64,000 nt of DNA from Acidobacteria bacterium 13_1_20CM_3_53_8 (GTDB taxonomy: Bacteria; Acidobacteriota; Blastocatellia; Pyrinomonadales; Pyrinomonadaceae): positions 1-64,000 of the forward strand of contig MNJR01000047.1 of the NCBI GenBank assembly GCA_001920415.1, written 5' to 3'. Within the stretch, counting starts at the first letter, position 1; every line of letters starts with the position of its first letter. The notes under the pieces were generated by a model, which ran no database searches, was not told the origin of the DNA, and saw only the letters and a program-made list of their open reading frames with translations. The position numbers were made by a program, and so were the translations under genes. Shown here one piece after another: positions 1 through 64,000 of the stretch.

Positions 1-691
<691 letters not shown>

Positions 692-847
692 GTAAAATTT
701 ACTCGCCAGCAACACAAGGGCGAAGCGAGTTTCAAGCCACACGCGCTAGCACAAAGCTTGTCTTTGTCACTATTCGATTCTCAAAGCTCTCTTATCGCAG
801 AGAGCACGAGGAGACATTGAGTTCTCCTTGATTGATTTGACAAGTTT

Positions 848-964
<117 letters not shown>

Positions 965-976
965 TAATTTCAGATG

Positions 977-1016
977 AAGCCCGCTAGAGTGTTAAGCTCT
1001 CTGGCGGGCTTTATTA
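977..1016 (+). terminator. rRNA operon terminator
   Basis: An AGCCCGC...GCGGGCT stem extended by AGAG/CTCT, with a short TTAAG-containing loop, is followed by TTTATTAG. It sits 12 nt behind the 5S rRNA, where an intrinsic terminator is expected. Confidence 0.8.
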
Positions 1017-1036
1017 GTTTTTGGACAAGCATCAAA

Positions 1037-1139
1037 GAGCCGATTTTGGATTTGCGATTTTGGATTTTCGATTGAAAGCAGGAATAGCACTACTTTCATC
1101 GACGACCAAATCAAAAATCTAAAATCTAAAATCCAAAAT
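1037..1139. repeat. inverted repeat, GATTTTGG word family (copy 1)
   Basis: The left arm (1037-1073) is a tandem run of GATTTTGG-like octamers. The right arm (1108-1139) is its inverse (AATCTAAA/ATCCAAAA units). The central 35 nt are unique. The right arm ends exactly at the start codon of the next gene. Copies of the same family occur at 3360-3442 and 35322-35439. Confidence 0.85.
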
Positions 1140-3359
1140 GTGATGAGTTTCAGCACCTACTTCCGAGCTTCATCTTACGCGATGGTCGCGTGCGGCGCGA
1201 TGGCGCTTGCGGTGACTGGCGGCATTGGCGTGGCGCTGGCCGCAGCTTTCCTGCTCTTGCTTGTCGCTGCATGGAATCTGGAAGGCACGCGATGGCAATT
1301 GTCCGAGCGCATAGGGCTGGTCATCGTCCTGCTTTCTCTTCCGCTCTTCTATTTCGACTGGAACTATCAGGTAGGCGCGGGCACTGCGCGCGAGCGTGTT
1401 GGCGTGGCTGCCTTGGCGCATCTGATTATTTTCCTCTCTGCCGTCAAAATTTTTCAGAACAAGGCAGACCGCGACTGGGTCTTTCTCTATCTCATCTCCT
1501 TCTTTGAAGTCCTGTTGGCTGCGGGCTTGAGCATCAGTTCCATCTTCGTGCTAGTGATGGGCGTGTATATGCTCTTGGCGCTCTCGACCATCACAGCTTT
1601 CGAGATCAGAAAAGCGCAGCGCAACGTGAAGATAAGTGAGACAAGACTTTTAGTTCCGCCGGATTCTGCGCTCTTCAAGAGATTGAAGAAGCTGGATGCG
1701 AGGCGCGGCGCTGGCGAAGCAAGGCGGCTGCCATTCATCTCTGCGGCTCTTCTGTCACTCATATTTTTGTTGGCGATACCGCTCTTCTTCATAGCTCCAC
1801 GCTGGCAATCGAGCGCTCTTGCGCGCACGAACGGCGGACTGGCGGGCTTCATAGGATTTTCCGATAACGTACAGTTAGGCGACATAGGACGCCTTCAGCA
1901 AAGCGATAGATTAGTGATGCGCGTTCGCGTCGAGAGCCAGCCCTTTGAAGATCAAAAACCTCTGCGCTGGCGCGGTGTGGCTCTGGACGAGTTCACAGGA
2001 ACGGGCTGGCACAGGTCTCCTGCGGCTTCGCGTTTCGAAGAGAAAAAAGGTGACTCTAACTTTTTTCAGGTTGACGTGACCGACAGGGAAAGTTTGAATC
2101 GTCTTACGACGCAGACTTTCTTCATCGAACCCGTTGACACGCCCGTGCTCTTCGCAGCCCCTCGCGCAATAGCAGTGCAGGCTGCGCTGCCATACGTTCG
2201 CCGCGACACGGAAGGCTCGCTTTCGACGCGCACGCACGATCAGGAGCGGCTGACCTACAAAGTCTATTCGGACACTTTTGAGCCACCCGCCGAAGTTCTC
2301 AGGAGAGATAACGAGAATTACACGCGCGCAGAACTGCGCTACGTGCTGGTGCCAGCAAGTTTGGACGAGCGCATTGGCTCGCTTGCGCGCAAGGTGGTAG
2401 AACAGGCTGGCGCTACGAATCGTTACGATGCTGCGAAAGCAATCGAAGCGTACCTGCGCGACGAGAACAACTTTCGTTACTCGCTCGATTTGAGGGCTGG
2501 AGGCGCAGACCCACTTGCAGATTTTCTTTTCAAAGTGCGCGCAGGTCATTGCGAATATTTTTCGACGGCGATGGCCGTGATGCTGCGAACGCAAGGGATA
2601 GCCACGCGCGTCGTCAACGGTTTTCAGGCGGGCGATTACAACGAAACTGCTGGCGTTTACACCGTGACAGAAAGATACGCGCACTCTTGGGTTGAGGTCT
2701 ATTTCCCTGGGACACGAGCGTGGGTGACTTTTGATCCTACGCCCGCCGCAGGTCATCTTTCCGTTTCGCACGCAGGATTGGCTGCGCGGCTGGGACAATA
2801 CGCCGAAGCGCTCGACATGTTCTGGATGCAGTACGTAGTGGGCTACGACCGTCTTGAGCAGCGTTCGCTTGCCACCAAATTGCGGGACGGCATCTCTACA
2901 TACAGCCACGCCTTCTCTGCAAAGCTCTCTGCTCTGCAATCAAGTCTGAGAGATATAGGTAGAATCTTTACAGGCGACGATGGCGCTGCGGATTCAACTC
3001 TCGGCATAGCTCTTTTGATAACTCTCATACTTACTGCTTTCGCTCTTGCCTTCGCAGCCGTATGGCTCGTTCGCAGGGTGCGACGCGTGGGTTGGCGGCT
3101 GGCCTTCAGCCTACGGCGCGTCAATCAGACTCGCGCCTCAGTCGTAGAATTTTATGAACGTATGATTCGCGCTCTCGCCGCAAGAGGATTCGAGCGCGCG
3201 CCGAGTGAAACACCGCTTGAGTTCGCCGCCGCCTCAAACATTCCCGAAGTAATGAAGATTACGCGCGCTTACAACCGCGTTCGCTATGGCGGCAGAGATT
3301 TGTCAACAACGGAATCGTCTTCGATTGAAGAATGGATAGAAAGTCTGGAGACAGAATGA
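1140..3359 (+). CDS. TgpA-like membrane transglutaminase
   Basis: This protein of 739 residues has the TgpA/DUF3488 layout. A cluster of membrane segments occupies roughly residues 10-220, followed by a large extracytoplasmic part with a transglutaminase-like domain. One more membrane helix (about 620-650) leads to a cytoplasmic DUF4129-like tail. The catalytic triad is visible as Cys471 in GHCEYFSTA, His515 in YAHSW and Asp532 in FDPTP. Family members act at the cytoplasmic membrane, and one is essential in Pseudomonas; the substrate is unknown. GTG at 1140 and ATG at 1143 are adjacent start choices, neither with a clear ribosome binding site, because an inverted repeat abuts the start. It stands alone, with repeats on both sides. 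Confidence 0.85.
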   Translation: MMSFSTYFRASSYAMVACGAMALAVTGGIGVALAAAFLLLLVAAWNLEGTRWQLSERIGLVIVLLSLPLFYFDWNYQVGAGTARERVGVAALAHLIIFLSAVKIFQNKADRDWVFLYLISFFEVLLAAGLSISSIFVLVMGVYMLLALSTITAFEIRKAQRNVKISETRLLVPPDSALFKRLKKLDARRGAGEARRLPFISAALLSLIFLLAIPLFFIAPRWQSSALARTNGGLAGFIGFSDNVQLGDIGRLQQSDRLVMRVRVESQPFEDQKPLRWRGVALDEFTGTGWHRSPAASRFEEKKGDSNFFQVDVTDRESLNRLTTQTFFIEPVDTPVLFAAPRAIAVQAALPYVRRDTEGSLSTRTHDQERLTYKVYSDTFEPPAEVLRRDNENYTRAELRYVLVPASLDERIGSLARKVVEQAGATNRYDAAKAIEAYLRDENNFRYSLDLRAGGADPLADFLFKVRAGHCEYFSTAMAVMLRTQGIATRVVNGFQAGDYNETAGVYTVTERYAHSWVEVYFPGTRAWVTFDPTPAAGHLSVSHAGLAARLGQYAEALDMFWMQYVVGYDRLEQRSLATKLRDGISTYSHAFSAKLSALQSSLRDIGRIFTGDDGAADSTLGIALLITLILTAFALAFAAVWLVRRVRRVGWRLAFSLRRVNQTRASVVEFYERMIRALAARGFERAPSETPLEFAAASNIPEVMKITRAYNRVRYGGRDLSTTESSSIEEWIESLETE

Positions 3360-3442
3360 TTTTGGATTTTAGATTTTGGATTTTCGATTTAAAAGCTTTC
3401 CGCTTCTTCCAATCCAAAATCCAAAATCTAAAATCCAAAATC
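3360..3442. repeat. inverted repeat, GATTTTGG word family (copy 2)
   Basis: It fills the gap between the transglutaminase gene and rimO. The left arm (3360-3390) and right arm (3410-3442) are complementary runs of octamer units around a 20-nt apex. It begins directly after the upstream stop codon. It could form a long hairpin in mRNA or a cruciform in DNA. Confidence 0.88.
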
Positions 3443-3467
3443 ACTATGACTTTCACATCACGTTATT

Positions 3468-4820
3468 ATGAAAAAAATTGGTTTTATAAGCTTGGGTTGC
3501 CCTAAAAATCTGGTTGATAGCGAAGTGATGATGGGCGAGCTTCGCCAGTCGGGTTATGAAATTACTACGGACGCGAGCGAGGCGGACACGCTCGTGGTGA
3601 ACACATGCGGTTTCATCGAATCGGCGAAGAAAGAGAGTGTCGAAGCTATTCTGGAAGCCGCGCGTCTGAAAACGGAGGGGCGTGCCCGTCGCCTCATCGT
3701 CGCGGGCTGTCTGGTTGAGCGCTATAGAGATGAACTGCGCGCGGAGTTGCCGGAAGTTGACGCATTCATCGGCACGAATCAGATAAACGAGATTACAAGA
3801 GTTTGCGACGAGCGCACGGATACGCGCTCGCTTCCCATTCTGCCCATAGGCAACCAGAGCGCGACCTATCTTTATGACGAACGGGCGCCGCGCGTTCTGG
3901 CTACGCCCGCGCACTACGCGTTCATAAAGATTGCTGAAGGCTGCGACCGCCCCTGCGCTTTCTGTTTCATACCGCAGATGCGCGGCCATTTTCGCAGCCG
4001 TCGTTTCGGTTCGATTCTTAAAGAGGCGCAGGGGCTGGCAGCGCAAGGCGTGAAGGAATTGGTTCTGGTCGCGCAGGATTCGTCGCGCTACGGCGAAGAT
4101 TTGGGCAAGCAAGATGCGCTGGCGCATCTTCTGCGCGAGCTTTCTCATCTGGATGGCATAGAGTGGGTGCGCGTGATGTACACGTATCCTACGCACATCA
4201 GCGATGCATTTCTTGATGTTCTTGCGACGGAGCCGAAAGCCGTCAAATATCTTGACCTGCCTTTGCAACACGCTTCCGCAAACGTACTGAAGCTGATGCG
4301 ACGCGGCGGCACGCGTGCTAGCCTTGAAAAATTGATCGGTCGCGTGCGCGAGCGCGTTCCCGGCATTGCGATTCGCACAACTTTCATCACGGGCTTTCCC
4401 GGCGAGACGGAAGAGGATTTTGGGGAACTGCTCAACTTCGTTCGCGCCGTAGAGTTCGACCGCGTTGGCGTCTTCACCTACTCGGACGAAGAGGGAACGC
4501 CAGCCTTCCTTCTTCCAAATAAAGTTGACGCGAAGACTGCAAAGCGACGGCGCGCGGCGTTGATGAAAGAGCAGGCGCGAATTTCTGGACGAAGAAATAA
4601 GGAGCGCTTAGGTTCAACTGTCCGCGTAATCTTCGAGGGGCAGGCCGCAGAGAGCGATCTTCTATGGCAAGGTCGTCTTGAAACGCAAGCGCCGGACATT
4701 GACGGCTGCGTGCTAATCAACGACGCGCCGGAAGATTTCGATCCAGTACCCGGAAAAATTATCAACGTACTTATCACTGATGCGCACGACTACGACATCG
4801 TCGGACGAATAGTACGATAA
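3468..4820 (+). CDS. rimO: ribosomal protein S12 methylthiotransferase RimO
   Basis: This radical-SAM enzyme adds a methylthio group to the conserved aspartate of ribosomal protein S12. It has 450 residues, the normal family length. The N-terminal MTTase domain has the three cluster cysteines (Cys11 in SLGCPKN, Cys47 in VNTCGF, Cys81 in VAGCLVE). The radical-SAM cluster is Cys159/Cys163/Cys166 in EGCDRPCAFCFIPQMRG. A TRAM domain follows from about residue 375. SLGCPKNLVDSE and the IPQMRG type of signature favour RimO over MiaB. The ATG start follows the repeat with little spacer and no strong ribosome binding site. Confidence 0.95.
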   Translation: MKKIGFISLGCPKNLVDSEVMMGELRQSGYEITTDASEADTLVVNTCGFIESAKKESVEAILEAARLKTEGRARRLIVAGCLVERYRDELRAELPEVDAFIGTNQINEITRVCDERTDTRSLPILPIGNQSATYLYDERAPRVLATPAHYAFIKIAEGCDRPCAFCFIPQMRGHFRSRRFGSILKEAQGLAAQGVKELVLVAQDSSRYGEDLGKQDALAHLLRELSHLDGIEWVRVMYTYPTHISDAFLDVLATEPKAVKYLDLPLQHASANVLKLMRRGGTRASLEKLIGRVRERVPGIAIRTTFITGFPGETEEDFGELLNFVRAVEFDRVGVFTYSDEEGTPAFLLPNKVDAKTAKRRRAALMKEQARISGRRNKERLGSTVRVIFEGQAAESDLLWQGRLETQAPDIDGCVLINDAPEDFDPVPGKIINVLITDAHDYDIVGRIVR

Positions 4821-4943
4821 GGTAAAAGTAAAAAGGTAAAAGGCAAAAGTGTGGACACGCCTGCGGCGTGAATTAAAGATTAAAAAATCAGAGGCGAATG
4901 CTTTGTCCTAACTTTTGCCTTTTTACTTTTATCTTTTGCCTTA
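4821..4943. repeat. inverted repeat, AAAGGCAAAAGT word family (copy 1)
   Basis: The left arm 4821-4850 and right arm 4911-4943 are complementary tandem units of GGTAAAAG/AGGCAAAAG type. The apex contains a small hairpin (CACGCCTGCGGCGTG) and an AT-rich stretch also found in copies at 42682 and 62094. The left arm starts immediately after the rimO stop. Confidence 0.88.
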
Positions 4944-4966
4944 TAATAATTGTTGGAGGCTTGCAG

Positions 4967-5146
4967 ATGACGCTTAACCTGACGGATGAGGAGAGAGACT
5001 TTCTTCTTGAACTGCTTGAGGCCAGACATACGGCGATGATGCATGAACTTCATCACACGGACACGCACGATTACAGGCAGATGCTCGAACAAAAGTTGAA
5101 TCTGATGGAGGCTTTGCAGGAGAAGTTAAAGAACAAGCCCGCGTGA
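4967..5146 (+). CDS. small hypothetical protein (59 aa)
   Basis: ATG 4967 is preceded by GGAGG at 4955-4959, which decides this start over longer in-frame readings that would run through the repeat. The product (MTLNLTDEERDFLLEL...) is charged, helical and has no signal or membrane segment. It carries a His-rich stretch (HELHHTDTHDYRQ). Small helical proteins of this general form are common in Acidobacteriota, but I do not recognise a named family. It lies between rimO and pgpA. Confidence 0.65.
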   Translation: MTLNLTDEERDFLLELLEARHTAMMHELHHTDTHDYRQMLEQKLNLMEALQEKLKNKPA

Positions 5147-5217
5147 CCGACCTGCTTGACGCTGCGCTTTCTCTGGCCTGACCCCGCGAACATTTGTTAA
5201 CACGGCCTGCCGATTTC

Positions 5218-5832
5218 ATGATGAAGAGAATGAAGGAGACCAGCGACGAACTGAACCCGCAGATAGCTCATGCCACAGTTGCTGTCGCGCCGCGTAGTTT
5301 GAGTTTCAAAGACTATGTGGCTCTGGCCTTCTCGACATGGGGCGTGGGCTTTATTCCATTCGCGCCGGGCACATGGGGTTCTGCTGTCGGCGTGGGAATT
5401 TACCTGCTGTTGCGCTCGTACATCTCGCGCCCGATCATTTCTATTCAAAACCTCAATGCTGTTCAGGCGGAAGCTCTTAACACAACTATAAGCCTCTCTG
5501 CTGTGATGCTGGTCTCGTTCGTAGGCGTGTGGGCAGCGTCGCGCGCAGAAAAATTTTTCAAAAGAAAAGACCCGGGCGCTGTCGTAGTTGATGAAGTGGC
5601 CGGGCAGTTAGTGACGTTTCTGGTTATCCCGCTCAGCCGCGACTTGAACCTTTGGACAATCGCAGCGGGGTTCCTGCTTTTCCGAGCGTTCGACATCTGG
5701 AAACCTTATCCTGCGCGCAGACTCGAATCTCTGGAATCTGGACTGGGAATTATGGCTGACGACATAGTGGCGGGCGCGTACGCGGCTGCGGTTCTGTCCG
5801 TAATCATCTTGTTGACATCCTCCCCGCATTAG
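5218..5832 (+). CDS. pgpA: phosphatidylglycerophosphatase A
   Basis: PgpA dephosphorylates phosphatidylglycerol phosphate in the inner membrane. The family hallmarks are present: the N-terminal FSTWGVGFIPFAPGTWGS segment, the acidic motif DPGAVVVDEVAGQ, and the C-terminal FDIWKPYPARRLE with GLGIMADDIVAGAYA. There are four hydrophobic segments. The start is uncertain: ATG 5218, 5221 and 5230 are in frame, and none has a strong ribosome binding site. The last residues (after VLSVIILL) are encoded by an IS200/IS605-like right end, so the native C-terminus has been replaced by a few foreign residues. All catalytic motifs lie upstream of this. Confidence 0.9.
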   Translation: MMKRMKETSDELNPQIAHATVAVAPRSLSFKDYVALAFSTWGVGFIPFAPGTWGSAVGVGIYLLLRSYISRPIISIQNLNAVQAEALNTTISLSAVMLVSFVGVWAASRAEKFFKRKDPGAVVVDEVAGQLVTFLVIPLSRDLNLWTIAAGFLLFRAFDIWKPYPARRLESLESGLGIMADDIVAGAYAAAVLSVIILLTSSPH

Positions 5833-6115
5833 AAATGCGAGGATTCCATCTCGAAGGATGGTAGGTTCGTGCTTCATCTGGGAGCTATCTCCCTACGTTG
5901 GGGACTTCCCTCAACAACGCCCTAGTTAAAGTTTCAAAGAGCCGCACAGGTGACTTCCACAGGCTGATGGGCACTGTTAGCACAAAGCCTGTCGTATTGA
6001 ATCTGAGTGTAACACACGTTGAGGCGCACAGTTGAAAGCATGTGCGCGGTTGCCACAATTCATCTCCGGCATGAATGCACGGAGTCTTCTTGTGAGTTCT
6101 GATAAAATCGTTCAT
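5811..6115 (-). mobile_element. IS200/IS605-family right-end remnant (tnpB tail / omegaRNA-like region)
   Basis: GTTGACATCCTCCCCGC at 5811 and the imperfect hairpin CCCGCATTagaAATGCGAGG (5823-5842) look like the subterminal hairpin end of IS605/IS1341-type elements. On the minus strand, upstream of it, a short open frame (stop near 5885; ...LTRALLREVPNVGR) resembles the tail region such elements carry. No transposase domain remains. The 5833-6115 stretch holds no other gene. In intact elements this part encodes the omegaRNA, so a decayed omegaRNA is possible. The assignment rests on pattern recognition only. Confidence 0.45.
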
Positions 6116-6135
6116 CTGAGGGAGGAGTTTCCAAA

Positions 6136-6360
6136 ATGCAGGAAGAGAAAGACCCAAAGTCTGCCGTGAATATCAACGATTCGACCGAGAGTAAAGACCC
6201 CAAGTCAGACGCCACCAGCGCTGATACGCTGAGCGATGTGGAAGAGAGCGAGAAGACTTCCAAGACTACGGACAGCGAGACCGGCACAAGCTCGAACGCG
6301 CCGTCGCCCGATGGTCAGTTCGACGAGCCTACACGCCGCGACGATGCAGGGCCAATGTGA
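6136..6360 (+). CDS. small acidic, disordered hypothetical protein (74 aa)
   Basis: ATG 6136 follows GGAGG (6121-6125) at good spacing, which supports translation. The product is almost entirely Asp, Glu, Lys, Ser and Thr, with two DPKS repeats (KDPKSAVN, KDPKSDAT). It has no hydrophobic core and is presumably disordered and cytoplasmic. No family is recognised. It lies between the IS remnant and a repeat cluster. Confidence 0.5.
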   Translation: MQEEKDPKSAVNINDSTESKDPKSDATSADTLSDVEESEKTSKTTDSETGTSSNAPSPDGQFDEPTRRDDAGPM

Positions 6361-6365
6361 GGAGA

Positions 6366-6470
6366 ACAGTTTTCAGTTTTTAGTTTTTAGTTTTCAGAAA
6401 GGTACGAATCTAACGCTCGTTGCGTTCTGAGCATGTGCGTCTTTCACTGAAAACTAAAAACTGAAAACTT
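6366..6470. repeat. inverted repeat, CAGTTTTCAG word family (copy 1)
   Basis: The left arm (6367-6398) is made of TTTTCAGT/TTTTTAGT units. The right arm (6446-6470) is the complementary GAAAACTGAAAACTAAA type. The apex of about 45 nt differs from other members. It directly adjoins the nested palindrome that follows. Confidence 0.85.
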
Positions 6471-6684
6471 AGGAGTTACGCAGTTGACAGAAAAGCGTAA
6501 GCCTTGTCAGTACCGCCTGCGGTAGCGGGCGGGTCTGTTAGCAAAGTCAAAAGTAAAAAGGTAAAAGTAAAAAGTGAGAAGAAGCCAATCTTTTTATTTT
6601 CCTTTTGCCTTTTTACTTTTGACTTCTTCACCCGCCCAGCTTAAGCAGGCGGTACTGACCTGTTCGTTCAACTGCGTAACTCCT
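6471..6684. mobile_element. nested three-layer palindrome (MITE-like)
   Basis: Three inverted repeats lie concentrically. The outer layer is a perfect 17-bp pair (AGGAGTTACGCAGTTGA at 6471-6487, complement at 6668-6684). The middle layer is a GTCAGTACCGCCTGCGGTAG arm at about 6507-6536 with its inverse at about 6630-6659. The inner layer is AAAGTAAAAAGG-type arms (6545-6573 and 6590-6623). The whole sits between the small acidic gene and serA, ending 13 nt before the serA start. The layering looks like repeated insertion at the apex of an existing palindrome. Confidence 0.8.
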
Positions 6685-6697
6685 AAAACTATCTTTT

Positions 6698-8293
6698 ATG
6701 AAAATTTTTGTTTCTGATGATGTGAGCGAGAGCGGGCTTGAGCCGCTCTTAGCCGCAGGTTTCGCTGTGGAGAAGAGAACCGGGCTTACTCTGGCGGAGT
6801 TGCTAGAGGCGATCAGTGATTGCGATGGGTTGATAGTCCGTAGCGAGACGAAGGTGACCGCAGAGTTGATGGACGCTGCGCGTAGTTTGCGCGTGGTTGG
6901 TCGCGCGGGCGTAGGCGTGGACAACATTGACGTGGCGTCTGCTACGGCGCGCGGCGTAGTCGTGATGAACGCGCCGGACGGAAACACAATCACGACTGCT
7001 GAACATACAATCGCGCTTCTAGTTGCGCTCGCGCGGCGAGTTCCGCAGGGCAACGCTAGTTTAAAGTCTGGGAATTGGGAACGAAAAAAATTCATAGGCG
7101 TTGAGCTTCAGGGCAAAGTTCTGGGGATCATAGGACTCGGTCGCATAGGCCGCGTTGTTGCCAGCCGCGCTCGCGCGTTCGGAATGAACATCATCGCTTA
7201 CGATCCGTTCGTCGCTCCCGAACAGGCGCGAGACCTTGAACTTGAGATTGTTCCGCTCGATGAAGTATTCGCGCGCGCAGACTTCATAACCGTTCATACG
7301 CCGCTCACAGCCGAAACACGCGGTCTTATAGGCGCGGAAGCTTTCGGGAAGATGAAGCGCGGTGTGCGTATCATCAACTGCGCTCGCGGTGGCCTTGTTG
7401 ACGAGCGCGCTCTTTATGAAGCAATCAAAACCGAACGGGTAGCAGGCGCAGCTCTGGACGTTTTCGAGCAGGAACCGCCGCCCGCAGATCATCCGCTTCT
7501 TTCGCTCGACGAAGTCATAGCCACGCCGCATCTGGGAGCTTCAACGAAAGAGGCGCAGGAAGGCGTTGCAGTCACCGTTGCCGAACAGATGCGCGACTAT
7601 CTTTTAACGGGCGCGCTTCGCGGTGCTGTGAACGTTCCAGCATTGGGCACGCAGGAGTTGCACATCTTGCAGCCTTATACTGTTCTGGCCGAAAGCCTCG
7701 GAAGATTTCAGGCGCAATTGGTTGACGAAGCAGTGCGCGAAGTGCGTCTTGAGTACGCGGGCGAGATAGCGGAGATGGACGCCGCGCCAGTGACGCGCGC
7801 TTTTCTGGCAGGCTTGCTGCGCGACGTGAGCGCACGCGTGAATGTAGTCAACGCATTTTTAATCGCAGAAGAACGCGGCATCGCAGTGACCTCTTCTTAC
7901 AAGCGCACGGGCGGCGAATTTTCACCAGCGATTAGAACGAGCGTCGTCACATCGGGCGGCGAACAGACAGTTTCGGGCACGCTCTTCGGCTCCGTCGGAC
8001 AGGATGCAAAGGGGCGCATCACAGAGATAAACGGCTTTCACATAGAAGCTATCCCCAACGGCCACATGCTCTTGATGCGCAGCCGCGACGTTCCCGGCGT
8101 CATAGGTCGCATAGGCACAATCCTTGGCGAACGCGGCGTCAACATCAGCCGCTTTCATCTAGGCCGCAGAGAGCGCGGCGGCGAAGCAATCTCCGTCATA
8201 GAGATTGACGCGCCTCTAGACCGCGACTCGCTCGAAGCATTACGAGCATTCGAGCATGTTATTTCAGCGAGACAGATTGATCTTGATGCGTAA
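6698..8293 (+). CDS. serA: D-3-phosphoglycerate dehydrogenase
   Basis: This is the first enzyme of serine synthesis; it oxidises 3-phosphoglycerate with NAD. At 531 residues it is the long form. It has a substrate/NAD-binding dehydrogenase core with VGRAGVGVDNID, the Rossmann loop GIIGLGRIGRVVASRA, the NCARGG motif and a conserved HLGAST. An intervening ASB-like domain follows, then a C-terminal ACT domain (about residues 455-531: MLLMRSRDVPGVIGRIGTIL) that in relatives senses serine. The ATG is chosen from the family N-terminus (MKIFVSDDVSESG). No clear ribosome binding site precedes it, as a palindrome ends just upstream. Confidence 0.96.
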   Translation: MKIFVSDDVSESGLEPLLAAGFAVEKRTGLTLAELLEAISDCDGLIVRSETKVTAELMDAARSLRVVGRAGVGVDNIDVASATARGVVVMNAPDGNTITTAEHTIALLVALARRVPQGNASLKSGNWERKKFIGVELQGKVLGIIGLGRIGRVVASRARAFGMNIIAYDPFVAPEQARDLELEIVPLDEVFARADFITVHTPLTAETRGLIGAEAFGKMKRGVRIINCARGGLVDERALYEAIKTERVAGAALDVFEQEPPPADHPLLSLDEVIATPHLGASTKEAQEGVAVTVAEQMRDYLLTGALRGAVNVPALGTQELHILQPYTVLAESLGRFQAQLVDEAVREVRLEYAGEIAEMDAAPVTRAFLAGLLRDVSARVNVVNAFLIAEERGIAVTSSYKRTGGEFSPAIRTSVVTSGGEQTVSGTLFGSVGQDAKGRITEINGFHIEAIPNGHMLLMRSRDVPGVIGRIGTILGERGVNISRFHLGRRERGGEAISVIEIDAPLDRDSLEALRAFEHVISARQIDLDA

Positions 8294-8426
8294 GAACCAG
8301 AAATATCATTTCATGTTCCTTTATGATCTTGAATGTTTCAAATGGGCATCAGCTAGATTCCGGCCTTATGAGCTATGCGGGTTGACCGAAGAAGAGATTA
8401 AGATTGTCGAGGCCGCAACGCAATGA
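8286..8426 (+). pseudogene. 46-aa ORF ending in a methylase-like tail (EEIKIVE)
   Basis: The ATG overlaps the serA stop region and the frame ends at TGA 8424-8426, overlapping the next start as ATGA. The C-terminus (YELCGLTEEEIKIVEAATQ) closely resembles the last residues of Eco57I/TaqI-like adenine methylase-restriction proteins. The rest of such a protein is absent. I read it as a remnant that may still be translated and coupled to the downstream gene. A second, even shorter tail of the same type lies at 9238-9300. Confidence 0.45.
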
Positions 8427-8737
8427 CGCACACAGCCATCTCACGTAACGGCGTCACGATTAGATTAAATGATGAGCGATGGACTCATATCATGAGCCGC
8501 CATCCTGAGATGAATGGTCAGCGTGAGCGGGTGTTGGAAACGCTGGCGGAACCAGATATGATTCAACAAGGCGACTTCGGCGAATTGCTAGCAATCCGTT
8601 TCTATTTTCGCACGCCATTGACGGACAAATATCTCATCGTGGTGTACAGAGAAGCCGCCGCAGATGACGGATTTATCATAACGGCTTATTTCACCAGTCG
8701 GCCATCAACAGGGAGAGTGACGATATGGAAGCGTTAA
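8423..8737 (+). CDS. small protein, possible nuclease-toxin-like partner of DUF2283
   Basis: This product of 104 residues begins MTHTAISRNGVTIRLNDERW and contains HIMSRHPEM, a beta-rich core (ELLAIRFYFRTPLTDKYLIVVYRE) and ends YFTSRPSTGRVTIWK. Proteins of this outline occur next to DUF2283 genes in cyanobacteria and Acidobacteriota, and resemble the small PBECR/barnase-EndoU-like nuclease fold group; that function is not shown here. The ATGA overlap with the upstream ORF and the 13-nt overlap with the next gene imply one transcript with coupled translation. The conserved pair order suggests a toxin-antitoxin-like arrangement. Confidence 0.6.
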   Translation: MTHTAISRNGVTIRLNDERWTHIMSRHPEMNGQRERVLETLAEPDMIQQGDFGELLAIRFYFRTPLTDKYLIVVYREAAADDGFIITAYFTSRPSTGRVTIWKR

Positions 8738-8970
8738 AGATTCTAGAAAAACCTGATGTCATCAAATGGGATTATGACGAAGAGGCAGACGTACTCTATC
8801 TCTCTATAGGTGACCCTCAGCCCGCTCTCGGTGTTGACATCGGTGAAGGCGTCATCCTCCGTTACGATGAAAACCGCAAAGAGGTCGTCGGTCTAACCTT
8901 AATCGGACTACGCGCGCGTTTGTCGAAAGAGTTGGCAGATAACAGCCCGCTCAATTCGACACCGCATTGA
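8725..8970 (+). CDS. DUF2283 family protein (copy 1)
   Basis: This protein of 81 residues has the DUF2283 signature: WDYDEEADVLYLSIG, then GVDIGEGVILRYDENRKEVVGLTLIGL. The fold is a small beta-rich domain of unknown function. GGGAGAG at 8711 serves as ribosome binding site inside the end of the preceding gene. The tight overlap with the possible nuclease gene makes it a candidate antitoxin or regulator of that protein; this is inference from context. Confidence 0.85.
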   Translation: MEALKILEKPDVIKWDYDEEADVLYLSIGDPQPALGVDIGEGVILRYDENRKEVVGLTLIGLRARLSKELADNSPLNSTPH

Positions 8971-9004
8971 TGCGATTGTCGCGGCTTAATCGGAGACAGC
9001 AGGT

Positions 9005-9232
9005 ATGGCCCTCCAAAACTTAACTGAATATCTCAACATTGTTCCGGCAGTCATGCGCTCGCCGCATCGTTATCTCTGGTCGAGTTATGACGCCGAAGCC
9101 GATGTGTTGTATATCAACTTCAAGAAGCCTTCAAATGCTACCGACAGCGAATTGACCGACGATGATGTTATCATCCGCTACGAAGATGGCGAGATTATAG
9201 GATTAACCATCCTCCATGCCAGCACTCGCTAG
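9005..9232 (+). CDS. DUF2283 family protein (copy 2)
   Basis: A second member of the family, 75 residues, with SSYDAEADVLYINF and DDDVIIRYEDGEIIGLTIL. It is diverged from copy 1 and 35 nt behind it, probably in the same operon (GGAGACAGCAGG precedes the ATG). No separate partner gene accompanies it; only a methylase-like tail fragment follows. Confidence 0.8.
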   Translation: MALQNLTEYLNIVPAVMRSPHRYLWSSYDAEADVLYINFKKPSNATDSELTDDDVIIRYEDGEIIGLTILHASTR

Positions 9233-9237
9233 ATTGA

Positions 9238-9300
9238 GCTTTCGACCTGACCGACGATGAAATCAAGATTGTCGAAGGAGCGATCGTTTCCGACAGATGA
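9238..9300 (+). pseudogene. fragment of methylase-like C-terminus
   Basis: One frame reads AFDLTDDEIKIVEGAIVSDR before a stop at 9298-9300. There is no start codon and a stop lies immediately upstream. The DDEIKIVEG string is the usual end of Eco57I/TaqI-like methylases and parallels the tail at 8286-8426. It is a gene scar. Confidence 0.4.
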
Positions 9301-9653
9301 AAATGGGAAATGATGGTAAGGGCTGTTGATTTAGAGTTTTTGCCTTCACATTTAGAGCTTTTGCCTTAACGGTTGCTCCAAACGTTTGAATATTTGCTCC
9401 TAATACTTGAGCGTTAAGAGCAGGCGCTTGCATATTAAGAGCAAACGTTAAGTACGCGGTCGGACGAAATCACACGCGCTCCAAGAAAGTCGAAGAAAGA
9501 GGGCGGGACATCTAAATCCTGAAGCATCTCTAGCTAAGCCTTACCTTAATGACAAAGGTGGACGGTGAAAGATACGCCTCGCTCTTTCATCGTCCACCGA
9601 TTTTCACTAATAGATTCGGTCTTGAAGTTCGAGTTGCTAAAGTGAGATGTCAC
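9301..9653. other. intergenic region with hairpin, no gene
   Basis: No coding frame is convincing here. There are imperfect short repeats (GTTAAGAGC, ATTAAGAGC, TTGCCTT variants) at 9330-9450. A strong 16-bp hairpin, GGTGGACGGTGAAAGA at 9557-9572 with TCTTTCATCGTCCACC at 9583-9598, has one mismatch and could be a terminator for the DUF2283 operon, though no T-run follows. Confidence 0.5.
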
Positions 9654-9802
9654 TATAGCGGTTCTCACTTGAATGCGAATGCTGCGGCAAAGCGGTCAGG
9701 TCAGTACCGCCTGCGGTAGCGGGCGGGTGATGCTGCGACGATGACCCGCCCGCTACCGCAGGCGGTACTGACTTTAGTCGCACTCAACTGAGAATTGCTA
9801 TA
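9654..9802. mobile_element. MITE-like palindrome, TATAGCG family (copy 1)
   Basis: An element of about 149 bp has imperfect terminal inverted repeats of 24-25 bp (TATAGCGGTTCTCAC... and its inverse ...GAGAATTGCTATA). Internal arms of the GTCAGTACCGCCTGCGGTAG type are also inverted. A second copy with the same outer and inner arms is at 55177-55327. No ORF and no evident target-site duplication. It lies just upstream of the AT-rich TIR-like gene. Confidence 0.75.
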
Positions 9803-9850
9803 TTAGCGGTCTAATTCATGTTAGACATCTACCTTTTGAGGAGGAGAATT

Positions 9851-10855
9851 ATGGATATTCAAGTAATTGCAAATCCTAATGGAGCGCACATTAATCGGAT
9901 CAGACAAGTGGTAGATTTGGTAAATGGCGCACAACGATCATTCAAGCTTAAATTAGGTTCAATTAATCAGCCACTATCTAATGTGGATTCTCTAATTGAC
10001 CCAGAAAAAACATGTCAATTAGTCGAAACAGAAATCTCAGATGGCTATTTTATTTGTATCACCGAACAATTATTCGATGACAATTGGTTCTCGCATGAAT
10101 ATCGTCGCTCTGCAATTATCACGATTGGGGATTGGGAAACTTTGTATGCTCCGCCGTCCTTAAAAGCTTATCTTATGTATCAAATCGCGCAGGCTTTGCT
10201 TCATTTTTCAGCAGACCTTAGTGAAGAAATGGCTATGAGAATGGTTCATGAGCCACCGAAAGGTTGCATGATGGACTTATCAGTTAATAAGCCTACCATC
10301 AAACTGGGAATGGTTTCAGGTAACCTGTGCCCATCATGTGCGAGTCAACTTCGCCAGCTTGGAATTAGCGATGAAGCATTGAATAGTATTGAACGCATCC
10401 TCCTACGGGTTCGCAGCGAAGCTACTGGGCGTCCTATCACCTTCGATTCATTCTCAGCCTTTGTTGTTATGAGGTTTACTCAACATGATGAAAATGATAA
10501 TGCTTGGAAATATGGAATTGAAACTGGCTTGAAAAGATGCGGAATAAAAGCTGTGAGAGCTGACAATCGGGTGGAGTCTGGGCAAATCCTGAACAAAATC
10601 TTGACTAATATCAATCGGAGTAGATTTGTTGTGGTCAAGGTAGATGAAAATAATCTGAATGTTTATTTTGAATTGGGTCTAGCAATGGGACTAGATAAAG
10701 AAGTGCTATTAATCTCAGAAAGCTCTCTTGTCATAAATCTTCCAACAGACTTGAAAAATTGGGAATGTCTCACATATGAACGGGGAAATTACTCTCAGCT
10801 TTCAGACCGAGTTGCGCTTTTCTATAATCAGAATTACGGGCTAGAGATTCAATGA
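9851..10855 (+). CDS. TIR/deoxyribosyltransferase-like protein with Cys-rich N-terminal domain
   Basis: ATG 9851 follows GAGGAGGAG and is preferred over an upstream ATG at 9818; the product is 334 residues. The C-terminal domain (about 203-334) starts SAFVVMRF and continues to RSRFVVVKVDENNLNVYFELGLAMG, the alpha/beta pattern of TIR-like or nucleoside-deoxyribosyltransferase-like folds. The Glu in YFELG (about residue 274) is at the usual catalytic site. The N-terminal part has Cys139 (GCMMD) and a CPSC pair (Cys160, Cys163) that could bind zinc. Family function is unknown; related domains act as NAD-consuming or nucleotide-binding effectors in phage defence. Lower GC than its neighbours and adjacency to a MITE suggest acquisition. 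Confidence 0.6.
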   Translation: MDIQVIANPNGAHINRIRQVVDLVNGAQRSFKLKLGSINQPLSNVDSLIDPEKTCQLVETEISDGYFICITEQLFDDNWFSHEYRRSAIITIGDWETLYAPPSLKAYLMYQIAQALLHFSADLSEEMAMRMVHEPPKGCMMDLSVNKPTIKLGMVSGNLCPSCASQLRQLGISDEALNSIERILLRVRSEATGRPITFDSFSAFVVMRFTQHDENDNAWKYGIETGLKRCGIKAVRADNRVESGQILNKILTNINRSRFVVVKVDENNLNVYFELGLAMGLDKEVLLISESSLVINLPTDLKNWECLTYERGNYSQLSDRVALFYNQNYGLEIQ

Positions 10856-10987
10856 ATCCCGATGTCTAACAACTCATTCAACCCGACCGCCCTTAGCGCC
10901 CCTTTCATCAACACTTTCGCCTACGATGCAGGTTGTGTGGTATCGTCGGACGGTGGATTGATTCAAGCGTTATACGGTCTGACTTTT
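10856..10987 (+). other. short spacer with NSFNPTALS-like repeat sequence
   Basis: The stretch reads in one frame as MSNNSFNPTALSAPFINT..., a sequence type I associate with dispersed intergenic repeats in related genomes rather than with a protein. It ends inside the antisense VWFA gene. I do not call a CDS here. Confidence 0.3.
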
Positions 10988-13162
10988 TCACTCAATCACG
11001 AAATTAATCCTTTGAGTTGCGCTCGCACGCGCGATTCTGTCAATGACTGAAACCTGAAGGACGTAGCGACCGACGGGAAGGTTGGCGAGCGGAACTTCTG
11101 CGGCGTAAGGGATGCGCGCGAGGTCTGTGTCCGAATTCAGAGTTACTTTATGAAGCGGCGCGGTGATGACTGGCTGGTCGTCACGAAATACTTGAACTTG
11201 TAACGCAAGGTCTGGTTCGGCGTGCGCAGCGTGAGCCGAGTTGTAGATGTAGGTGACGAAGCGCAATCTGGAATCTCTCGAAAAACGGCGGTTGGGCACA
11301 AGGCGTGTGGCCTCTATGTTTTCACCGTCGTTTCCGATCGAGTTGGTTGCAGGCTCGCCAACGAAGAGAGCGCTCAAGGCAAGCTTGCCTTGCGAAAGGT
11401 TTGGGACTTCAATCCATTCGACAGCGCTGCCAGTTCGTCCCGATTGCTCTTCGCGCGCGGCGACACGCACTTGGTATAGACCGGGCGCGACAGCGAACTG
11501 GCGGTTAAGTAGGGCGCGTCGCGGCGCTGTGGAATTGGAAGAGCGCGGCTCTATTGTGAACTGCTGTTTGTAGCCAGAAACGTACCTGTCCTGTCCATCG
11601 AAAACTGCTACGGCGACATCCACAATCGCCTTCTGGCCTTCTCCCAGTGAATCTAAATTCAGAACTCTGGTATCAATCTGCGCCGTAGTAGTCAAAGCTA
11701 AGCCTGTACTGGGCAGGTCAAGGAAGCCCAGCGAAAGTGAGGTTGGAAGAGACTTTCGCGGATAGAATGAGCGCAGGACTGCTGCCAACTCGCTCTCAGG
11801 CGTCGCAGCCCTGGCGTTTCTTCCTGACGACGCGCTTCTTCTGGCCGAATTTTGCTGAGATGTGGTTTGCTGAGATGTGGGAGGCGTTTGCGCTTCCTGC
11901 TCGTAATAATTCTTTCTCAGGCGAACCGTCAGATCAGGGCTGCCTTTGACGCTAACTTCAATACGATGCGCTCGACCCGCGCGCAAACTGTTCGGCTCAG
12001 GCCGCCACGCCAGCAGATAGTAAGAAGCTGTCTCTTCAAGAACTCTGGTGAGAGCGCTCCCCAATGCGTTCGTGTTAACCATCGCGCGCCCGCCTGTCTC
12101 GTCAGCCAGCGTGCGCAAACTTTCTTGGGAGCTTGCAATGTTTCCGATTGATGTGCGCGCTTGCAGGTTCGTTTCGTCACGTATAAGCGCTGTCTCAGTG
12201 CCGGGCGCATCCATTATAAGCCCGCGCGCGTCCAGCGTGTAGATGACCAGGCCAGAGCGAGCGGCTGAAGCCGTGATGCGCCGCATCTTCTGGTTAGCGC
12301 CTACAGCCTGTGTGTGCGAGAGAGAAAAACCGTCAGAGATGAAGAAAGCCAGTTTGCGACCGGGCAGTTGTGCGCTTGAGCGAGCGAAATTCTCAAGGAC
12401 TGAGAGCGTGGCCGTGTTCAGAACAGACGAGCGCTGCAAGATTTCTCGCGCGCGTCCCATAGCCATAGCAACAGCCACTTGAAAGGGGACGTTGTATTCG
12501 CGCGCTAAATTCTGCGCGAAGAAGCTCAGAGTTCCATAATCTTCTTTCTCGATTATGTTGAAAGCCTGATACTCGCTCATTCTGGGTTCTTCAAGGTCTG
12601 TCTCGCGCTCTGCGCGAAAGTTCAAACGCTCAACCGCCGCGCGCAATACCACTTTGTTAGTGGTCAACTGCTGAAGCAGCCCCACCTCGCCGCTCGTTGA
12701 CAGAACGGCAACCTGATCGTTCTGTCTCATCTCATTATCTATGAAGTGAAGCAGGAGTCTGCGAGCGCGCTCAATGCTCTGTCTGGAAAGATGTAGGTCG
12801 TCAACGACGAAGAAAAGTGTACGCCCTGTGTCCAGAGGGCTAACCGTTTCCATAGCGCCAGACGTGCGCGAGATGCCGCGCGCTGCGGCGAGTTGCGCTT
12901 CTTCGCTTGCGCTGCCCGCGCGTAATCGGTCGAAGAAAGATATACTCTGCGGCTTGCCGTCAACTCTCAACTCGAACTGGTCGCGTGTGAGGTTATCAAC
13001 GAAACGACCCTGACGGTCGAAAACCATCACATCCGTCTGCACAAGTTCGGTGTTGATGCGCAGCACATCGGCAGTTTGCGGTTCTGGCGAAGGCTGGCTC
13101 TGCTGCCCGAAAACGTTGGCCGCAGACAGCAACAGTATGGCCGCTGCAAGAAGCTTCTTCAT
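10988..13162 (-). CDS. VWFA-related secreted protein (acidobacterial family)
   Basis: This product of 724 residues has an N-terminal signal peptide ending near NVFGQ. The acidobacterial 'VWFA-related' module follows: VQTDVMVFDRQGRFVDNLTRDQFEL, then the VWA core with a MIDAS-like start (FFVVDDLHLS) and ISDGFSLS. From about residue 460 there is a beta-rich C-terminal half. Members are secreted or periplasmic; the function is unknown, and metal-dependent adhesion or protein interaction is assumed from the VWA fold. It is followed on the same strand by nothing and preceded by a paralogue, so the pair arose by tandem duplication. Confidence 0.88.
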   Translation of the reverse strand: MKKLLAAAILLLSAANVFGQQSQPSPEPQTADVLRINTELVQTDVMVFDRQGRFVDNLTRDQFELRVDGKPQSISFFDRLRAGSASEEAQLAAARGISRTSGAMETVSPLDTGRTLFFVVDDLHLSRQSIERARRLLLHFIDNEMRQNDQVAVLSTSGEVGLLQQLTTNKVVLRAAVERLNFRAERETDLEEPRMSEYQAFNIIEKEDYGTLSFFAQNLAREYNVPFQVAVAMAMGRAREILQRSSVLNTATLSVLENFARSSAQLPGRKLAFFISDGFSLSHTQAVGANQKMRRITASAARSGLVIYTLDARGLIMDAPGTETALIRDETNLQARTSIGNIASSQESLRTLADETGGRAMVNTNALGSALTRVLEETASYYLLAWRPEPNSLRAGRAHRIEVSVKGSPDLTVRLRKNYYEQEAQTPPTSQQTTSQQNSARRSASSGRNARAATPESELAAVLRSFYPRKSLPTSLSLGFLDLPSTGLALTTTAQIDTRVLNLDSLGEGQKAIVDVAVAVFDGQDRYVSGYKQQFTIEPRSSNSTAPRRALLNRQFAVAPGLYQVRVAAREEQSGRTGSAVEWIEVPNLSQGKLALSALFVGEPATNSIGNDGENIEATRLVPNRRFSRDSRLRFVTYIYNSAHAAHAEPDLALQVQVFRDDQPVITAPLHKVTLNSDTDLARIPYAAEVPLANLPVGRYVLQVSVIDRIARASATQRINFVIE

Positions 13163-13211
13163 TACCAGAATAATCCGTATAAAACTTTCGGTTGAACTTC
13201 AGACGAGCTAT

Positions 13212-15336
13212 CTATTCGATGTCGAAACTGACCCGCTGGGATGCACTGGCTCTGGCAACCCTGTCAATAACTGTCAGTTGGAGTACGTAGCGGCCAGCCG
13301 GCAAGTCCTGTAGTGGAATTTCTGCGGCGTAAGGAATGCGCTCCAGGTCTGTGCTGGAGTCAATGGGAATTTTGCGAAGCGTGTCGGTCACGACAGGCTG
13401 GTCGTCGCGGAAGACCTGAATCTGTACGGCAACGTCCGGTTCGGAAGACGCGCGCTTTGCGTTGTAGACGTAGATGAGAAAACGCAGGCTGGAAGAACGC
13501 TGGAAAATATGATCGGCGTTTGTAGAGATTATCTCCTGCGGAGTCTGATTTTGAGAGCCTGCTCCCTGAGCCTCTGACCGTTCGGCGATAAAAACGCTGC
13601 TCAAAGAGAGATTGCCACGAGTCATGTCTGGAATCTCTATCCATTGCACTGCGCTGCCTATGCGGCCAGTGCGCGCGTCACGCGCGACCGACCGAACTTG
13701 ATAGAGGCCGGGCGTTATCTTGAACTGGTGAACGTAAATTACCGGCGAGCGCCCTGTGGGAGCAGTTGACGAGTGCGCTGTGATACCAATCTGATGGCGG
13801 AAACCGTCTATGAACTTCCCCTCATCATCATAAACTGCGCAGGCAACATCAGCAGTCGCAGTTAGCTGACCATTCGTGTTCTGAAAATCGAGCGCGGAGC
13901 CTTCGATCTGTAATCCTGTGTTCAGCGTCAGCCCGTCGTTCCGAAGATTAGCGTAAGCTACCGCGAGAGTTGTTGGGAGCGATGTGCGCCGCGACGAAGA
14001 ATGCAGAGCTTCTAGAAGCACTGCATCGGGCGATGGCGAAGGCTGAGGGCGACTATTTCTGGCTGTGTTCGTCCGAGCTTGCTCCTCCGGTGCTGTGTCG
14101 TAAAATCCGCGCCGAACGATGACGTTCAGTTCAGGATGGTTCAGTAGCTTCACCTCTATACGCCTGAACTTTGAGCTATGTTCATTGCCGCGTTCGGGCT
14201 GCCATGCGAGCAGGTAGTAACGGGACGAATCCTGTAGAGCTTTCGTCAAAAGTCTTTCGGGCGAGTTGGTGTTGACAAGAGCGCGACCGCCTGTGTCGGC
14301 AGCAAGATTATGAAAAATTTCCTGCGCCGCAGAAATCTCGCTCGTTGAAAGGCGCTGTAGACGACCGCTCGGATCGTAGGCTTGCGCCTGAGCCGGGTCT
14401 TGTGAAGAGTTGGTCGTAAGCCCCCTCGCGTCCATAGTATAGATTACAACCCCGGAACGCGCGGCGGCGTCCGTGATTCTGCGTAACTGCTCTGTGATAA
14501 GGGAGCTGGCGCTCTGTGTGAAAAATCCGTCTGAAATAAAGAGCACCAGTTTACGTCCGGGAATCTCTGCCGACCTGCGAACCACGTTTTCGAGAGATGA
14601 TAGTGTATTGCGCGAGACTGAGACCGATTGTTCGATCATGTGGCGCGCTCGCTCGGTCACCATGTTCTCCGCGGTGGCGCGGGTGAGGGTCGGATTCTCG
14701 CGCATAATCTGTTCTATGAAGTAGTCGGTTATCTCACGCTGGTTGCGGTCAACCGCAAGCGCCTGATACTCGTTCATGGGCGGTCGCTCAAAATCTCTTA
14801 TGTTCGAAGCACGCGAGTTCACTCGCTCCACAGCAGCACGAAGAACGGCGCGCTCGCTCGTTACCTGCTGAAGGAAACCTATCTGACCGCTTGCAGAAGT
14901 CACAGCCGCCTCGTCGTTTTGTCCAAGCTCGTCGTTGATGAAATGCAGAAGAGTTTTTCGAGCCATCCCTACGCTAGTAGGGCTGAGGTGCAGATCGTCC
15001 ACGAAGAAATAGATCGTGCGGCTGCGATCAAGTGGACGAACATTCGCCGCCGTTCCCTCAGGCGAGCGGCGCGCAATCCCTCGTAGATATACTCTGCGGC
15101 TTGCCGTCAACTTTCAATTCGAACTGATCTCTCGTCAGGTTGTCAACGAAATGACCCTGACGGTCGAAAACCATCACGTCCGTCTGCACAACATCCGTGG
15201 TGATGCGAACGACATCATCGCTCTGCTGTGATTGTTGCGGCTGATTCTGCTGAGCGGGGACGGACAAAAGGAGCGCGCAACTCGTAAGTAGCACGGAGCA
15301 GACACTTCTTAACTTCTGTAATTTTGTGTGCGGCAT
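13212..15336 (-). pseudogene. VWFA-related secreted protein, paralogue with out-of-frame gap
   Basis: The gene reads from ATG 15336 (MPHTKLQKLRSVC..., signal peptide ending near VPAQQ) to VDGKPQSIS. It then shifts frame near 15090-15105 and resumes as RGIARRSPEGTAANVRPLD and on to the stop at 13212. Alignment with the neighbouring paralogue shows about 19 residues (from FFDRLRAG onward) missing at the junction, a loss of about 56 nt. The rest is intact over more than 620 residues. The break is either a recent mutation or a sequence error. The VWA core (YFFVDDLHLS, ISDGFF) is preserved. Confidence 0.85.
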
Positions 15337-15474
15337 TGTCGTAAACTTCGTCCAGGGAAGGCGTCGGGGAGTACCGGGGCGAATCATAGCACGGGTCTGC
15401 TTCTTCTAACAGTGTTTTGAAGATTTTGATGACGGGTAGGTTTCATATTATTTTAGCGGTTGCTCAACCGCTTT

Positions 15475-15590
15475 GCGAGCTTAAGTATTTCCCTTTGCGC
15501 CTTTGCGAGAACCTGCAACTTACATGAATCTTAAGAGTGAAGAGAATTGCAGTTTCTCGCAAAGGCGCAGAGTAAAATACTTAAGCTCGC
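15475..15590. repeat. inverted repeat, GCGCCTTTGCGAGAA type
   Basis: The left arm 15475-15511 and right arm 15554-15590 are complementary over about 36 bp with few mismatches (TGCGCCTTTGCGAGAA against TTCTCGCAAAGGCGCA). The apex is about 40 nt. It lies in the 350-nt gap between the divergent VWFA and ABC transporter genes. Nothing else is recognisable in that gap except an AT-rich stretch near 15445. Confidence 0.85.
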
Positions 15591-15687
15591 TAAGATGACT
15601 TTGAATCGCGCTCTAAACTTACTAATGAAAACTTTCGAGTTACGCCGTTCGTATAAACCGGCGCGCTCCAAGACCTTTAATCTTCCA

Positions 15688-16623
15688 ATGAAGCAGAATT
15701 TCGTGATGCAGAATAATGATTACACCTTGAAGCTTGAGAACGTGACGAAGAGCTTCGACGAATTCGTGGCCGTGAGCAATCTTAGCATGGGCGTTCGCCG
15801 CGCGCGGATTTTCGGGCTTCTTGGGCCGAACGGCGCAGGGAAAACCACAAGCATTCGCATGATAGTCAACATAACCCGGCCAGATTCAGGTCGCATAGAG
15901 CTTTTCGGCCAGGAGATGAACGTTGACCTTCAAGACCGCATAGGCTATTTGCCGGAAGAGCGCGGCCTTTACAAGAAGATGAAGATAGGCGAGCAGCTAC
16001 GCTTCTTCGGCGAATTGAAAGATATGTCTGGCCGTGTGCTTGACCAGACGGTTGACCTCTGGCTGGAAAAATTGAAGCTTTCGGAGTGGAAGAACAAGAA
16101 GGCTATGGAACTGTCTAAGGGCATGCAGCAGAAGATTCAATTCATAGCCGCAGTGATGCACGATCCAGACCTGATAATTCTTGATGAACCTTTCGCCGGT
16201 CTTGATCCCATCAACGTTGACCTTCTGAAAGAGCAGGTGCTTGATCTTAAAGGGAAGGGGAAGACCATAATCTTCTCTACGCACCAGATGGAGGTTGCGG
16301 AAAAGATTTGTGACGACATCTGTTTGATCAACCGCTCGCGCAAAGTCTTGAGCGGGAGTTTGCGCGAAGTGAAAGCGAGTTTTGGAAGAAACTCCGTAGC
16401 GCTGCGCGTAGAAGGCGGAGATGATGTGCTTGAAGATCGCAGCCTCGTGACGAAAATTGAAACACACAGCGATGAGATAGAAGTGTTGCTGGCGGAAGGC
16501 GCCAGCGCGCAAGGCTTGCTGAAACGTTTGATTGATGCGGGCGCGACCATTATGAAATTTGAGATGGTAGAGCCTAGTCTTCACGACATCTTCGTTGAAG
16601 AAGTCGGGAGGAGCAATTCATGA
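15688..16623 (+). CDS. ABC transporter ATP-binding protein (NatA/ABC-2 type)
   Basis: This nucleotide-binding subunit belongs to an ABC-2 exporter. Walker A is GPNGAGKTTS (about residues 45-53), the signature is LSKGMQQKIQ (about 138), Walker B is LIILDEPFAGLD (about 163), and the switch His is in STHQME. The C-terminal DUF4162-like part follows. ATG 15688 or 15706 are the plausible starts (LKLENVTKSFDEF follows). An upstream in-frame extension would run through an inverted repeat and is rejected. It overlaps the permease gene by ATGA, so translation is coupled. The substrate is unknown; NatAB-like sodium or multidrug export is possible. Confidence 0.9.
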   Translation: MKQNFVMQNNDYTLKLENVTKSFDEFVAVSNLSMGVRRARIFGLLGPNGAGKTTSIRMIVNITRPDSGRIELFGQEMNVDLQDRIGYLPEERGLYKKMKIGEQLRFFGELKDMSGRVLDQTVDLWLEKLKLSEWKNKKAMELSKGMQQKIQFIAAVMHDPDLIILDEPFAGLDPINVDLLKEQVLDLKGKGKTIIFSTHQMEVAEKICDDICLINRSRKVLSGSLREVKASFGRNSVALRVEGGDDVLEDRSLVTKIETHSDEIEVLLAEGASAQGLLKRLIDAGATIMKFEMVEPSLHDIFVEEVGRSNS

Positions 16624-17966
16624 GAAAATTTTTGGCCGTAGTAAAACGCGAATACCTTCAGCGCGTGCGCTCGAAGATGTTTCTCGTCTTCACCATTTTA
16701 GGCCCTCTGATGCTGGCCTTCTTCGGCGTCCTTCCCCCTCTAATCATGGGCATGAAGACGGGAGAGTCCACGCGCATCGCAATCGTTGACGAGACGGGCA
16801 GGCTGTACCCACGCGTCTACAAATCAATCATGACCGGGCACGGAGAGACCGCCGAGACAAACGCGCAGGGCAAAGGCGCGCTTAACCCGGGCGCAGAAAG
16901 TCGCACGCAAAAGGGCGCAGGTGTAGGCGAAGAAGATTACAGCGTCGAAGAGGTCAGGCTTGACGGGCGCAGCATAGAAGAAGTCAAACGCGGTTTGAGC
17001 GAGCGCGTGCGCCGAAATCAACTTGATGCTTTCATCATCCTGCCGCGAAACATTTTGCAGACAGGCAAAGCTGAATACTATGGGCGCAATACTGGCGACA
17101 TTTTTACGCGTGGGCGCATCGCAGACTATCTCAGTCGCGCAGTGCGCGAGCAGCGCTTGGCAGACGAGCACATTGACGAAAGCCGTGTGCGCGCACTCTC
17201 AAGCCCCGTAGAGTTTCAGACGCAGAAGATAACTGAGACGGGCGAAGAGAGTGATGCTGGAGCGGGCTTCTACGTGGTGTTCGGCGTGGGCTTCATCATA
17301 TATATATCCATACTTCTGTACGGGCAGGTGATGCTGGCCGCCGTCATTGAGGAGAAGGAAACCAGGATTGCGGAGATTCTTTTCTCGTCAATACGCTCTT
17401 TCCCGTTGATGATGGGAAAGTTGATAGGAGTCTCGCTCGTTGCGCTGACGCAGCTTTCAATCTGGGGCTTAGCCTTCGGCGCTTTCGCCATTTACGGTGT
17501 CGCGGCGTTGGCTGCGCGCGGCGTGCCCGTACAGCTTCCGCACGTCTCTGCGATAATTTACATCTATTTCCTACTCTTCTTCCTCATGGGCTATTTCATC
17601 TACGCGACCATCTACGCGCTCGTAGGCTCTATGGTGACGACAACGCAGGAAGGCGGGCAGGTGGCACTGCCTGTGATTGTGTTGCTGGTCATAGGTTTTT
17701 ATCTTGCTTTTCCAGTGATACGCAGCCCAAACTCGCCGCTAGCCTTCTGGGCTTCAATGTTCCCGTTCTTTTCGCCAATCACAATGCTCGTTCGCATAGT
17801 CGCGCAGACGCCGCCCCTCTGGCAGATTCTTCTCTCGCTCGGCATAGGCGCGGCCACGATTGTCCTGCTCATCTGGATAGCCTCGCGCATCTACCGCGTA
17901 GGCATGTTGATGTACGGCAAGCGCGCCTCGATTCCAGAAGTGTTACGATGGGTGAGGCAGGCGTGA
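16620..17966 (+). CDS. ABC-2 type transporter permease (NatB-like)
   Basis: This membrane subunit of 448 residues pairs with the preceding ATPase. One helix near residues 20-45 (MFLVFTILGPLMLAFFGVLPPL) is followed by a large extracytoplasmic domain. From about 220 onward there are five or six helices, including a PVIVLLVIGFYLAF segment. This topology is the NatB/ABC2_membrane_3 pattern. The start codon lies in the stop of the ATPase gene (ATGA). Confidence 0.9.
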   Translation: MRKFLAVVKREYLQRVRSKMFLVFTILGPLMLAFFGVLPPLIMGMKTGESTRIAIVDETGRLYPRVYKSIMTGHGETAETNAQGKGALNPGAESRTQKGAGVGEEDYSVEEVRLDGRSIEEVKRGLSERVRRNQLDAFIILPRNILQTGKAEYYGRNTGDIFTRGRIADYLSRAVREQRLADEHIDESRVRALSSPVEFQTQKITETGEESDAGAGFYVVFGVGFIIYISILLYGQVMLAAVIEEKETRIAEILFSSIRSFPLMMGKLIGVSLVALTQLSIWGLAFGAFAIYGVAALAARGVPVQLPHVSAIIYIYFLLFFLMGYFIYATIYALVGSMVTTTQEGGQVALPVIVLLVIGFYLAFPVIRSPNSPLAFWASMFPFFSPITMLVRIVAQTPPLWQILLSLGIGAATIVLLIWIASRIYRVGMLMYGKRASIPEVLRWVRQA

Positions 17967-17970
17967 AAAA

Positions 17971-18050
17971 CAGTTTTCAGTTCTTAGTTTTCAGTTTTAA
18001 GATAGGAGCGAAAAGCTTTTACTGAAAACTAAAAACTGAAAACTGTTTTT
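17971..18050. repeat. inverted repeat, CAGTTTTCAG word family (copy 2)
   Basis: The left arm begins 5 nt after the permease stop and the right arm ends 4 nt before the next start. The apex contains GGAGCGAAAAGCTTTT, the conserved centre of this family. Confidence 0.9.
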
Positions 18051-18053
18051 ATT

Positions 18054-18602
18054 ATGGCTATAGAAGTCGAGAAGAAGTATCGTCTAACAAAGCAGCAGCG
18101 CGAGCGGCTATTGCGCCGCCTGTTGGAAGTGGAGGCGGAGAAGACCGGCGAAGAGTTTGAAGAAAACATCCTCTTTGACGGCGTAGACCTGCGAGAGCGC
18201 AATTGTGTGCTGCGCCTTCGCCGCATGAATGATTCGGCAATACTGACTTACAAAGAACGCTTTCCATCCTCGTCATCAATCAAACGACAGCGCGAAGACG
18301 AAACCGGCGTGGAAGACCCTGACGCGATGATGGACATTCTGGACGCGCTCGGTTTCACGCCCGCGCTCATTTATGAGAAACGGCGCGCAACCTGGCAAGT
18401 TCGAGACACAGAGGTTGCCGTTGACGAACTCCCTTTCGGATTCTTTGCTGAGATTGAGGGCGATGAGAGCAAAATAAGAGAGGTTGAGCAATTGCTCAAC
18501 CTCTCGAAAGTTAAAGCGGAACTCGCCACCTACCCTTACCTCACACGCCAGTTCGGTAAAGAGCGCGATGGCATAATCGAAGCAAGATTCAAAGAGCAGT
18601 GA
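18054..18602 (+). CDS. CYTH domain protein (class IV adenylate cyclase/triphosphatase-like)
   Basis: This protein of 182 residues starts MAIEVEKKYRL, the ExExK metal/triphosphate-binding motif of the CYTH fold. Paired charged strands follow (CVLRLRRM, ILTYKER, YEKRRATW, VAVDELPFGFFAEIEG). Members include CyaB-type adenylate cyclases and thiamine- or inorganic-triphosphatases; sequence alone does not decide. The stop codon overlaps the first base pairs of the following inverted repeat. Confidence 0.88.
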   Translation: MAIEVEKKYRLTKQQRERLLRRLLEVEAEKTGEEFEENILFDGVDLRERNCVLRLRRMNDSAILTYKERFPSSSSIKRQREDETGVEDPDAMMDILDALGFTPALIYEKRRATWQVRDTEVAVDELPFGFFAEIEGDESKIREVEQLLNLSKVKAELATYPYLTRQFGKERDGIIEARFKEQ

Positions 18603-18673
18603 CAAGTGACAAGTGACGAGTGACAAGCGAAATGCTTCTTGCTCGTCACTTGTCACTCTTCACTTGTCACTGC
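18598..18673. repeat. inverted repeat, TGACAAG word family
   Basis: Arms of tandem GTGACAA units (18598-18627) with an inverse (18649-18673). The apex CGAAATGCTT is the same as the apex of the CAGTTTTCAG family, which indicates arm exchange on a common core. The left arm supplies the stop of the CYTH gene. It separates converging transcription units (CYTH and groEL), where it could act as a bidirectional terminator. Confidence 0.85.
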
Positions 18674-18676
18674 TTT

Positions 18677-20298
<1,622 letters not shown>

Positions 20299-20343
20299 TC
20301 AGTTGATTCTGCGAATGAAAAAGGTGGCAGTGTCTCGAAAGAC

Positions 20344-20676
20344 TTACTTGCCACCCTTTTTGCTGCTCGACGCCGCGCCAGCGCGCTCGATGATTCCTAG
20401 AATCTCGTCCTCGCGCATTATCAAAAACTCCTCGCCGTCAATCTTGATCTCCGAGCCGCTATACTTTCCGAAAAGCACTCGGTCACCCTTTTTAACGTCT
20501 AGAGTCTGGCGCGAGCCGTCGTCACGAATCTTGCCTTCGCCTACGGCGATGACTTCACCCTCTTGCGGCTTCTCTTTGGCCGTGTCGGGGATGATGATGC
20601 CGCCGCGCATCTGCTCGCCCTCTTCAATGCGACGCAATATAACGCGGTCGTGCAGGGGTTTAATTTTCGTAGCCAT
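20344..20676 (-). CDS. groES: co-chaperonin GroES
   Basis: This 110-residue lid protein of the GroEL chamber begins [18 protein letters not shown]. The mobile-loop region ([18 protein letters not shown]) and the conserved [11 protein letters not shown] and VLFGKYSG segments are all present. A short Lys/Ser-rich tail (SSSKKGGK) is longer than in E. coli. It is the first gene of the groESL operon and 72 nt upstream of groEL. A CIRCE operator lies about 70 nt upstream. Confidence 0.96.
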
Positions 20677-20748
20677 ACTTCTCCAAAACTCCTTTCAGTT
20701 TATCCAAGACTTTAGGTATTTATTGCATAATTTACCAGAAGGATATTT

Positions 20749-20775
20749 TTAGCACTCTCTGTAGAGGAGTGCTAA
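20749..20775 (-). promoter_or_regulatory. CIRCE operator (HrcA-binding site)
   Basis: A perfect TTAGCACTC-N9-GAGTGCTAA inverted repeat upstream of groES. It is the known site where HrcA represses groESL until heat shock. hrcA itself is not in this window. Confidence 0.96.
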
Positions 20776-20804
20776 AAATATCGCAATCTACGAATCTTTG
20801 TCAA
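20776..20804 (-). promoter_or_regulatory. groESL promoter
   Basis: On the minus strand, TTGACA (20804-20799) and GATATT (20782-20777) are separated by 16 nt; ATATTT is the alternative -10, with 17 nt. The CIRCE begins at the -10 region, so HrcA would block RNA polymerase directly. Confidence 0.7.
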
Positions 20805-21009
20805 CCGATAGCGGTTGATAAAGAGAGAGCGATTGCGGTATTGAGATTAATTACGAAGGGCTATATTAGATTAACTTGAAGAAATAAAAGTATTTAGGGC
20901 TAAACATTGTCCTTCACGAGCGCTGCGAAGGATGGAAAGGAATGAAAATAGAGTGGAAGTTACAAATGGCGGCTGGCAGTTTTATCTATCTACGGGGTTA
21001 GTTCTGCTT

Positions 21010-21258
21010 TTACGCGCGACCACGCCTTTTCCGTGAGCTATTGCTTGCGCGTTCCTGCGTGCGATAGATGGCGACGCGCTTGGAGAGCGTGTTGCGGTGA
21101 ATGCCTAGGATGTTTGCCGTGCGCGAGAGGTGGTCTTTGTGGCGCAGGAGCGCCTTTTGAATATAGAGTTTTTCAAACTCTGCGAGGGCTTCGTCAAGCA
21201 TGATCTGGCCGTCAAGCATCTCGTCAATCAGAGCTTCTAGGCGTGCTCGCATAAGCAT
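21010..21258 (-). CDS. Fis-type helix-turn-helix protein
   Basis: This 82-residue protein starts at ATG 21258, which is preceded by GGAG at proper spacing; an upstream in-frame extension lacks such a site. The C-terminal half (YIQKALLRHKDHLSRTANILGIHRNTLSKRV, about residues 37-70) is the Fis/NtrC-type HTH. The rest is a short helical N-terminus and a basic tail (SSRKRRGRA). There is no ATPase or receiver domain, so it is a free-standing DNA-binding protein. Its targets are unknown. Confidence 0.8.
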   Translation of the reverse strand: MLMRARLEALIDEMLDGQIMLDEALAEFEKLYIQKALLRHKDHLSRTANILGIHRNTLSKRVAIYRTQERASNSSRKRRGRA

Positions 21259-21290
21259 AATTTTTCTCCGGGGGCTGAAAGATTCAGTCG

Positions 21291-21425
21291 CAAAAGGCAA
21301 AAGTAAAAAGGCAAAGGAAAGTCAGAAGGTAAAAGTAAAAAGGCAAAAGTGCGGACAAAAGCAGTTTAATTAAATATTGGTTTCAGCCTAATCCCTTTTG
21401 CCTTTTACCTTTTGACTTTTGCCTT
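21291..21425. repeat. inverted repeat, AAAGGCAAAAGT word family (copy 2)
   Basis: A long left arm (21291-21350) of AAAAGGCAAAAGT units faces a right arm at 21393-21425. The apex GCGGACAAAAGCAGTTTAATT...GGTTTCAGCC is shared with the copy at 23168 and partly with 37722. The right arm reaches the purC stop codon. Confidence 0.85.
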
Positions 21426-22327
21426 CAATCCAGACTTTCTCCAGTGAGAAGGCTATATGCTTGAAGGTAACGCGCCGTTGTCGCTTCGACCACTTCAGGC
21501 GGAAGAGGCGGAGCAGGTGGCCTCTTGTCCCAGTCTAAGGTTTCAAGGTAATCGCGCACGAACTGTTTGTCGAAAGATGTTTGAGTGTGACCCGGCGCGT
21601 AACTGTCAGCAGGCCAGAAGCGCGAAGAGTCGGGCGTCAGCGCTTCGTCAACGAGAAGTATACGCCCGCTTGCATCAATGCCAAATTCAAATTTCGTGTC
21701 TGCTATGATTAACCCTCGCGTGCGCGCGTAATCACGCGCCTCGCTATAAAGTTTTATAGATGTTTCGCGCAGAGCGTTCGTCGCTTCATCCCCTAAAATC
21801 TCGCTCATGCGCGAACAGCTAATATTTTCGTCGTGACCCTCTTCGGCTTTTGTAGCGGGCGTGAAGATTGGAGAAGGCAACTCTTCAGCTTCGCGCAAGT
21901 TTGGCGGCAACAGATGGCCGCAGACTTCTCCAGTACGTTTGTAATCTTTCCATCCTGACCCTGCAAGATAGCCGCGCACTACGCATTCGACCGGAAAGAC
22001 TGTTGCGCGGCGCACCAGCATCGAGCGCCCGCGCAAACTCTCTGCATGACGCCGCACAGAATCGGGCATGGATTCAATACAGGTTGTGACAAGATGATTA
22101 TGGCAGACGGGTTTTAGTTTCTCGAACCAGAACCTTGAGAGCGCAGTCAACACTTCGCCCTTGCGCGGAATGGGCGTCGGCAGAACACAGTCGAATGCAG
22201 AGATTCTATCCGTAGCGACGATAAGTAGATGGTCATCATCAATAGAGTAAACATCGCGCACTTTGCCGCGACGCACGAGTGACAGGTCGCTGAAAGAAGT
22301 TTCAAGAATGGGGGCTGTGCTTGTCAT
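21425..22327 (-). CDS. purC: phosphoribosylaminoimidazole-succinocarboxamide synthase
   Basis: SAICAR synthase joins aspartate to CAIR in purine synthesis. At 300 residues it is the yeast/animal-length form. Motifs: LVRRGKVRDVYSIDDDHLLIVATDRISAFDCVLP, VVRGYLAGSGWKDY, SPIFTPATKAEEGHDENIS and IADTKFEFGID. A single gene with no other pur genes nearby. The start codon is ATG 22327 (MTSTAPILETSFSDLSLVRRG). Confidence 0.96.
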   Translation of the reverse strand: MTSTAPILETSFSDLSLVRRGKVRDVYSIDDDHLLIVATDRISAFDCVLPTPIPRKGEVLTALSRFWFEKLKPVCHNHLVTTCIESMPDSVRRHAESLRGRSMLVRRATVFPVECVVRGYLAGSGWKDYKRTGEVCGHLLPPNLREAEELPSPIFTPATKAEEGHDENISCSRMSEILGDEATNALRETSIKLYSEARDYARTRGLIIADTKFEFGIDASGRILLVDEALTPDSSRFWPADSYAPGHTQTSFDKQFVRDYLETLDWDKRPPAPPLPPEVVEATTARYLQAYSLLTGESLD

Positions 22328-22420
22328 TGCGGCTGTCGAGAGTTGCTTACCTTGAGTGAACAGAAGCGTGCTGCCAAAGAGGCGAGCGAAATTTTGCGCG
22401 CACGCCAGGCCTTTGTCAAG

Positions 22421-22508
22421 AAACAGTTTTCAGTTTTTAGTTTTCAGTTTTCAGAAAAAGCATTTCGCTCCTATCTTAAAACTGAAAACTAAAAACTGAA
22501 AACTGTTT
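22421..22508. repeat. inverted repeat, CAGTTTTCAG word family (copy 3)
   Basis: The arms (22421-22456 and 22476-22508) are nearly perfect, and the apex AAAAAGCATTTCGCTCC is the best example of the family centre. It lies between two minus-strand genes and ends next to the stop of the DinB gene. Confidence 0.9.
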
Positions 22509-22512
22509 CTTC

Positions 22513-22992
22513 TCACTGCCTTTTGAGTGCTTCGCGTAGGCGGCGAATCTGTGCGGCGTGATTGTGTGCGTGCGCGGCGTAAATCCTGAGCCAGTCTTCT
22601 ATGGTGTAGCGACCGCTCTCTGTGTGTGTGCCTTCGCGGCTGAAATCTTCGTCGCTCAGCAGGGGAAGAATCTGTGCCGTAGTTTCGCGCGCAGCGTGGA
22701 AGGCGGCTAGAGCGGGCGCTATAGGGCGTTCGTTGTATTTCAGGCGGCGAGCGAATTCTGCCTCGTCATAGCCCTGAATCTGCGGTTGATCCTCTACAAA
22801 GAGCTTCCTCAAACGTATCGCGCTGGTGCTCTCGCTGTCGGCCAGGTGATGCACAATCTCGCGTGCGCTCCATTTGCCCTCAATCGGGTGTGCGCTCAAT
22901 TCGTCTTCGGAAAGCCCTCGCAGGCTCTCAACTACTTCGTCATACCCGGCCTTGTATTGCTCTATCAGAGCTTGTCTTTCGTCTATGGTCAT
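22513..22992 (-). CDS. DinB superfamily protein
   Basis: This four-helix-bundle protein of 159 residues has the metal-binding histidines typical of DinB/YfiT-like proteins (IVHHLADSE, and HAHNHAAQI near the C-terminus). It contains GKWSAREIVHHLADSE, a DinB_2 hallmark. Members are metal-dependent, often thiol-transferases or hydrolases; the substrate is unknown. Start ATG 22992. Confidence 0.88.
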   Translation of the reverse strand: MTIDERQALIEQYKAGYDEVVESLRGLSEDELSAHPIEGKWSAREIVHHLADSESTSAIRLRKLFVEDQPQIQGYDEAEFARRLKYNERPIAPALAAFHAARETTAQILPLLSDEDFSREGTHTESGRYTIEDWLRIYAAHAHNHAAQIRRLREALKRQ

Positions 22993-23167
22993 CCAGGTTA
23001 TTCCTCATATAAGGGTTGATTGAAAAATTTCGTAAGCGCATGCGGCGCGGACAAAAAAGCGCGATGGGGTTCACGCTCAGTCGCCAATGGAAGTCCGACG
23101 GTGCGGCTCACGCCGCTTGCGAAGAGCTAAATTTAGTTTAGAGAATAGGATTAAGGCAAGTCGTAGG

Positions 23168-23296
23168 AAAGTCAAAAGGTAAAAGTAAAAAGGCAAAAGT
23201 GTGGACAAAAGCAGTTTAATTTAAAGAATGGTTTCAGCCTTATCCCTTTTGCCTTTTACCTTTTTACTTTTACCTTTCATCAGGCGGTACTGACTT
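23168..23296. repeat. AAAGGCAAAAGT inverted repeat (copy 3) with attached half of the GTCAGTACC repeat
   Basis: The left arm 23168-23200 and right arm 23245-23277 are complementary. The sequence then runs directly into CAGGCGGTACTGAC (23281-23294), a lone right arm of the GTCAGTACCGCC family with no left partner. The gap 22993-23423 holds no other gene. Confidence 0.8.
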
Positions 23297-23308
23297 TCAA
23301 CTTATTGC

Positions 23309-23338
23309 TTGAGTTTATTGCTCTTAACCTGCTATATT
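23309..23338 (+). promoter_or_regulatory. predicted promoter of the response regulator gene
   Basis: TTGAGT at 23309 and TATATT at 23333, 18 nt apart, lie about 85 nt upstream of the start. Predicted by eye only. Confidence 0.4.
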
Positions 23339-23423
23339 CAATAGCAGAGGTGCGCCGCTTGCCACCGGGCGCGCCTATGAGTCGGCTAGGCTTTCCATTC
23401 GCCAACCCTTGGATAAATCACGA

Positions 23424-24197
23424 ATGCCTACATCCGCGGATAGAGCTAAATCGAATAACCATGACGACGGAAATGCGCCCGCAGCAGGCGAGCGCAAGAC
23501 AAATCTTCTGGTTATAGAAGATGACGATAAGATTTCCGAGATGATCACGGAGCACTTTTCGCGCGCCGGTTACAGCGTCAAAACTGCCGCAGACGGTCTG
23601 GCGGGCGTTCAGGCTGCACTCAACGAGCACCCGGATGTTATCGTCCTTGACCTTATGCTTCCGAAGTTGGATGGTCTGGCGGTCTGCCGCGAAGTCCGCG
23701 AGAAAGCGCCGTACATTCCCATACTGATGCTGACGGCTAAAGACGACGTGGTTGATAAAGTGCTTGGGCTTGAGATGGGGGCAGATGATTACATCACGAA
23801 GCCCTTTGCTCTACGCGAACTTGAGGCGCGCATCAAATCTGTTCTTCGTCGCGCGCGAACAGCTTCGAGCGTAGAGGCCTCTGGCGACGAAGCGCCGATT
23901 GTTCGCGGCAAGCTTCGCATTGACCCTGCGAAGCGCGAAGTCACTGTGGGCGACCGTCAGGTTGAGTTGACGCCAAAAGAGTTCGACCTGCTTCGTCTGT
24001 TCGCATCGAATCCAGGTCGAGTCTTCCCACGAAAATATCTTCTTGAAAAAATCTGGGACTATTCTTACGAGGGCTACGACCGCACGATTGATTCGCACAT
24101 CAACCGGCTGCGTGCCAAGATAGAGGATAACCCTGAGAACCCGCAGATGGTTCTTACCGTCTGGGGCATCGGATACAAATTCAGCGACGAGCAATAG
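23424..24197 (+). CDS. OmpR-family response regulator
   Basis: This two-component DNA-binding regulator is 257 residues from ATG 23424; a TTG 15 nt upstream is an alternative. The receiver domain (about 26-145) has the acidic pocket EDDD, the phosphoacceptor Asp76 in VLDLMLP, Thr104 and Lys126 (TKPF). The C-terminal winged helix (about 160-255) has LTPKEFDLLRLFASNPGRVF and RTIDSHINRLRAKIE...VWGIGYKF. No histidine kinase gene is adjacent, so it is an orphan in this window. An unusual hydrophilic N-terminal extension of about 25 residues precedes the receiver. Confidence 0.93.
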   Translation: MPTSADRAKSNNHDDGNAPAAGERKTNLLVIEDDDKISEMITEHFSRAGYSVKTAADGLAGVQAALNEHPDVIVLDLMLPKLDGLAVCREVREKAPYIPILMLTAKDDVVDKVLGLEMGADDYITKPFALRELEARIKSVLRRARTASSVEASGDEAPIVRGKLRIDPAKREVTVGDRQVELTPKEFDLLRLFASNPGRVFPRKYLLEKIWDYSYEGYDRTIDSHINRLRAKIEDNPENPQMVLTVWGIGYKFSDEQ

Positions 24198-24367
24198 GCT
24201 CTAGCTCTCTCCAAACCATCAGCCGCACGACCCCTTCAGGTCAACGCTTGATCTTTTAGCTAACACCATCCACATCCGAAGAGGCGCGATGAGTTTAAGA
24301 CTCCCGCCAGCGCGCTCTGTCTTAACCATGCGCAGGCCGCCAGCAGCCTGCTCCCCGAATTAAACCT

Positions 24368-26884
24368 ATGAGTAAAGAAACATCTTTCACATCTCATTCA
24401 ACGTCCTGCACGTCGCGTAAGTCTCTGGCACAACTGAGCCGCTTCGCGCGCGTCTCTTCGACGACCGTTCTGCTTGTGGCGTTATCGCTTCGGCCAGCCT
24501 ACTCGCCTCGCGCTCAGCGGGCGGGGCAGACTCCTGTGAACATAGAGAGCGTCTCCGCCAAACCTGCGCGTGGCGGAACAGTCGTCTCCGTCTCTGCTGA
24601 TGGGCCGCTCAATCGCGCGCAGACGTGGTCGGATGGCGAAGGGTTTCATGTGACGATGCCTTATGCTGCACGCGCGGGTCTGAGAAATCTGCCGCCGGGA
24701 GTCAAAGTGCGTCAGGTGGGAAGGTCTATAGAGCTTCTGGTTCAGACAAAGCCGGGCGCTAACGTCACTGTGCAGCCCATGTTCAATCGTCTGGAACTGG
24801 TCGTGCAGGGCGGCGTGGATGCGTCGCGCAGAAGCTACGACGATCAGCCTGCGCAAACTGCGGCGCAAGGCGGGCATGAGCGCAACGAAGCGCGGCAGAC
24901 TGAGCGCGTGCAGGAGCGTTCGTCTGTTGCTTCATCTGTTCGCACGCAGCGCGAATCAAGAAGCGCGTCGGCTGTCCCTGTTGTTCCCACACAGGCGAGT
25001 GCGCAGTCTCGAAATGAGGAATCGAAAGCGGCGCAGACTAATCCGCAGAATACCGCTAGCGGTCAAAACAATCAGGCAGCAGCGCCGAAGAGCAGTCAAC
25101 CCGCGAACTCCCAGCCGGTCAATCAACAGCTTCTGGTTCCCGCAACCGAAGAAGGAAGTGTTAACGACGGTGCGAAGAGTAATCAGGGGGGAGACGCTGC
25201 GCCGACCTCGACTGTCGTGGCGCTTAGCGCTCCGCCTGAAGGCGGCTTCTTCTCTCGTCTCTTCTCGGCGACGGGCGTCGCAGTGATGTTGCTTATAGGA
25301 TTGGTCACGCTCTTTGTCGTTCGCAAGCGCCGCGTCGCTATGGAAGAGGCTGAAGAGACCGGCGCGAAAGTTAAATCGCAAGAGGGAAGCGATGAAGAGA
25401 TTCATGAAGAGAGCATAGCCGAGTCTGAGAATGCTTTCTCGCGCAGAGATGGCGCGATGGAGTCGCACAAAGAAGAGCAGAGTGGTGGCGATGATCGCAG
25501 AAAGAGAGGTAAGAAGGGCAGGCGTGCAGGCGATCAACAGACGGCAATTCCGGCGGGTGCTCTTGAATCGAACGAGCAGGCTCTTGAAGTTCGCGCTCCC
25601 TCTACGCCTGAACTGTTCGGCGCGTATCGCGTGGATCAAGAGGTGAACAAGATGGTGCTCGGTCAGCCGCATCGCTCGGACGTGCTTGCGTCGCGCGCAA
25701 CAGATGACCGCAGGGCCATAGAGACTTCGCTTATAAAATGCATGATGGACGAAGAGCTTGATGGTGATTCGCGACAGCGTGCGCGTCAGGCTCTGGAAGA
25801 TTACGGATTTGTGGCGCGCGAGAGCGCTGCGCTTCTGCTTGCGCACGATGCTGTTGATCGCGCATCCGCTGCTCGCACGCTAGGCGAAGTTGGCTCGGCG
25901 GCGGCGCTGCCTTTCCTTCTGGAAGCGCTTTACGATTCAGAGCCGATTGTTCGCAATCAGGCTGTGAGCAGCCTCGGCGCTCTGAAACAGCCTGCGGCCA
26001 TTGGCGCGCTGCTAGACCTTGCGTGGCGTCACCCGGAAATCCCCGCGCCGCTTCTGAGCCGCGTGCTCAGCGCGTGCTCGCTCGAATGTGAGAAGATCGA
26101 GGGGGAAATCAATTTCGACAAGGATGTTCAGCATGCGTCCAAGCAGGATGTCTTCACGGGCGAAATAACAAGGTTCGAGCCTGCTGCTCAGGTCGAGGCG
26201 CTGCCCGATTGGTTAGAGGACGAGGAATTGGAAGAGGCGCTCTCCAGACTTGAGAGCACGGACATGGAAGCGCGCACTGCTGCCGCTCGCTCTCTGGCGC
26301 AGTTTCAAGTCCAGCGCGCAGTTGATGCTCTCACGTTGATGGCTACGCGCGACGCCGAAGCATCGGTTCGTGCCACAGCCGTCACAAGCCTCAGCGTAAT
26401 AGGTCACGAGTCTGTTTTCGCGCCTGTGATGATAGCTTTCGCGGACGAATCGCGCGAGGTTCGCGCTGCGGCTGCGCGCTCGCTTTCACGCCTGAGCTTC
26501 GACCGCGCGGACGCTTACGTTCGTATGGCCGAATCCGCAGACACGGAAACCTTGCATAATGTCGCGCTGGCTTGCATAAAGAGCGGCATGGCCGTGCAGG
26601 CTCTCGACCGTCTTGCGAGCGAAGACAGGCGGCAGGCTTACGAGGCTTTCTCGCTGCTCTCTATCTTAGCGAAGGCAAACGAAGTCGAGCCTCTTCTATT
26701 TGCAATAGAGCATCACGGGAGCATGGAAGTGCGCCTTAACGCTGTAAGATTGCTGGGCATGGCAGGGCAGCCGCAGATTTTAGGGCAGCTACGCCATCTG
26801 GCCGTGCGCGACAACGTTCCAGAGAAGGTCAGGACGGCTCTCTTGGAAGTGGTCTATAAAATAGATCAGATGCAGCCAGCCTAA
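24368..26884 (+). CDS. membrane-anchored HEAT-repeat protein (paralogue 1)
   Basis: An 838-residue protein. An N-terminal signal-like segment is followed by a beta-rich AMIN-like domain (about 55-150: VVSVSADGPLNRAQTWSDGEGFHV...FNRLELVVQGG) and a Gln/Ser/Ala-rich linker. A single membrane helix (about 298-320, VAVMLLIGLVTLFVVRKRR) leads to a charged linker and C-terminal HEAT-like repeats (about 470-835). The last repeats (EAFSLLSILAKANEVEPLLFAIEHH) are shared with the next gene. The orientation suggests the N-terminal domain is periplasmic and the HEAT array cytoplasmic. The function is unknown; HEAT arrays usually bind proteins. Confidence 0.8.
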   Translation: MSKETSFTSHSTSCTSRKSLAQLSRFARVSSTTVLLVALSLRPAYSPRAQRAGQTPVNIESVSAKPARGGTVVSVSADGPLNRAQTWSDGEGFHVTMPYAARAGLRNLPPGVKVRQVGRSIELLVQTKPGANVTVQPMFNRLELVVQGGVDASRRSYDDQPAQTAAQGGHERNEARQTERVQERSSVASSVRTQRESRSASAVPVVPTQASAQSRNEESKAAQTNPQNTASGQNNQAAAPKSSQPANSQPVNQQLLVPATEEGSVNDGAKSNQGGDAAPTSTVVALSAPPEGGFFSRLFSATGVAVMLLIGLVTLFVVRKRRVAMEEAEETGAKVKSQEGSDEEIHEESIAESENAFSRRDGAMESHKEEQSGGDDRRKRGKKGRRAGDQQTAIPAGALESNEQALEVRAPSTPELFGAYRVDQEVNKMVLGQPHRSDVLASRATDDRRAIETSLIKCMMDEELDGDSRQRARQALEDYGFVARESAALLLAHDAVDRASAARTLGEVGSAAALPFLLEALYDSEPIVRNQAVSSLGALKQPAAIGALLDLAWRHPEIPAPLLSRVLSACSLECEKIEGEINFDKDVQHASKQDVFTGEITRFEPAAQVEALPDWLEDEELEEALSRLESTDMEARTAAARSLAQFQVQRAVDALTLMATRDAEASVRATAVTSLSVIGHESVFAPVMIAFADESREVRAAAARSLSRLSFDRADAYVRMAESADTETLHNVALACIKSGMAVQALDRLASEDRRQAYEAFSLLSILAKANEVEPLLFAIEHHGSMEVRLNAVRLLGMAGQPQILGQLRHLAVRDNVPEKVRTALLEVVYKIDQMQPA

Positions 26885-26966
26885 GATTGCAGAATCTGTG
26901 GTGACAAGAGTGCCCCGGTCGTTGCATAATGCAAGCCGGTTTCCCTGCTTGTCCATTGAACCTCGT

Positions 26967-29900
26967 ATGAAACAGAAGATGCCCCGCTCACTTTTCTTAA
27001 ATAGAACCCGTCGCACGCTTTTCTTCGTGCTCTCGTTTTGCGCGCTCGCGCTCTTGCTCTCGCTCGCTGTCGAAGCGCAGCATGGACGCGGCGCTAGACG
27101 CCGTCCGGCTTCCGCTCAAGGCAATGCCAATCAACAAGAGCAGCCGCAAGCTAAACGTAAGAGCATAACTCCGCTAAGAAGCTCGGAGTCTGCCACAGGC
27201 TCAAGCGTAACCATTACGTCGGACGCGCCCTTGAACGATTATCGCGCGTATCGCAACGGCGACCGCTTTTACGTTGTCATCCCGCAGGCGGACGCGCCGC
27301 GCACCGCAGGCAACATGCGTGGCCGAGGGTTCGAGGACGTGCAGGTCGGGCGAAACGGCAACGACGCTGTGCTTTCTTTCCGCGTTCAGCCGGGCGCGAA
27401 GCCCAGCGTGCAGCAAAAGTTCAACCGCCTGGAAGTCGTCTTCAGCGCGCCGGGCGCGACAGCAGCAGCAGAGACGGGGAACAATAACGCGAACGCGACA
27501 GCTTCTTCGTCAACGGAAAACAGGGGCGTCGTTATTCCTCGCGGAATGACGCGAGAGCAGGCGGAAGCGTTGGCTCGCAATGCAGCCGCCAATCCTGCAC
27601 GGAACGCAGGCCAGCAGCCTTCTAATCAATACAATGGCGGCGCGGCTCAGAGATTTTCAAGCGGAGCGCAAGCCAATCAGGGCGTGGGAATTAATGGTCA
27701 GGGAGTAAATAATCAACTGCCACAGGTTGCGACTGCCGGTTCGCCTGCTGAAAATGCAACGCCATCTGCGACCGAATCGCCGCTGGCCTCGCCCGAAGCG
27801 GCTGCGACCGAAACGGCTCCGCCCGCAGATCAAGTTGCACAGGCTCAGACTGCGCCTTCAATCACTTCAGCCGTCAACGCACCGACTACTGGGACGAGCA
27901 CTTCAATCGGCGCAGCGCTCGCGCGCAATTGGCCTATAGTTTTAATCGCAGGGCTTCTCATACTCACGCTCGGCATTGCTGTCTTCGCGCGCTCCATGTC
28001 ACAGCGCACACCCGTTTCGCCCCAAGATGCTTTGTCTCAAATCGTTGGCAAAGAGACGAAGCCTATTGAGAGCGCGAAAGCTGTAGCTGTTCCTGTCGCG
28101 GTTGTCGCGCCCGTTGTCGAAAAAGAGAGAGAAGAAATTTCTGAGCCTGAAACAGAGGTTGCTCTGGCCGAAGCTGATGTGGCTGCGCCTGTTCCTCTGG
28201 AAGAAGCAGAACCTGTAACGGACGTAGAAGCAATCGTCGCCGCTCCTCCCGCTCTAGTCGAAGAGACGAAGCCTGTTGATATTGAAGGCGTGAGAGCGGA
28301 GGTAGAGCATCTACTTGCCGGTGAGAGCTACAACGAAAGAGTTGTCGGCGCAGCTTCAAGAGAGACGCGGCAGTTGGTTGCGACAGAGCTTCTCTCGGCC
28401 ATAGCGGGACGCAACCTTGAGCGGCGCGAGCGTGCGCGCGAAGCCTATATCAAACATGCTTACCTTGACGAAGCCACTTATGATCTTCGCACAGCGGACG
28501 CGCCAGCCGAGCGCGCCTACGCAGCACGCGCGCTTGGCAGTGTGCGTGACCGCACGGCGACCCCGCACTTGGTAGCCGCTCTCGAAGACAGTGCTCCTGA
28601 AGTTCGCCGCGCCGCCGTAGATGCGCTCAGAGATATGCGCGACCCTGCGGCCATAATCCCTTTGAACGAACGTCTTGAGCGTGAGACGAGCCGCAAAGTT
28701 CCTCACCTGCTCATACGTCGCGCAATCGAAGCGTGCGCGACAGCCGAAGCCGACACGGAATCGCCGGAAGCGGTTGAAGCAACGGAAGCAGTCAGAGAAC
28801 CGGAAGAAGCTCCGGCAGTCGAGACAGCAGCCGCAGTGGAAACGATTGAGCAGCCCGAAGCTGAAACGCCCACTTCAATCGAATCTGAAACCGAGCTTGC
28901 ATCACCTGTTGAAGAGTCAGCTACAGAATCCACTGGCGGCCTTTTGATCGAATCAGCACTCGCTTCATCATTAATCGCAGGAGCAGTTGCCGCGCCCGTA
29001 GCGGAAGAATCGGAAGCGCAGCGTGAAGCGGAAGCCGCGCGCTTGCAGGAGGAAGAAGAGGAGCGCTTAAGGCTCGAAGAGGAAGAGCGTCTGCGTGTAG
29101 AGGCCGAAGAGCGCGCACGCGAAGAAGAAGCGCGCCGCGCCGAAGAGGAGAGACTGCGGGCAGAAGAAGAGACGAGAATTGCCGAAGAAGCGCGTCAAGC
29201 AGAAGAAGCTAGACTCGCAGAAGAAACAAGACAGGCCGAAGAAGCCAGACTCGCTGAAGAGGCACGTCTTGCAGAAGAGGCAAGAGTTGCAGAGGAAGCC
29301 AGACTTGCTGAAGAAGAGCGACAGCGTGTTGAAGAGGAAGCTCGTCTTGCAGAAGAAGCGCGCGCCGCCGAAGAAGCCCGCTTAGCTGAAGAAGCAAGGT
29401 TGGCCGAAGAGGCTCGTCTTGCGGAGGAAGAAGAGCAACGCCGCCTGGAAGCCGAAGCGCAACGCAAGCGTGAGGAAGAAGAGGCAAGGCTTCGCGCTGA
29501 AGAAGAAGCGCGTCTGCGAGCCGAAGAAGAGGCGCGACGCGCAGCCGAGTTAGAAGCTCAGCGCCGAGCCGAAGAGGAAGAGCGCCAGCGCGCAGAGGCC
29601 GAAGCAGCACGCCTTCGCGCCGAAGAAGAGGAGCGCTTGAGGCTCGAAGAAGAAGAGCGCAGGCGCGCAGCCGAAGAGGCAAGACTAGCAGAAGAGGCAC
29701 GACAAGCCGAAGAAGCTAGGCTCGCAGAGGAAGCGCGCATTGCCGAAGAAGCTCGTCTTGCAGAAGAGGCAAGAGTTGCCGAGGAAGCCAGACTTGCTGA
29801 AGAAGCAAGGCAGGCAGAAGAGGCTCGCCTAGCTGAAGAAGAGCGTCAGCGCGTTGAAGAGGAAGCGCGTCGTCGCGCCGAAGAAGAAGAGATTGCGCAG

Positions 29901-31076
29901 AGACTCGCAGAAGCACGCCGCCGCGCTGAAGAGGAAGAGCGCCAGCGTGTCGAACAAGATCGTTTACGCGCAGAGGAAGATGAACGCGCGCGACAGGAAC
30001 AGGAGCGCCTTCGTGCTGAGGAGGAAGCGCACCGCGCAGAAGAGATGAGATTCGCAGAAGCTGCGCGCCGTGCTGAGGAAGCAAGGCTCGCGGAAGAAGC
30101 GCATCACGCCGAGGCCGTTCGACAAAGAGAGCTTGAGGATCAGATAAGGATTCGTGAAGAGTCTCCCGCAAGCGAAACCGTTGAGGCTGAGCCTGAGCCA
30201 GAAACTTTAGTCTCGCAACCCGGGATGGAGCTTTTCGAGCCGACCCGTCATGAAGATGTCTCTTCAATCGTCGCAACGCCAGAACCTCTAATAGAGCATC
30301 ACCGCGAGCCTTCCGAATGGTTCGACGTTGATATGACGGACGTTAAAGAGATCGAGCCTGTTGCGAGCGCTTCAGCTATCACGGAGATTGAAACATTCAC
30401 GGCAGAGGCTTCCGCCCCTGTTGAGATAACTGAAACAGGCATAGAGGAGAGAAGCGAAACTGGAATAGAGACTGTCGAAGAGGAAGAGGATTTCTCAGCC
30501 GTTCCTGTCTCAATACTTCGCCGCCTGAGCAGCGAGGATTCATCGGAACGAGTCTCTGCCGTCTCAGACCTTGCGCGTGTAGGCGGCGAGGACGCTTTCC
30601 GCCAGATCAACGCCGCATTCGACGACCCGGTTCAGATGGTGCGCGACGCTGCCGCACGCTCGCTCTATCAACTCAACGCAGACCGCGCAGCATCTTTCAC
30701 ACGCGCTCTGCGCGAAGCAACGCCTGAGCGCCGTCGCAACATAGGCTCTGCGCTTGCTTCATCCGGCCTTGCCAGCGAAGCCATCAGCCATCTATCAGGC
30801 CAGAGCCGCGAGAAGACCTACGACGCATTTTCATTGCTCTTCCTTATGTCAAAGGCCGGGGAGGTGCGCCCGCTCATGCAGGCAATCGAAGAGCACCCGA
30901 ACCACGAAGTTCGCTTGGCGGTCGTAAAACTTCTTGCGCTCTCAGGCCAGCCAGAAATCCTTCCGGCCTTCCGACGCCTTGCGGTTCGCGGCTCGCTTCC
31001 GACCGAAGTGCGCTCTGCCGTCATGGAAGCAATTTACCAGATAAGCAGTCAAGCCTCTTCGGACGCGACAGTCTAA
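26967..31076 (+). CDS. giant membrane protein with AMIN-like domain, charged coiled coil and HEAT repeats (paralogue 2)
   Basis: The start at ATG 26967 (MKQKMPRSLFLNRTRR) gives 1369 residues with a signal-like helix (FFVLSFCALALLLSLAVEA). The layout follows its neighbour: AMIN-like domain (VTITSDAPLNDYRAYRNGDRF...FNRLEVVFS), low-complexity linker, membrane helix (about 321-345), a HEAT block (about 505-580) and C-terminal HEAT repeats ending TEVRSAVMEAIYQI. Between them lies a coiled coil of roughly 380 residues (about 681-1061) made of EEARLAEEAR and RAEEEERQRAEEE repeats, absent from the paralogue. The coding strand there is strongly purine-rich. A stalk or spacer linking membrane and cytoplasmic HEAT head is a reasonable inference. 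Confidence 0.82.
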   Translation: MKQKMPRSLFLNRTRRTLFFVLSFCALALLLSLAVEAQHGRGARRRPASAQGNANQQEQPQAKRKSITPLRSSESATGSSVTITSDAPLNDYRAYRNGDRFYVVIPQADAPRTAGNMRGRGFEDVQVGRNGNDAVLSFRVQPGAKPSVQQKFNRLEVVFSAPGATAAAETGNNNANATASSSTENRGVVIPRGMTREQAEALARNAAANPARNAGQQPSNQYNGGAAQRFSSGAQANQGVGINGQGVNNQLPQVATAGSPAENATPSATESPLASPEAAATETAPPADQVAQAQTAPSITSAVNAPTTGTSTSIGAALARNWPIVLIAGLLILTLGIAVFARSMSQRTPVSPQDALSQIVGKETKPIESAKAVAVPVAVVAPVVEKEREEISEPETEVALAEADVAAPVPLEEAEPVTDVEAIVAAPPALVEETKPVDIEGVRAEVEHLLAGESYNERVVGAASRETRQLVATELLSAIAGRNLERRERAREAYIKHAYLDEATYDLRTADAPAERAYAARALGSVRDRTATPHLVAALEDSAPEVRRAAVDALRDMRDPAAIIPLNERLERETSRKVPHLLIRRAIEACATAEADTESPEAVEATEAVREPEEAPAVETAAAVETIEQPEAETPTSIESETELASPVEESATESTGGLLIESALASSLIAGAVAAPVAEESEAQREAEAARLQEEEEERLRLEEEERLRVEAEERAREEEARRAEEERLRAEEETRIAEEARQAEEARLAEETRQAEEARLAEEARLAEEARVAEEARLAEEERQRVEEEARLAEEARAAEEARLAEEARLAEEARLAEEEEQRRLEAEAQRKREEEEARLRAEEEARLRAEEEARRAAELEAQRRAEEEERQRAEAEAARLRAEEEERLRLEEEERRRAAEEARLAEEARQAEEARLAEEARIAEEARLAEEARVAEEARLAEEARQAEEARLAEEERQRVEEEARRRAEEEEIAQRLAEARRRAEEEERQRVEQDRLRAEEDERARQEQERLRAEEEAHRAEEMRFAEAARRAEEARLAEEAHHAEAVRQRELEDQIRIREESPASETVEAEPEPETLVSQPGMELFEPTRHEDVSSIVATPEPLIEHHREPSEWFDVDMTDVKEIEPVASASAITEIETFTAEASAPVEITETGIEERSETGIETVEEEEDFSAVPVSILRRLSSEDSSERVSAVSDLARVGGEDAFRQINAAFDDPVQMVRDAAARSLYQLNADRAASFTRALREATPERRRNIGSALASSGLASEAISHLSGQSREKTYDAFSLLFLMSKAGEVRPLMQAIEEHPNHEVRLAVVKLLALSGQPEILPAFRRLAVRGSLPTEVRSAVMEAIYQISSQASSDATV

Positions 31077-31081
31077 AAGAC

Positions 31082-31155
31082 GGTAAATAGTAAATGGTAA
31101 ATGGTGAATGGATGAGAGGATTTGTCCATTCACCATTTACCATTTACTATTTACC
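31082..31155. repeat. inverted repeat, GGTAAATAG word family (perfect 31-bp arms)
   Basis: The left arm 31082-31112 and right arm 31125-31155 are exact complements built of GGTAAATA/GTAAATGG units around a 12-nt apex. The right arm ends 5 nt before the uvrB ATG, leaving no room for a normal ribosome binding site. Confidence 0.95.
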
Positions 31156-31160
31156 TTATC

Positions 31161-33149
31161 ATGCAATTCAAACTTCGTTCCGACTTCAAACCAGAAGGCG
31201 ATCAGCCGCAGGCGATTGAGGCAATTGTTAGCGGCCTCAACGAAGGCGCAAAAGATCAGGTGCTGCTGGGCATCACGGGCAGCGGCAAGACTTTCACGGT
31301 TGCAACCGTCATAGAGCGCGTTCAGCGTCCCACGCTCGTGCTCGCTCATAACAAGACGCTCGCTGCTCAGCTTTATCAGGAGTTCAAAACTTTCTTCCCA
31401 GAAAACTCTGTAGAATATTTCGTCTCCTACTACGACTACTACCAGCCGGAAGCTTACGTTCCCTCCACAGACACTTACATAGAGAAGGAAGCGACCATCA
31501 ACGAAGAGATTGATCGCCTTCGCATGTCCGCGACACGCGCGCTATTCGAGCGCCGCGACGTGATAGTGGTTGCCTCTGTCTCTTGCATCTACGGCCTTGG
31601 CGACCCGGACGCATATTACGGCATGCTGCTTTTTGTAGAGCCGAGACAGAAATTGGCGCGCGACGCTCTTTTGCAAAAATTGGTAGAGCTTCAGTACGAG
31701 CGATCAGACATTGAGTTTGAGCGCGGCACGTTTCGCGTGCGTGGCGATGTAGTTGAAATCTATCCAAGCTATCAGGATCAAGCTTATAGAATAGAATTGT
31801 GGGGCGACGAGGTTGATACGATCTCTACGATTGATCCGCTGCTCGGCGAAGTTTTGAGAAAACATGACACGCGCTTGCCCATTTATCCGAAGTCTCACTA
31901 CGTGATGCCAAAGAGCACTATAAAGCGTGCGCTGAAATCCATACGCGAAGAGCTTGAGTGGTGGGAGCCGAAACTAATTCAAGAGGGAAAACTTGTCGAA
32001 GCCCAACGTCTTCACCAGCGCACCATGTACGACCTTGAGATGATTAAGGAGATGGGTTTCTGTCGCGGCATCGAAAACTATTCAAGACATCTGACGGGCA
32101 AGAAGACGGGCGAGCCTCCGCCGACTCTTTTAGATTATCTCCCTGACAACGCCATCATGGTCATAGACGAATCGCACCAGACCATCCCGCAACTCGGTGG
32201 CATGTTCAAAGGCGACCAGTCGCGCAAGCGCACGCTCGTCGAATACGGCTTCCGTCTGCCATCGGCTATGGACAATCGCCCTTTAAACTTTGAAGAGTTT
32301 GAGGGGCGCATAGGTCAGATCATCTACGTCTCGGCCACGCCCGGCCCGTATGAATTAAACAGAACAGGCGGCGAAGTCATAGAGCAGATAATTCGACCTA
32401 CGGGATTGATGGACCCTGAAGTGGAGGTGCGCCCCGTCAAAGGCCAGATTGACGATCTTCTGGAAGAGTGCCGCTTGCGCGCTGAAAGGAACGAGCGCGT
32501 GCTTGTCACAACACTGACCAAGAAGATGTCGGAAGATTTGACCGACTACTTCGCGGATGTAGGCGTGCGAGTTCGTTATCTCCACTCGGATATTGAAACT
32601 CTAGAGCGAATCAAAATCCTGCGCGACCTAAGACGCGGCGAGTTCGACGTCTTGGTAGGCATCAATCTCTTGCGCGAAGGGCTTGACCTGCCGGAAGTCT
32701 CTCTTGTTGCTATTCTGGACGCAGACAAAGAAGGTTTCCTGCGCTCCGAACGCTCTCTAATCCAAACCATAGGCCGCGCCGCACGAAATTCCAGGGGCAA
32801 AGCGATTCTCTACGCCGACAAGATAACCGATTCTATGCGTCGAGCAATTGGAGAGACGAACCGCCGCCGCGCGATTCAGGAAGAGTACAACCGCGAGCAC
32901 GGCATCACGCCCCAGACGATTGTAAAACCCGTAGAAGCCACGCTCGTCACAGCCTACGAAGCGGACTACTTCAAAGTCCCGCTCAATCTGGAAGAGTACG
33001 AAGAATACTCCAAAGAGAACATTGACATCACCATCGAGCGCCTAGAACACGAGATGCGCGCAGCCGCCCGCCGCTTCGAGTTCGAGCGCGCAGCAGAACT
33101 ACGCGACCGCATCAAGTACCTGCGCGAGCGCGAGCTTCAGATGACTTGA
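31161..33149 (+). CDS. uvrB: excinuclease ABC subunit B
   Basis: UvrB loads onto damaged DNA and positions UvrC. The product is 662 residues, standard length. Walker A is [10 protein letters not shown]. The beta-hairpin that probes DNA reads [20 protein letters not shown]. The family motif [12 protein letters not shown] and the helicase motifs ([31 protein letters not shown]) follow, and the C-terminal UVR motif (about 625-660) ends the protein. The start [17 protein letters not shown] matches the family N-terminus; longer in-frame readings come from the repeat. Confidence 0.97.
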
Positions 33150-33394
33150 TGTGAATCAGAGAGAGTCTATTCATCCTCAGAGGAGAAGAGATTATCCACG
33201 CGCCTCACACGAAGCAGCACGAAAGACAAGCCTGTTTCTCTTCGTGTTGTGGCGGTTGCGCGGACTCAGTGAGCGTACACTTTAGTCTTTACACTCTTGC
33301 CGGGCGAGACTTGCGGTTCGCCGGATGCTTCATTGATAATCCCGTTGAGGAGATGACAGGCAGCTAACAAGACAGTTGCCTCTGTGAGGTTGCT
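33150..33394. other. intergenic region, no gene identified
   Basis: There is a weak inverted pair near 33212-33245 (CACGAAGCAGCACGAAAGACAAG and its loose inverse). No promoter or RNA gene is convincing. Confidence 0.4.
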
Positions 33395-33610
33395 ATGGAG
33401 ATGCGACTGACAATTATTTACGAGCAGATGGGAGAGCTTGTGCAGGCAACGGTAGCAGAATTGCCGGGTGCGATCTCGCTCGGCAAAACACGTGAAGAGG
33501 CCCGGAAAAATCTGTCGGAGGCTATTGAGATGGTCTTGGAGGGGAATCGTCTTCTGGCTGAAGAAAGCGCTACCGGCGAGCGCGAAGAGATAGAGTTTCA
33601 TGCGGCATGA
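33395..33610 (+). CDS. hicB: HicB-like antitoxin
   Basis: A 71-residue protein of the HicB type: an N-terminal partial RNase-H-like fold (LTIIYEQMGELVQATVAELPGAISLGKTREEARKNLSEAIEMVLE). It has no C-terminal DNA-binding domain, so it is the short form. It overlaps hicA by ATGA. GTGAGGT upstream serves as ribosome binding site. It would neutralise HicA, an mRNA interferase. Confidence 0.85.
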   Translation: MEMRLTIIYEQMGELVQATVAELPGAISLGKTREEARKNLSEAIEMVLEGNRLLAEESATGEREEIEFHAA

Positions 33611-33783
33611 AACGGCGTGACCTCATACGTCATCTTGAGACGCACGGCTGTCTCTTCGTCCGCGAAGGCGCAAAGCACACTATCTACAAGAACCCTGCCA
33701 ACGGGCTGTCCTCGACCATTCTACTACTCAAAAAGTTTCTGGCGCACAAGATATGCGACGACTTGGGTGTCCAACGCCCCTAG
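33607..33783 (+). CDS. hicA: HicA-like toxin (mRNA interferase), possibly shortened
   Basis: A 58-residue protein too short for many gene callers. It starts MKRRDLIRHLETHGCLFVREG, and GAKHTIYKNP contains the conserved active-site histidine of the double-stranded-RNA-binding-like HicA fold. Then SSTILLLKKFLAHKICDDLG follows, where family members usually have SST-PRHxEI before the KKFLAHK helix. About three residues, including the usual PRH, appear to be missing or altered, so activity is uncertain. It is translationally coupled to hicB (ATGA). The next gene starts 41 nt downstream. Confidence 0.75.
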   Translation: MKRRDLIRHLETHGCLFVREGAKHTIYKNPANGLSSTILLLKKFLAHKICDDLGVQRP

Positions 33784-33824
33784 CCTAGCAGCGGCGCGAC
33801 ATCTATGCTTTTATATCTCATTGG

Positions 33825-35321
33825 ATGCAGACGAAAACCGACTCAAACGAGATTCAGTCCTACCTTATTGATGCCAGCAACATGCGCGGCGGGCAGGCTT
33901 CGCGAGTAGCATTTCCTGAAAATGCAGAAGAGGTCGCGGCAACTTTGGCGCAGGCTTCTAATAATAAAACTCCGGTGACAGTTTCGGGCGCGGGCACAGG
34001 TATTGTCGGCGGGCGTGTGCCATTCGGCGGGATTGTTTTGGCGACGGACAGGCTCAATCGAATTAAAGAGATTAGGAAGGAAGGGAAGGGCGGGCGCGCT
34101 GTGGCGCAAGCTGGCGTCGTGCTGGCTGAGTTTCAGCGCGAGGTGGAAGCGCGAGGGCTTCTGTATCCGCCAGACCCAACGGAGCGGAGTTGCTATCTTG
34201 GCGGAACTGTTGCTACGAACGCATCGGGCGCGCGTACTTTCAAGTATGGGCCAACCAGAAATTATGTCGAGCGGCTTCGCATAGCGCTGGCTACGGGTGA
34301 CGTGATTGGCATAGGTCGCGGCGAAATCTACGCGGACGAGAAAGGGAAGATTGTTATTCCTTTGCAGGGCGGGCGAAAGATTGAAGCGCAATTGCCTTCG
34401 TACAAAATGCCGCGCACGCGAAAGCACGCTTCGGGTTATTATGTGACTGAGGGGATGGATGCGATTGATCTCTTCATCGGCAGCGAAGGGACGCTCGGCG
34501 TCATCACGGAAGTTGAAATGAGGCTGCTGCCAAAGCCAGAAGGAGTTTTCGGCGGCGTGGTCTTTTTCGGTTCTGAAGATAAGTTGCTGAGTTTCGTTGC
34601 GGAAGCGCGTGAAGTTTCATTGAATACGCGCTCTCTTAATTTAACCGACGAGGTAGACGCACGCGCTCTTGAATATTTCGACCAACACTCGCTTCAATTC
34701 ATGCGCGAAAAATTTTCTATGATTCCGCAATCGGCTTGCGGCGCTATCTTCTTTGAGCAGGAGACGACTGCGGAGAACGAAGACGCTCTTTTGCAGAAAT
34801 GGAATTCTATGATTGAGAAGCACGAAGCGCTTGCAGATGATTCCTGGTTCGCGGTAAATGAACATGATCGCGCGCAGATGCATGAATTTCGTCACGCGCT
34901 CCCGGTGCTTGTGAACGAGTGGCTGGCGCGACATGGACAGCGCAAAGTTTCTACGGACATGGCCGTGCCAGATGAAGAGTTCGCCCGCATGCTCGCGTTT
35001 TATAAAGAGACTTTAGATGCGAGCCGACTTCAGTTCGTCATCTTCGGCCACATAGGCGATAATCACTTGCACGTCAACATCATGCCGCGCGACGATGAAG
35101 AAGCAACAGAGGCGCGCGAGATTTATGGAAAGTTCATCGCTCGCGCAGTGGAACTCGGCGGCACAATCTCTGCCGAGCACGGCATAGGAAAACTGAAGCG
35201 CGATTACCTGCTTGAGCTTTACGGCCACGAATACATTCAACAAATGGCAGAACTGAAACGAGCCTTCGATCCAGCCTGCATCCTGGGGCGCGGAAATATT
35301 TTCGGGGAAGAGCTGCTTTGA
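33825..35321 (+). CDS. FAD-linked oxidase (GlcD/D-lactate dehydrogenase-like)
   Basis: This flavoenzyme of 498 residues has an N-terminal PCMH FAD-binding domain (about 25-220: VTVSGAGTGIVGGRVPFGGIVL, SCYLGGTVATNASGARTFKYG). The C-terminal FAD-oxidase domain (about 220-490) ends with VIFGHIGDNHLHVNIMPR and SAEHGIGKLKRDYL, where the conserved histidines bind metal and substrate. The class oxidises 2-hydroxy acids such as glycolate or D-lactate; the exact substrate is not decided. No GlcE/GlcF partners are present, so it is a single-subunit type. Confidence 0.88.
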   Translation: MQTKTDSNEIQSYLIDASNMRGGQASRVAFPENAEEVAATLAQASNNKTPVTVSGAGTGIVGGRVPFGGIVLATDRLNRIKEIRKEGKGGRAVAQAGVVLAEFQREVEARGLLYPPDPTERSCYLGGTVATNASGARTFKYGPTRNYVERLRIALATGDVIGIGRGEIYADEKGKIVIPLQGGRKIEAQLPSYKMPRTRKHASGYYVTEGMDAIDLFIGSEGTLGVITEVEMRLLPKPEGVFGGVVFFGSEDKLLSFVAEAREVSLNTRSLNLTDEVDARALEYFDQHSLQFMREKFSMIPQSACGAIFFEQETTAENEDALLQKWNSMIEKHEALADDSWFAVNEHDRAQMHEFRHALPVLVNEWLARHGQRKVSTDMAVPDEEFARMLAFYKETLDASRLQFVIFGHIGDNHLHVNIMPRDDEEATEAREIYGKFIARAVELGGTISAEHGIGKLKRDYLLELYGHEYIQQMAELKRAFDPACILGRGNIFGEELL

Positions 35322-35439
35322 ATTTTGGATTTTAGATTTTGGATTTTGGATTAGGCCTTACAATTAAGTCGAACGATTAATCCAAGATTCGGTGTGGCGG
35401 TCATTCCAATCTAAAATCCAAAATCTAAAATCCAAAATC
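35322..35439. repeat. inverted repeat, GATTTTGG word family (copy 3)
   Basis: The left arm 35322-35353 and right arm 35406-35439 are complementary octamer runs, with an apex of about 52 nt. It lies between the oxidase stop and the aroC start, 5 nt from the latter. Confidence 0.9.
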
Positions 35440-35444
35440 GAGAG

Positions 35445-36614
35445 ATGTTTCGCTTCATCACAGCCGGAGAATCTCATGGTCGCTCGCTAGTGGCGATTGT
35501 TGAAGGTCTGCCTGCGGGTGTGGCGGTTGATGTGGAAAAGATTGATCGCGAGTTGGAGAGAAGGCAATGGGGATACGGGCGTGGCGGGAGGATGAAGATA
35601 GAGCGCGACCGTGTGGAGATTTTGAGCGGGGTGCGGCATGGATTAACGCTAGGCTCGCCCGTGGCGTTGATGATTGAGAATAAGGATTGGCAGAACTGGA
35701 CAGAGGTGATGGCGGTTGAGGCTGTTGATGTGCCGCCGGAAAAGCAGCGGCGGTTGAAGCGCCCGCGCCCCGGTCACGCAGACCTTGCAGGTGGCCTGAA
35801 ATTCGGCGCGCGCGATCTCAGAAACATTCTTGAGCGTGCGTCTGCGCGCGAAACGGCTGCGCGTGTTGCGTGCGGTGCGCTGGCGAAACAACTTCTCACA
35901 AATTTTCAGATGGAGATTCGCAGCCACGTAGTTCAACTGGGCGGCGTGCCGGAAAAACCCTTGAAACTTGATTGGGATGCTATCGCTTCAATTGCGGAAG
36001 ATGCGCCGCTTCGTTGCGCTGACGCGGAAGCGCAGGCGCGAATGGTTGAGTTGATTGATGATAAGAAGCGCGCTGGCGATACGCTCGGCGGAATTTTTGA
36101 AGTGGTGGCGCGAGGGCTGGTCGCTGGGCTTGGTTCTCACGCTTCTTGGGATACAAAGCTAGATGGAAAACTTGCGCAGGCCGTGATGTCTATTCCTGCT
36201 GTCAAAGCCGTTTCGCTAGGCGCAGGTGTTGAGGCGAGCAGTCTGCCCGGCTCTGAAGTCCACGACGAGATTACTTACGACGAAGAGGCGAAATCTTTTG
36301 TGCGATTGTCGAACCGTGCGGGCGGTCTTGAAGGCGGCATTACGAACGGCGAAGAGATTCGCGTGCGAGGATTTCTCAAACCCATCTCGACTCTTCGCCG
36401 TGCGTTGCGTTCGGTTGACATTGACACGAAGCAGGAAGAGTTGGCCGCTTTCGAGCGCTCGGACGTAACAGCAGTGCCCGCCGCCGGAGTGATAGGCGAG
36501 GCGATGGTCGCGCTCGTTCTGGCTAAGGCTATGAGGGAAAAGTTCGGCGGCGATTCTCTGGATGAAATGCGCAGGAACTTCGACGGCTACGTCGAGCAGT
36601 TGCGTGCTTATTGA
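35445..36614 (+). CDS. aroC: chorismate synthase
   Basis: The last step of the shikimate pathway: EPSP is converted to chorismate with reduced FMN. It has 389 residues. Signature segments: the N-terminal [62 protein letters not shown], and the C-terminal [20 protein letters not shown] and [17 protein letters not shown]. It stands alone between two repeats, apart from other aro genes. Confidence 0.97.
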
Positions 36615-36879
36615 TAACAAATCATACGCGGTCAGAAGTTTTAAGCCGTCTTTAGACGGCGGCAGCATAAAGCGAGAGTGCGTAAGCGCTGGGTAAAGAT
36701 AATAAGATTACCGAAGCCCGCGTGAGCGGGCGACAGCGTGTTGATAATCAAAGGGCTATCGCTCGTCTTCGATAGCTCAAACTATTTTCTCTCAACTCTA
36801 ACCCAGTCCTCACGGACTGGGCTTTAGACGGTCGCCCACTCGCGTGGGCTAAAATCCAACGTTCGCGTATGGTGAGAAG
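36615..36879. other. intergenic hairpin cluster
   Basis: A series of short GC hairpins with no ORF: GCCGTCtttaGACGGC (36640s), GCCCGCgtgaGCGGGC (36720s), GCTATCGctcgtctTCGATAGC (36758-36779) and ACCCAGTCCtcacGGACTGGGCTTT (36800-36824). The last, with its T-run, may terminate aroC. A further pair GCCCACtcgcGTGGGC follows. Confidence 0.6.
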
Positions 36880-37347
36880 TTAATCAGCTTGTGTGTTACT
36901 GGCAATTTTCTTTCCCTCACGCTGTTCTCGCGCCTCAAGCCTTCTCTTCATAAATCTTCTCAGCGTTGCGATTCGCTCCTCTGAGTCGGGCATACGCGTG
37001 ACCAGTTCTTCAAGATGCTTTAGATACCAGGGCGTGCCCGTAGCCGCGCGAAACTCTGCCATGAATGGTTGGAGCTTTGCGTAAACCGCTACGTGCTCTG
37101 AGTTCACATCGTTAAAGAGTTGTTCGTCAATCGCGCCGTGATTTACGAAAGCGCAGGCCATGTCCCAGTAGGTCGAGACCATACGATATTTTGGGCTGTG
37201 TTCGCTAACCAGAATGTCGTAGATGTCTTGCGTGCTCTGCGGATTGAAATCCGTAGTAAACCAGTCGCGCGCCTGTCGCATAGTCTCCTCGCGCCTCATC
37301 TCGTAAAGGCGTAGTAGAATGTTAACGTCTTCCTGCTTTGTGCCCAT
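36880..37347 (-). CDS. DUF4760-type hypothetical protein
   Basis: A 155-residue soluble helical protein (LLRLYEMRREETMRQARDWFTTDFNPQS... FVNHGAIDEQLFNDVNSEH). It matches the outline of acidobacterial proteins of this family but lacks the membrane segments of some DUF4760 members. Function unknown. Start ATG 37347, with GGAG upstream. It is transcribed convergently with aroC and divergently from the next gene. Confidence 0.7.
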   Translation of the reverse strand: MGTKQEDVNILLRLYEMRREETMRQARDWFTTDFNPQSTQDIYDILVSEHSPKYRMVSTYWDMACAFVNHGAIDEQLFNDVNSEHVAVYAKLQPFMAEFRAATGTPWYLKHLEELVTRMPDSEERIATLRRFMKRRLEAREQREGKKIASNTQAD

Positions 37348-37485
37348 AAAACTTCTCCTGTTCAGCGCTTGCCATTTGAGTTATTGAGGACTAAATTTTC
37401 AACTAAAGCTGTAGTGGTACATCCTAAACGATTGCTCCTCAACCACCCAGCCGGGAATCTACACTTTTCACAAGAGGGAGGGTTT

Positions 37486-37719
37486 ATGTTCAAGGCAGTA
37501 AGCTTGATTCTAATCCTGTCGTTCGCCCTGTTCTTCAAAACTTGCGGGCACGGCAATGGGAACTCGAACACAACCGGCGCGGCAACTGGAACCACAACGA
37601 CCGAGTCCGGGACAGCGAACTCAAACAACAGGAGAAATAGAAACAGGAACTCCAACGTGAACGCTAATATGAACGCCAACAACATGAATGGCGAAGGCGT
37701 TTACACGAACAGGCGTTAG
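37486..37719 (+). CDS. small exported Asn-rich protein
   Basis: ATG 37486 has a good GGGAGGG site 4 nt upstream, which is why the longer in-frame reading is rejected. The 77-residue product has an N-terminal hydrophobic segment (VSLILILSFALFF). A cysteine at about residue 20 could be a lipid anchor, but the lipobox is poor. The rest is a low-complexity tail of Thr/Gly then alternating Asn residues (NRNRNSNVNANMNANN). The same alternating-Asn style ends the PASTA protein at 42909. Confidence 0.65.
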   Translation: MFKAVSLILILSFALFFKTCGHGNGNSNTTGAATGTTTTESGTANSNNRRNRNRNSNVNANMNANNMNGEGVYTNRR

Positions 37720-37721
37720 GA

Positions 37722-37833
37722 AGATAAAAGGCAAAAGGTAAAGGTAAAAAGGCAAAAGTGCGGGGAAGCCAACTTTTAATTAAAAGTGGTTTCAGCCTTC
37801 CCTTTGACTTTTGCCTTTTTACTTTTGACTTCT
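37722..37833. repeat. inverted repeat, AAAGGCAAAAGT word family (copy 4)
   Basis: The left arm 37722-37759 and right arm 37799-37833 flank an apex with TTTTAATTAAAA and GGTTTCAGCC, shared with copies 2 and 3. It starts 3 nt after the stop of the Asn-rich gene. Confidence 0.88.
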
Positions 37834-37974
37834 CCGCATCTGGCAACTCTGTAAGACAATGTGGCTTCTAAGATTGTCCGCTGGCATTGGCTGAATCTGT
37901 TATCGTAGAATTAAGATGGTAGAGTTTGGAGAAGGATGTATGAAAAATCCTTTTCCGCCGTAAGGGACTTCTTG

Positions 37975-38490
37975 ATGTCATTGCTGAAAATAGTTCACTG
38001 GCCTGAACCCGTGCTTGAGACGCCGGGCGATCTCGTCACGGAGTTTGACGAGCGTTTGAAGCTGCTGGCCGAAGATATGTTCGAGACTATGTACGAATCC
38101 CGTGGCGTAGGATTGGCCGCGCCGCAGGTGGGCGTACAAAAGCGGCTGTTCGTGATGGATTGCTCTTTCAGGGAAGACCCTGAGCAGCGCATAGTGATGA
38201 TTAACCCGGAAGTCCTTATGATTGAAGGCGAGCAGAGCGGCGAAGAAGGATGTCTTTCGTTTCCTGGAATCTTCATAAACGTCAATCGCTCTCTTCGCGC
38301 GGTTGTTCGTGCGCAGAATCTTCAGGGCGAGTGGTTCGAGTTGGACGGAATGGAACTGACAGCGCGCTGCATGTTGCACGAAACGGATCACTGCGACGGG
38401 ATAGTTTTTCTTGATAAGACCACGCCGCTCAAGCGCGAGTTGGTCAAGCGCAAGATTAGGAAGTTGCAGAAAGCTGGCGAGTGGGATTAA
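37975..38490 (+). CDS. def: peptide deformylase
   Basis: It removes the N-formyl group from nascent proteins. The three metal-site motifs are GVGLAAPQVG, EGCLSFPG and HETDHCDG. The start ATG 37975 (MSLLKIVHWPEPVLETPG) matches the family N-terminus and has AAGGGA 7 nt upstream; ATG 37936 would add 13 residues that the family does not have. The product is 171 residues. fmt, its usual partner, is about 2 kb downstream, separated by pruA. Confidence 0.95.
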   Translation: MSLLKIVHWPEPVLETPGDLVTEFDERLKLLAEDMFETMYESRGVGLAAPQVGVQKRLFVMDCSFREDPEQRIVMINPEVLMIEGEQSGEEGCLSFPGIFINVNRSLRAVVRAQNLQGEWFELDGMELTARCMLHETDHCDGIVFLDKTTPLKRELVKRKIRKLQKAGEWD

Positions 38491-38610
38491 AAAAGGGAGT
38501 ATTTCACAATAAAAATTCTGGAACGCGGTTAGTTGCTTTCGGCGACGACCGCGTTTTTGCTTTGATTGTGGTAAGATTTCCGGTCAAGACAACCACAACA
38601 AAAACTCAAT

Positions 38611-38650
38611 CTGAGATTTCAAATCTGAAATTTGATATTTCAAATCTCAG
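38611..38650. repeat. short inverted repeat upstream of pruA
   Basis: CTGAGATTTCAAAT at 38611 and ATTTCAAATCTCAG at 38637 are 14-bp perfect complements around GAAATTTG. It belongs to the same style of octamer palindromes but is shorter. Confidence 0.75.
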
Positions 38651-38673
38651 ATATATGTTCGAGGGAGAATGTT

Positions 38674-40264
38674 ATGGTCAGCGAGTTTCGTAACGAGCCT
38701 TTCACGGATTTTACGCGCGAAGAGAATGCACGCGCTATGCGTGCTGCAATCGAGAAAGTAAAGAGCGAACTGGGGCGCGAATACCCCCTGGTCATTGGCG
38801 GCGAGCGCATCATGACCGAGAAGAAGCTTGATAGCTTTAACCCTGCGCGGCGCACGGAAGTCGTAGGGCGTTTCCAGAAGGCTACGGAAGAGTTGGCGCG
38901 CCGTGCGGTCGAAACGGCCTACGAGACGTTCTCTATTTGGCGAAGGACGCGGCCAGACGAGCGCGCAGACCTTCTCTTTCGCGTGGCTGCGCTAATGCGC
39001 GAGCGCAAAGTTGAGATGAGCGCGTGGATGATTCACGAGGTTGGCAAAACGTGGGCAGAAGCCGACGGGGATACAGCGGAAGCGATTGATTTCTGCGAGT
39101 TCTACGGACGCGAAATGATTCGCTACGCACAGCCTGCGCCTCTGACAAAAGTCGAAGGCGAAGACAATCGGCTTGAATACATCCCGCTAGGCGTTGGCGT
39201 AGTCATCCCGCCCTGGAATTTTCCATTGGCAATCATGGCCGGGATGACTGTAGCTTCCGTCGTTACTGGAAACACTGTCGTACTGAAACCCTCATCTGAT
39301 GCTCCGACCATCGCGTACAAATTCTTCGAATTGTTGGAAGAGGCAGGAATGCCGCCGGGCGTTGTGAACTTCATGACGGGTTCTGGCGCGGAAGTGGGAG
39401 ACACTATAGTTGATCACCCGAAGACGCGCTACGTTGCATTCACAGGCTCAAAGGAGGTTGGGCTTCGCATAGTTGAGCGCGCGGCGAAAGTTCACGAAGG
39501 GCAAATCTGGATTAAGCGAGTCGTGGCCGAAATGGGCGGCAAGGATGCCATCATTGTTGACGCGGATGCGAATCTTGATGATGCAGCGACGGGCGTTGTT
39601 CAGTCAGCATTTGGATTTCAAGGACAGAAATGTTCCGCTTGCTCTCGTGCGATTATTCATCAAGATGTGTATGAGCCTATGATTGAAAGGATAGTCGAGC
39701 GCACGGCGAAGATAAATGTTGGCGATCCATCAGAACAGTCAGCGACGATGAGCGCTGTTATCAACGAGAAGGCTTTCAAGACCATCAACGACTACATCGA
39801 AAAGGGTAAGTCTGGCGGCGGGCGCGTCGTCGCTGGTAGTGGCTCTGATGGCGAGCAGGGCTTTTTCATTGAGCCGACCATCATCGCGGACGTGAAAGCA
39901 GGTAACACGATTGAGCAGGAGGAGATTTTCGGGCCTGTGCTCGCCGTGATAAAAGCCCAGAATTTCAATGACGCGCTGCGCATAGCGAACGATACTGAGT
40001 ACGGGTTGACAGGCGCTGTGTACACTACGGACCCGGAAAAGATAGAGCGTGCGCGCAGAGAGTTTCACGTGGGCAACCTCTACATCAATCGCAAATGCAC
40101 GGGCGCGCTCGTAGGCGCTCATCCCTTCGGCGGCTTCAACATGAGCGGCACAGACTCGAAAGCAGGCGCACGATTACCTTGGCCTCTTCATGCAGGCTAA
40201 AGTCGTAGCCGAAAAAGTTGCGGCGCGCGAGAGCAAGATTGCGGAGAATCGAGCGGTGATTTAA
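38674..40264 (+). pseudogene. pruA: 1-pyrroline-5-carboxylate dehydrogenase, frameshifted near its end
   Basis: It oxidises glutamate semialdehyde to glutamate in proline breakdown. It is the RocA-like aldehyde dehydrogenase form of about 530 residues. The catalytic Cys320 is in FQGQKCSACSR and the general base Glu286 in AEMGGKD. The NAD-binding loop is FTGSKEVG. The frame from ATG 38674 (GAGGGAGAA upstream) reads NMSGTDSKAGARLPWPLHAG and stops at 40200. The +1 frame continues as HDYLGLFMQAKVVAEKVAA...RAVI to a stop at 40262-40264, which is the normal C-terminus. A loss of 2 nt (or gain of 1) near 40168 explains it. This could be an error; everything else is intact. Confidence 0.92.
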
Positions 40265-40267
40265 AAG

Positions 40268-40387
40268 CAGTGATAAGAGCAGTTTTCAGTTTTTAGTTTT
40301 CAGTTTTCAGAAGGAAGCGAAATGCTTTTACTTAAAACTGAAAACTAAAAACTTAAAACTGAAAACTGCTCTCATCACTTATCACTT
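40268..40387. repeat. composite inverted repeat: GTGATAAGAG outer arms, CAGTTTTCAG inner arms (copy 4)
   Basis: The outer arms AGTGATAAGAGCAG and its inverse CTGCTCTCATCACTTATCACT enclose CAGTTTTCAG-type inner arms and the GAAGCGAAATGCTTTT apex. The same outer/inner join appears at 50916-51020. It ends 5 nt before the fmt start. Confidence 0.88.
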
Positions 40388-40392
40388 AAAAC

Positions 40393-41322
40393 ATGCGTCT
40401 TGTTTTCATGGGTACGCCCGATTCCGCTGTTCCCACGTTGCGCCGATTGATTAACGATGGGCACAAGATGGTTGCTGTCTGGACGCAGCCGGATAGGCCA
40501 GCAGGGCGCGGGAATAAACTGCATGTGCCGCCCGTGAAAGAGTTTGCACTTTCACGCGGACTCACTGTACACCAGCCTTCAAAAATAAGGACTGACGATG
40601 CACTTGAGCTTTTCAAATCACATGACGCTGATGCTGCAATCCTAGTCGCTTACGGTCGCATTCTACCTTCCTCTTTTCTCAAAACTCCGCGCAGGGGTTG
40701 TCTCAACGTTCATTTCTCGCTGCTGCCGAAGTATCGCGGCGCTGCGCCTGTGAATTGGGCCATAGTGTGCGGCGAGAGCGTGTCGGGCGTGACGACTATG
40801 CAGATTGACGAGGGGTTGGACACTGGCGCTATTCTCTTGCAAGCTCAAACGGAGATAGGCGAGAAAGAGACTGCGCCAGAATTGATGTCGCGTCTTTCGG
40901 AAGTTGGAGCGGGGCTTATGAGCGAAACTCTCAAGCTATTGGACGAGATAGTTCCCCGAAAACAGGATGATAGCCGCGCGAGTTTTGCGCCTGTGCTTAA
41001 ACGTGAGGATGGATTGATAGATTGGTCATGGGATGCCGCAGAGATAGAGCGACGCGTTCGCGGCTTTCAGCCCTGGCCTCATGCCTTCACAACTTTTCAT
41101 TCACGCCGCCTGATTATCTGGCGCGCGTCGGTCGTGAGTGATGTGCAGAGAGCGGGAAATGGCGGCGACGTTATTGAGGCACACGGCGACCGTCTCATAG
41201 TTGCTTGCGGGAACGAGACTCTACTGCAATTCAATGAAGTGCAGCCGGAAGGAAAGAAGCGAATGCTCGCGCGCGATTTTTTGAATGGAACGCATCTGCG
41301 CGCGGGCGATAGGTTCGGATGA
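40393..41322 (+). CDS. fmt: methionyl-tRNA formyltransferase
   Basis: It formylates initiator Met-tRNA. At 309 residues it is of normal length. The N-terminal formyltransferase domain starts MRLVFMGTPDSAVPTLRRLI. It has the catalytic NVHFSLLPKYRGAAPVNWAI and QIDEGLDTGAILLQ, and the C-terminal domain begins KREDGLIDWSWDAAEIERRVRGFQPWPHAFT. It overlaps rsmB by ATGA, forming the common fmt-rsmB pair. Confidence 0.96.
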   Translation: MRLVFMGTPDSAVPTLRRLINDGHKMVAVWTQPDRPAGRGNKLHVPPVKEFALSRGLTVHQPSKIRTDDALELFKSHDADAAILVAYGRILPSSFLKTPRRGCLNVHFSLLPKYRGAAPVNWAIVCGESVSGVTTMQIDEGLDTGAILLQAQTEIGEKETAPELMSRLSEVGAGLMSETLKLLDEIVPRKQDDSRASFAPVLKREDGLIDWSWDAAEIERRVRGFQPWPHAFTTFHSRRLIIWRASVVSDVQRAGNGGDVIEAHGDRLIVACGNETLLQFNEVQPEGKKRMLARDFLNGTHLRAGDRFG

Positions 41323-42683
41323 GTGAGAAGAGAGCGAGCATTAACGAGCAGCGCGGCGCGCAAAAAGTTTCGCCAGCGCGCTTCGCAGCCTTTTCAATCC
41401 TGCGGCGTGTTGAGGAAGAGAATGCTTTCGCCTCAGTCCTTCTTGCATACGGCACAGAGCATCTTCGAGCGGATGATCGCGCTCTCTGTTACGAGCTTGT
41501 GCAGGGAGTTCTGCGCTGGCAACTCTGGCTGGACGCTTTGATTGAAAAATTTTCGGGACGTTCGGCGCAGAAACTCGACGTGCCTGTTCGATTGGCGCTG
41601 CGGCTCGGCCTCTATCAACTGCGAAAGCTTTCGCGCGTGCCAGCGCGTGCGGCAGTAAATGAATCGGTCAACCTCGTTCGATTGTCGCGTCTTCGCTCGG
41701 CTGAAGGTTTTGTAAACGCTGTGTTGCGACGCGCGGCGCGCGAGATTGAGTTTGACCCTGCGGCGGAAACCACAGATAGGTTTGAAAGAATCTCTGTTGA
41801 GACTTCGCATCCGCGCTGGCTTGTAGAGCGCTGGGTTGATGCGATGGGCGAGGACGTAGCAAGGGAATTTTGCGAAGCGAATAACAGGCCGCCAGGGGTT
41901 TCTTTCCGCATCAACACCAACTTCGCAAACGCTTCGGAAGTTATTGATAAATTAAAAAGTGCTGGCGCGAGCGTAACTGCTTCGCAGATAGCTGCGGATG
42001 CTTGGCGCGTCGAGGGCGCGAGCGCGCTCATCAGAATTTTCTCGCAGGAAGGGCTGATATATCTTCAGGATGAAGCGTCGCAATTGGTCGCGCATGTCGT
42101 TGGCGCTAGAGCAGGAGAGCGAGTGCTTGACCTGTGCGCTGCGCCCGGCAGCAAGAGCACGCACATAGCCCAACTCTCGAACAACAAAGCCTTCATCGTC
42201 GCGTGCGACATTCACGAGCATCGCCTTCGCACAGTTCTTGAAGCGGTCGCTAGACAGCGTGCCTGCCTTGCGGGCGCAATTGTGTTGGACGCAACTGAGC
42301 CGCTGCCTTTTCCCCATAAATCGTTCGACCACGTGCTGGTTGACGCACCTTGCACGGGCACAGGCACGCTCAGGCGCAACCCTGAGATTCGCTGGCGCAT
42401 CAGACCCTCTGACCTGAGCGATTTGCCCGAAAAACAGCGGCGAATTCTGGCGAACGCTTCGCGCGTGCTTCGTAGCGGTGGACGCCTTGTTTACTCAACC
42501 TGCTCGGTCGAAACTGAAGAGGACGAATCGGTTGCCAGCGCCTTTCTAGACGAGCATAAAGATTTCGAGCGGATTACTGTTGATGCGCCCGCGCATCTTC
42601 TTCAACCCGACGGTTCAATTCGAACATGGCCGCACAGAGACGGCTCGGACGGGTTTTTCATCTACGCATTCGAGCGAAGATAA
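41319..42683 (+). CDS. rsmB: 16S rRNA m5C967 methyltransferase
   Basis: This RNA cytosine-5 methyltransferase has 454 residues. The N-terminal NusB-like domain (about 18-150) is followed by the Rossmann methyltransferase. The SAM motif is VLDLCAAPGSKSTHIAQL. The catalytic cysteines are in DAPCTGTGTLRRNPEIRWR and YSTCSVETEED. The start lies in the fmt stop (ATGA), implying coupled translation. Confidence 0.95.
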   Translation: MSEKRASINEQRGAQKVSPARFAAFSILRRVEEENAFASVLLAYGTEHLRADDRALCYELVQGVLRWQLWLDALIEKFSGRSAQKLDVPVRLALRLGLYQLRKLSRVPARAAVNESVNLVRLSRLRSAEGFVNAVLRRAAREIEFDPAAETTDRFERISVETSHPRWLVERWVDAMGEDVAREFCEANNRPPGVSFRINTNFANASEVIDKLKSAGASVTASQIAADAWRVEGASALIRIFSQEGLIYLQDEASQLVAHVVGARAGERVLDLCAAPGSKSTHIAQLSNNKAFIVACDIHEHRLRTVLEAVARQRACLAGAIVLDATEPLPFPHKSFDHVLVDAPCTGTGTLRRNPEIRWRIRPSDLSDLPEKQRRILANASRVLRSGGRLVYSTCSVETEEDESVASAFLDEHKDFERITVDAPAHLLQPDGSIRTWPHRDGSDGFFIYAFERR

Positions 42684-42817
42684 GGCAAAAGAAAAGGCAA
42701 AAGGTAGAAGTAAAAAGGCAAAAGTGTAGGCACGCCTGCGGCGTGAATTATAAATTAAAAATTGGAGGCGAAGGCTTTGTCCTTACTTTTGCCTTTTACC
42801 TTTTTACTTTTGCCTTC
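42682..42817. repeat. inverted repeat, AAAGGCAAAAGT word family (copy 5)
   Basis: The left arm 42682-42725 and right arm 42785-42817. The apex includes CACGCCTGCGGCGTG and an AT-rich AATTATAAATTAAAAATT tract, nearly the same as the copy at 4821. It begins at the rsmB stop codon. Confidence 0.88.
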
Positions 42818-42908
42818 TTATTGAGCGGATGTTAGACTTCGCAACCGTATGTTTCGCGGGTCGTTCCGCAGAGAAGCGCGATGCGCGGGCTTCAATTTTT
42901 AGAGAAGA

Positions 42909-43592
42909 GTGACGGCTGAGGTTTACGGTTTGTCTGCTTTAAGAAAAGTTTTAATCATCATAGCCATCGCCATCGCTTTTCTCTTCGGCCTGACGGGAAC
43001 TGTCTATTTGAGCCTGCGCGTCAGCGAAGTTCATGTGCCCGACGTGGTCGGCAAGGAATATTCGGCTGGCGAGTCCGCGCTTGAAAGCGCCGGGCTTCAC
43101 ATACGAAAGCGAGGGACGCGACCTAGCGGGGACAGTCCGCCTAATACGATACTTGATCAAGTTCCGCATCCGGGCGAAGTTGTTAAAGTCGGACAGACCG
43201 TCGCGGTTGATGTGACGCGAGCGCCGAACGAGGGCGAGAGCAGCTCTCCGGCGCCTGCTGAGAACGGGAACGGGCAGGCAACCGGGCAAGCGTCTGGCAC
43301 GACCCCTGCGCCGATTAACGAAAACGAGAATCAGAACAAGCCAAGGAAACCCCGAAACACGAATACCAACGCTAACGCTAACTTAAATAGGAACGCGAAC
43401 AACTTAAACGGCATCAACACGAACGCGGGCGGAAAAGGTAATGCGAACGAGCACAACGCGAACGCTCGAAACGTTGATTCTATTCGCAACCAGAACGCGA
43501 ACCGCACGGGCGGAAACCTGAACTCGAACAGGCATCTGCCGCAGATTTCAACTCCGACTTTCAACCCCGGCGCGGGAAAACGCATCCCATAA
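42909..43592 (+). CDS. PASTA-domain membrane protein with Asn-rich tail
   Basis: A 227-residue protein from GTG 42909, with AGAGAAGA just upstream. A cytoplasmic N-terminus leads to one membrane helix (VLIIIAIAIAFLFGLTGTVYLSL, about residues 14-36). An extracytoplasmic PASTA domain follows (about 40-105: VHVPDVVGKEYSAGESALESAGL...VKVGQTVAVDVTRA), which in relatives binds peptidoglycan or beta-lactams. The last 100 residues are rich in alternating Asn (NTNANANLNRNANNLNG). There is no kinase domain, so it is not a complete Ser/Thr kinase. Confidence 0.82.
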   Translation: MTAEVYGLSALRKVLIIIAIAIAFLFGLTGTVYLSLRVSEVHVPDVVGKEYSAGESALESAGLHIRKRGTRPSGDSPPNTILDQVPHPGEVVKVGQTVAVDVTRAPNEGESSSPAPAENGNGQATGQASGTTPAPINENENQNKPRKPRNTNTNANANLNRNANNLNGINTNAGGKGNANEHNANARNVDSIRNQNANRTGGNLNSNRHLPQISTPTFNPGAGKRIP

Positions 43593-43671
43593 GAGTTGGT
43601 TTCAGATTTCTTTTAAAATCTTTTGCGCTGGTGGAACATCGCCCGAAAATTTCGAAGTAGCGTCAACCTGG

Positions 43672-44334
43672 ATGATCGAAATTGCCCCATCAATTCTCTC
43701 AGCGGATTTCGCGCGACTCGCAGAAGAGATTGAAGCCGTGACGAGGGGCGGCGCGTCTATGCTTCACGTTGACGTGATGGACGGCCACTTTGTTCCGAAC
43801 ATCACAGTGGGGCTGCCCGTCGTCAAAGCAATCGCGCGCACAACTAAGCTCCCGATTGATACGCACCTGATGATAGAGGAGCCTGGTCTTTATGTTGAAA
43901 GGTTCATTGATGCGGGCGCGTCGCTCGTCTCGGTTCACGTCGAAACTGAGCCGCACCTTCATCGCACGCTGACCTGCATCAAAGAGAGGGGAGCGCAGGC
44001 GGGCGTGGCAATAAATCCCGCTACGCCGCTGGTTGAAATAGAAGAGGCTTTGCCTTACGCTGATTTCGTGCTTTTGATGTCTGTGAATCCGGGCTTCGGC
44101 GGACAAAAGTTCATAGAGACTTCGCTCGATAAGCTCAGACGATTGCGTCGCATGATTGACGAGCGAAGATTGAAAACGCGCATAGAGATTGATGGCGGCA
44201 TAGATCGTGAGAACATTGCGCGCATTGCGGAAGCGGGCGCAGAGATCATTGTCGCAGGCTCGGCCATTTACGGCGAGGAAGACCCCGCCGAGGCCGTTCG
44301 AGCCTTACGCGACGCTGCTTTGCAGTGGACATGA
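43672..44334 (+). CDS. rpe: ribulose-phosphate 3-epimerase
   Basis: It interconverts ribulose 5-phosphate and xylulose 5-phosphate. It is a TIM-barrel protein of 220 residues: IAPSILSADFARLAEEI, LHVDVMDGHFVPNITVG, IDTHLMIE, SVHVETEPHLHRT, LLMSVNPGFGGQKFIETSLDKLRRLRRM, IEIDGGIDRENI and IVAGSAIYG. Metal and phosphate-binding residues are all present. Start ATG 43672. Confidence 0.97.
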   Translation: MIEIAPSILSADFARLAEEIEAVTRGGASMLHVDVMDGHFVPNITVGLPVVKAIARTTKLPIDTHLMIEEPGLYVERFIDAGASLVSVHVETEPHLHRTLTCIKERGAQAGVAINPATPLVEIEEALPYADFVLLMSVNPGFGGQKFIETSLDKLRRLRRMIDERRLKTRIEIDGGIDRENIARIAEAGAEIIVAGSAIYGEEDPAEAVRALRDAALQWT

Positions 44335-44352
44335 AAAGACAGTGACAAGAAA

Positions 44353-44426
44353 CAGTTTTTAGTTTTCAGTTTTCAGAAAAAGCTTTTAACTTAAAACTGA
44401 AAACTAAAAACTCAAAACTGTTTTTG
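44353..44426. repeat. inverted repeat, CAGTTTTCAG word family (copy 5)
   Basis: Arms of TTTTTAGTTTTCAG units and inverse around GAAAAAGCTTTTAAC. It sits between rpe and the TPR gene; the latter's GGAGG begins at the right arm's end. Confidence 0.9.
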
Positions 44427-44437
44427 GAGGTTTTGTA

Positions 44438-46180
44438 ATGACGGTTCGTTATATTAAATTGGCGGCTGTTTGCGCCGTCCTTATTCTTGGGTTGCTCTCG
44501 ATTGTTTCGGCGCAGCAGCAGCGAGCGCAGCAGAGCCAGTCGCAGGGAAGCGAGGCTACGCCCATGCAGCGCATAGAGATTATGCGTTCGCGGCTGAATG
44601 CCATGCGTCGTTCGCTCGATAGCGCGATTGCGACTCTGAATGCGCAGGACAGCGGCCAGCAGCAGCAACGCAGCAACCAGCAACGCTCGGCTTCAGACGA
44701 CCCGCGCGAGCGGCTGCGAGGGCTTGAAAAAGAGGTCGGCTCAGTTCTATCTGAGGTGAACGATATTGGCGGAAAAGTCGAGCGCTCGGAGCGCTTTGAC
44801 CATAGCCGATTGGATCAGTTAGAAACCTCTGTTACAGACTTGAACACGCGCGTTGATGCCGCGCTCGTGGCAACTGCCGGAGCACGCAGCGCCGCAGCCT
44901 CCAACTCGACCGCTTCCGCCACACCGCAGAAGAAAAAGAAGAAGGGAAGATTTTTTGGGCTTCTAGGCGGTGGCGGCGGAGACGACCGCTATTCCGATTT
45001 GACGGGCACAGCCGCGCCCGGTCGTGACCGCGAGCTTTTTGAAACTGCTACGCGCGAGGTACGCCGAGGGCGCTACGAGCAGGGGCGCTTGCTCTACCAG
45101 ACGATTGTAACGACTTACCCTGATTCGCCTTTTCTGCCTTTAGCCAAACTTGCGATTGCGGATTCCTTCTATCTTGAAGGAACAACGAGCGCGCTCATAC
45201 AGGCGACGGCAGCTTATCAGGATTGGTTGACGTTCTTCCCTACAGACCCACTCGCAGACCGTGTGATGTTGAAGATGGCCGAAGCCGACATGCGACAGAT
45301 GGGGCTTGCAGACCGTGACATTTCGCGTGCGCGCAAAGCCGAGCAGCGCCTAAAGGCTCTCCTACAGCAATTTCCTCAAACTCAGTTGCGCCCCAGCGTG
45401 ATGGAGCATCTCTATCAGGTTCAAGAGAGTCTTGGGATGCACAACCTTCAGGTAGCGCGCTTCTATGTGGGAAGGCAGGAGCACGGGCACGGCGGATTGA
45501 AGGGCGCACAGGATCGCCTGCGCGAAATTTTGCAGAAGTATCCGAACTTCTCTTACATGGATGAAGTGTTGATGCGATTAGGCACGCTCTACATGGAAGA
45601 GGAAGAGCCGGACGAGGCTGCGAAATATTTCCAACAACTCGTTCGTGATTATCCGAGCAGCGAATACTTGCAGAAGGCGCGCGAGCAGTTACAATTAATC
45701 GGCGCTCAGATTCCTGAACCCGATCCGATAAGAAGACAGATGCCGGTACCGCAGCGTCCCGGCACGATGGAGAATCTTTACAGGCAGATCACAGGCATCG
45801 CGGACGTTGACGTTGACAAAAACGGCGTCATCATAAGCCACGATAGCCACGCGACGGATGATTTGATTGATCTAGCCCTGAGAAACAACGGTCAGCTTCC
45901 GAGCAACATAGCTACTCCGGTTCGCACTGCGCCTTATCGCCCGGTCGTTCCGCAGCAACAGCAGAATCAGCAGCCAGCGAATGACCAGCAAAGAACTGGC
46001 GGGACTTCCATCAGAGTGGGAAGCCAGCAAGGCCCCGTGCCCAGTTCTTTGAACCCGTCGGTCACACCGCCGCCTCCGACAGTGCCGCAGACCAGACCAC
46101 AGCCACAACAAACTCCACCGACTTCAACGGTCGTGCCTGCTCCATCGCCAACGCCTTCGAGCACGCCTCCAGGCTCATAG
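44438..46180 (+). CDS. secreted TPR/BamD-like protein
   Basis: A 580-residue protein from ATG 44438 with GGAGG 7 nt upstream. A signal peptide (IKLAAVCAVLILGLLSIVSA) is followed by a Gln/Ser-rich part, a coiled-coil region (about 85-145, LRGLEKEVGSVLSEVND) and a basic Gly-rich patch. Tetratricopeptide repeats then run from about 200 to 425 (YEQGRLLYQTIVTTYPDSPFLPLAKLAIADSFY, DEAAKYFQQLVRDYPSSEYLQKA). The last 120 residues are Pro/Gln/Thr-rich. The repeats resemble BamD and YbgF-type envelope proteins. A periplasmic scaffold role is inferred, not shown. Confidence 0.78.
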   Translation: MTVRYIKLAAVCAVLILGLLSIVSAQQQRAQQSQSQGSEATPMQRIEIMRSRLNAMRRSLDSAIATLNAQDSGQQQQRSNQQRSASDDPRERLRGLEKEVGSVLSEVNDIGGKVERSERFDHSRLDQLETSVTDLNTRVDAALVATAGARSAAASNSTASATPQKKKKKGRFFGLLGGGGGDDRYSDLTGTAAPGRDRELFETATREVRRGRYEQGRLLYQTIVTTYPDSPFLPLAKLAIADSFYLEGTTSALIQATAAYQDWLTFFPTDPLADRVMLKMAEADMRQMGLADRDISRARKAEQRLKALLQQFPQTQLRPSVMEHLYQVQESLGMHNLQVARFYVGRQEHGHGGLKGAQDRLREILQKYPNFSYMDEVLMRLGTLYMEEEEPDEAAKYFQQLVRDYPSSEYLQKAREQLQLIGAQIPEPDPIRRQMPVPQRPGTMENLYRQITGIADVDVDKNGVIISHDSHATDDLIDLALRNNGQLPSNIATPVRTAPYRPVVPQQQQNQQPANDQQRTGGTSIRVGSQQGPVPSSLNPSVTPPPPTVPQTRPQPQQTPPTSTVVPAPSPTPSSTPPGS

Positions 46181-46208
46181 CGATGAAGAGCAAGGATGAA
46201 TTAGGAAG

Positions 46209-46338
46209 GCGGAAGAAGAGAGGACGCGGAGAGTGGGCGACCGAGGAGACGCGGTGAAAGAAAAAGAATGACGTAAGAAGATTATCCTCTTCTCTCCGCG
46301 TCTCCTCGGTCGCCCACTCTCCGCGTCTCTTCTTCCGC
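46209..46338. repeat. inverted repeat, TGGGCGACCGAGG type (GC-rich)
   Basis: The left arm 46209-46254 and right arm 46296-46338 are almost perfectly complementary over more than 40 bp (GAGAGTGGGCGACCGAGGAG and inverse) around an AT-rich apex. It differs in base composition from the other families but has the same layout. It lies between two co-directional genes. Confidence 0.92.
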
Positions 46339-46369
46339 AATCAGGATTTTGGAAAGATTGTGAGTTTAC

Positions 46370-46894
46370 TTGGACTCTGAAAATATTAAATCCGAAGCCA
46401 CTGGCGAAGAGTTAGAGCGATGTTACCGCACGGCTATGCTCACGGTCGCAGGGTTCATAGCGCTCACTATCCTACTCATCGCCGTCGCTTTCCTTGCTAC
46501 GGACGCCATCACGCGACCCGGCGATGCTTGGGAGGTGGGCGCTCTGCGCATTGCGGGCGCTATATTCGGTGTTGGCGCAATTGTGCATCGCCGCATAAAA
46601 TTTGCGCCCATGCGATTGCAAGATATTGCGGGCGTGCGTGGCACTAGCGGCCTTTTGCATACGCTGAAAATGGGAACAATCGAGCTTGCGTCAATCGGCG
46701 GCGCGATTGCCTTGATGGGGTTCATGGGTACTGTCCTGTCTGGCCGACCGCTTGAGATGTTGTACCTGGGCGTAGTCGCGCTAGCCATCCTCTTGCTTTA
46801 CTCCTTCCCGAAAAAAGGTGCCTGGAAAAAGCTTGTAGAAAGTATCCAACAACAGGATATAGCGGATGCAGAAACAAAAGGGACGCTCGCGTGA
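46370..46894 (+). CDS. small integral membrane protein
   Basis: 174 residues with three or four hydrophobic segments (AGFIALTILLIAVAFLATD; IAGAIFGVGAIV; LASIGGAIALMGFMGTVLSG; LGVVALAILLLYSF) and a Lys-rich end. The start TTG 46370 is the only in-frame choice before an upstream stop; ATG 46436 would remove 22 residues. No family is recognised. It overlaps the next gene (ATGA/GTGATG), so the two are probably co-translated. Confidence 0.65.
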   Translation: MDSENIKSEATGEELERCYRTAMLTVAGFIALTILLIAVAFLATDAITRPGDAWEVGALRIAGAIFGVGAIVHRRIKFAPMRLQDIAGVRGTSGLLHTLKMGTIELASIGGAIALMGFMGTVLSGRPLEMLYLGVVALAILLLYSFPKKGAWKKLVESIQQQDIADAETKGTLA

Positions 46895-48948
46895 TGCTTC
46901 GAAATCTTAAACCTTCGCCCGCCGGCATCGCGCTCTCTCTTCTAATCTTCTTTATTGCATCAAGCTATTCATACGGACAGGGACTCATCCCTGCCGCTTC
47001 GCCCCAGAAATCGCCATCTACGAATCAAGCCGCGACCGAGCAATCTGCGCCACAACGAGCGCAGGAGCGTCGCGCTCAGGCTTATGCGAAAATCATGGAA
47101 GGCGAGCGCTTTCTACTCTCTTTGCGCGGGAATCCGACGGATGCTACGACGCGCACAGCCGCGCAGTCAGCTTTTCAGGAAGCGGCGCAGTTAGACCCTA
47201 CCATAGCGGAAACGCATACGGCGCTAGCTGAAATAGCACTCTTCTTCCAACCACAGGATTTAGAGCTTGCGTTGCGCGAAGCCACAGCCGCCACACGAAT
47301 TGATCATAACAATTTCGGCGCTCACAAACTTCTCTCGCGCATCTACGCGCTCAAAAGCGGGCTGCGCGAGAACAATCTTGAACGAAACGCTGCGGAGCAG
47401 GCCACTGCAGAGTTGCGCGAAGTCGTGCGGCTCAATTCTAACGACGCAGAAGCCTGGGGACTTCTGGGCGAACTCTACCAGCGGCTTGGAAAAACTTCTG
47501 ACGCGATAGAAGCTTTCAGCCGCTGGGCTGAAGCGCCGGAGCCTATTGACGCAAGAATCTTTCAGATAATTACGGGACGCGAAAATTCACCCGCCGCAGC
47601 TAGCGCGCGATTGGGCGAAGTCCTGCTCGAAGCGGGGCGCGCAGCCGATGCCGTTAACGCTATTCGCTCAGCCATCACGCTCGATCCTGAAAATGAGGAG
47701 TACGCGGAGTTGTTGGGACAGGCGCTCGAAGCAGAAGGCACGGACGATAACTCCGCCATCACAGAACTCCAGAGTCTTGCCGCAGCAAGCCCGAAGAATT
47801 TTACGTTGCTACGACTGCTCGCCAGTGAGCAGTCGCGCGCAGGGCAGACGGACGCCGCCGCGCAAACGCTTCGTACGGCGATAAAAGCAGCCGCAGACAA
47901 TCCTGAGCAACAGTTCCTGCTTCGCGTAGCGCTCGCAGAGTTGTATGCGGACGCACTTCGTTATACGGATGCAGTCGCCGCGTATGAAACTCTTTTGCAA
48001 GAGCGTGGGATAACAAACAAACCTCTCACAACCGATGCAGAGAAACGCTACGCTGTAGCTATACTCTCGTCCATCATCAGTATTCAGAAGAACGCAGGAC
48101 ACACAGACGATGCTCTTGCAACCATAGAGCGCATGCGCACACTGCTAGGCGCTGACTCTGCCGCAGCAGATGTGCAGTACGTTCAGCTTCTGCGCGACGA
48201 GGGCAGGCGGCGCGAAGCGTTGCAGGCCATAAAACTTGCGCGCCAGCGTCACGCGCAAGAGCGCGGATTCATCTGGTTGGAGGCCGAAACTCTCACAGAC
48301 CTTGGAAGAGTTGACGAGGCCGTTGCGCTCGCGCGTGGACAGCTTCACGGCTCTATTGAAGATTTTGAAACGTACCTGCGCCTCTCCTCTCTCTACACAC
48401 AAGCGAGGCGCGGGCGCGAGGCTGTGGAGTCAGCACGCAAAGCAATCGGGCTTGTCCCACAAGGTCGTGACGATTTGATGATAGCGGCTCTTGTAACTCT
48501 GGCTTCAGCCGAGGAACGCGCAGGCGATTCACGCAGCGCTGAAGAGACTCTAAAACGTGTGCTCAGCATGGACCCGAACGACGCAACGGCGCTGAACAAC
48601 ATGGGCTACTTTCTCATAGAGCGCAACGAGCGTCTTGAAGAGGCTCTTAAGATGATACAGCGTGCAGTGCGCGCAGAGCCTGCGAACTCATCTTTTCTGG
48701 ATAGCCTCGGCTGGGCTTATTTCAAGCTAGGCAAGCTCGACGAAGCCGAGAGACATCTGACGGAAGCCGCACGCCGCGCCGCTACATCGCCGACAATTCA
48801 AGAGCATCTGGGCGATATACTTGAGCGCAGAGGCAAAATGGATCAAGCACATGCGGCATGGCAGAAAGCTCTATCGCTTGCAACCGACAGCGAAGCCATA
48901 ACTAGAATCAAGACGAAGCTCAACGCTCGCCCCCGCACCAGAGACTAA
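46894..48948 (+). CDS. secreted tetratricopeptide-repeat protein
   Basis: The start is GTG 46891 or ATG 46894, giving about 684 residues. A signal peptide (SLLIFFIASSYSYGQG) is followed by an array of TPR motifs (for example EALKMIQRAVRAEPANSSFLDSLGWAYFKLGKLDEAERHLTEAARR, DPNDATALNNMGYFLIERNERLEEALK). The last repeats match the outline of lipopolysaccharide- or outer-membrane-associated TPR proteins. The function is unknown; protein-protein scaffolding in the periplasm is inferred. It follows the small membrane protein without a gap. Confidence 0.85.
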   Translation: MLRNLKPSPAGIALSLLIFFIASSYSYGQGLIPAASPQKSPSTNQAATEQSAPQRAQERRAQAYAKIMEGERFLLSLRGNPTDATTRTAAQSAFQEAAQLDPTIAETHTALAEIALFFQPQDLELALREATAATRIDHNNFGAHKLLSRIYALKSGLRENNLERNAAEQATAELREVVRLNSNDAEAWGLLGELYQRLGKTSDAIEAFSRWAEAPEPIDARIFQIITGRENSPAAASARLGEVLLEAGRAADAVNAIRSAITLDPENEEYAELLGQALEAEGTDDNSAITELQSLAAASPKNFTLLRLLASEQSRAGQTDAAAQTLRTAIKAAADNPEQQFLLRVALAELYADALRYTDAVAAYETLLQERGITNKPLTTDAEKRYAVAILSSIISIQKNAGHTDDALATIERMRTLLGADSAAADVQYVQLLRDEGRRREALQAIKLARQRHAQERGFIWLEAETLTDLGRVDEAVALARGQLHGSIEDFETYLRLSSLYTQARRGREAVESARKAIGLVPQGRDDLMIAALVTLASAEERAGDSRSAEETLKRVLSMDPNDATALNNMGYFLIERNERLEEALKMIQRAVRAEPANSSFLDSLGWAYFKLGKLDEAERHLTEAARRAATSPTIQEHLGDILERRGKMDQAHAAWQKALSLATDSEAITRIKTKLNARPRTRD

Positions 48949-49021
48949 ATCACATATCCTACTTTGTTGCATGCCGGTACAAGTCCCTGCGTTTCAGCTA
49001 TTTATAAGCAGACAAGAAAAG

Positions 49022-49165
49022 TGTTGATTGGGATAAAACATTTTTGTTAATATGGCTTTGACGCTTTTCGACCTGCATGCCCCTGCAAGGTCAAAGATAG
49101 GCTGGCCGCCTCACAGCCTTTTTCGAGATTTTGCGTGGGGCAAGTCTCAGGAAGTATCCCCTCGG
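49022..49165 (+). promoter_or_regulatory. promoter and structured leader of the CAP-domain gene
   Basis: TTGATT (49024) and TAATAT (49048), 18 nt apart, form a promoter-like pair. The following 115 nt contain two hairpins: GACCTGCA with TGCAAGGTC (49068-49091), then AGGCTG with CAGCCT near 49099-49120 followed by TTTTTC. The latter looks like an intrinsic terminator or attenuator. No known riboswitch class is recognised. Confidence 0.4.
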
Positions 49166-49813
49166 ATGATTTATAAAAATTTGTTCCCCCGACTCGTCGT
49201 ACCGTGCTGTAGGCCGCGCCTCTCTCTCTTCTGCGCCGTCTTCGCAATCATAATCGGATTAACTGCAAACGTGACGTCCGGCCAATCGCAACGGTCGCGC
49301 CCCGTCGCGCGTCTCATCGCGTCTCCTTTCTCCGCGCACGCAGAGGTCGCGCAAACTCGCGCCGCAAGGGTCGCGCCCGTTGCGAGCGCTGCGCACTCTC
49401 TGGCATCGTCGAGCGCCATGAGCATGGAGCGGCGCGCGTTCGAGCTTATCAATGAGCAGCGTCACGCGAATGGCCTCAGGCCGTTCGAGTGGGACGAAGA
49501 TTTGTGCCGAATGGCGCGCGCGCTTTCTGGGCAGATGGCGAGCCAGAATTTTTTCAATCACGTGACGCCTGACGGACGCGACATGACTGCGCGCGCTCAC
49601 TCCAACGGCATCATGCACTGGCGAGCGCTAGGCGAGAACATAGCTTATAATCAGGGCTTCGACGATCCTGCGGGATTCGCCGTAGAGCGCTGGATGAATT
49701 CAGCTAAGCACCGCGACAATATTTTGAACGGATACTTCACGCGCTCAGGGATAGGCGTGGCTCGTTCATCTGATGGTCGCGTCTTCTTCACACAGGTCTT
49801 TATAACGCGCTGA
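49166..49813 (+). CDS. CAP/SCP-domain secreted protein
   Basis: ATG 49166 gives 215 residues with a signal/anchor helix (LSLFCAVFAIIIGLTANV). From about residue 90 the CAP (cysteine-rich secretory/PR-1-like) domain follows: RRAFELINEQRHANGLRPFEWDEDLCRMARALSGQMA, FNHVTPDGRDMTAR, ALGENIAY and WMNSAKHRDNILN. The two histidines and glutamate of the CAP cavity are present. The role in bacteria is unclear. An upstream ATG at 49052 overlaps the -10 box of the predicted promoter, so I prefer 49166. Confidence 0.8.
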   Translation: MIYKNLFPRLVVPCCRPRLSLFCAVFAIIIGLTANVTSGQSQRSRPVARLIASPFSAHAEVAQTRAARVAPVASAAHSLASSSAMSMERRAFELINEQRHANGLRPFEWDEDLCRMARALSGQMASQNFFNHVTPDGRDMTARAHSNGIMHWRALGENIAYNQGFDDPAGFAVERWMNSAKHRDNILNGYFTRSGIGVARSSDGRVFFTQVFITR

Positions 49814-49883
49814 CGCTCCTAATCATCCTTGGAAGATTTGGGCGGCTGGCGCTAAAAAGGATTTTAGAGGTCAGCCGCCCAAA

Positions 49884-50813
49884 GTGTCTTTAAGAGAAAT
49901 CACTGTTCCATCGTTTGCCAAGATCAACTGGCGGCTATATGTCATGGGTCGTCGCCCGGACAATTACCACGAGCTAAGCACAGTCTTTCAAACCGTCACT
50001 CTTCACGATGAATTGAGCTTTATCCTCAGCGACGATGAAAAGCTCAATCTCACCTCTAACGCTCATGATGTACCATTGGATGAGAGCAATCTGATTCTAC
50101 GCGCGGCTCGCCTGCTGTGTGAGAGATTTCGTGTCAGAAAGGGCGCAAAGATTCATCTCACGAAGCGCATACCTGCGGGCGGCGGCCTTGGCGGCGGGTC
50201 ATCGAACGCTGCTGTCACGCTTCTGGCGCTCGCTCTGTTGTGGGACATAGAGTTGGAAAGAGAGGATTTCGTCGAACTCGGTAAACGAATTGGTGCCGAC
50301 GTGCCTTTCTTTTTCACGGGAGGTACGGCTCTTGGGACTGGGCTGGGAACTGAGATTACTGCGCTCGAAGACGTTAGAGTTGACCACCTTCTGGTAGTAA
50401 CTCCGTGCGTGCGTGTTTCGACCGCAGAAGCCTACAAATCGCTGAATGCGCGCGCCTTGACTTTGACTGAAAGCGCCGCTATTCTTTCTGTTTCTCGCGC
50501 TACGGCGCAATTTCACGATTCACTGCCAGAGGCTCTTCACAACGATTTCGAGCCGGTGGTTTTCGGTCTCGAACCTGAGATTGCGCGCGCGAAAGAGAGT
50601 TTGATGAAGAGAGGCGCACTCGCCGCTCTTCTTTCTGGAAGCGGCTCAAGCGTTTTCGGAATTTTTGAAAATGCGGAAGCGAAGCTACTCGCTCAAGAAT
50701 CGCTGAAGAATGAACCGGGCTGGCAAATTTTTTCTTGCGCGACGCTCGCGCGTGAGGAATACTTAATGGCGCTGGGCGAATGCGCCGGGCCGCTCATCGA
50801 ACTGCGGCCTTGA
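49884..50813 (+). CDS. ispE: 4-diphosphocytidyl-2-C-methyl-D-erythritol kinase
   Basis: A GHMP kinase of the MEP isoprenoid pathway, 309 residues, from GTG 49884 (MSLREITVPSFAKINWRLYV). The ATP-binding loop is IPAGGGLGGGSSNAAVTL. The catalytic-region motifs are SGSGSSVFG and GADVPFFFTGGTALG. ispE next to prs, rplY and pth is a frequent bacterial arrangement, and that order is seen here with a tRNA between. Confidence 0.96.
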   Translation: MSLREITVPSFAKINWRLYVMGRRPDNYHELSTVFQTVTLHDELSFILSDDEKLNLTSNAHDVPLDESNLILRAARLLCERFRVRKGAKIHLTKRIPAGGGLGGGSSNAAVTLLALALLWDIELEREDFVELGKRIGADVPFFFTGGTALGTGLGTEITALEDVRVDHLLVVTPCVRVSTAEAYKSLNARALTLTESAAILSVSRATAQFHDSLPEALHNDFEPVVFGLEPEIARAKESLMKRGALAALLSGSGSSVFGIFENAEAKLLAQESLKNEPGWQIFSCATLAREEYLMALGECAGPLIELRP

Positions 50814-50834
50814 CTCGCGGCGAGAGTTTTACAC

Positions 50835-50909
50835 TGGGGCGTAGCCAAGTGGTAAGGCACCGGTCTTTGGAACCGGCATTCGTAGGTTCGAATCCTTCCG
50901 CCCCAGCCA
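50835..50909 (+). tRNA. tRNA-Gln (anticodon TTG)
   Basis: A 75-nt cloverleaf: acceptor TGGGGCG with CGCCCCA, D-arm AGCCAAGTGGTAAGGC, anticodon arm CCGGT-CTTTGGA-ACCGG with TTG, T-arm GTAGGTTCGAATCCTTC, and an encoded CCA. It lies between ispE and prs. Confidence 0.97.
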
Positions 50910-50915
50910 GAAGAG

Positions 50916-51020
50916 GGTGATAAGTGATGAGTGATAAGTGATAAGAGCAGTTTTCAGTTTTAAGTAAAAAGCTTTAGTTCTTTCTTATCACTTATCACTC
51001 ATCACTTATCACTCATCACT
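50916..51020. repeat. inverted repeat, GTGATAAG/GTGATGAG family with CAGTTTTCAG remnant at the apex
   Basis: The left arm (50916-50948) and right arm (50983-51020) consist of GTGATAA/GTGATGA units. Between them lies GCAGTTTTCAGTTTTAAG plus AAAAAGCTTT, a one-armed copy of the CAGTTTTCAG element. It begins 7 nt after the tRNA and ends 6 nt before prs. Confidence 0.9.
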
Positions 51021-51026
51021 GTCCTT

Positions 51027-51974
51027 ATGAGTACGACTGGCGGCATCAAAGTCTTTTCGGGAAACGCGAACAGAGCCTTGGCGGAAGAGATTTGCCATTC
51101 TCTGAGTTGCGATCCGGGGCGGGCGATTGCGGCGCGATTCTCGGACGGCGAGTTCAACTTTCAGATTGAAGAGAACGTGCGTGGCAGCGACATCTTCATA
51201 GTTCAGCCGACGTGCCCGCCGACGGACGCGAATTTGATGGAGTTGCTGGTGATGCTGGACGCATTCCGGCGCGCCTCAGCCGAGCGCATCACGGCTGTGA
51301 TTCCTTATTTCGGATACGCGCGCTCGGACAAGAAGGATCGCCCGCGCGTGCCTATAGCGGCCAAGATGGTGTCGAATCTGATTACGACCGCAGGCGCTCA
51401 TCGCATATTGACGATGGACTTGCACGCGGCGCAGATTCAAGGCTTCTTTGACATCCCTGTGGATCACCTCTTCGCCGCGCCTGTGATGATTGGCTATTAT
51501 CAAGCGAACCCTATGCCGAATCTCACAGTGGTTGCGCCTGACACAGGTGGAGCAGAACGCGCGCGCGCATATGCTAAGCGCCTGGACGCAGAACTGGCGC
51601 TCTGCGACAAGAGGCGAGAGAAGGCGAACGTAGCGGAAGTGATGAACGTAGTCGGCGATGTGCGCGGCAGGAATTGTTTGATAGTTGACGACATGTGCGA
51701 TACGGGCGGGTCTTTGACGAAAGTCGCAAAAGCTTTAAAAGCTGCGGGAGCGGAGCACATTCACGCTTGCTTCACTCACGCGCTGCTTTCGGGAAGCGCC
51801 GTAGAGCAGTTGTCTAAATCGGACTTGGAGCAGATGGTCGCAACAAACACGATTCCGTTGAACGATCATGCCTGCGAGTTGGAAAACATAAAGGTACTTA
51901 GCATCGCACCGCTTCTAGCGAAAGCGATCAAGTCTATCCACGAGGAGACGAGCGTCTCTTCGCTCTTCGTCTAA
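51027..51974 (+). CDS. prs: ribose-phosphate pyrophosphokinase
   Basis: It makes PRPP from ribose 5-phosphate and ATP. It has 315 residues, the standard bacterial class I length. Motifs: KVFSGNANRALAEEI, FSDGEFNFQIEENVRG, RITAVIPYFGYARSDKKDRPR, LTMDLHAAQIQGFFDIPVDHL and the PRPP loop CLIVDDMCDTGGSLTKVAKAL. Start ATG 51027. Confidence 0.97.
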   Translation: MSTTGGIKVFSGNANRALAEEICHSLSCDPGRAIAARFSDGEFNFQIEENVRGSDIFIVQPTCPPTDANLMELLVMLDAFRRASAERITAVIPYFGYARSDKKDRPRVPIAAKMVSNLITTAGAHRILTMDLHAAQIQGFFDIPVDHLFAAPVMIGYYQANPMPNLTVVAPDTGGAERARAYAKRLDAELALCDKRREKANVAEVMNVVGDVRGRNCLIVDDMCDTGGSLTKVAKALKAAGAEHIHACFTHALLSGSAVEQLSKSDLEQMVATNTIPLNDHACELENIKVLSIAPLLAKAIKSIHEETSVSSLFV

Positions 51975-52095
51975 AGACGAAGGGCAAAAACTTTGATTGA
52001 AAGCGGTCGGATGACACCGGCCTTCAGCCCCCTTTGTCAATTTAGGAAAGAGGGGTTGAAGGCTGATTGCTGAAGGCAGAAAGGTTTTGGGAAAG

Positions 52096-52770
52096 ATGTC
52101 AGAAAGAAAAGAGATAACAGTTCGCGCAAAGGCTCGTGAGGGGCGCGGCAAAAACGATTCGAGGCGCGCTCGCGCCAACGGCCTTGTACCCGTTACCGTT
52201 TACGGCGGCGACGCTGAAGCCGTCACGGCTATCGCGGAGATTAAAGATTTAGCGGCGATACTTCGCTCAGATACAGGCCAGAACACTATCTTCACTATAG
52301 ATATTGAAGGCGTGGGCGCTAGCGAAGTCATGTTTCATGACCGCCAGATTGATCCTGTGCGCGGTCGCCTGCTTCATGCAGATTTGAAGAGGTTGGTGAA
52401 GGGGCAGAAGATTGAAGTCACAGTGCCCTTGCATCTGACGGGAACTCCTATTGGCGTTTCAGAAGCGGGCGGCCACCTCGAACAGCTTCTGCGCGAGATA
52501 GAGATTCGCTGCGAGCCGCGCGACATCCCGGAAGCAATCAACGTTGATGTCTCTGACTTGAAAGTTCATGATGTGCTGCACATCTCGGACATCCCTGTGG
52601 ACGAAGGCATAGAAATTCTTGACTCGCCCGAAACCGCCATCGCAACCGTAGGCGTTGTGCGTGAGGAGCCGGTCGAAGCGCCTGCGCCAGCAGAGGGCGA
52701 GGCTGCCGAGCCTGAAGTTATAGGCAAGGGCAAGAAGGAAGAGGAAGAGGGAGAGACGGAAGGGAAGTAA
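52096..52770 (+). CDS. rplY: 50S ribosomal protein L25 (CTC/TL5 form)
   Basis: It binds 5S rRNA. The long CTC form of 224 residues has an N-terminal L25 domain (REGRGKNDSRRARANGLVPVTVYGG, FHDRQIDPVRGRLLHADLKRL) and a C-terminal beta domain (about 95-185). The acidic tail (EEEEGETEGK) is variable in the family. ATG 52096 is preferred to TTG 52087. The stop codon TAA lies within the left arm of the following repeat. Confidence 0.95.
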   Translation: MSERKEITVRAKAREGRGKNDSRRARANGLVPVTVYGGDAEAVTAIAEIKDLAAILRSDTGQNTIFTIDIEGVGASEVMFHDRQIDPVRGRLLHADLKRLVKGQKIEVTVPLHLTGTPIGVSEAGGHLEQLLREIEIRCEPRDIPEAINVDVSDLKVHDVLHISDIPVDEGIEILDSPETAIATVGVVREEPVEAPAPAEGEAAEPEVIGKGKKEEEEGETEGK

Positions 52771-52867
52771 AAAGGTAGAAGTAAAAAGGCAAAAGGAAAG
52801 CAGAATTCAGATGCTCCTTAATGCTTTGTCTTCACTTTTGCCTTTTACCTTTTACCTTTTGCCTTTG
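52766..52867. repeat. inverted repeat, AAAGGCAAAAGT word family (copy 6)
   Basis: The left arm 52766-52797 includes the rplY stop codon; the right arm 52834-52867 ends 3 nt before the pth start. The apex includes AATGCTTTGTCTTCAC, shared with copies at 4821 and 62094. Confidence 0.88.
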
Positions 52868-52870
52868 GTT

Positions 52871-53452
52871 ATGCGTCGTCTCATCATTGGGCTTGGAAAT
52901 CCGGGCGCTGAATATGAGTGGACGCGCCACAATCTGGGCTTCATGCTCGTTGATAGGCTGGCCCAAACATCTGGGGCGCGAGAGATCAAGCGGCGCGAAT
53001 GCCGTGCGCTCGTAGGGAACGCTGAGTTGGAAGGCGAAGCTGTTTTGCTGGTCAAGCCGCAGACCTATATGAACTTGAGCGGCGACGCAATCGCATGCTT
53101 GCTCGCTAAACGAGAGCAATCGAGACCAGCAGGTGATATGATCGTCATCAGCGACGACCTTGCGTTACCATTCGGGACGATTCGCCTGCGCCGCCGTGGC
53201 TCAGCCGGAGGCCACAACGGTCTGAAATCAATCATCGCCGCAGTCCACACGGAAGAGTTCATACGGCTGCGGATTGGAATTCAACCGCAGCATACGGTCA
53301 CGGATTCAAAGCGTTTCGTGCTCGAAGTCATCCCACGCGCGTTACGTGACGAGCTTGAAAAAATTTTAGAGAGAAGCGCACAAGCGCTCCTGGCCGTCCT
53401 TCGAGACGGCATTGACAAAGCAATGGCAGAGTACAACAGTTTTCAGTTTTAA
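52871..53452 (+). CDS. pth: peptidyl-tRNA hydrolase
   Basis: It recycles stalled peptidyl-tRNA. It has 193 residues. RLIIGLGNPGAEYEWTRHNLGFMLVDRLA contains the catalytic His and the Asn that binds the substrate; KPQTYMNLSGDAI, VISDDLALPFGTIRLRRRGSAGGHNGLKSII and FIRLRIGI follow. ATG 52871 fits the family start. The last residues (SFQF) and the stop codon are encoded by the left arm of the next inverted repeat, so the native C-terminus has been replaced. Confidence 0.96.
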   Translation: MRRLIIGLGNPGAEYEWTRHNLGFMLVDRLAQTSGAREIKRRECRALVGNAELEGEAVLLVKPQTYMNLSGDAIACLLAKREQSRPAGDMIVISDDLALPFGTIRLRRRGSAGGHNGLKSIIAAVHTEEFIRLRIGIQPQHTVTDSKRFVLEVIPRALRDELEKILERSAQALLAVLRDGIDKAMAEYNSFQF

Positions 53453-53522
53453 GTTTTCAGTTTTCAGCAAAAGCCAGTTCACTTCTTTCTGAAAACTGAA
53501 AACTCAAAACTGAAAACTGTTC
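53440..53522. repeat. inverted repeat, CAGTTTTCAG word family (copy 6)
   Basis: It begins inside the last codons of pth (ACAGTTTTCAG) and ends at GAAAACTGTTCT. The apex is CAGCAAAAGCCAGTTCAC. It is the clearest case of the repeat overlapping coding sequence. Confidence 0.9.
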
Positions 53523-53576
53523 TAAACCTTCTTGCTTCCGTACATGGAAGCTTGACATCCAAAAGGAGGATGGATT

Positions 53577-54005
53577 TTGGCAGAGAAGAGAGCTTACGAA
53601 GTATTGCTCATCGTGGACACGAATACTCCCGACGATGAGTTCAAACGTTTGACTGAGACGCTTCAGCAGATCATTACGGATCAGGGCGGCGTTGTGGTCA
53701 AGACAGATAACATGGGACGCCGCCAGTTGGCCTATCCTATCAACCGCAAGAAAGAGGGCAACTACCTTCTGCTGGAAGTCGAGGGCACGGGGCGCGAGAT
53801 AGCAGAGCTTGAGCGCCGCATGCGCGTCAACGATCAGATCATACGCTACATCACCGTGCGCGTTGACGAAGACCGCCGCCGCGCCGAGAAGTTCAAGACA
53901 AAACGGGCACGTAAAGCCAGCAAGCGTCCCTTTAGCTCGACCGGCGACCGCACACGCTCTGGCGGGCGCAAAGAGGCAGCGTTTAACGATGATGTAGAAG
54001 GCTAA
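53577..54005 (+). CDS. rpsF: 30S ribosomal protein S6
   Basis: A small-subunit protein that binds S18. The start is TTG 53577, supported by AAAGGAGGA at 53562-53570; an ATG overlapping that site is in another frame. KRAYEVLLIVDTNTPDDEFKRL and GRRQLAYPINRKKEGNYLLLEVEG are family segments. At 142 residues it is longer than E. coli S6, with a basic tail. First gene of the rpsF-rpsR-rplI cluster. Confidence 0.93.
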   Translation: MAEKRAYEVLLIVDTNTPDDEFKRLTETLQQIITDQGGVVVKTDNMGRRQLAYPINRKKEGNYLLLEVEGTGREIAELERRMRVNDQIIRYITVRVDEDRRRAEKFKTKRARKASKRPFSSTGDRTRSGGRKEAAFNDDVEG

Positions 54006-54118
54006 GCAGGAAGCGGACTGGCCTTTGAGTTGATTTAGATTTTGCTTGGCAACGAACGTGCGCGCGCCGAAAGGTGCTCTTTTCGGTGCCTCGCTGATTG
54101 AAGAAGGAATGAAAAGAT

Positions 54119-54436
54119 ATGTCTAGTAATTACAATGATCGTGATAGAAGTTACGATGATTCGGATGATGGCGGCGGAAGACGTGGCCCCGGAGGAGGAG
54201 GACGCGGACAGGGTGGCGGGCGACGCATGCATCGCCGCAAGGTCTGCCGCTTCTGCGCAGATAAAGTTGACATAATTGATTACAAGGACGTGAAGCTGCT
54301 TCAGGGCTACGTGCCTGAGCGCGGGAAAATTCTGCCGCGCAGAATTTCGGGAACGTGCGCTACGCACCAACGCATGTTGGCCGAGGCCATAAAGCGCGCG
54401 CGCAACATTGCGCTGCTACCGTACGCCACAGCTTAA
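54119..54436 (+). CDS. rpsR: 30S ribosomal protein S18
   Basis: A 105-residue protein. An Arg/Gly/Asp-rich N-terminal extension (about 1-35) is followed by the S18 core ([64 protein letters not shown]). It is the cysteine-containing (C+) form with a CRFC pair. It lies between S6 and L9, its usual place. Confidence 0.95.
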
Positions 54437-54460
54437 ATTTCAGGGAGGAGAGAGAAACAG

Positions 54461-55000
54461 ATGGCACACACAAACGTCCTCCTGCGTGAAGACATTGATA
54501 GTCTGGGCGCGCGCGGGGAGATAGTCAGAGTAAGAGCGGGTTACGCCCGAAACTATCTACTTCCACGAAAGCTCGCAGTCGAAGCAACCGCCAGCAACGT
54601 AAAGCAGATTGAGCAGGAGCGCGCAGCTCTCTTGAAGAAAGAGGCGAAAGAGCGCGAAACTGCTGAAGGGCAGGCCGAGCAGCTTGGCAAACTCGCTTTG
54701 AGTTTTACCCGGCGGGTGGGCGAGCAAGGCCATCTTTACGGCTCTGTCACTTCAATGGATATAGCCGAGGCATTGAAAGAGCGCGGCTACGAAATTGATC
54801 GCCGCCGCATCAATTTGCGCGAGCCTCTCAAAGAGACTGGCGAATTCGCCGTGCCTGTTCGCCTTCACCGCGAAGTGATTGTGCAGTTGCCCGTGACCGT
54901 TGCTGGCGAAGCCGCAGGTCAGGAGACTTCAATGGAAGCGAGCGCTGCCACAGAGCCGGAAACAGCAACGGAAGCTGCGCAGGGCGCAGAAGCAGAGTAA
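54461..55000 (+). CDS. rplI: 50S ribosomal protein L9
   Basis: It binds 23S rRNA at the L1 stalk base. The N-terminal domain (NVLLREDIDSLGARGEIVRVRAGYARNYLLPRKLAVEAT) matches, the linker helix is charged, and the C-terminal domain ends near VQLPVTV. An Ala/Glu-rich tail (EASAATEPETATEAAQGAEAE) is added. GGAGGAGAG lies upstream of ATG 54461. Confidence 0.96.
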   Translation: MAHTNVLLREDIDSLGARGEIVRVRAGYARNYLLPRKLAVEATASNVKQIEQERAALLKKEAKERETAEGQAEQLGKLALSFTRRVGEQGHLYGSVTSMDIAEALKERGYEIDRRRINLREPLKETGEFAVPVRLHREVIVQLPVTVAGEAAGQETSMEASAATEPETATEAAQGAEAE

Positions 55001-55081
55001 ATTTTTTCAAGGAATATTCGGCGCGTGAAATTTTTTCGAGAAAATCTTTTCTCAACGCGCGACGATGTAGTATATTGCGCT

Positions 55082-55146
55082 GCGAGTTGTAGCTAGACTT
55101 TTCCACACTGTGGAAAAGTTTTTCCGAGCTACACTCGCGGCTTTTT
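55082..55146 (+). terminator. terminator behind rplI
   Basis: Two stacked stems: GCGAGTTGTAGCT with AGCTACACTCGC outside, and ACTTTTCCACA with TGTGGAAAAGT inside, followed by CTTTTTC. A likely intrinsic terminator of the rpsF operon. Confidence 0.75.
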
Positions 55147-55176
55147 CTTTTTATTTCCGCAACCGTAATCATAGCT

Positions 55177-55327
55177 TATAGCGAGTTGCAATTGAGTGCG
55201 ACTCAAGTCAGTACCGCCTGCGGTAGCGGGCGGGTTATGGATACGCTAATTACCCGCCCAGCTTAAGCAGGCGGTACTGACCAAGCGGCTGTATCGCAAC
55301 GGTCGCACTCAATTGCAAACCGTAATA
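55177..55327. mobile_element. MITE-like palindrome, TATAGCG family (copy 2)
   Basis: Terminal inverted repeats of about 25 bp (TATAGCGAGTTGCAATTGAG and inverse) with inner GTCAGTACCGCCTGCGGTAG arms in opposite orientation. It matches the element at 9654-9802 in both layers. It ends 10 nt before the dnaB start. Confidence 0.75.
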
Positions 55328-55337
55328 GTCTCCCGAA

Positions 55338-57889
55338 ATGAAAACTTTCATAGAAGGCACGACCCGCGACCAGTTCCTTGAGCGGCCAATGCCGCACAGC
55401 GCCGAATCGGAGCGCGCCATCCTTGGCTCAATCATCCTCGACAACGCTCTCATCAGCCAGGCCATAGAGCTTCTCAAAGAGGACGATTTTTATGTCCAAT
55501 CGCACCGTCGCATCTACAACGCTATGACCCTGCTCTTCGAGCGCGGCTCGGAGATTAATCCGATTCTTATTGGCGAAGAACTAAGGCGTGACGGAGCGCT
55601 TGAAACCGTAGGCGGCGTCACCTTCATCACAAACCTAACTTACGGGTTGCCGCACTTTGCCAACATAGCGCACTACGCGAAGGTCGTGCGCGGCAAATCT
55701 CTCTTGCGCCAACTCATCAAAGCAGCTAACAAAAGCATCAGCGAAGCGCTCGAAGAAGAGGATGAACCCGAGGTCATTCTGGATCACGCCGAGCAAGCTA
55801 TCTTCGCTCTTGCAGACGAGCGCACTCGTCAGGGATTCTCACACATTAAGCCTGTTGCTGACGCTCTGCTGGAAAAAGTTCAAGAGATGGCAGGACGCTC
55901 AGCCGTTCTGACTGGCTTGACCACGGGTTTCCACGAACTGGATCAGATGACTTCAGGCCTTCAACCTTCCGAGCTAATCGTCGTCGCTGCGCGCCCGTCA
56001 ATGGGAAAAACCTCAATGTGCTTAACGATCGCTCAGAACGCGGCGATTCACGCGCAGGCCGTAATCGGCATCTTTTCGTTAGAGATGTCCAAAGAAGCGC
56101 TGGTCATGCGTATGCTGAGCAGCGAGGCTCATGTGGACGCGCACCGATTTCGCAACGGCTTTCTTTCGCGCGACGAGTGGGCGCGACTGGCTGGCGCGCT
56201 TGGAACATTGGCTGATGCGAAAATTTTCATTGACGACACGCCGGGCATCTCCGTTCTGGAAATGAGAGCGAAGGCTCGCCGTCTGGCTGCGGAGCAGAAG
56301 AAACTCGATCTCATTATAGTTGACTACCTTCAACTTATGTCCGGCTCACGCCGCGTGGAATCGCGCCAGCAAGAGGTATCGCAAATCTCGCGCGAGTTGA
56401 AAGGGCTGGCGAAAGAGTTGAACGTGCCACTCGTTGCGCTCTCGCAGTTGTCGCGTGCGCCTGAATCGCGCACGGATCACCGTCCGCAGCTTGCAGACCT
56501 ACGTGAATGCATTACGGGAGATTCAGTCTTGACTGACGCCGAAACAGGAGAACGGCGTACGGTCGAAGCATTGTTCGCAAGCGAAAAACGGGCATCCGTT
56601 TTCACCCTCGATCACAATTTGAAGATCGTAAAATCCGCGCCCGCACGAATCATACAGTCGGGCATAAAGGATGTATTCCTGCTCAGGACGACGAGTGGTC
56701 GTGAGATACGCGCGTCGGCAAACCACCCGTTCCTTACGATTGACGGCTGGCGCAGTCTGGACGCGCTAGTTCCGGGTCAGGAGATTGCCGTACCGCGACG
56801 ATATTCATTCATAGGAAAGAAAGATGCGCTGCATCCCGACCGCGCGCGCTTGCTAGGTTATCTTGTCAGTGATGGTAGCTATGCAAAGCATCGCACAGTA
56901 TCTTTCATCGCAAGCGACAGCGTTGTTCTGGAAGACGCGCGGCGCATCTGCCGCGAGCAGTTCGGCTTTGAAGCTCGTGATAAAGGTCACTGGAGCGGTA
57001 CGCCGCAATTGGATTTCTCAGTACGAGGGCAATACGGCCCCGGCAAGAATCCCTTGATCCAATGGCTCAAAGAGATAGGCATTCACGGCGAGACGACGAC
57101 CAGAAAACGTGTGCCCGATCAGATTTTTACTGCCACGCCTGACATGATAGGCGAGTTCCTCGGCGGTCTCTATGCGGGTGACGGTTCTATAGTAAAGCGC
57201 GCTATCAATCTTTGCTCCTGCGTGTCGGCGTACTCGCCCTACTCAGGCAGCCGACTCGACATAGCAAATCAACAGTTGATATTGCCGAACTGATAATTGA
57301 AGGGAAAGAACAGGTGGCTGCCTTCTCCGCCGCTGTGCCGATGATTGGGCGCAAAGGTAAGCGGCTCTCAGAGGCAGCCCTTTGGGCAGAGTGCGGAAGA
57401 ACGAATGCCCATCTTGACCGGCTACCGCTTTGCGTATCAGCAGAAGTAGAGTGGCTGAAGAGGGAACATGGATTATCTTGGATGCAACTGGGTTATCGTT
57501 GCCAAGGTAAGCGAATCGGGCGGCAAGACCTGCGCCGCGTTGCCGTCGTGCTTGGTGCGGCGCACCTGCTGCGGCTTGCGAACAGCGACATCTACTGGGA
57601 TCACATAGCCGAGATTAAGCCTGCCGGAAGTGAAATGACCTACGACCTGATCGTTCCCGGCACACACAACTTCGTCGCCGACGATATTATCGCTCATAAT
57701 TCCGGCGCTATTGAGCAAGATGCGGACGTGGTGGCTTTCATCTACCGCGAGGAGCAGTACAATCGCACGGAAGAGAATGCTGGACTGGCAGAAATCATCG
57801 TCGCCAAGCAGCGCAATGGCCCAACTGGCATGGTCAAGCTAGCCTTCCTGAAAGAGTTTACGCGATTCGAAAATATGTGGAAGGAGTGA
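55338..57889 (+). pseudogene. dnaB: replicative DNA helicase DnaB with intein; frame broken inside the intein
   Basis: The N-terminal extein (55338-56507) has the N-terminal helical domain, Walker A ([10 protein letters not shown]) and the RecA core to RPQLADLRE. An intein follows (56508-57700), and the C-extein (57701-57889, SGAIEQDADVVAFIYREE...NMWKE) restores the family C-terminus. The two frames meet near 57190-57212, so no continuous product is read. DnaB is the essential helicase at replication forks. A 55-nt loss would explain the break. Alternatively the gene makes two polypeptides that trans-splice; GTG 57314, with GAAGGGA 8 nt upstream, is one possible internal start. The extein sequences show no decay. 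Confidence 0.9.
56508..57700 (+). other. DnaB intein with LAGLIDADG endonuclease domain, frame-disrupted
   Basis: Cys391 starts the splicing block ([19 protein letters not shown]). The N-block TxxH-type [11 protein letters not shown] is visible, then LAGLIDADG-like motifs ([11 protein letters not shown] and [12 protein letters not shown]). After the frame break come [11 protein letters not shown], then the C-terminal block VPGTHNFVADDIIAHN, ending with Asn before Ser of the C-extein. Compared with mycobacterial DnaB inteins, the segment between AGDGS and LLLRVG is about 55-58 nt short. Adding 55 nt gives 416 codons, a normal length. The insertion point is between LRE and SGAIEQ. Confidence 0.9.
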
Positions 57890-57892
57890 AGG

Positions 57893-58276
57893 GTTTCATG
57901 GCAAAAACAGAATCGTCAGGCTGGCAATTTCCTAACATGCGAATAAATTTCTTGAGCAGACAGTTGACTTGCATCCATATGAGGTTATAGAATTTTCAGG
58001 CTCGATAGAGCGTTGCGTGGGGAGCTTGCAGGAAATCTTTTCAGTATCATCACTTCTTAAACCGCACTTTCCCCTTCCAAATTCGCATTCATAAATCTGC
58101 TGCGGGTCAAAACAGAAATCAAGGGTCATTTGCGTCTAGGAAAAATCTGTAAAGTAAATCCGCGCCATTTGCGCCGCAACCAATTCATCAGTGCAGCGAA
58201 ATATTCCCCAATATACGCTGCATGTTTGGCGATTAGTTCGCCTCTGACCAACTAACTTCAAAGGAAAATCTGTACA
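57893..58276. other. intergenic region, no gene identified
   Basis: Of about 380 nt, the only coding-like stretch (VDLHPYEVIEFSGSIERCVGSLQEIFSVSSLLK, 57960-58065) has no start codon and could be a gene relic. The rest shows no repeat family member or RNA structure that I can support. Confidence 0.4.
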
Positions 58277-58663
58277 ATGAATAAAGAATCACTGAAAAAC
58301 TTTCGCTGGCTGAAAACGCTCATCGCATTGAGCGCTCTTTCGATGTTTCTCATCCCCTCTGTTTTCGCTCACGGAAAGCAGGACTTCACTCTGGTCAACG
58401 TGACGGGCGTGGAGATTCACCGCGTATATGTTTCCCCACACAGCGCGAACGAATGGGAAGAAGACATACTGGGGCGCGACACTCTACCTGATGGCGAGAG
58501 CGTTGATATTACGTTCGACCGTAGTGAGACAGCCGCTAAATGGGACTTGAGAGTTGAGGACAAGCAGGGCAACTCAATCGAGTGGGAGAATCTTAACCTG
58601 CTGAAAATCTCCAAACTTACGCTTCACTACAAAAATGGTAGAGCGTGGGCTGATGTTGAGTAG
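58277..58663 (+). CDS. secreted hypothetical protein (paralogue 1 of a tandem pair)
   Basis: 128 residues. A signal peptide (TLIALSALSMFLIPSVFAHG) leads to a beta-rich domain (QDFTLVNVTGVEIHRVYVSPHSANEWEEDILGRDTLPDGESVDITF...WDLRVEDKQGNSIEWENLNLLKISKLTLHY). Relatives are annotated as hypothetical; function unknown, presumably periplasmic. The next gene carries the same domain, about 60% identical by eye, so the pair arose by duplication. Confidence 0.75.
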   Translation: MNKESLKNFRWLKTLIALSALSMFLIPSVFAHGKQDFTLVNVTGVEIHRVYVSPHSANEWEEDILGRDTLPDGESVDITFDRSETAAKWDLRVEDKQGNSIEWENLNLLKISKLTLHYKNGRAWADVE

Positions 58664-58811
58664 CACGATTTCACTGCTCGGCGCATTAAAAGCTACAACA
58701 GGCAATAAAGCCGGGATAGCTAATGCCATTCATAGGTGTCGAATGGTAATCACAAGGAGTCAGAAGTAAGGAATTAAATTAATTCCCCCAGGAGGAATCC
58801 AAGGAGCATAG

Positions 58812-59321
58812 ATGAAGAAAATACTGATAAGCGGGATGGCCGCAGCGCTGCTCACCGTCGCAGGCTGCTCGTCTCCCAGCACGTCTAACCAGACGACGAC
58901 CAACACCACTACAACTACAAACAGGTCAACTACGACGACCAACACTTCGAACTCTACAAGTTCTAATGCTGGTCAATCGAATTCAAACTCGACCTCGAAC
59001 ACGTCCCGGCCTACTTCCGAGAATGCGGAGGGCAAACAAGACTTTACTCTGCACAATGCTACGGGCGTAACGATTCACCGTGTTTACGTCTCTCCGCATG
59101 ACCAGAATGATTGGGGCGAAGACATACTTGGACGCGATACTCTCGCCGATGGAGATAGCGTGCACATTACATTCTCGCCAAAAGAGCACGCGGCCATGTG
59201 GGATTTGAAAGTTGAAGACAGTTCAGGGAACAGCATTGAGTGGGAGAATCTCAACCTGCTGGAAATCTCTGACGTGACTCTGCATTACCAGAACGGTCAC
59301 GGTACAGCAGACGTAAGATAA
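58812..59321 (+). CDS. lipoprotein with the same domain (paralogue 2)
   Basis: 169 residues starting at ATG 58812 (AAGGAG 6 nt upstream). The lipobox TVAGC marks a lipoprotein; then a Thr/Asn/Ser-rich linker (about 20-70) and the same domain as its neighbour (QDFTLHNATGVTIHRVYVSPHDQNDWGEDILGRDTL). One copy is secreted, the other membrane-anchored. Function unknown. Confidence 0.78.
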   Translation: MKKILISGMAAALLTVAGCSSPSTSNQTTTNTTTTTNRSTTTTNTSNSTSSNAGQSNSNSTSNTSRPTSENAEGKQDFTLHNATGVTIHRVYVSPHDQNDWGEDILGRDTLADGDSVHITFSPKEHAAMWDLKVEDSSGNSIEWENLNLLEISDVTLHYQNGHGTADVR

Positions 59322-59351
59322 GCGAAAGCTTTTCTTTCGTTGCGAGGACGA

Positions 59352-59402
59352 AATAGCGGGCGCATTGGAGACTTATTCTCTCTGATGCGTCCGCTAATTT
59401 TT
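59352..59402 (+). terminator. intrinsic terminator behind the paralogue pair
   Basis: TAGCGGGCGCAT (59354) pairs with ATGCGTCCGCTA (59385) with one mismatch, followed by ATTTTTTTA. Confidence 0.85.
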
Positions 59403-59499
59403 TTATACATAGCTCTGGTCTGTCTTAAAAAAGTTTCTCACCTGTCATACAATCAGAAACAGTTTATAGCAATATTGCTCTTGTTTGCCGCTATCGAAA

Positions 59500-60657
59500 A
59501 TGAAAGAGAAGTCTAATTTATCCGGGCATAGACCTACGTGGGCTGAGATTGACCTTGATGCGCTCGCGTCAAATTTTCGGGAGGTTCGCAGGCGAGTTGG
59601 CCCAGCAGTGAAAGTGATGGGCGTGGTGAAGGCGAACGCCTACGGTCACGGGGCTATAGAGTGCGCGCGACGACTCGCGCGCGAGGGTGCGGATTGGCTT
59701 GGCGTTGCGCTGCCCGAAGAGGGATTAGAGTTAAGAAGCGCAGGGCTTGAGCAGCCCATACTATGCTTCGGCGGATTCTGGCCGGGACAGGAGCAGGCGT
59801 GCATAGTGAACAACCTGATTCCTGTAGTCTATCGCGTTGATATGGTCGAGGCTATGGACAATGCTGCGCGCTCGCTCGGCGTGGTGGCGGACATTCACGT
59901 CAAGATTGATACGGGCATGGGACGATTGGGCGTGCGATTTGACGAAGCGCGCGAGTTTGCCGACGCGATTCGTAAATTTGAGAGCGTACGTGTTGACGGG
60001 CTGATGACGCACTTCGCAGCAGCGGACGAACAGACGCATGACCCATTCACAGAAGAGCAGACGAAAAGGTTTTATGGGGCGGTAGGCGTTTTCAGGGAGC
60101 GCGGTTGGAATCCCACTTACCAAGACCTTGCGAATTCGGCTGGGATTTTCGGACATCCTTCGTCTTGGGGGAGCATGGTAAGACCGGGCGGCGTGCTCTA
60201 CGGACTCTGGCGCGACGTGCTCCAGCCTCTTTCCGAGCCTGTGAGCTTTCAGCCTGTGATGACTCTTCGCACTCGAATAGAGCTTCTAAAGCGTGTGCAC
60301 AGAGGCGAGACCATAGGCTACGGCTGCACATTCGAAGCACCGCGCGAGATGACAGTCGCCATTCTCCCCATTGGCTACAACGATGGTTACGCGCGCAGGC
60401 TGTCAAATAGAGGCCGCGTGATTGTGCGCGGCCACTTCGCGCCAGTCGTCGGTCGCGTCTCAATGGATTTAACTATTATTGACGTGACTGACGTGCCCGG
60501 CGCTAGTGTCGTAGACATTGTGACGCTCATGGGCAGCGACGGCGAGCTTTCGATTCCTGCGGAAGAAGTAGCGAAGCAGGCAGGCACACTCTCCTACGAA
60601 ATCACCTGTGGCATCAGCGCCCGCGTCCCGCGAATTTACCTGAATGAATCAAGCTAA
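59500..60657 (+). CDS. alr: alanine racemase
   Basis: It makes D-alanine for peptidoglycan with pyridoxal phosphate. It has 385 residues from ATG 59500; TTG 59485 would add 5. The PLP-lysine motif is VVKANAYGHGAIE. The second-domain tyrosine is in GYGCTFEAPREM. RRPTWAEIDLDALASNFREV, GMGRLGVRFDEA and GRVSMDLTIIDVTDV are all conserved. Transcribed alone, ending at a strong terminator. Confidence 0.97.
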   Translation: MKEKSNLSGHRPTWAEIDLDALASNFREVRRRVGPAVKVMGVVKANAYGHGAIECARRLAREGADWLGVALPEEGLELRSAGLEQPILCFGGFWPGQEQACIVNNLIPVVYRVDMVEAMDNAARSLGVVADIHVKIDTGMGRLGVRFDEAREFADAIRKFESVRVDGLMTHFAAADEQTHDPFTEEQTKRFYGAVGVFRERGWNPTYQDLANSAGIFGHPSSWGSMVRPGGVLYGLWRDVLQPLSEPVSFQPVMTLRTRIELLKRVHRGETIGYGCTFEAPREMTVAILPIGYNDGYARRLSNRGRVIVRGHFAPVVGRVSMDLTIIDVTDVPGASVVDIVTLMGSDGELSIPAEEVAKQAGTLSYEITCGISARVPRIYLNESS

Positions 60658-60666
60658 TAATTGAGT

Positions 60667-60722
60667 ACAAAGCCCACTCACGAACATCTACTGCTTTCAT
60701 AATGTTTGTGAGCGGGCTTTGT
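60667..60722. terminator. bidirectional terminator between alr and the tonB-like gene
   Basis: A 21-bp stem (ACAAAGCCCACTCACGAAC and its inverse GTTTGTGAGCGGGCTTTGT) sits between converging genes; the AAAGC/GCTTT edges make it usable from both sides. Confidence 0.85.
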
Positions 60723-60739
60723 ATAACCTCATCCCTTGA

Positions 60740-61546
60740 TTAAGGCAGAACGAAGTTGTATGTAATCACGCCGGATACTTTCACAGGTTGATCGTTAATT
60801 GTCGTCGGCGAAAATCGCGCCTGATAAGCTGCCAACTCTGATGCGTGTAGAAGAAGCGGGTGGCCTGAAACCGCCTTCGCCGATACGACTCTGCCGGATT
60901 CGTCAATCAGAACCTGAACAGAAACGACTCCACCAACGTGAGCCAGCAGCGCCATTTGAGGATACGCCGGTTTCGGAAGACTTCTAGCCTCACCGTTAAG
61001 AACCCTGGTCGCCCGAATTATTTTCGGCGGCGACGGAACAACTCTCGGTGGCGGAGGTGTTTCATCAACCACTATTTTCGTGGTCGAATTGTTTCTCAAA
61101 GCGCCGGGGATACCTTGGTCGTTCGTCATGCCGGAATTTCTGAGTATTGCATTTGAATCAGTGTTGCCCTTAATGGTTGGCATGTTCGGACGTACAGGTG
61201 GCGTATCGCTTCGCTGCGTGGAGACCTGGTCGGGCGCAAGGGTCGGAGTGTTAATATCTGCGATAAGGTCCCTCCGAAAATCAACTTGTAACTCGTTGCT
61301 GCTCCTTTCAACCTGACTTGCAGCTTGATTCCTATCTATAACTTCGACCTGTGAAACTTCAACGGGTGCGAGCATCGTAGTCAGTTCAAGGCTTTGACTC
61401 TCAAGATGCGCGTCGTAGGCGTAGATGCTAACGACGCCGCCGACAAACATTAGCACGCTGTAAAGAGCCATCACGCCGAGCATGAATTTGCTCCTGCGCT
61501 TCAATTCGCCCGCGTGCGATTCGGATTCGATCAAATTTTGAAACAT
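60740..61546 (-). CDS. TonB-family energy transducer-like protein
   Basis: 268 residues. One membrane helix (about 20-42: FMLGVMALYSVLMFVGGVVSIY) is followed by a Pro-rich periplasmic stretch (DETPPPPRVVPSPPKI). The C-terminal TonB fold is about 190-268 (KPAYPQMALLAHVGGVVSVQVLIDESGRVVSAKAVSGHPLLLHASELAAYQARFSPT). The ATG 61546 follows GGGAGGATGAG. No exbB/exbD is adjacent; such TonB-like proteins are abundant in Acidobacteriota and their partner receptors cannot be told. Confidence 0.88.
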   Translation of the reverse strand: MFQNLIESESHAGELKRRSKFMLGVMALYSVLMFVGGVVSIYAYDAHLESQSLELTTMLAPVEVSQVEVIDRNQAASQVERSSNELQVDFRRDLIADINTPTLAPDQVSTQRSDTPPVRPNMPTIKGNTDSNAILRNSGMTNDQGIPGALRNNSTTKIVVDETPPPPRVVPSPPKIIRATRVLNGEARSLPKPAYPQMALLAHVGGVVSVQVLIDESGRVVSAKAVSGHPLLLHASELAAYQARFSPTTINDQPVKVSGVITYNFVLP

Positions 61547-61786
61547 CTCTCATCCTCCCTAATTGCCGGTGCCATGCGGGTCGTACGGGAGCGCACTGCA
61601 TTAGACTCCGCAATCGTCTCAACTGTTCCCAAAAAACCGTGCTCGGTTCACATGCCCGAAGACAAATTTGAAAGATTCTTAAATCCGAAAAGGAATCTTC
61701 TGCTCGCCTGTCTGTACAGCGCAGCTTATTTCCATTAGGATTGGGCAAATCTTAATTTCCAAAAATTTCATGAGGAGACCGGAAAC
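61547..61786. other. divergent intergenic region
   Basis: It lies between the minus-strand tonB-like gene and the ferritin-like gene; it presumably holds both promoters, but no pair of boxes stands out. Confidence 0.4.
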
Positions 61787-62098
61787 ATGGCGACAAGCGC
61801 CGAATGGCACGAGAACTATGACAAGATGAGCGACGAAGCGCTCAACTTTTCGAGGGCAATTAAATCTGTTCAGGAAGAGCTTGAGGCTGTTGACTGGTAC
61901 AACCAGCGCGCGCAGGCTACACAGGACGATCAACTTCGCCGCATACTCGAACACAACCGCGACGAGGAGATTGAGCACGCCACTATGATGCTAGAATACC
62001 TTCGCCGCATGAATTCAACCTTCGACAAGAATTTTCGTACCTACCTCTTCACAGAAGGCGACATCACGGAGTTAGAAGAGAAGGAAGAGGGAAGGTAA
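61787..62098 (+). CDS. encapsulated-ferritin-like protein (EncFtn) without targeting peptide
   Basis: 103 residues. Helical core EELEAVDWYNQRAQA and LEHNRDEEIEHATMMLEYLRRMN contain the conserved iron ligands (the two Glu and the ExxH of the ferroxidase site). FRTYLFTEGDITELEEKEEGR matches the EncFtn end up to TEG-IT. Known members go on to a short LGIGSL-type encapsulin-targeting tail; here the protein stops within a repeat, and no encapsulin gene is next to it. EncFtn forms annular decamers that oxidise iron. GAGGAGACCGGAAAC precedes ATG 61787. Confidence 0.85.
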   Translation: MATSAEWHENYDKMSDEALNFSRAIKSVQEELEAVDWYNQRAQATQDDQLRRILEHNRDEEIEHATMMLEYLRRMNSTFDKNFRTYLFTEGDITELEEKEEGR

Positions 62099-62226
62099 AA
62101 GTAAAAAGTAAAAAGGTAAAAGGCAAAAGTGAAGACAAAGCATTCACCCCTTATTTTTAATCTATAATTCACGCCTGCAAGGCGTATCCACACTTTTGCC
62201 TTTTGCCTTTTTACTTTTTACTTTCT
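62094..62226. repeat. inverted repeat, AAAGGCAAAAGT word family (copy 7)
   Basis: The left arm 62094-62130 contains the ferritin-like gene's stop; the right arm 62190-62226 contains the end of the converging racemase-like gene (ESKK and stop). The apex is the reverse of the copy at 4821 (AATTCACGCCTGCAAGGCGT), so the element is inverted relative to that copy. Confidence 0.9.
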
Positions 62227-62921
62227 TTTAGAAGTTCTCTGACAGCGCTTTCGGCGTGAATGCGTGTGGTGTCCAGAAAAGGAATATCTTCATCGTCTCC
62301 GTCCCTTAAAATCAGCGATAGCTCAGTTCCGCCTAAAATTAATCCTTCAATATTTTGCTCCGCTTTCAGACCTTGCACGATTCTCAATAATTCCTCCTTG
62401 GTTTCATCCCGGACGATACCGCTTATCAACTCAGTCATATACTTTTCGTGAATAAAATTCTGGTCATCAATTGCCGGTGTGATGATCACTATTGCTTCTT
62501 TACCAAAAACCTTCTCGTAGAATCTGCCCTGCATCGTGAACCTTGTCCCGAACAATCCAACTCGCCGCAGCCCAAGACTTTTAGCGTGCTTACAAGTTTC
62601 CTCTACGATGCTGATGAGCGGGATAGATGATCTGGCCTGCACGCTCTCGAAAATAATATGCGGCGTGTTCGCCGTCAGAAGACAGAAGCTAGCGCCTGCT
62701 TTCTCTAACTTCTCTATCTCCTCTACAAGATAGCTGGCCGCTTCCTCTAATTGATTTTCACCAAACATGTCCACCATGCGTTTCAAATTGATGCTGTTGA
62801 TGAGAATCGGAGGATTGTTGCCGTCGCTTCTGTATTCACGATAAAACGAGAGTATCAGACGATAGTATTCAATTGTTGATTCCGGCCCGATTCCTCCAAT
62901 GATTCCAATCGTTCGCATCAT
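62211..62921 (-). CDS. Asp/Glu racemase-family protein lacking both catalytic cysteines
   Basis: 236 residues. The start MRTIGIIGGIGPESTIEYYRLI is the family hallmark. The usual first Cys site (CNTxH) is ANTPH (Ala84) and the usual second (GCTE) is GGTE (Gly198). Both residues that swap the proton in aspartate and glutamate racemases are therefore missing, so the activity is doubtful; it may bind ligands or do other chemistry. Starts ATG 62921 or 62918. Its C-terminal residues lie in the inverted repeat. Confidence 0.8.
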   Translation of the reverse strand: MMRTIGIIGGIGPESTIEYYRLILSFYREYRSDGNNPPILINSINLKRMVDMFGENQLEEAASYLVEEIEKLEKAGASFCLLTANTPHIIFESVQARSSIPLISIVEETCKHAKSLGLRRVGLFGTRFTMQGRFYEKVFGKEAIVIITPAIDDQNFIHEKYMTELISGIVRDETKEELLRIVQGLKAEQNIEGLILGGTELSLILRDGDDEDIPFLDTTRIHAESAVRELLKESKK

Positions 62922-62981
62922 TAACTTTTCAATATTTGAAATGGTTCATTCGGCTCGCGTGCGCTGATTAATCAACGCTGC

Positions 62982-63482
62982 TCATTCCACATAAATCTTC
63001 TCCATCCAATTCACTTCAGGATGATCCTCGCGTGGCCCTAAATCTTTCCAGCCATTTTTGAGATAAAACTTCACGGCTGCCGTATTCGTAGGGCTAACGC
63101 TCAAACGCGCCGATGTGCAGCCAAGCTTCTGAAAGAATTTTTGGGCATATTCATCAAGCAGGCCGCTAATGCCTTTGCCCCGAAACTCCGGCACTAGATA
63201 GAACAGATTAACGTAACCCGCCGACGCGTTATCTCTAGATAGTCGCATCTCCATTTGCCCTACGTTGTGCTCACCGTCCCAGACATGTACACAACTGTTC
63301 GGCAGATCAGTCATCCTCTGCCTTAGCCATTCCAAATATCTTTCCGCACCCTTTCCGTCGCTTTCGTGAAACTGCTCCGCCGAACCGAAGCTGCAAAGAT
63401 AAGAGTCCTCGCGGAAACTGACGCACACGTCAGAGTGCTTTTCCAGATCAATAGGTCGAAACTCAAGATGCCCAATTCTCAT
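62982..63482 (-). CDS. GNAT-family N-acetyltransferase
   Basis: 166 residues with the acetyl-CoA loop region FYLVPEFRGKGISGLLDEYAQKF and the C-terminal SARLSVSPTNTAAVKFYLKNGWKDLG typical of the fold. The N-terminus (GHLEFRPIDLEKHSDVCVSFREDSYLCSFG) is of the same type as aminoglycoside- or amino-acid-modifying relatives, but no substrate is apparent. Confidence 0.88.
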   Translation of the reverse strand: MRIGHLEFRPIDLEKHSDVCVSFREDSYLCSFGSAEQFHESDGKGAERYLEWLRQRMTDLPNSCVHVWDGEHNVGQMEMRLSRDNASAGYVNLFYLVPEFRGKGISGLLDEYAQKFFQKLGCTSARLSVSPTNTAAVKFYLKNGWKDLGPREDHPEVNWMEKIYVE

Positions 63483-63665
63483 GGCTTCTCTTATACGTCA
63501 CCTGACATAAGCAGCCGAACGCCGGAATTCACATGCCGCCTGACGATACCATACAATCCGCGTCACAGGACATAGCGTTGATGAGAGGCACGCTACCGGC
63601 AGTCGGCTTGAATAGTTTGTTAGCGCGGCGTTAAAGAATTACGTTAAAGTATCGCTGAGCCAAAT

Positions 63666-64000
63666 ATGAAAGAAACTCTCAAGGTCATGAACCGTATGGT
63701 CAAAGATGGAGTAATTGAAGAGTACGCCATTGGAGGAGCGGTCGGCGCAATCTATTATCTTGAGCCATTCGATACGGCAGACCTTGATGTTTTTGTTCAG
63801 GTAAGCTCGACCGGCAGCGACTTGGGCGTCATCGCTCCCATTTATGATTACTTAATCGGGCGAGGCTACGAGGCCAGAGGTGAGTTCATCTACATCGAAG
63901 AGATTCCTGTTCAATTCTTGCCGGTCTTTAACTCTCTCACGGAGGAAGCGGTGAAGAACGCGCAGACAATCAAATACTCGCGTGTGACGACGCGCATCAT
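63666..64000 (+). CDS. nucleotidyltransferase-like protein, cut by window end
   Basis: From ATG 63666 the frame reads MKETLKVMNRMVKDGVIEEY, then AIGGAVGAIYYLEPFDTADLDVFV, the GG and DxD pattern of MNT/AbiEii-like polymerase-beta nucleotidyltransferases. It continues to the window end, so only about 111 residues are seen. Such domains occur in toxin-antitoxin and other mobile modules; a partner is outside the window. Confidence 0.65.
   Translation, partial: MKETLKVMNRMVKDGVIEEYAIGGAVGAIYYLEPFDTADLDVFVQVSSTGSDLGVIAPIYDYLIGRGYEARGEFIYIEEIPVQFLPVFNSLTEEAVKNAQTIKYSRVTTRI

Follow-up and report, generated by a model that had tools for sequence, protein, structure and literature searches.

A nested palindrome upstream of serA in an acidobacterial draft genome as a probable composite of three dispersed repeat families

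Immediately upstream of a serA gene in Acidobacteria bacterium 13_1_20CM_3_53_8, three inverted repeats lie one inside another, and their concentric order raises the question of how such a stack is built. The source is a 6.1-Mb draft genome (155 contigs, 95.9% complete); the window is the whole 64,000-nucleotide stretch of DNA that was analyzed, positions 1-64000 of contig C97. An earlier note, made from the letters of this stretch, read the order as three repeat families inserted successively at the hairpin apex and took it for a recognizable insertion specificity. The three layers are indeed present and concentric, at 6470-6685 (216 bp), between a small gene (6136-6360) and a serA-type D-3-phosphoglycerate dehydrogenase gene on the forward strand (6698-8293; orthologues in 20 relatives, 46-81% identity). 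The 17-bp outer inverted repeat is exact at 17/17 positions (6471-6487 / 6668-6684) and extends to 18 bp when the terminal T/A is included (6470-6487 / 6668-6685). Within it lie the middle repeat, GTCAGTACCGCCTGC..., at 6506-6534 / 6630-6659, and the inner repeat at 6544-6572 / 6597-6625, whose 29-nt arms are 93% complementary. When the region is folded as DNA, it reaches -76.6 kcal/mol, compared with -30.1 ± 4.0 kcal/mol for shuffled sequences (z = -11.6; 0/200 as stable), and its parts are repeated well beyond expectation in the window: four copies of the full middle arm (0 expected) and 18 copies of an inner 13-mer (0.07 expected). We consider it likely, with a probability of roughly three in four, that the stack arose by core exchange and chance landing as a non-autonomous composite mobile element, in which known kinds of element are combined in a new way. 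It is curious but mostly ordinary mobile-DNA nesting that can be read mechanistically.

The outer layer is a 216-bp MITE bounded by the terminal repeat (TIR) TAGGAGTTACGCAGTTGA at 6470-6487 / 6668-6685. Direct reading of the flanks reveals a 5-bp target-site duplication (TSD), AAACT, at 6465-6469 and again at 6686-6690 on the forward strand, a feature overlooked in the earlier note. Between the TIRs and the middle layer lie two spacers read on the forward strand, a long one (CAGAAAAGCGTAAGCCTT; 6488-6505) that is conserved across copies with different cores and a short one (CTGTTCGT; 6660-6667) delimited by copy comparison, which together mark subtype A of this family, here termed outer1. The 17-bp terminal repeat gave 58 fuzzy matches genome-wide and its reversed control pattern none; paired TIRs are mostly 132-136 bp apart, and 199-216 bp apart in nested copies. 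Perfect TSDs flank 18 of 25 complete outer1 copies (11 of 5 bp and 7 of 6 bp), compared with 0.7% (5-bp) and 0.3% (6-bp) when the left flank of one copy was paired with the right flank of another. An integron attC reading of the outer repeat was dropped, since the attC core-site consensus is not matched.

At least 104 stretches, spread over many phyla of bacteria and archaea, carry exact copies of the outer TIR; the named matches include Pyrinomonadaceae and other Acidobacteriota. Among them is a 1138-bp Methanosarcina insertion sequence (L222), present as a single full-length copy only, which has the exact TIR TAGGAGTTACGCAGTTGA, a 5-bp TSD, and an open reading frame matching the IS701_2 transposase model NF049921 (300 bits, cut-off 250). 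No NF049921 IS701-type transposase was found in the 95.9% complete draft, so the source of the outer layer's mobility is deduced from other species. Given the TIR and TSD shared with an IS701-coding element and a draft genome without that transposase, we assign the outer layer, on sequence comparison, to the MITEs of an IS701-type insertion sequence and claim it only as a non-autonomous derivative. It resembles such MITEs (NF049921) in its identical TIR, 5-bp TSD, and short transposase-less interior; it differs in that the cognate transposase is absent and the interior is a REPIN-like core. All outer1 copies seen in this genome have a REPIN between their TIRs, the one exception being a decayed copy of 103 bp (L079), and copies consisting of the outer layer alone occur only in other phyla or genera. 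The same TIR bounds MITEs across many phyla (L143-L222). An unrelated palindrome, usually near the centre, is carried by 25/55 such copies, many of which share one genome, compared with a shuffle maximum of 2/55. The palindromic cargo inside these elements includes CGCAAAG, GGGCGGTTCG, heptamers, and others.

The middle layer belongs to a different class of repeat. GTCAGTACCGCCTGC occurs 300 times in the genome, mostly in inverted pairs (15-mers, 146 forward and 154 reverse), making up a REPIN-like element of about 150 copies per genome. Each REP half is a small imperfect hairpin (CCGCCTGC-GGTA-GCGGGCGG); in the stack, the left REP (6506-6534) reads on the forward strand, and the right REP (6630-6659), with the variant head GCTTAAGCTGGGCGGGT, reads on the reverse strand by direct reading and copy comparison. 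A RAYT-like gene encoding 169 amino acids sits between two REP pairs at C23:1983-2486. Its product matches Pfam Y1_Tnp (26 bits), and its best NCBIfam match is REP_Tyr_transpos (25.6 bits, E 9e-6), below the cut-off of 80. The closest homologues, in six other genera (L354-L359; 58-82% identity), have inverted GTCAGWACC REPs on both sides, and in two of them (L355 and L356) the gene itself takes the position of the REPIN loop, with one single REP immediately on either side; inverted GTCAGWACC REPs were absent around more distant RAYT-like homologues.

The defining RAYT arrangement is a gene flanked by two inverted REPs with a GT(A/G)G head (PMC2817692). Because the REP head here is GTCAG, which departs from that classical definition, we do not file the middle layer as a classical GTAG REP (PMC2817692); judged by sequence, it is REPIN-like, and the gene arrangement is the defining RAYT one with a different REP head. 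REPINs with RAYTs (PMC3116915, PMC2817692) share with it the inverted REP doublets, the less conserved spacer, the REP-flanked HUH/Y1 gene, and the copy number of about 150. It differs from them in its GTCAG head, in a RAYT-like protein that falls below the NCBIfam threshold, in loops that hold other palindromes, and in the many examined copies that ride in MITEs.

Inside the REPs, a recurring 95-nt REPIN loop (6535-6629) contains the inner palindrome, with arms built of heptamers in tandem, AAAAGTC, AAAAGTA, and AAAAGGT (AAAAGTN/AAAAGGN). A survey of 800 kb drawn from contigs C1, C24, C44, C97, and C142 yielded 278 strong inverted repeats and none in the shuffled control; 156 of the 278 had heptamer arms, from several unrelated families, and the CAGTTTT family alone contributed 26 palindromes with arms of at least 24 nt. 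The heptamer families seen in the sample were CAGTTTT, AAAAGGN, GGATTTT, AGTCTGG, AGTGATA, GGGATGA, and ATGGTAA. An apex like GAAGCGAAATGCTTTTA seems common to several of them, and examples in the window lie at 4824-4930, 21299-21420, 23181-23271, and 62097-62218. Described bacterial heptamer repeats, such as the direct repeat TAACTGA (PMC4679880) and others (PMC4692102), are likewise intergenic tandem 7-bp units, but here the units form both arms of long palindromes and belong to several unrelated families in one genome. We found no literature description of a large class of heptamer-armed palindromes. Nor did the literature on nested dispersed repeats or heptamers in cyanobacteria and on nested MITEs with IS701 yield the present arrangement, and searches by repeat strings returned incidental matches only.

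A fourth palindrome, overlooked in the earlier note, marks the site itself. It has CAGTTTT-type heptamer arms of 24 nt that are 96% complementary (6368-6391 / 6446-6469), and adjoins the left side of the stack without being concentric with the three layers. It was at the right end of this palindrome that the nested element landed. The outer MITE entered the 3' edge of a heptamer palindrome already present just upstream of serA and duplicated AAACT, and the serA ATG lies 7 bp past the right TSD. The stack is absent from the orthologous gap before serA in two relatives, G007 and G010, in both of which the upstream small gene is conserved. In G007, where serA is conserved as well, the gap is free of palindromes; in G010 (L338 1350-1500) it contains an unrelated heptamer palindrome (GTAGTCAGTAGGCAG...). 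Such absences would be expected for a later insertion, though both relatives belong to other genera. Set beside window positions 6360-6469, the G010 gap looks as if heptamer palindromes recur at the 3' end of the small gene. Farther upstream, the window contains the sequence GTTGACATCCTCCCCGC...GCGAGGATTCC (5812-5860), which we take to resemble the end of IS200/IS605-type elements.

Are the layers separable? Each is a dispersed family of its own, as the earlier note held, and they are not always found together: the middle and inner layers each occur alone, and the middle layer is carried by two outer MITE families. The second of these, outer2, has the TIR TAGCGGTTCTCACTTG and a TA duplication. 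Among 73 distinct REPINs examined, 28 lay in an outer1 context, 27 in an outer2 context (mostly this second family, with some placed there solely on a loose match of the flank), and 18 stood alone. A REPIN loop measures about 16 nt, or about 37 nt, or is a heptamer palindrome from one of three families, and these classes are spread over outer1-A, outer1-B, outer2, and stand-alone REPINs. The stack's own 95-nt loop is found, with the same junctions, in all four settings. Loop junctions (CTGTTAGC...CTTC) are identical across different outer elements, the junctions between outer layer and REP are unchanged, and five loop types are found both ways round within a single outer context. Since identical loops with identical junctions occupy different outer elements in both orientations, core exchange is needed; independent insertions would have had to strike the same base repeatedly. 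We infer from this distribution that cores were probably exchanged and inverted via the identical REP arms. The earlier proposal of successive insertion consequently stands as far as the nesting goes and fails as the whole story, the shared junctions and the two orientations pointing to exchange. A single loop can be followed in this respect: it lies inverted inside otherwise near-identical outer elements at C1:11041 and C24:116473, with others like it.

An alternative explanation could be that the stack is one fixed foldback element whose three layers co-evolved. The whole stack does recur, with a 96% identical copy in another context at C142:147033 and further full copies that are 80-85% identical. 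Against this, the layers also exist in other combinations, the middle and inner ones by themselves, and the outer layer contains at least five other core types, so the stack is not one fixed unit; this reading is refuted by the separate occurrences, and we give it almost no chance. It is also improbable, to our minds, that the stack grew in place, by template switching at a quasi-palindrome that copies arm onto arm and thereby mirrors any insert. Such growth would fit the near-identity of arms within an element (in the CAGTTTT class, a mean of 0.65 mismatches, with 14 different arm sequences among 26 copies) and the flipping of loops, yet it leaves unexplained the TSD-bounded outer MITE and the recurring identical layer junctions, and arm identity was partly selected by the detection method.

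The remaining rival builds on the apex specificity proposed at the outset: the layers would have been inserted successively at hairpin apexes by transposases preferring exposed single-stranded loops. The concentric order it sets out from is real, and there is precedent: the axis of symmetry of a REP hairpin is the insertion site of ISPsy8 (PMC1525189). Moreover, some MITEs lie in palindrome loops, of the heptamer kind or another (L073, L052, L310, L314, and L127), and heptamer palindromes of several families occupy REPIN loops here and in genomes G001, G005, G007, and G012. For a genome-wide check with both MITE families, we rebuilt the empty sites of 25 outer1 and 43 outer2 insertions (n = 68) by rejoining their flanks. 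At a threshold of 15, 6/68 insertion points fell in a palindrome loop (8.8%), 8/68 in an arm, and 54 in neither; random intergenic points gave 8.0% loop and 10.8% arm, and random intergenic TA sites 9.2% and 11.8%. No loop enrichment was found among these 68 insertions (binomial P = 0.54; same at thresholds 12, 15, and 20), a sample in which enrichment above roughly twofold would probably show and a smaller one could escape, and the relative distance of the insertions from the palindrome centre was that expected by chance (Mann-Whitney p = 0.46). What outer2 does prefer is a sequence motif, CCAC-TA-AATCACAC, used by 13/43 insertions (e.g., L282, L283, L288, and L291) compared with 24/6330 TA sites, and this motif is part of the arm of another palindrome family rather than of its apex.

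For the heptamer palindromes in REPIN loops, the overall density of 1.26 per intergenic kb predicts 0.84 in the sampled loops, where roughly one independent event was seen; they occur there at about the general intergenic density. The stack itself lies beside the CAGTTTT palindrome and not in its apex. As in ISPsy8, IS1397, and IS621 (PMC1525189), a mobile element is found within a palindromic repeat, but those elements have a real target specificity, whereas here loops are hit at the chance rate. For the two MITE families, the genome-wide check went against apex specificity, and we regard apex insertion as an unlikely origin of the stack.

We return to the composite reading, under which a history can be proposed. 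On a few occasions, ordinary chance insertion would have brought heptamer palindromes into REPIN loops. Inserts between REP arms could survive and amplify, because both mobility signals stay intact, which inserts into an arm could not; such survivorship bias would favour concentric composites. The REPIN loop would also be the place of the RAYT gene in the autonomous form. Thereafter, the identical 29-bp REP arms may have served as handles for recombination or template switching, through which cores moved and flipped between elements that differ in their outer layer. Such an exchange, inside an existing outer-MITE/REPIN unit, probably built the stack, which would then have moved as one 216-bp unit to its present site.

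Concentric nesting alone is no evidence for apex targeting once the density of intergenic palindromes is counted, and the heptamer-armed palindromes, 156 in 800 kb, are a more open question than the nesting. In a wider and rather doubtful reading, palindromic mobile elements would form an exchange system, their identical hairpin arms allowing unrelated outer elements to trade and invert cores. The unrelated, usually central palindromic cargo within IS701-type TIRs in several phyla would then hint at a possible general process, such as template switching or single-stranded loop invasion, that places palindromes centrally in foldback elements. For the biology of short bacterial repeats, the stack indicates that they can turn modular: the REP pair acts as a cassette frame with room in its loop for a transposase gene, a short spacer, or a foreign palindrome, and DDE-type MITEs unrelated to the RAYT in turn carry this frame.
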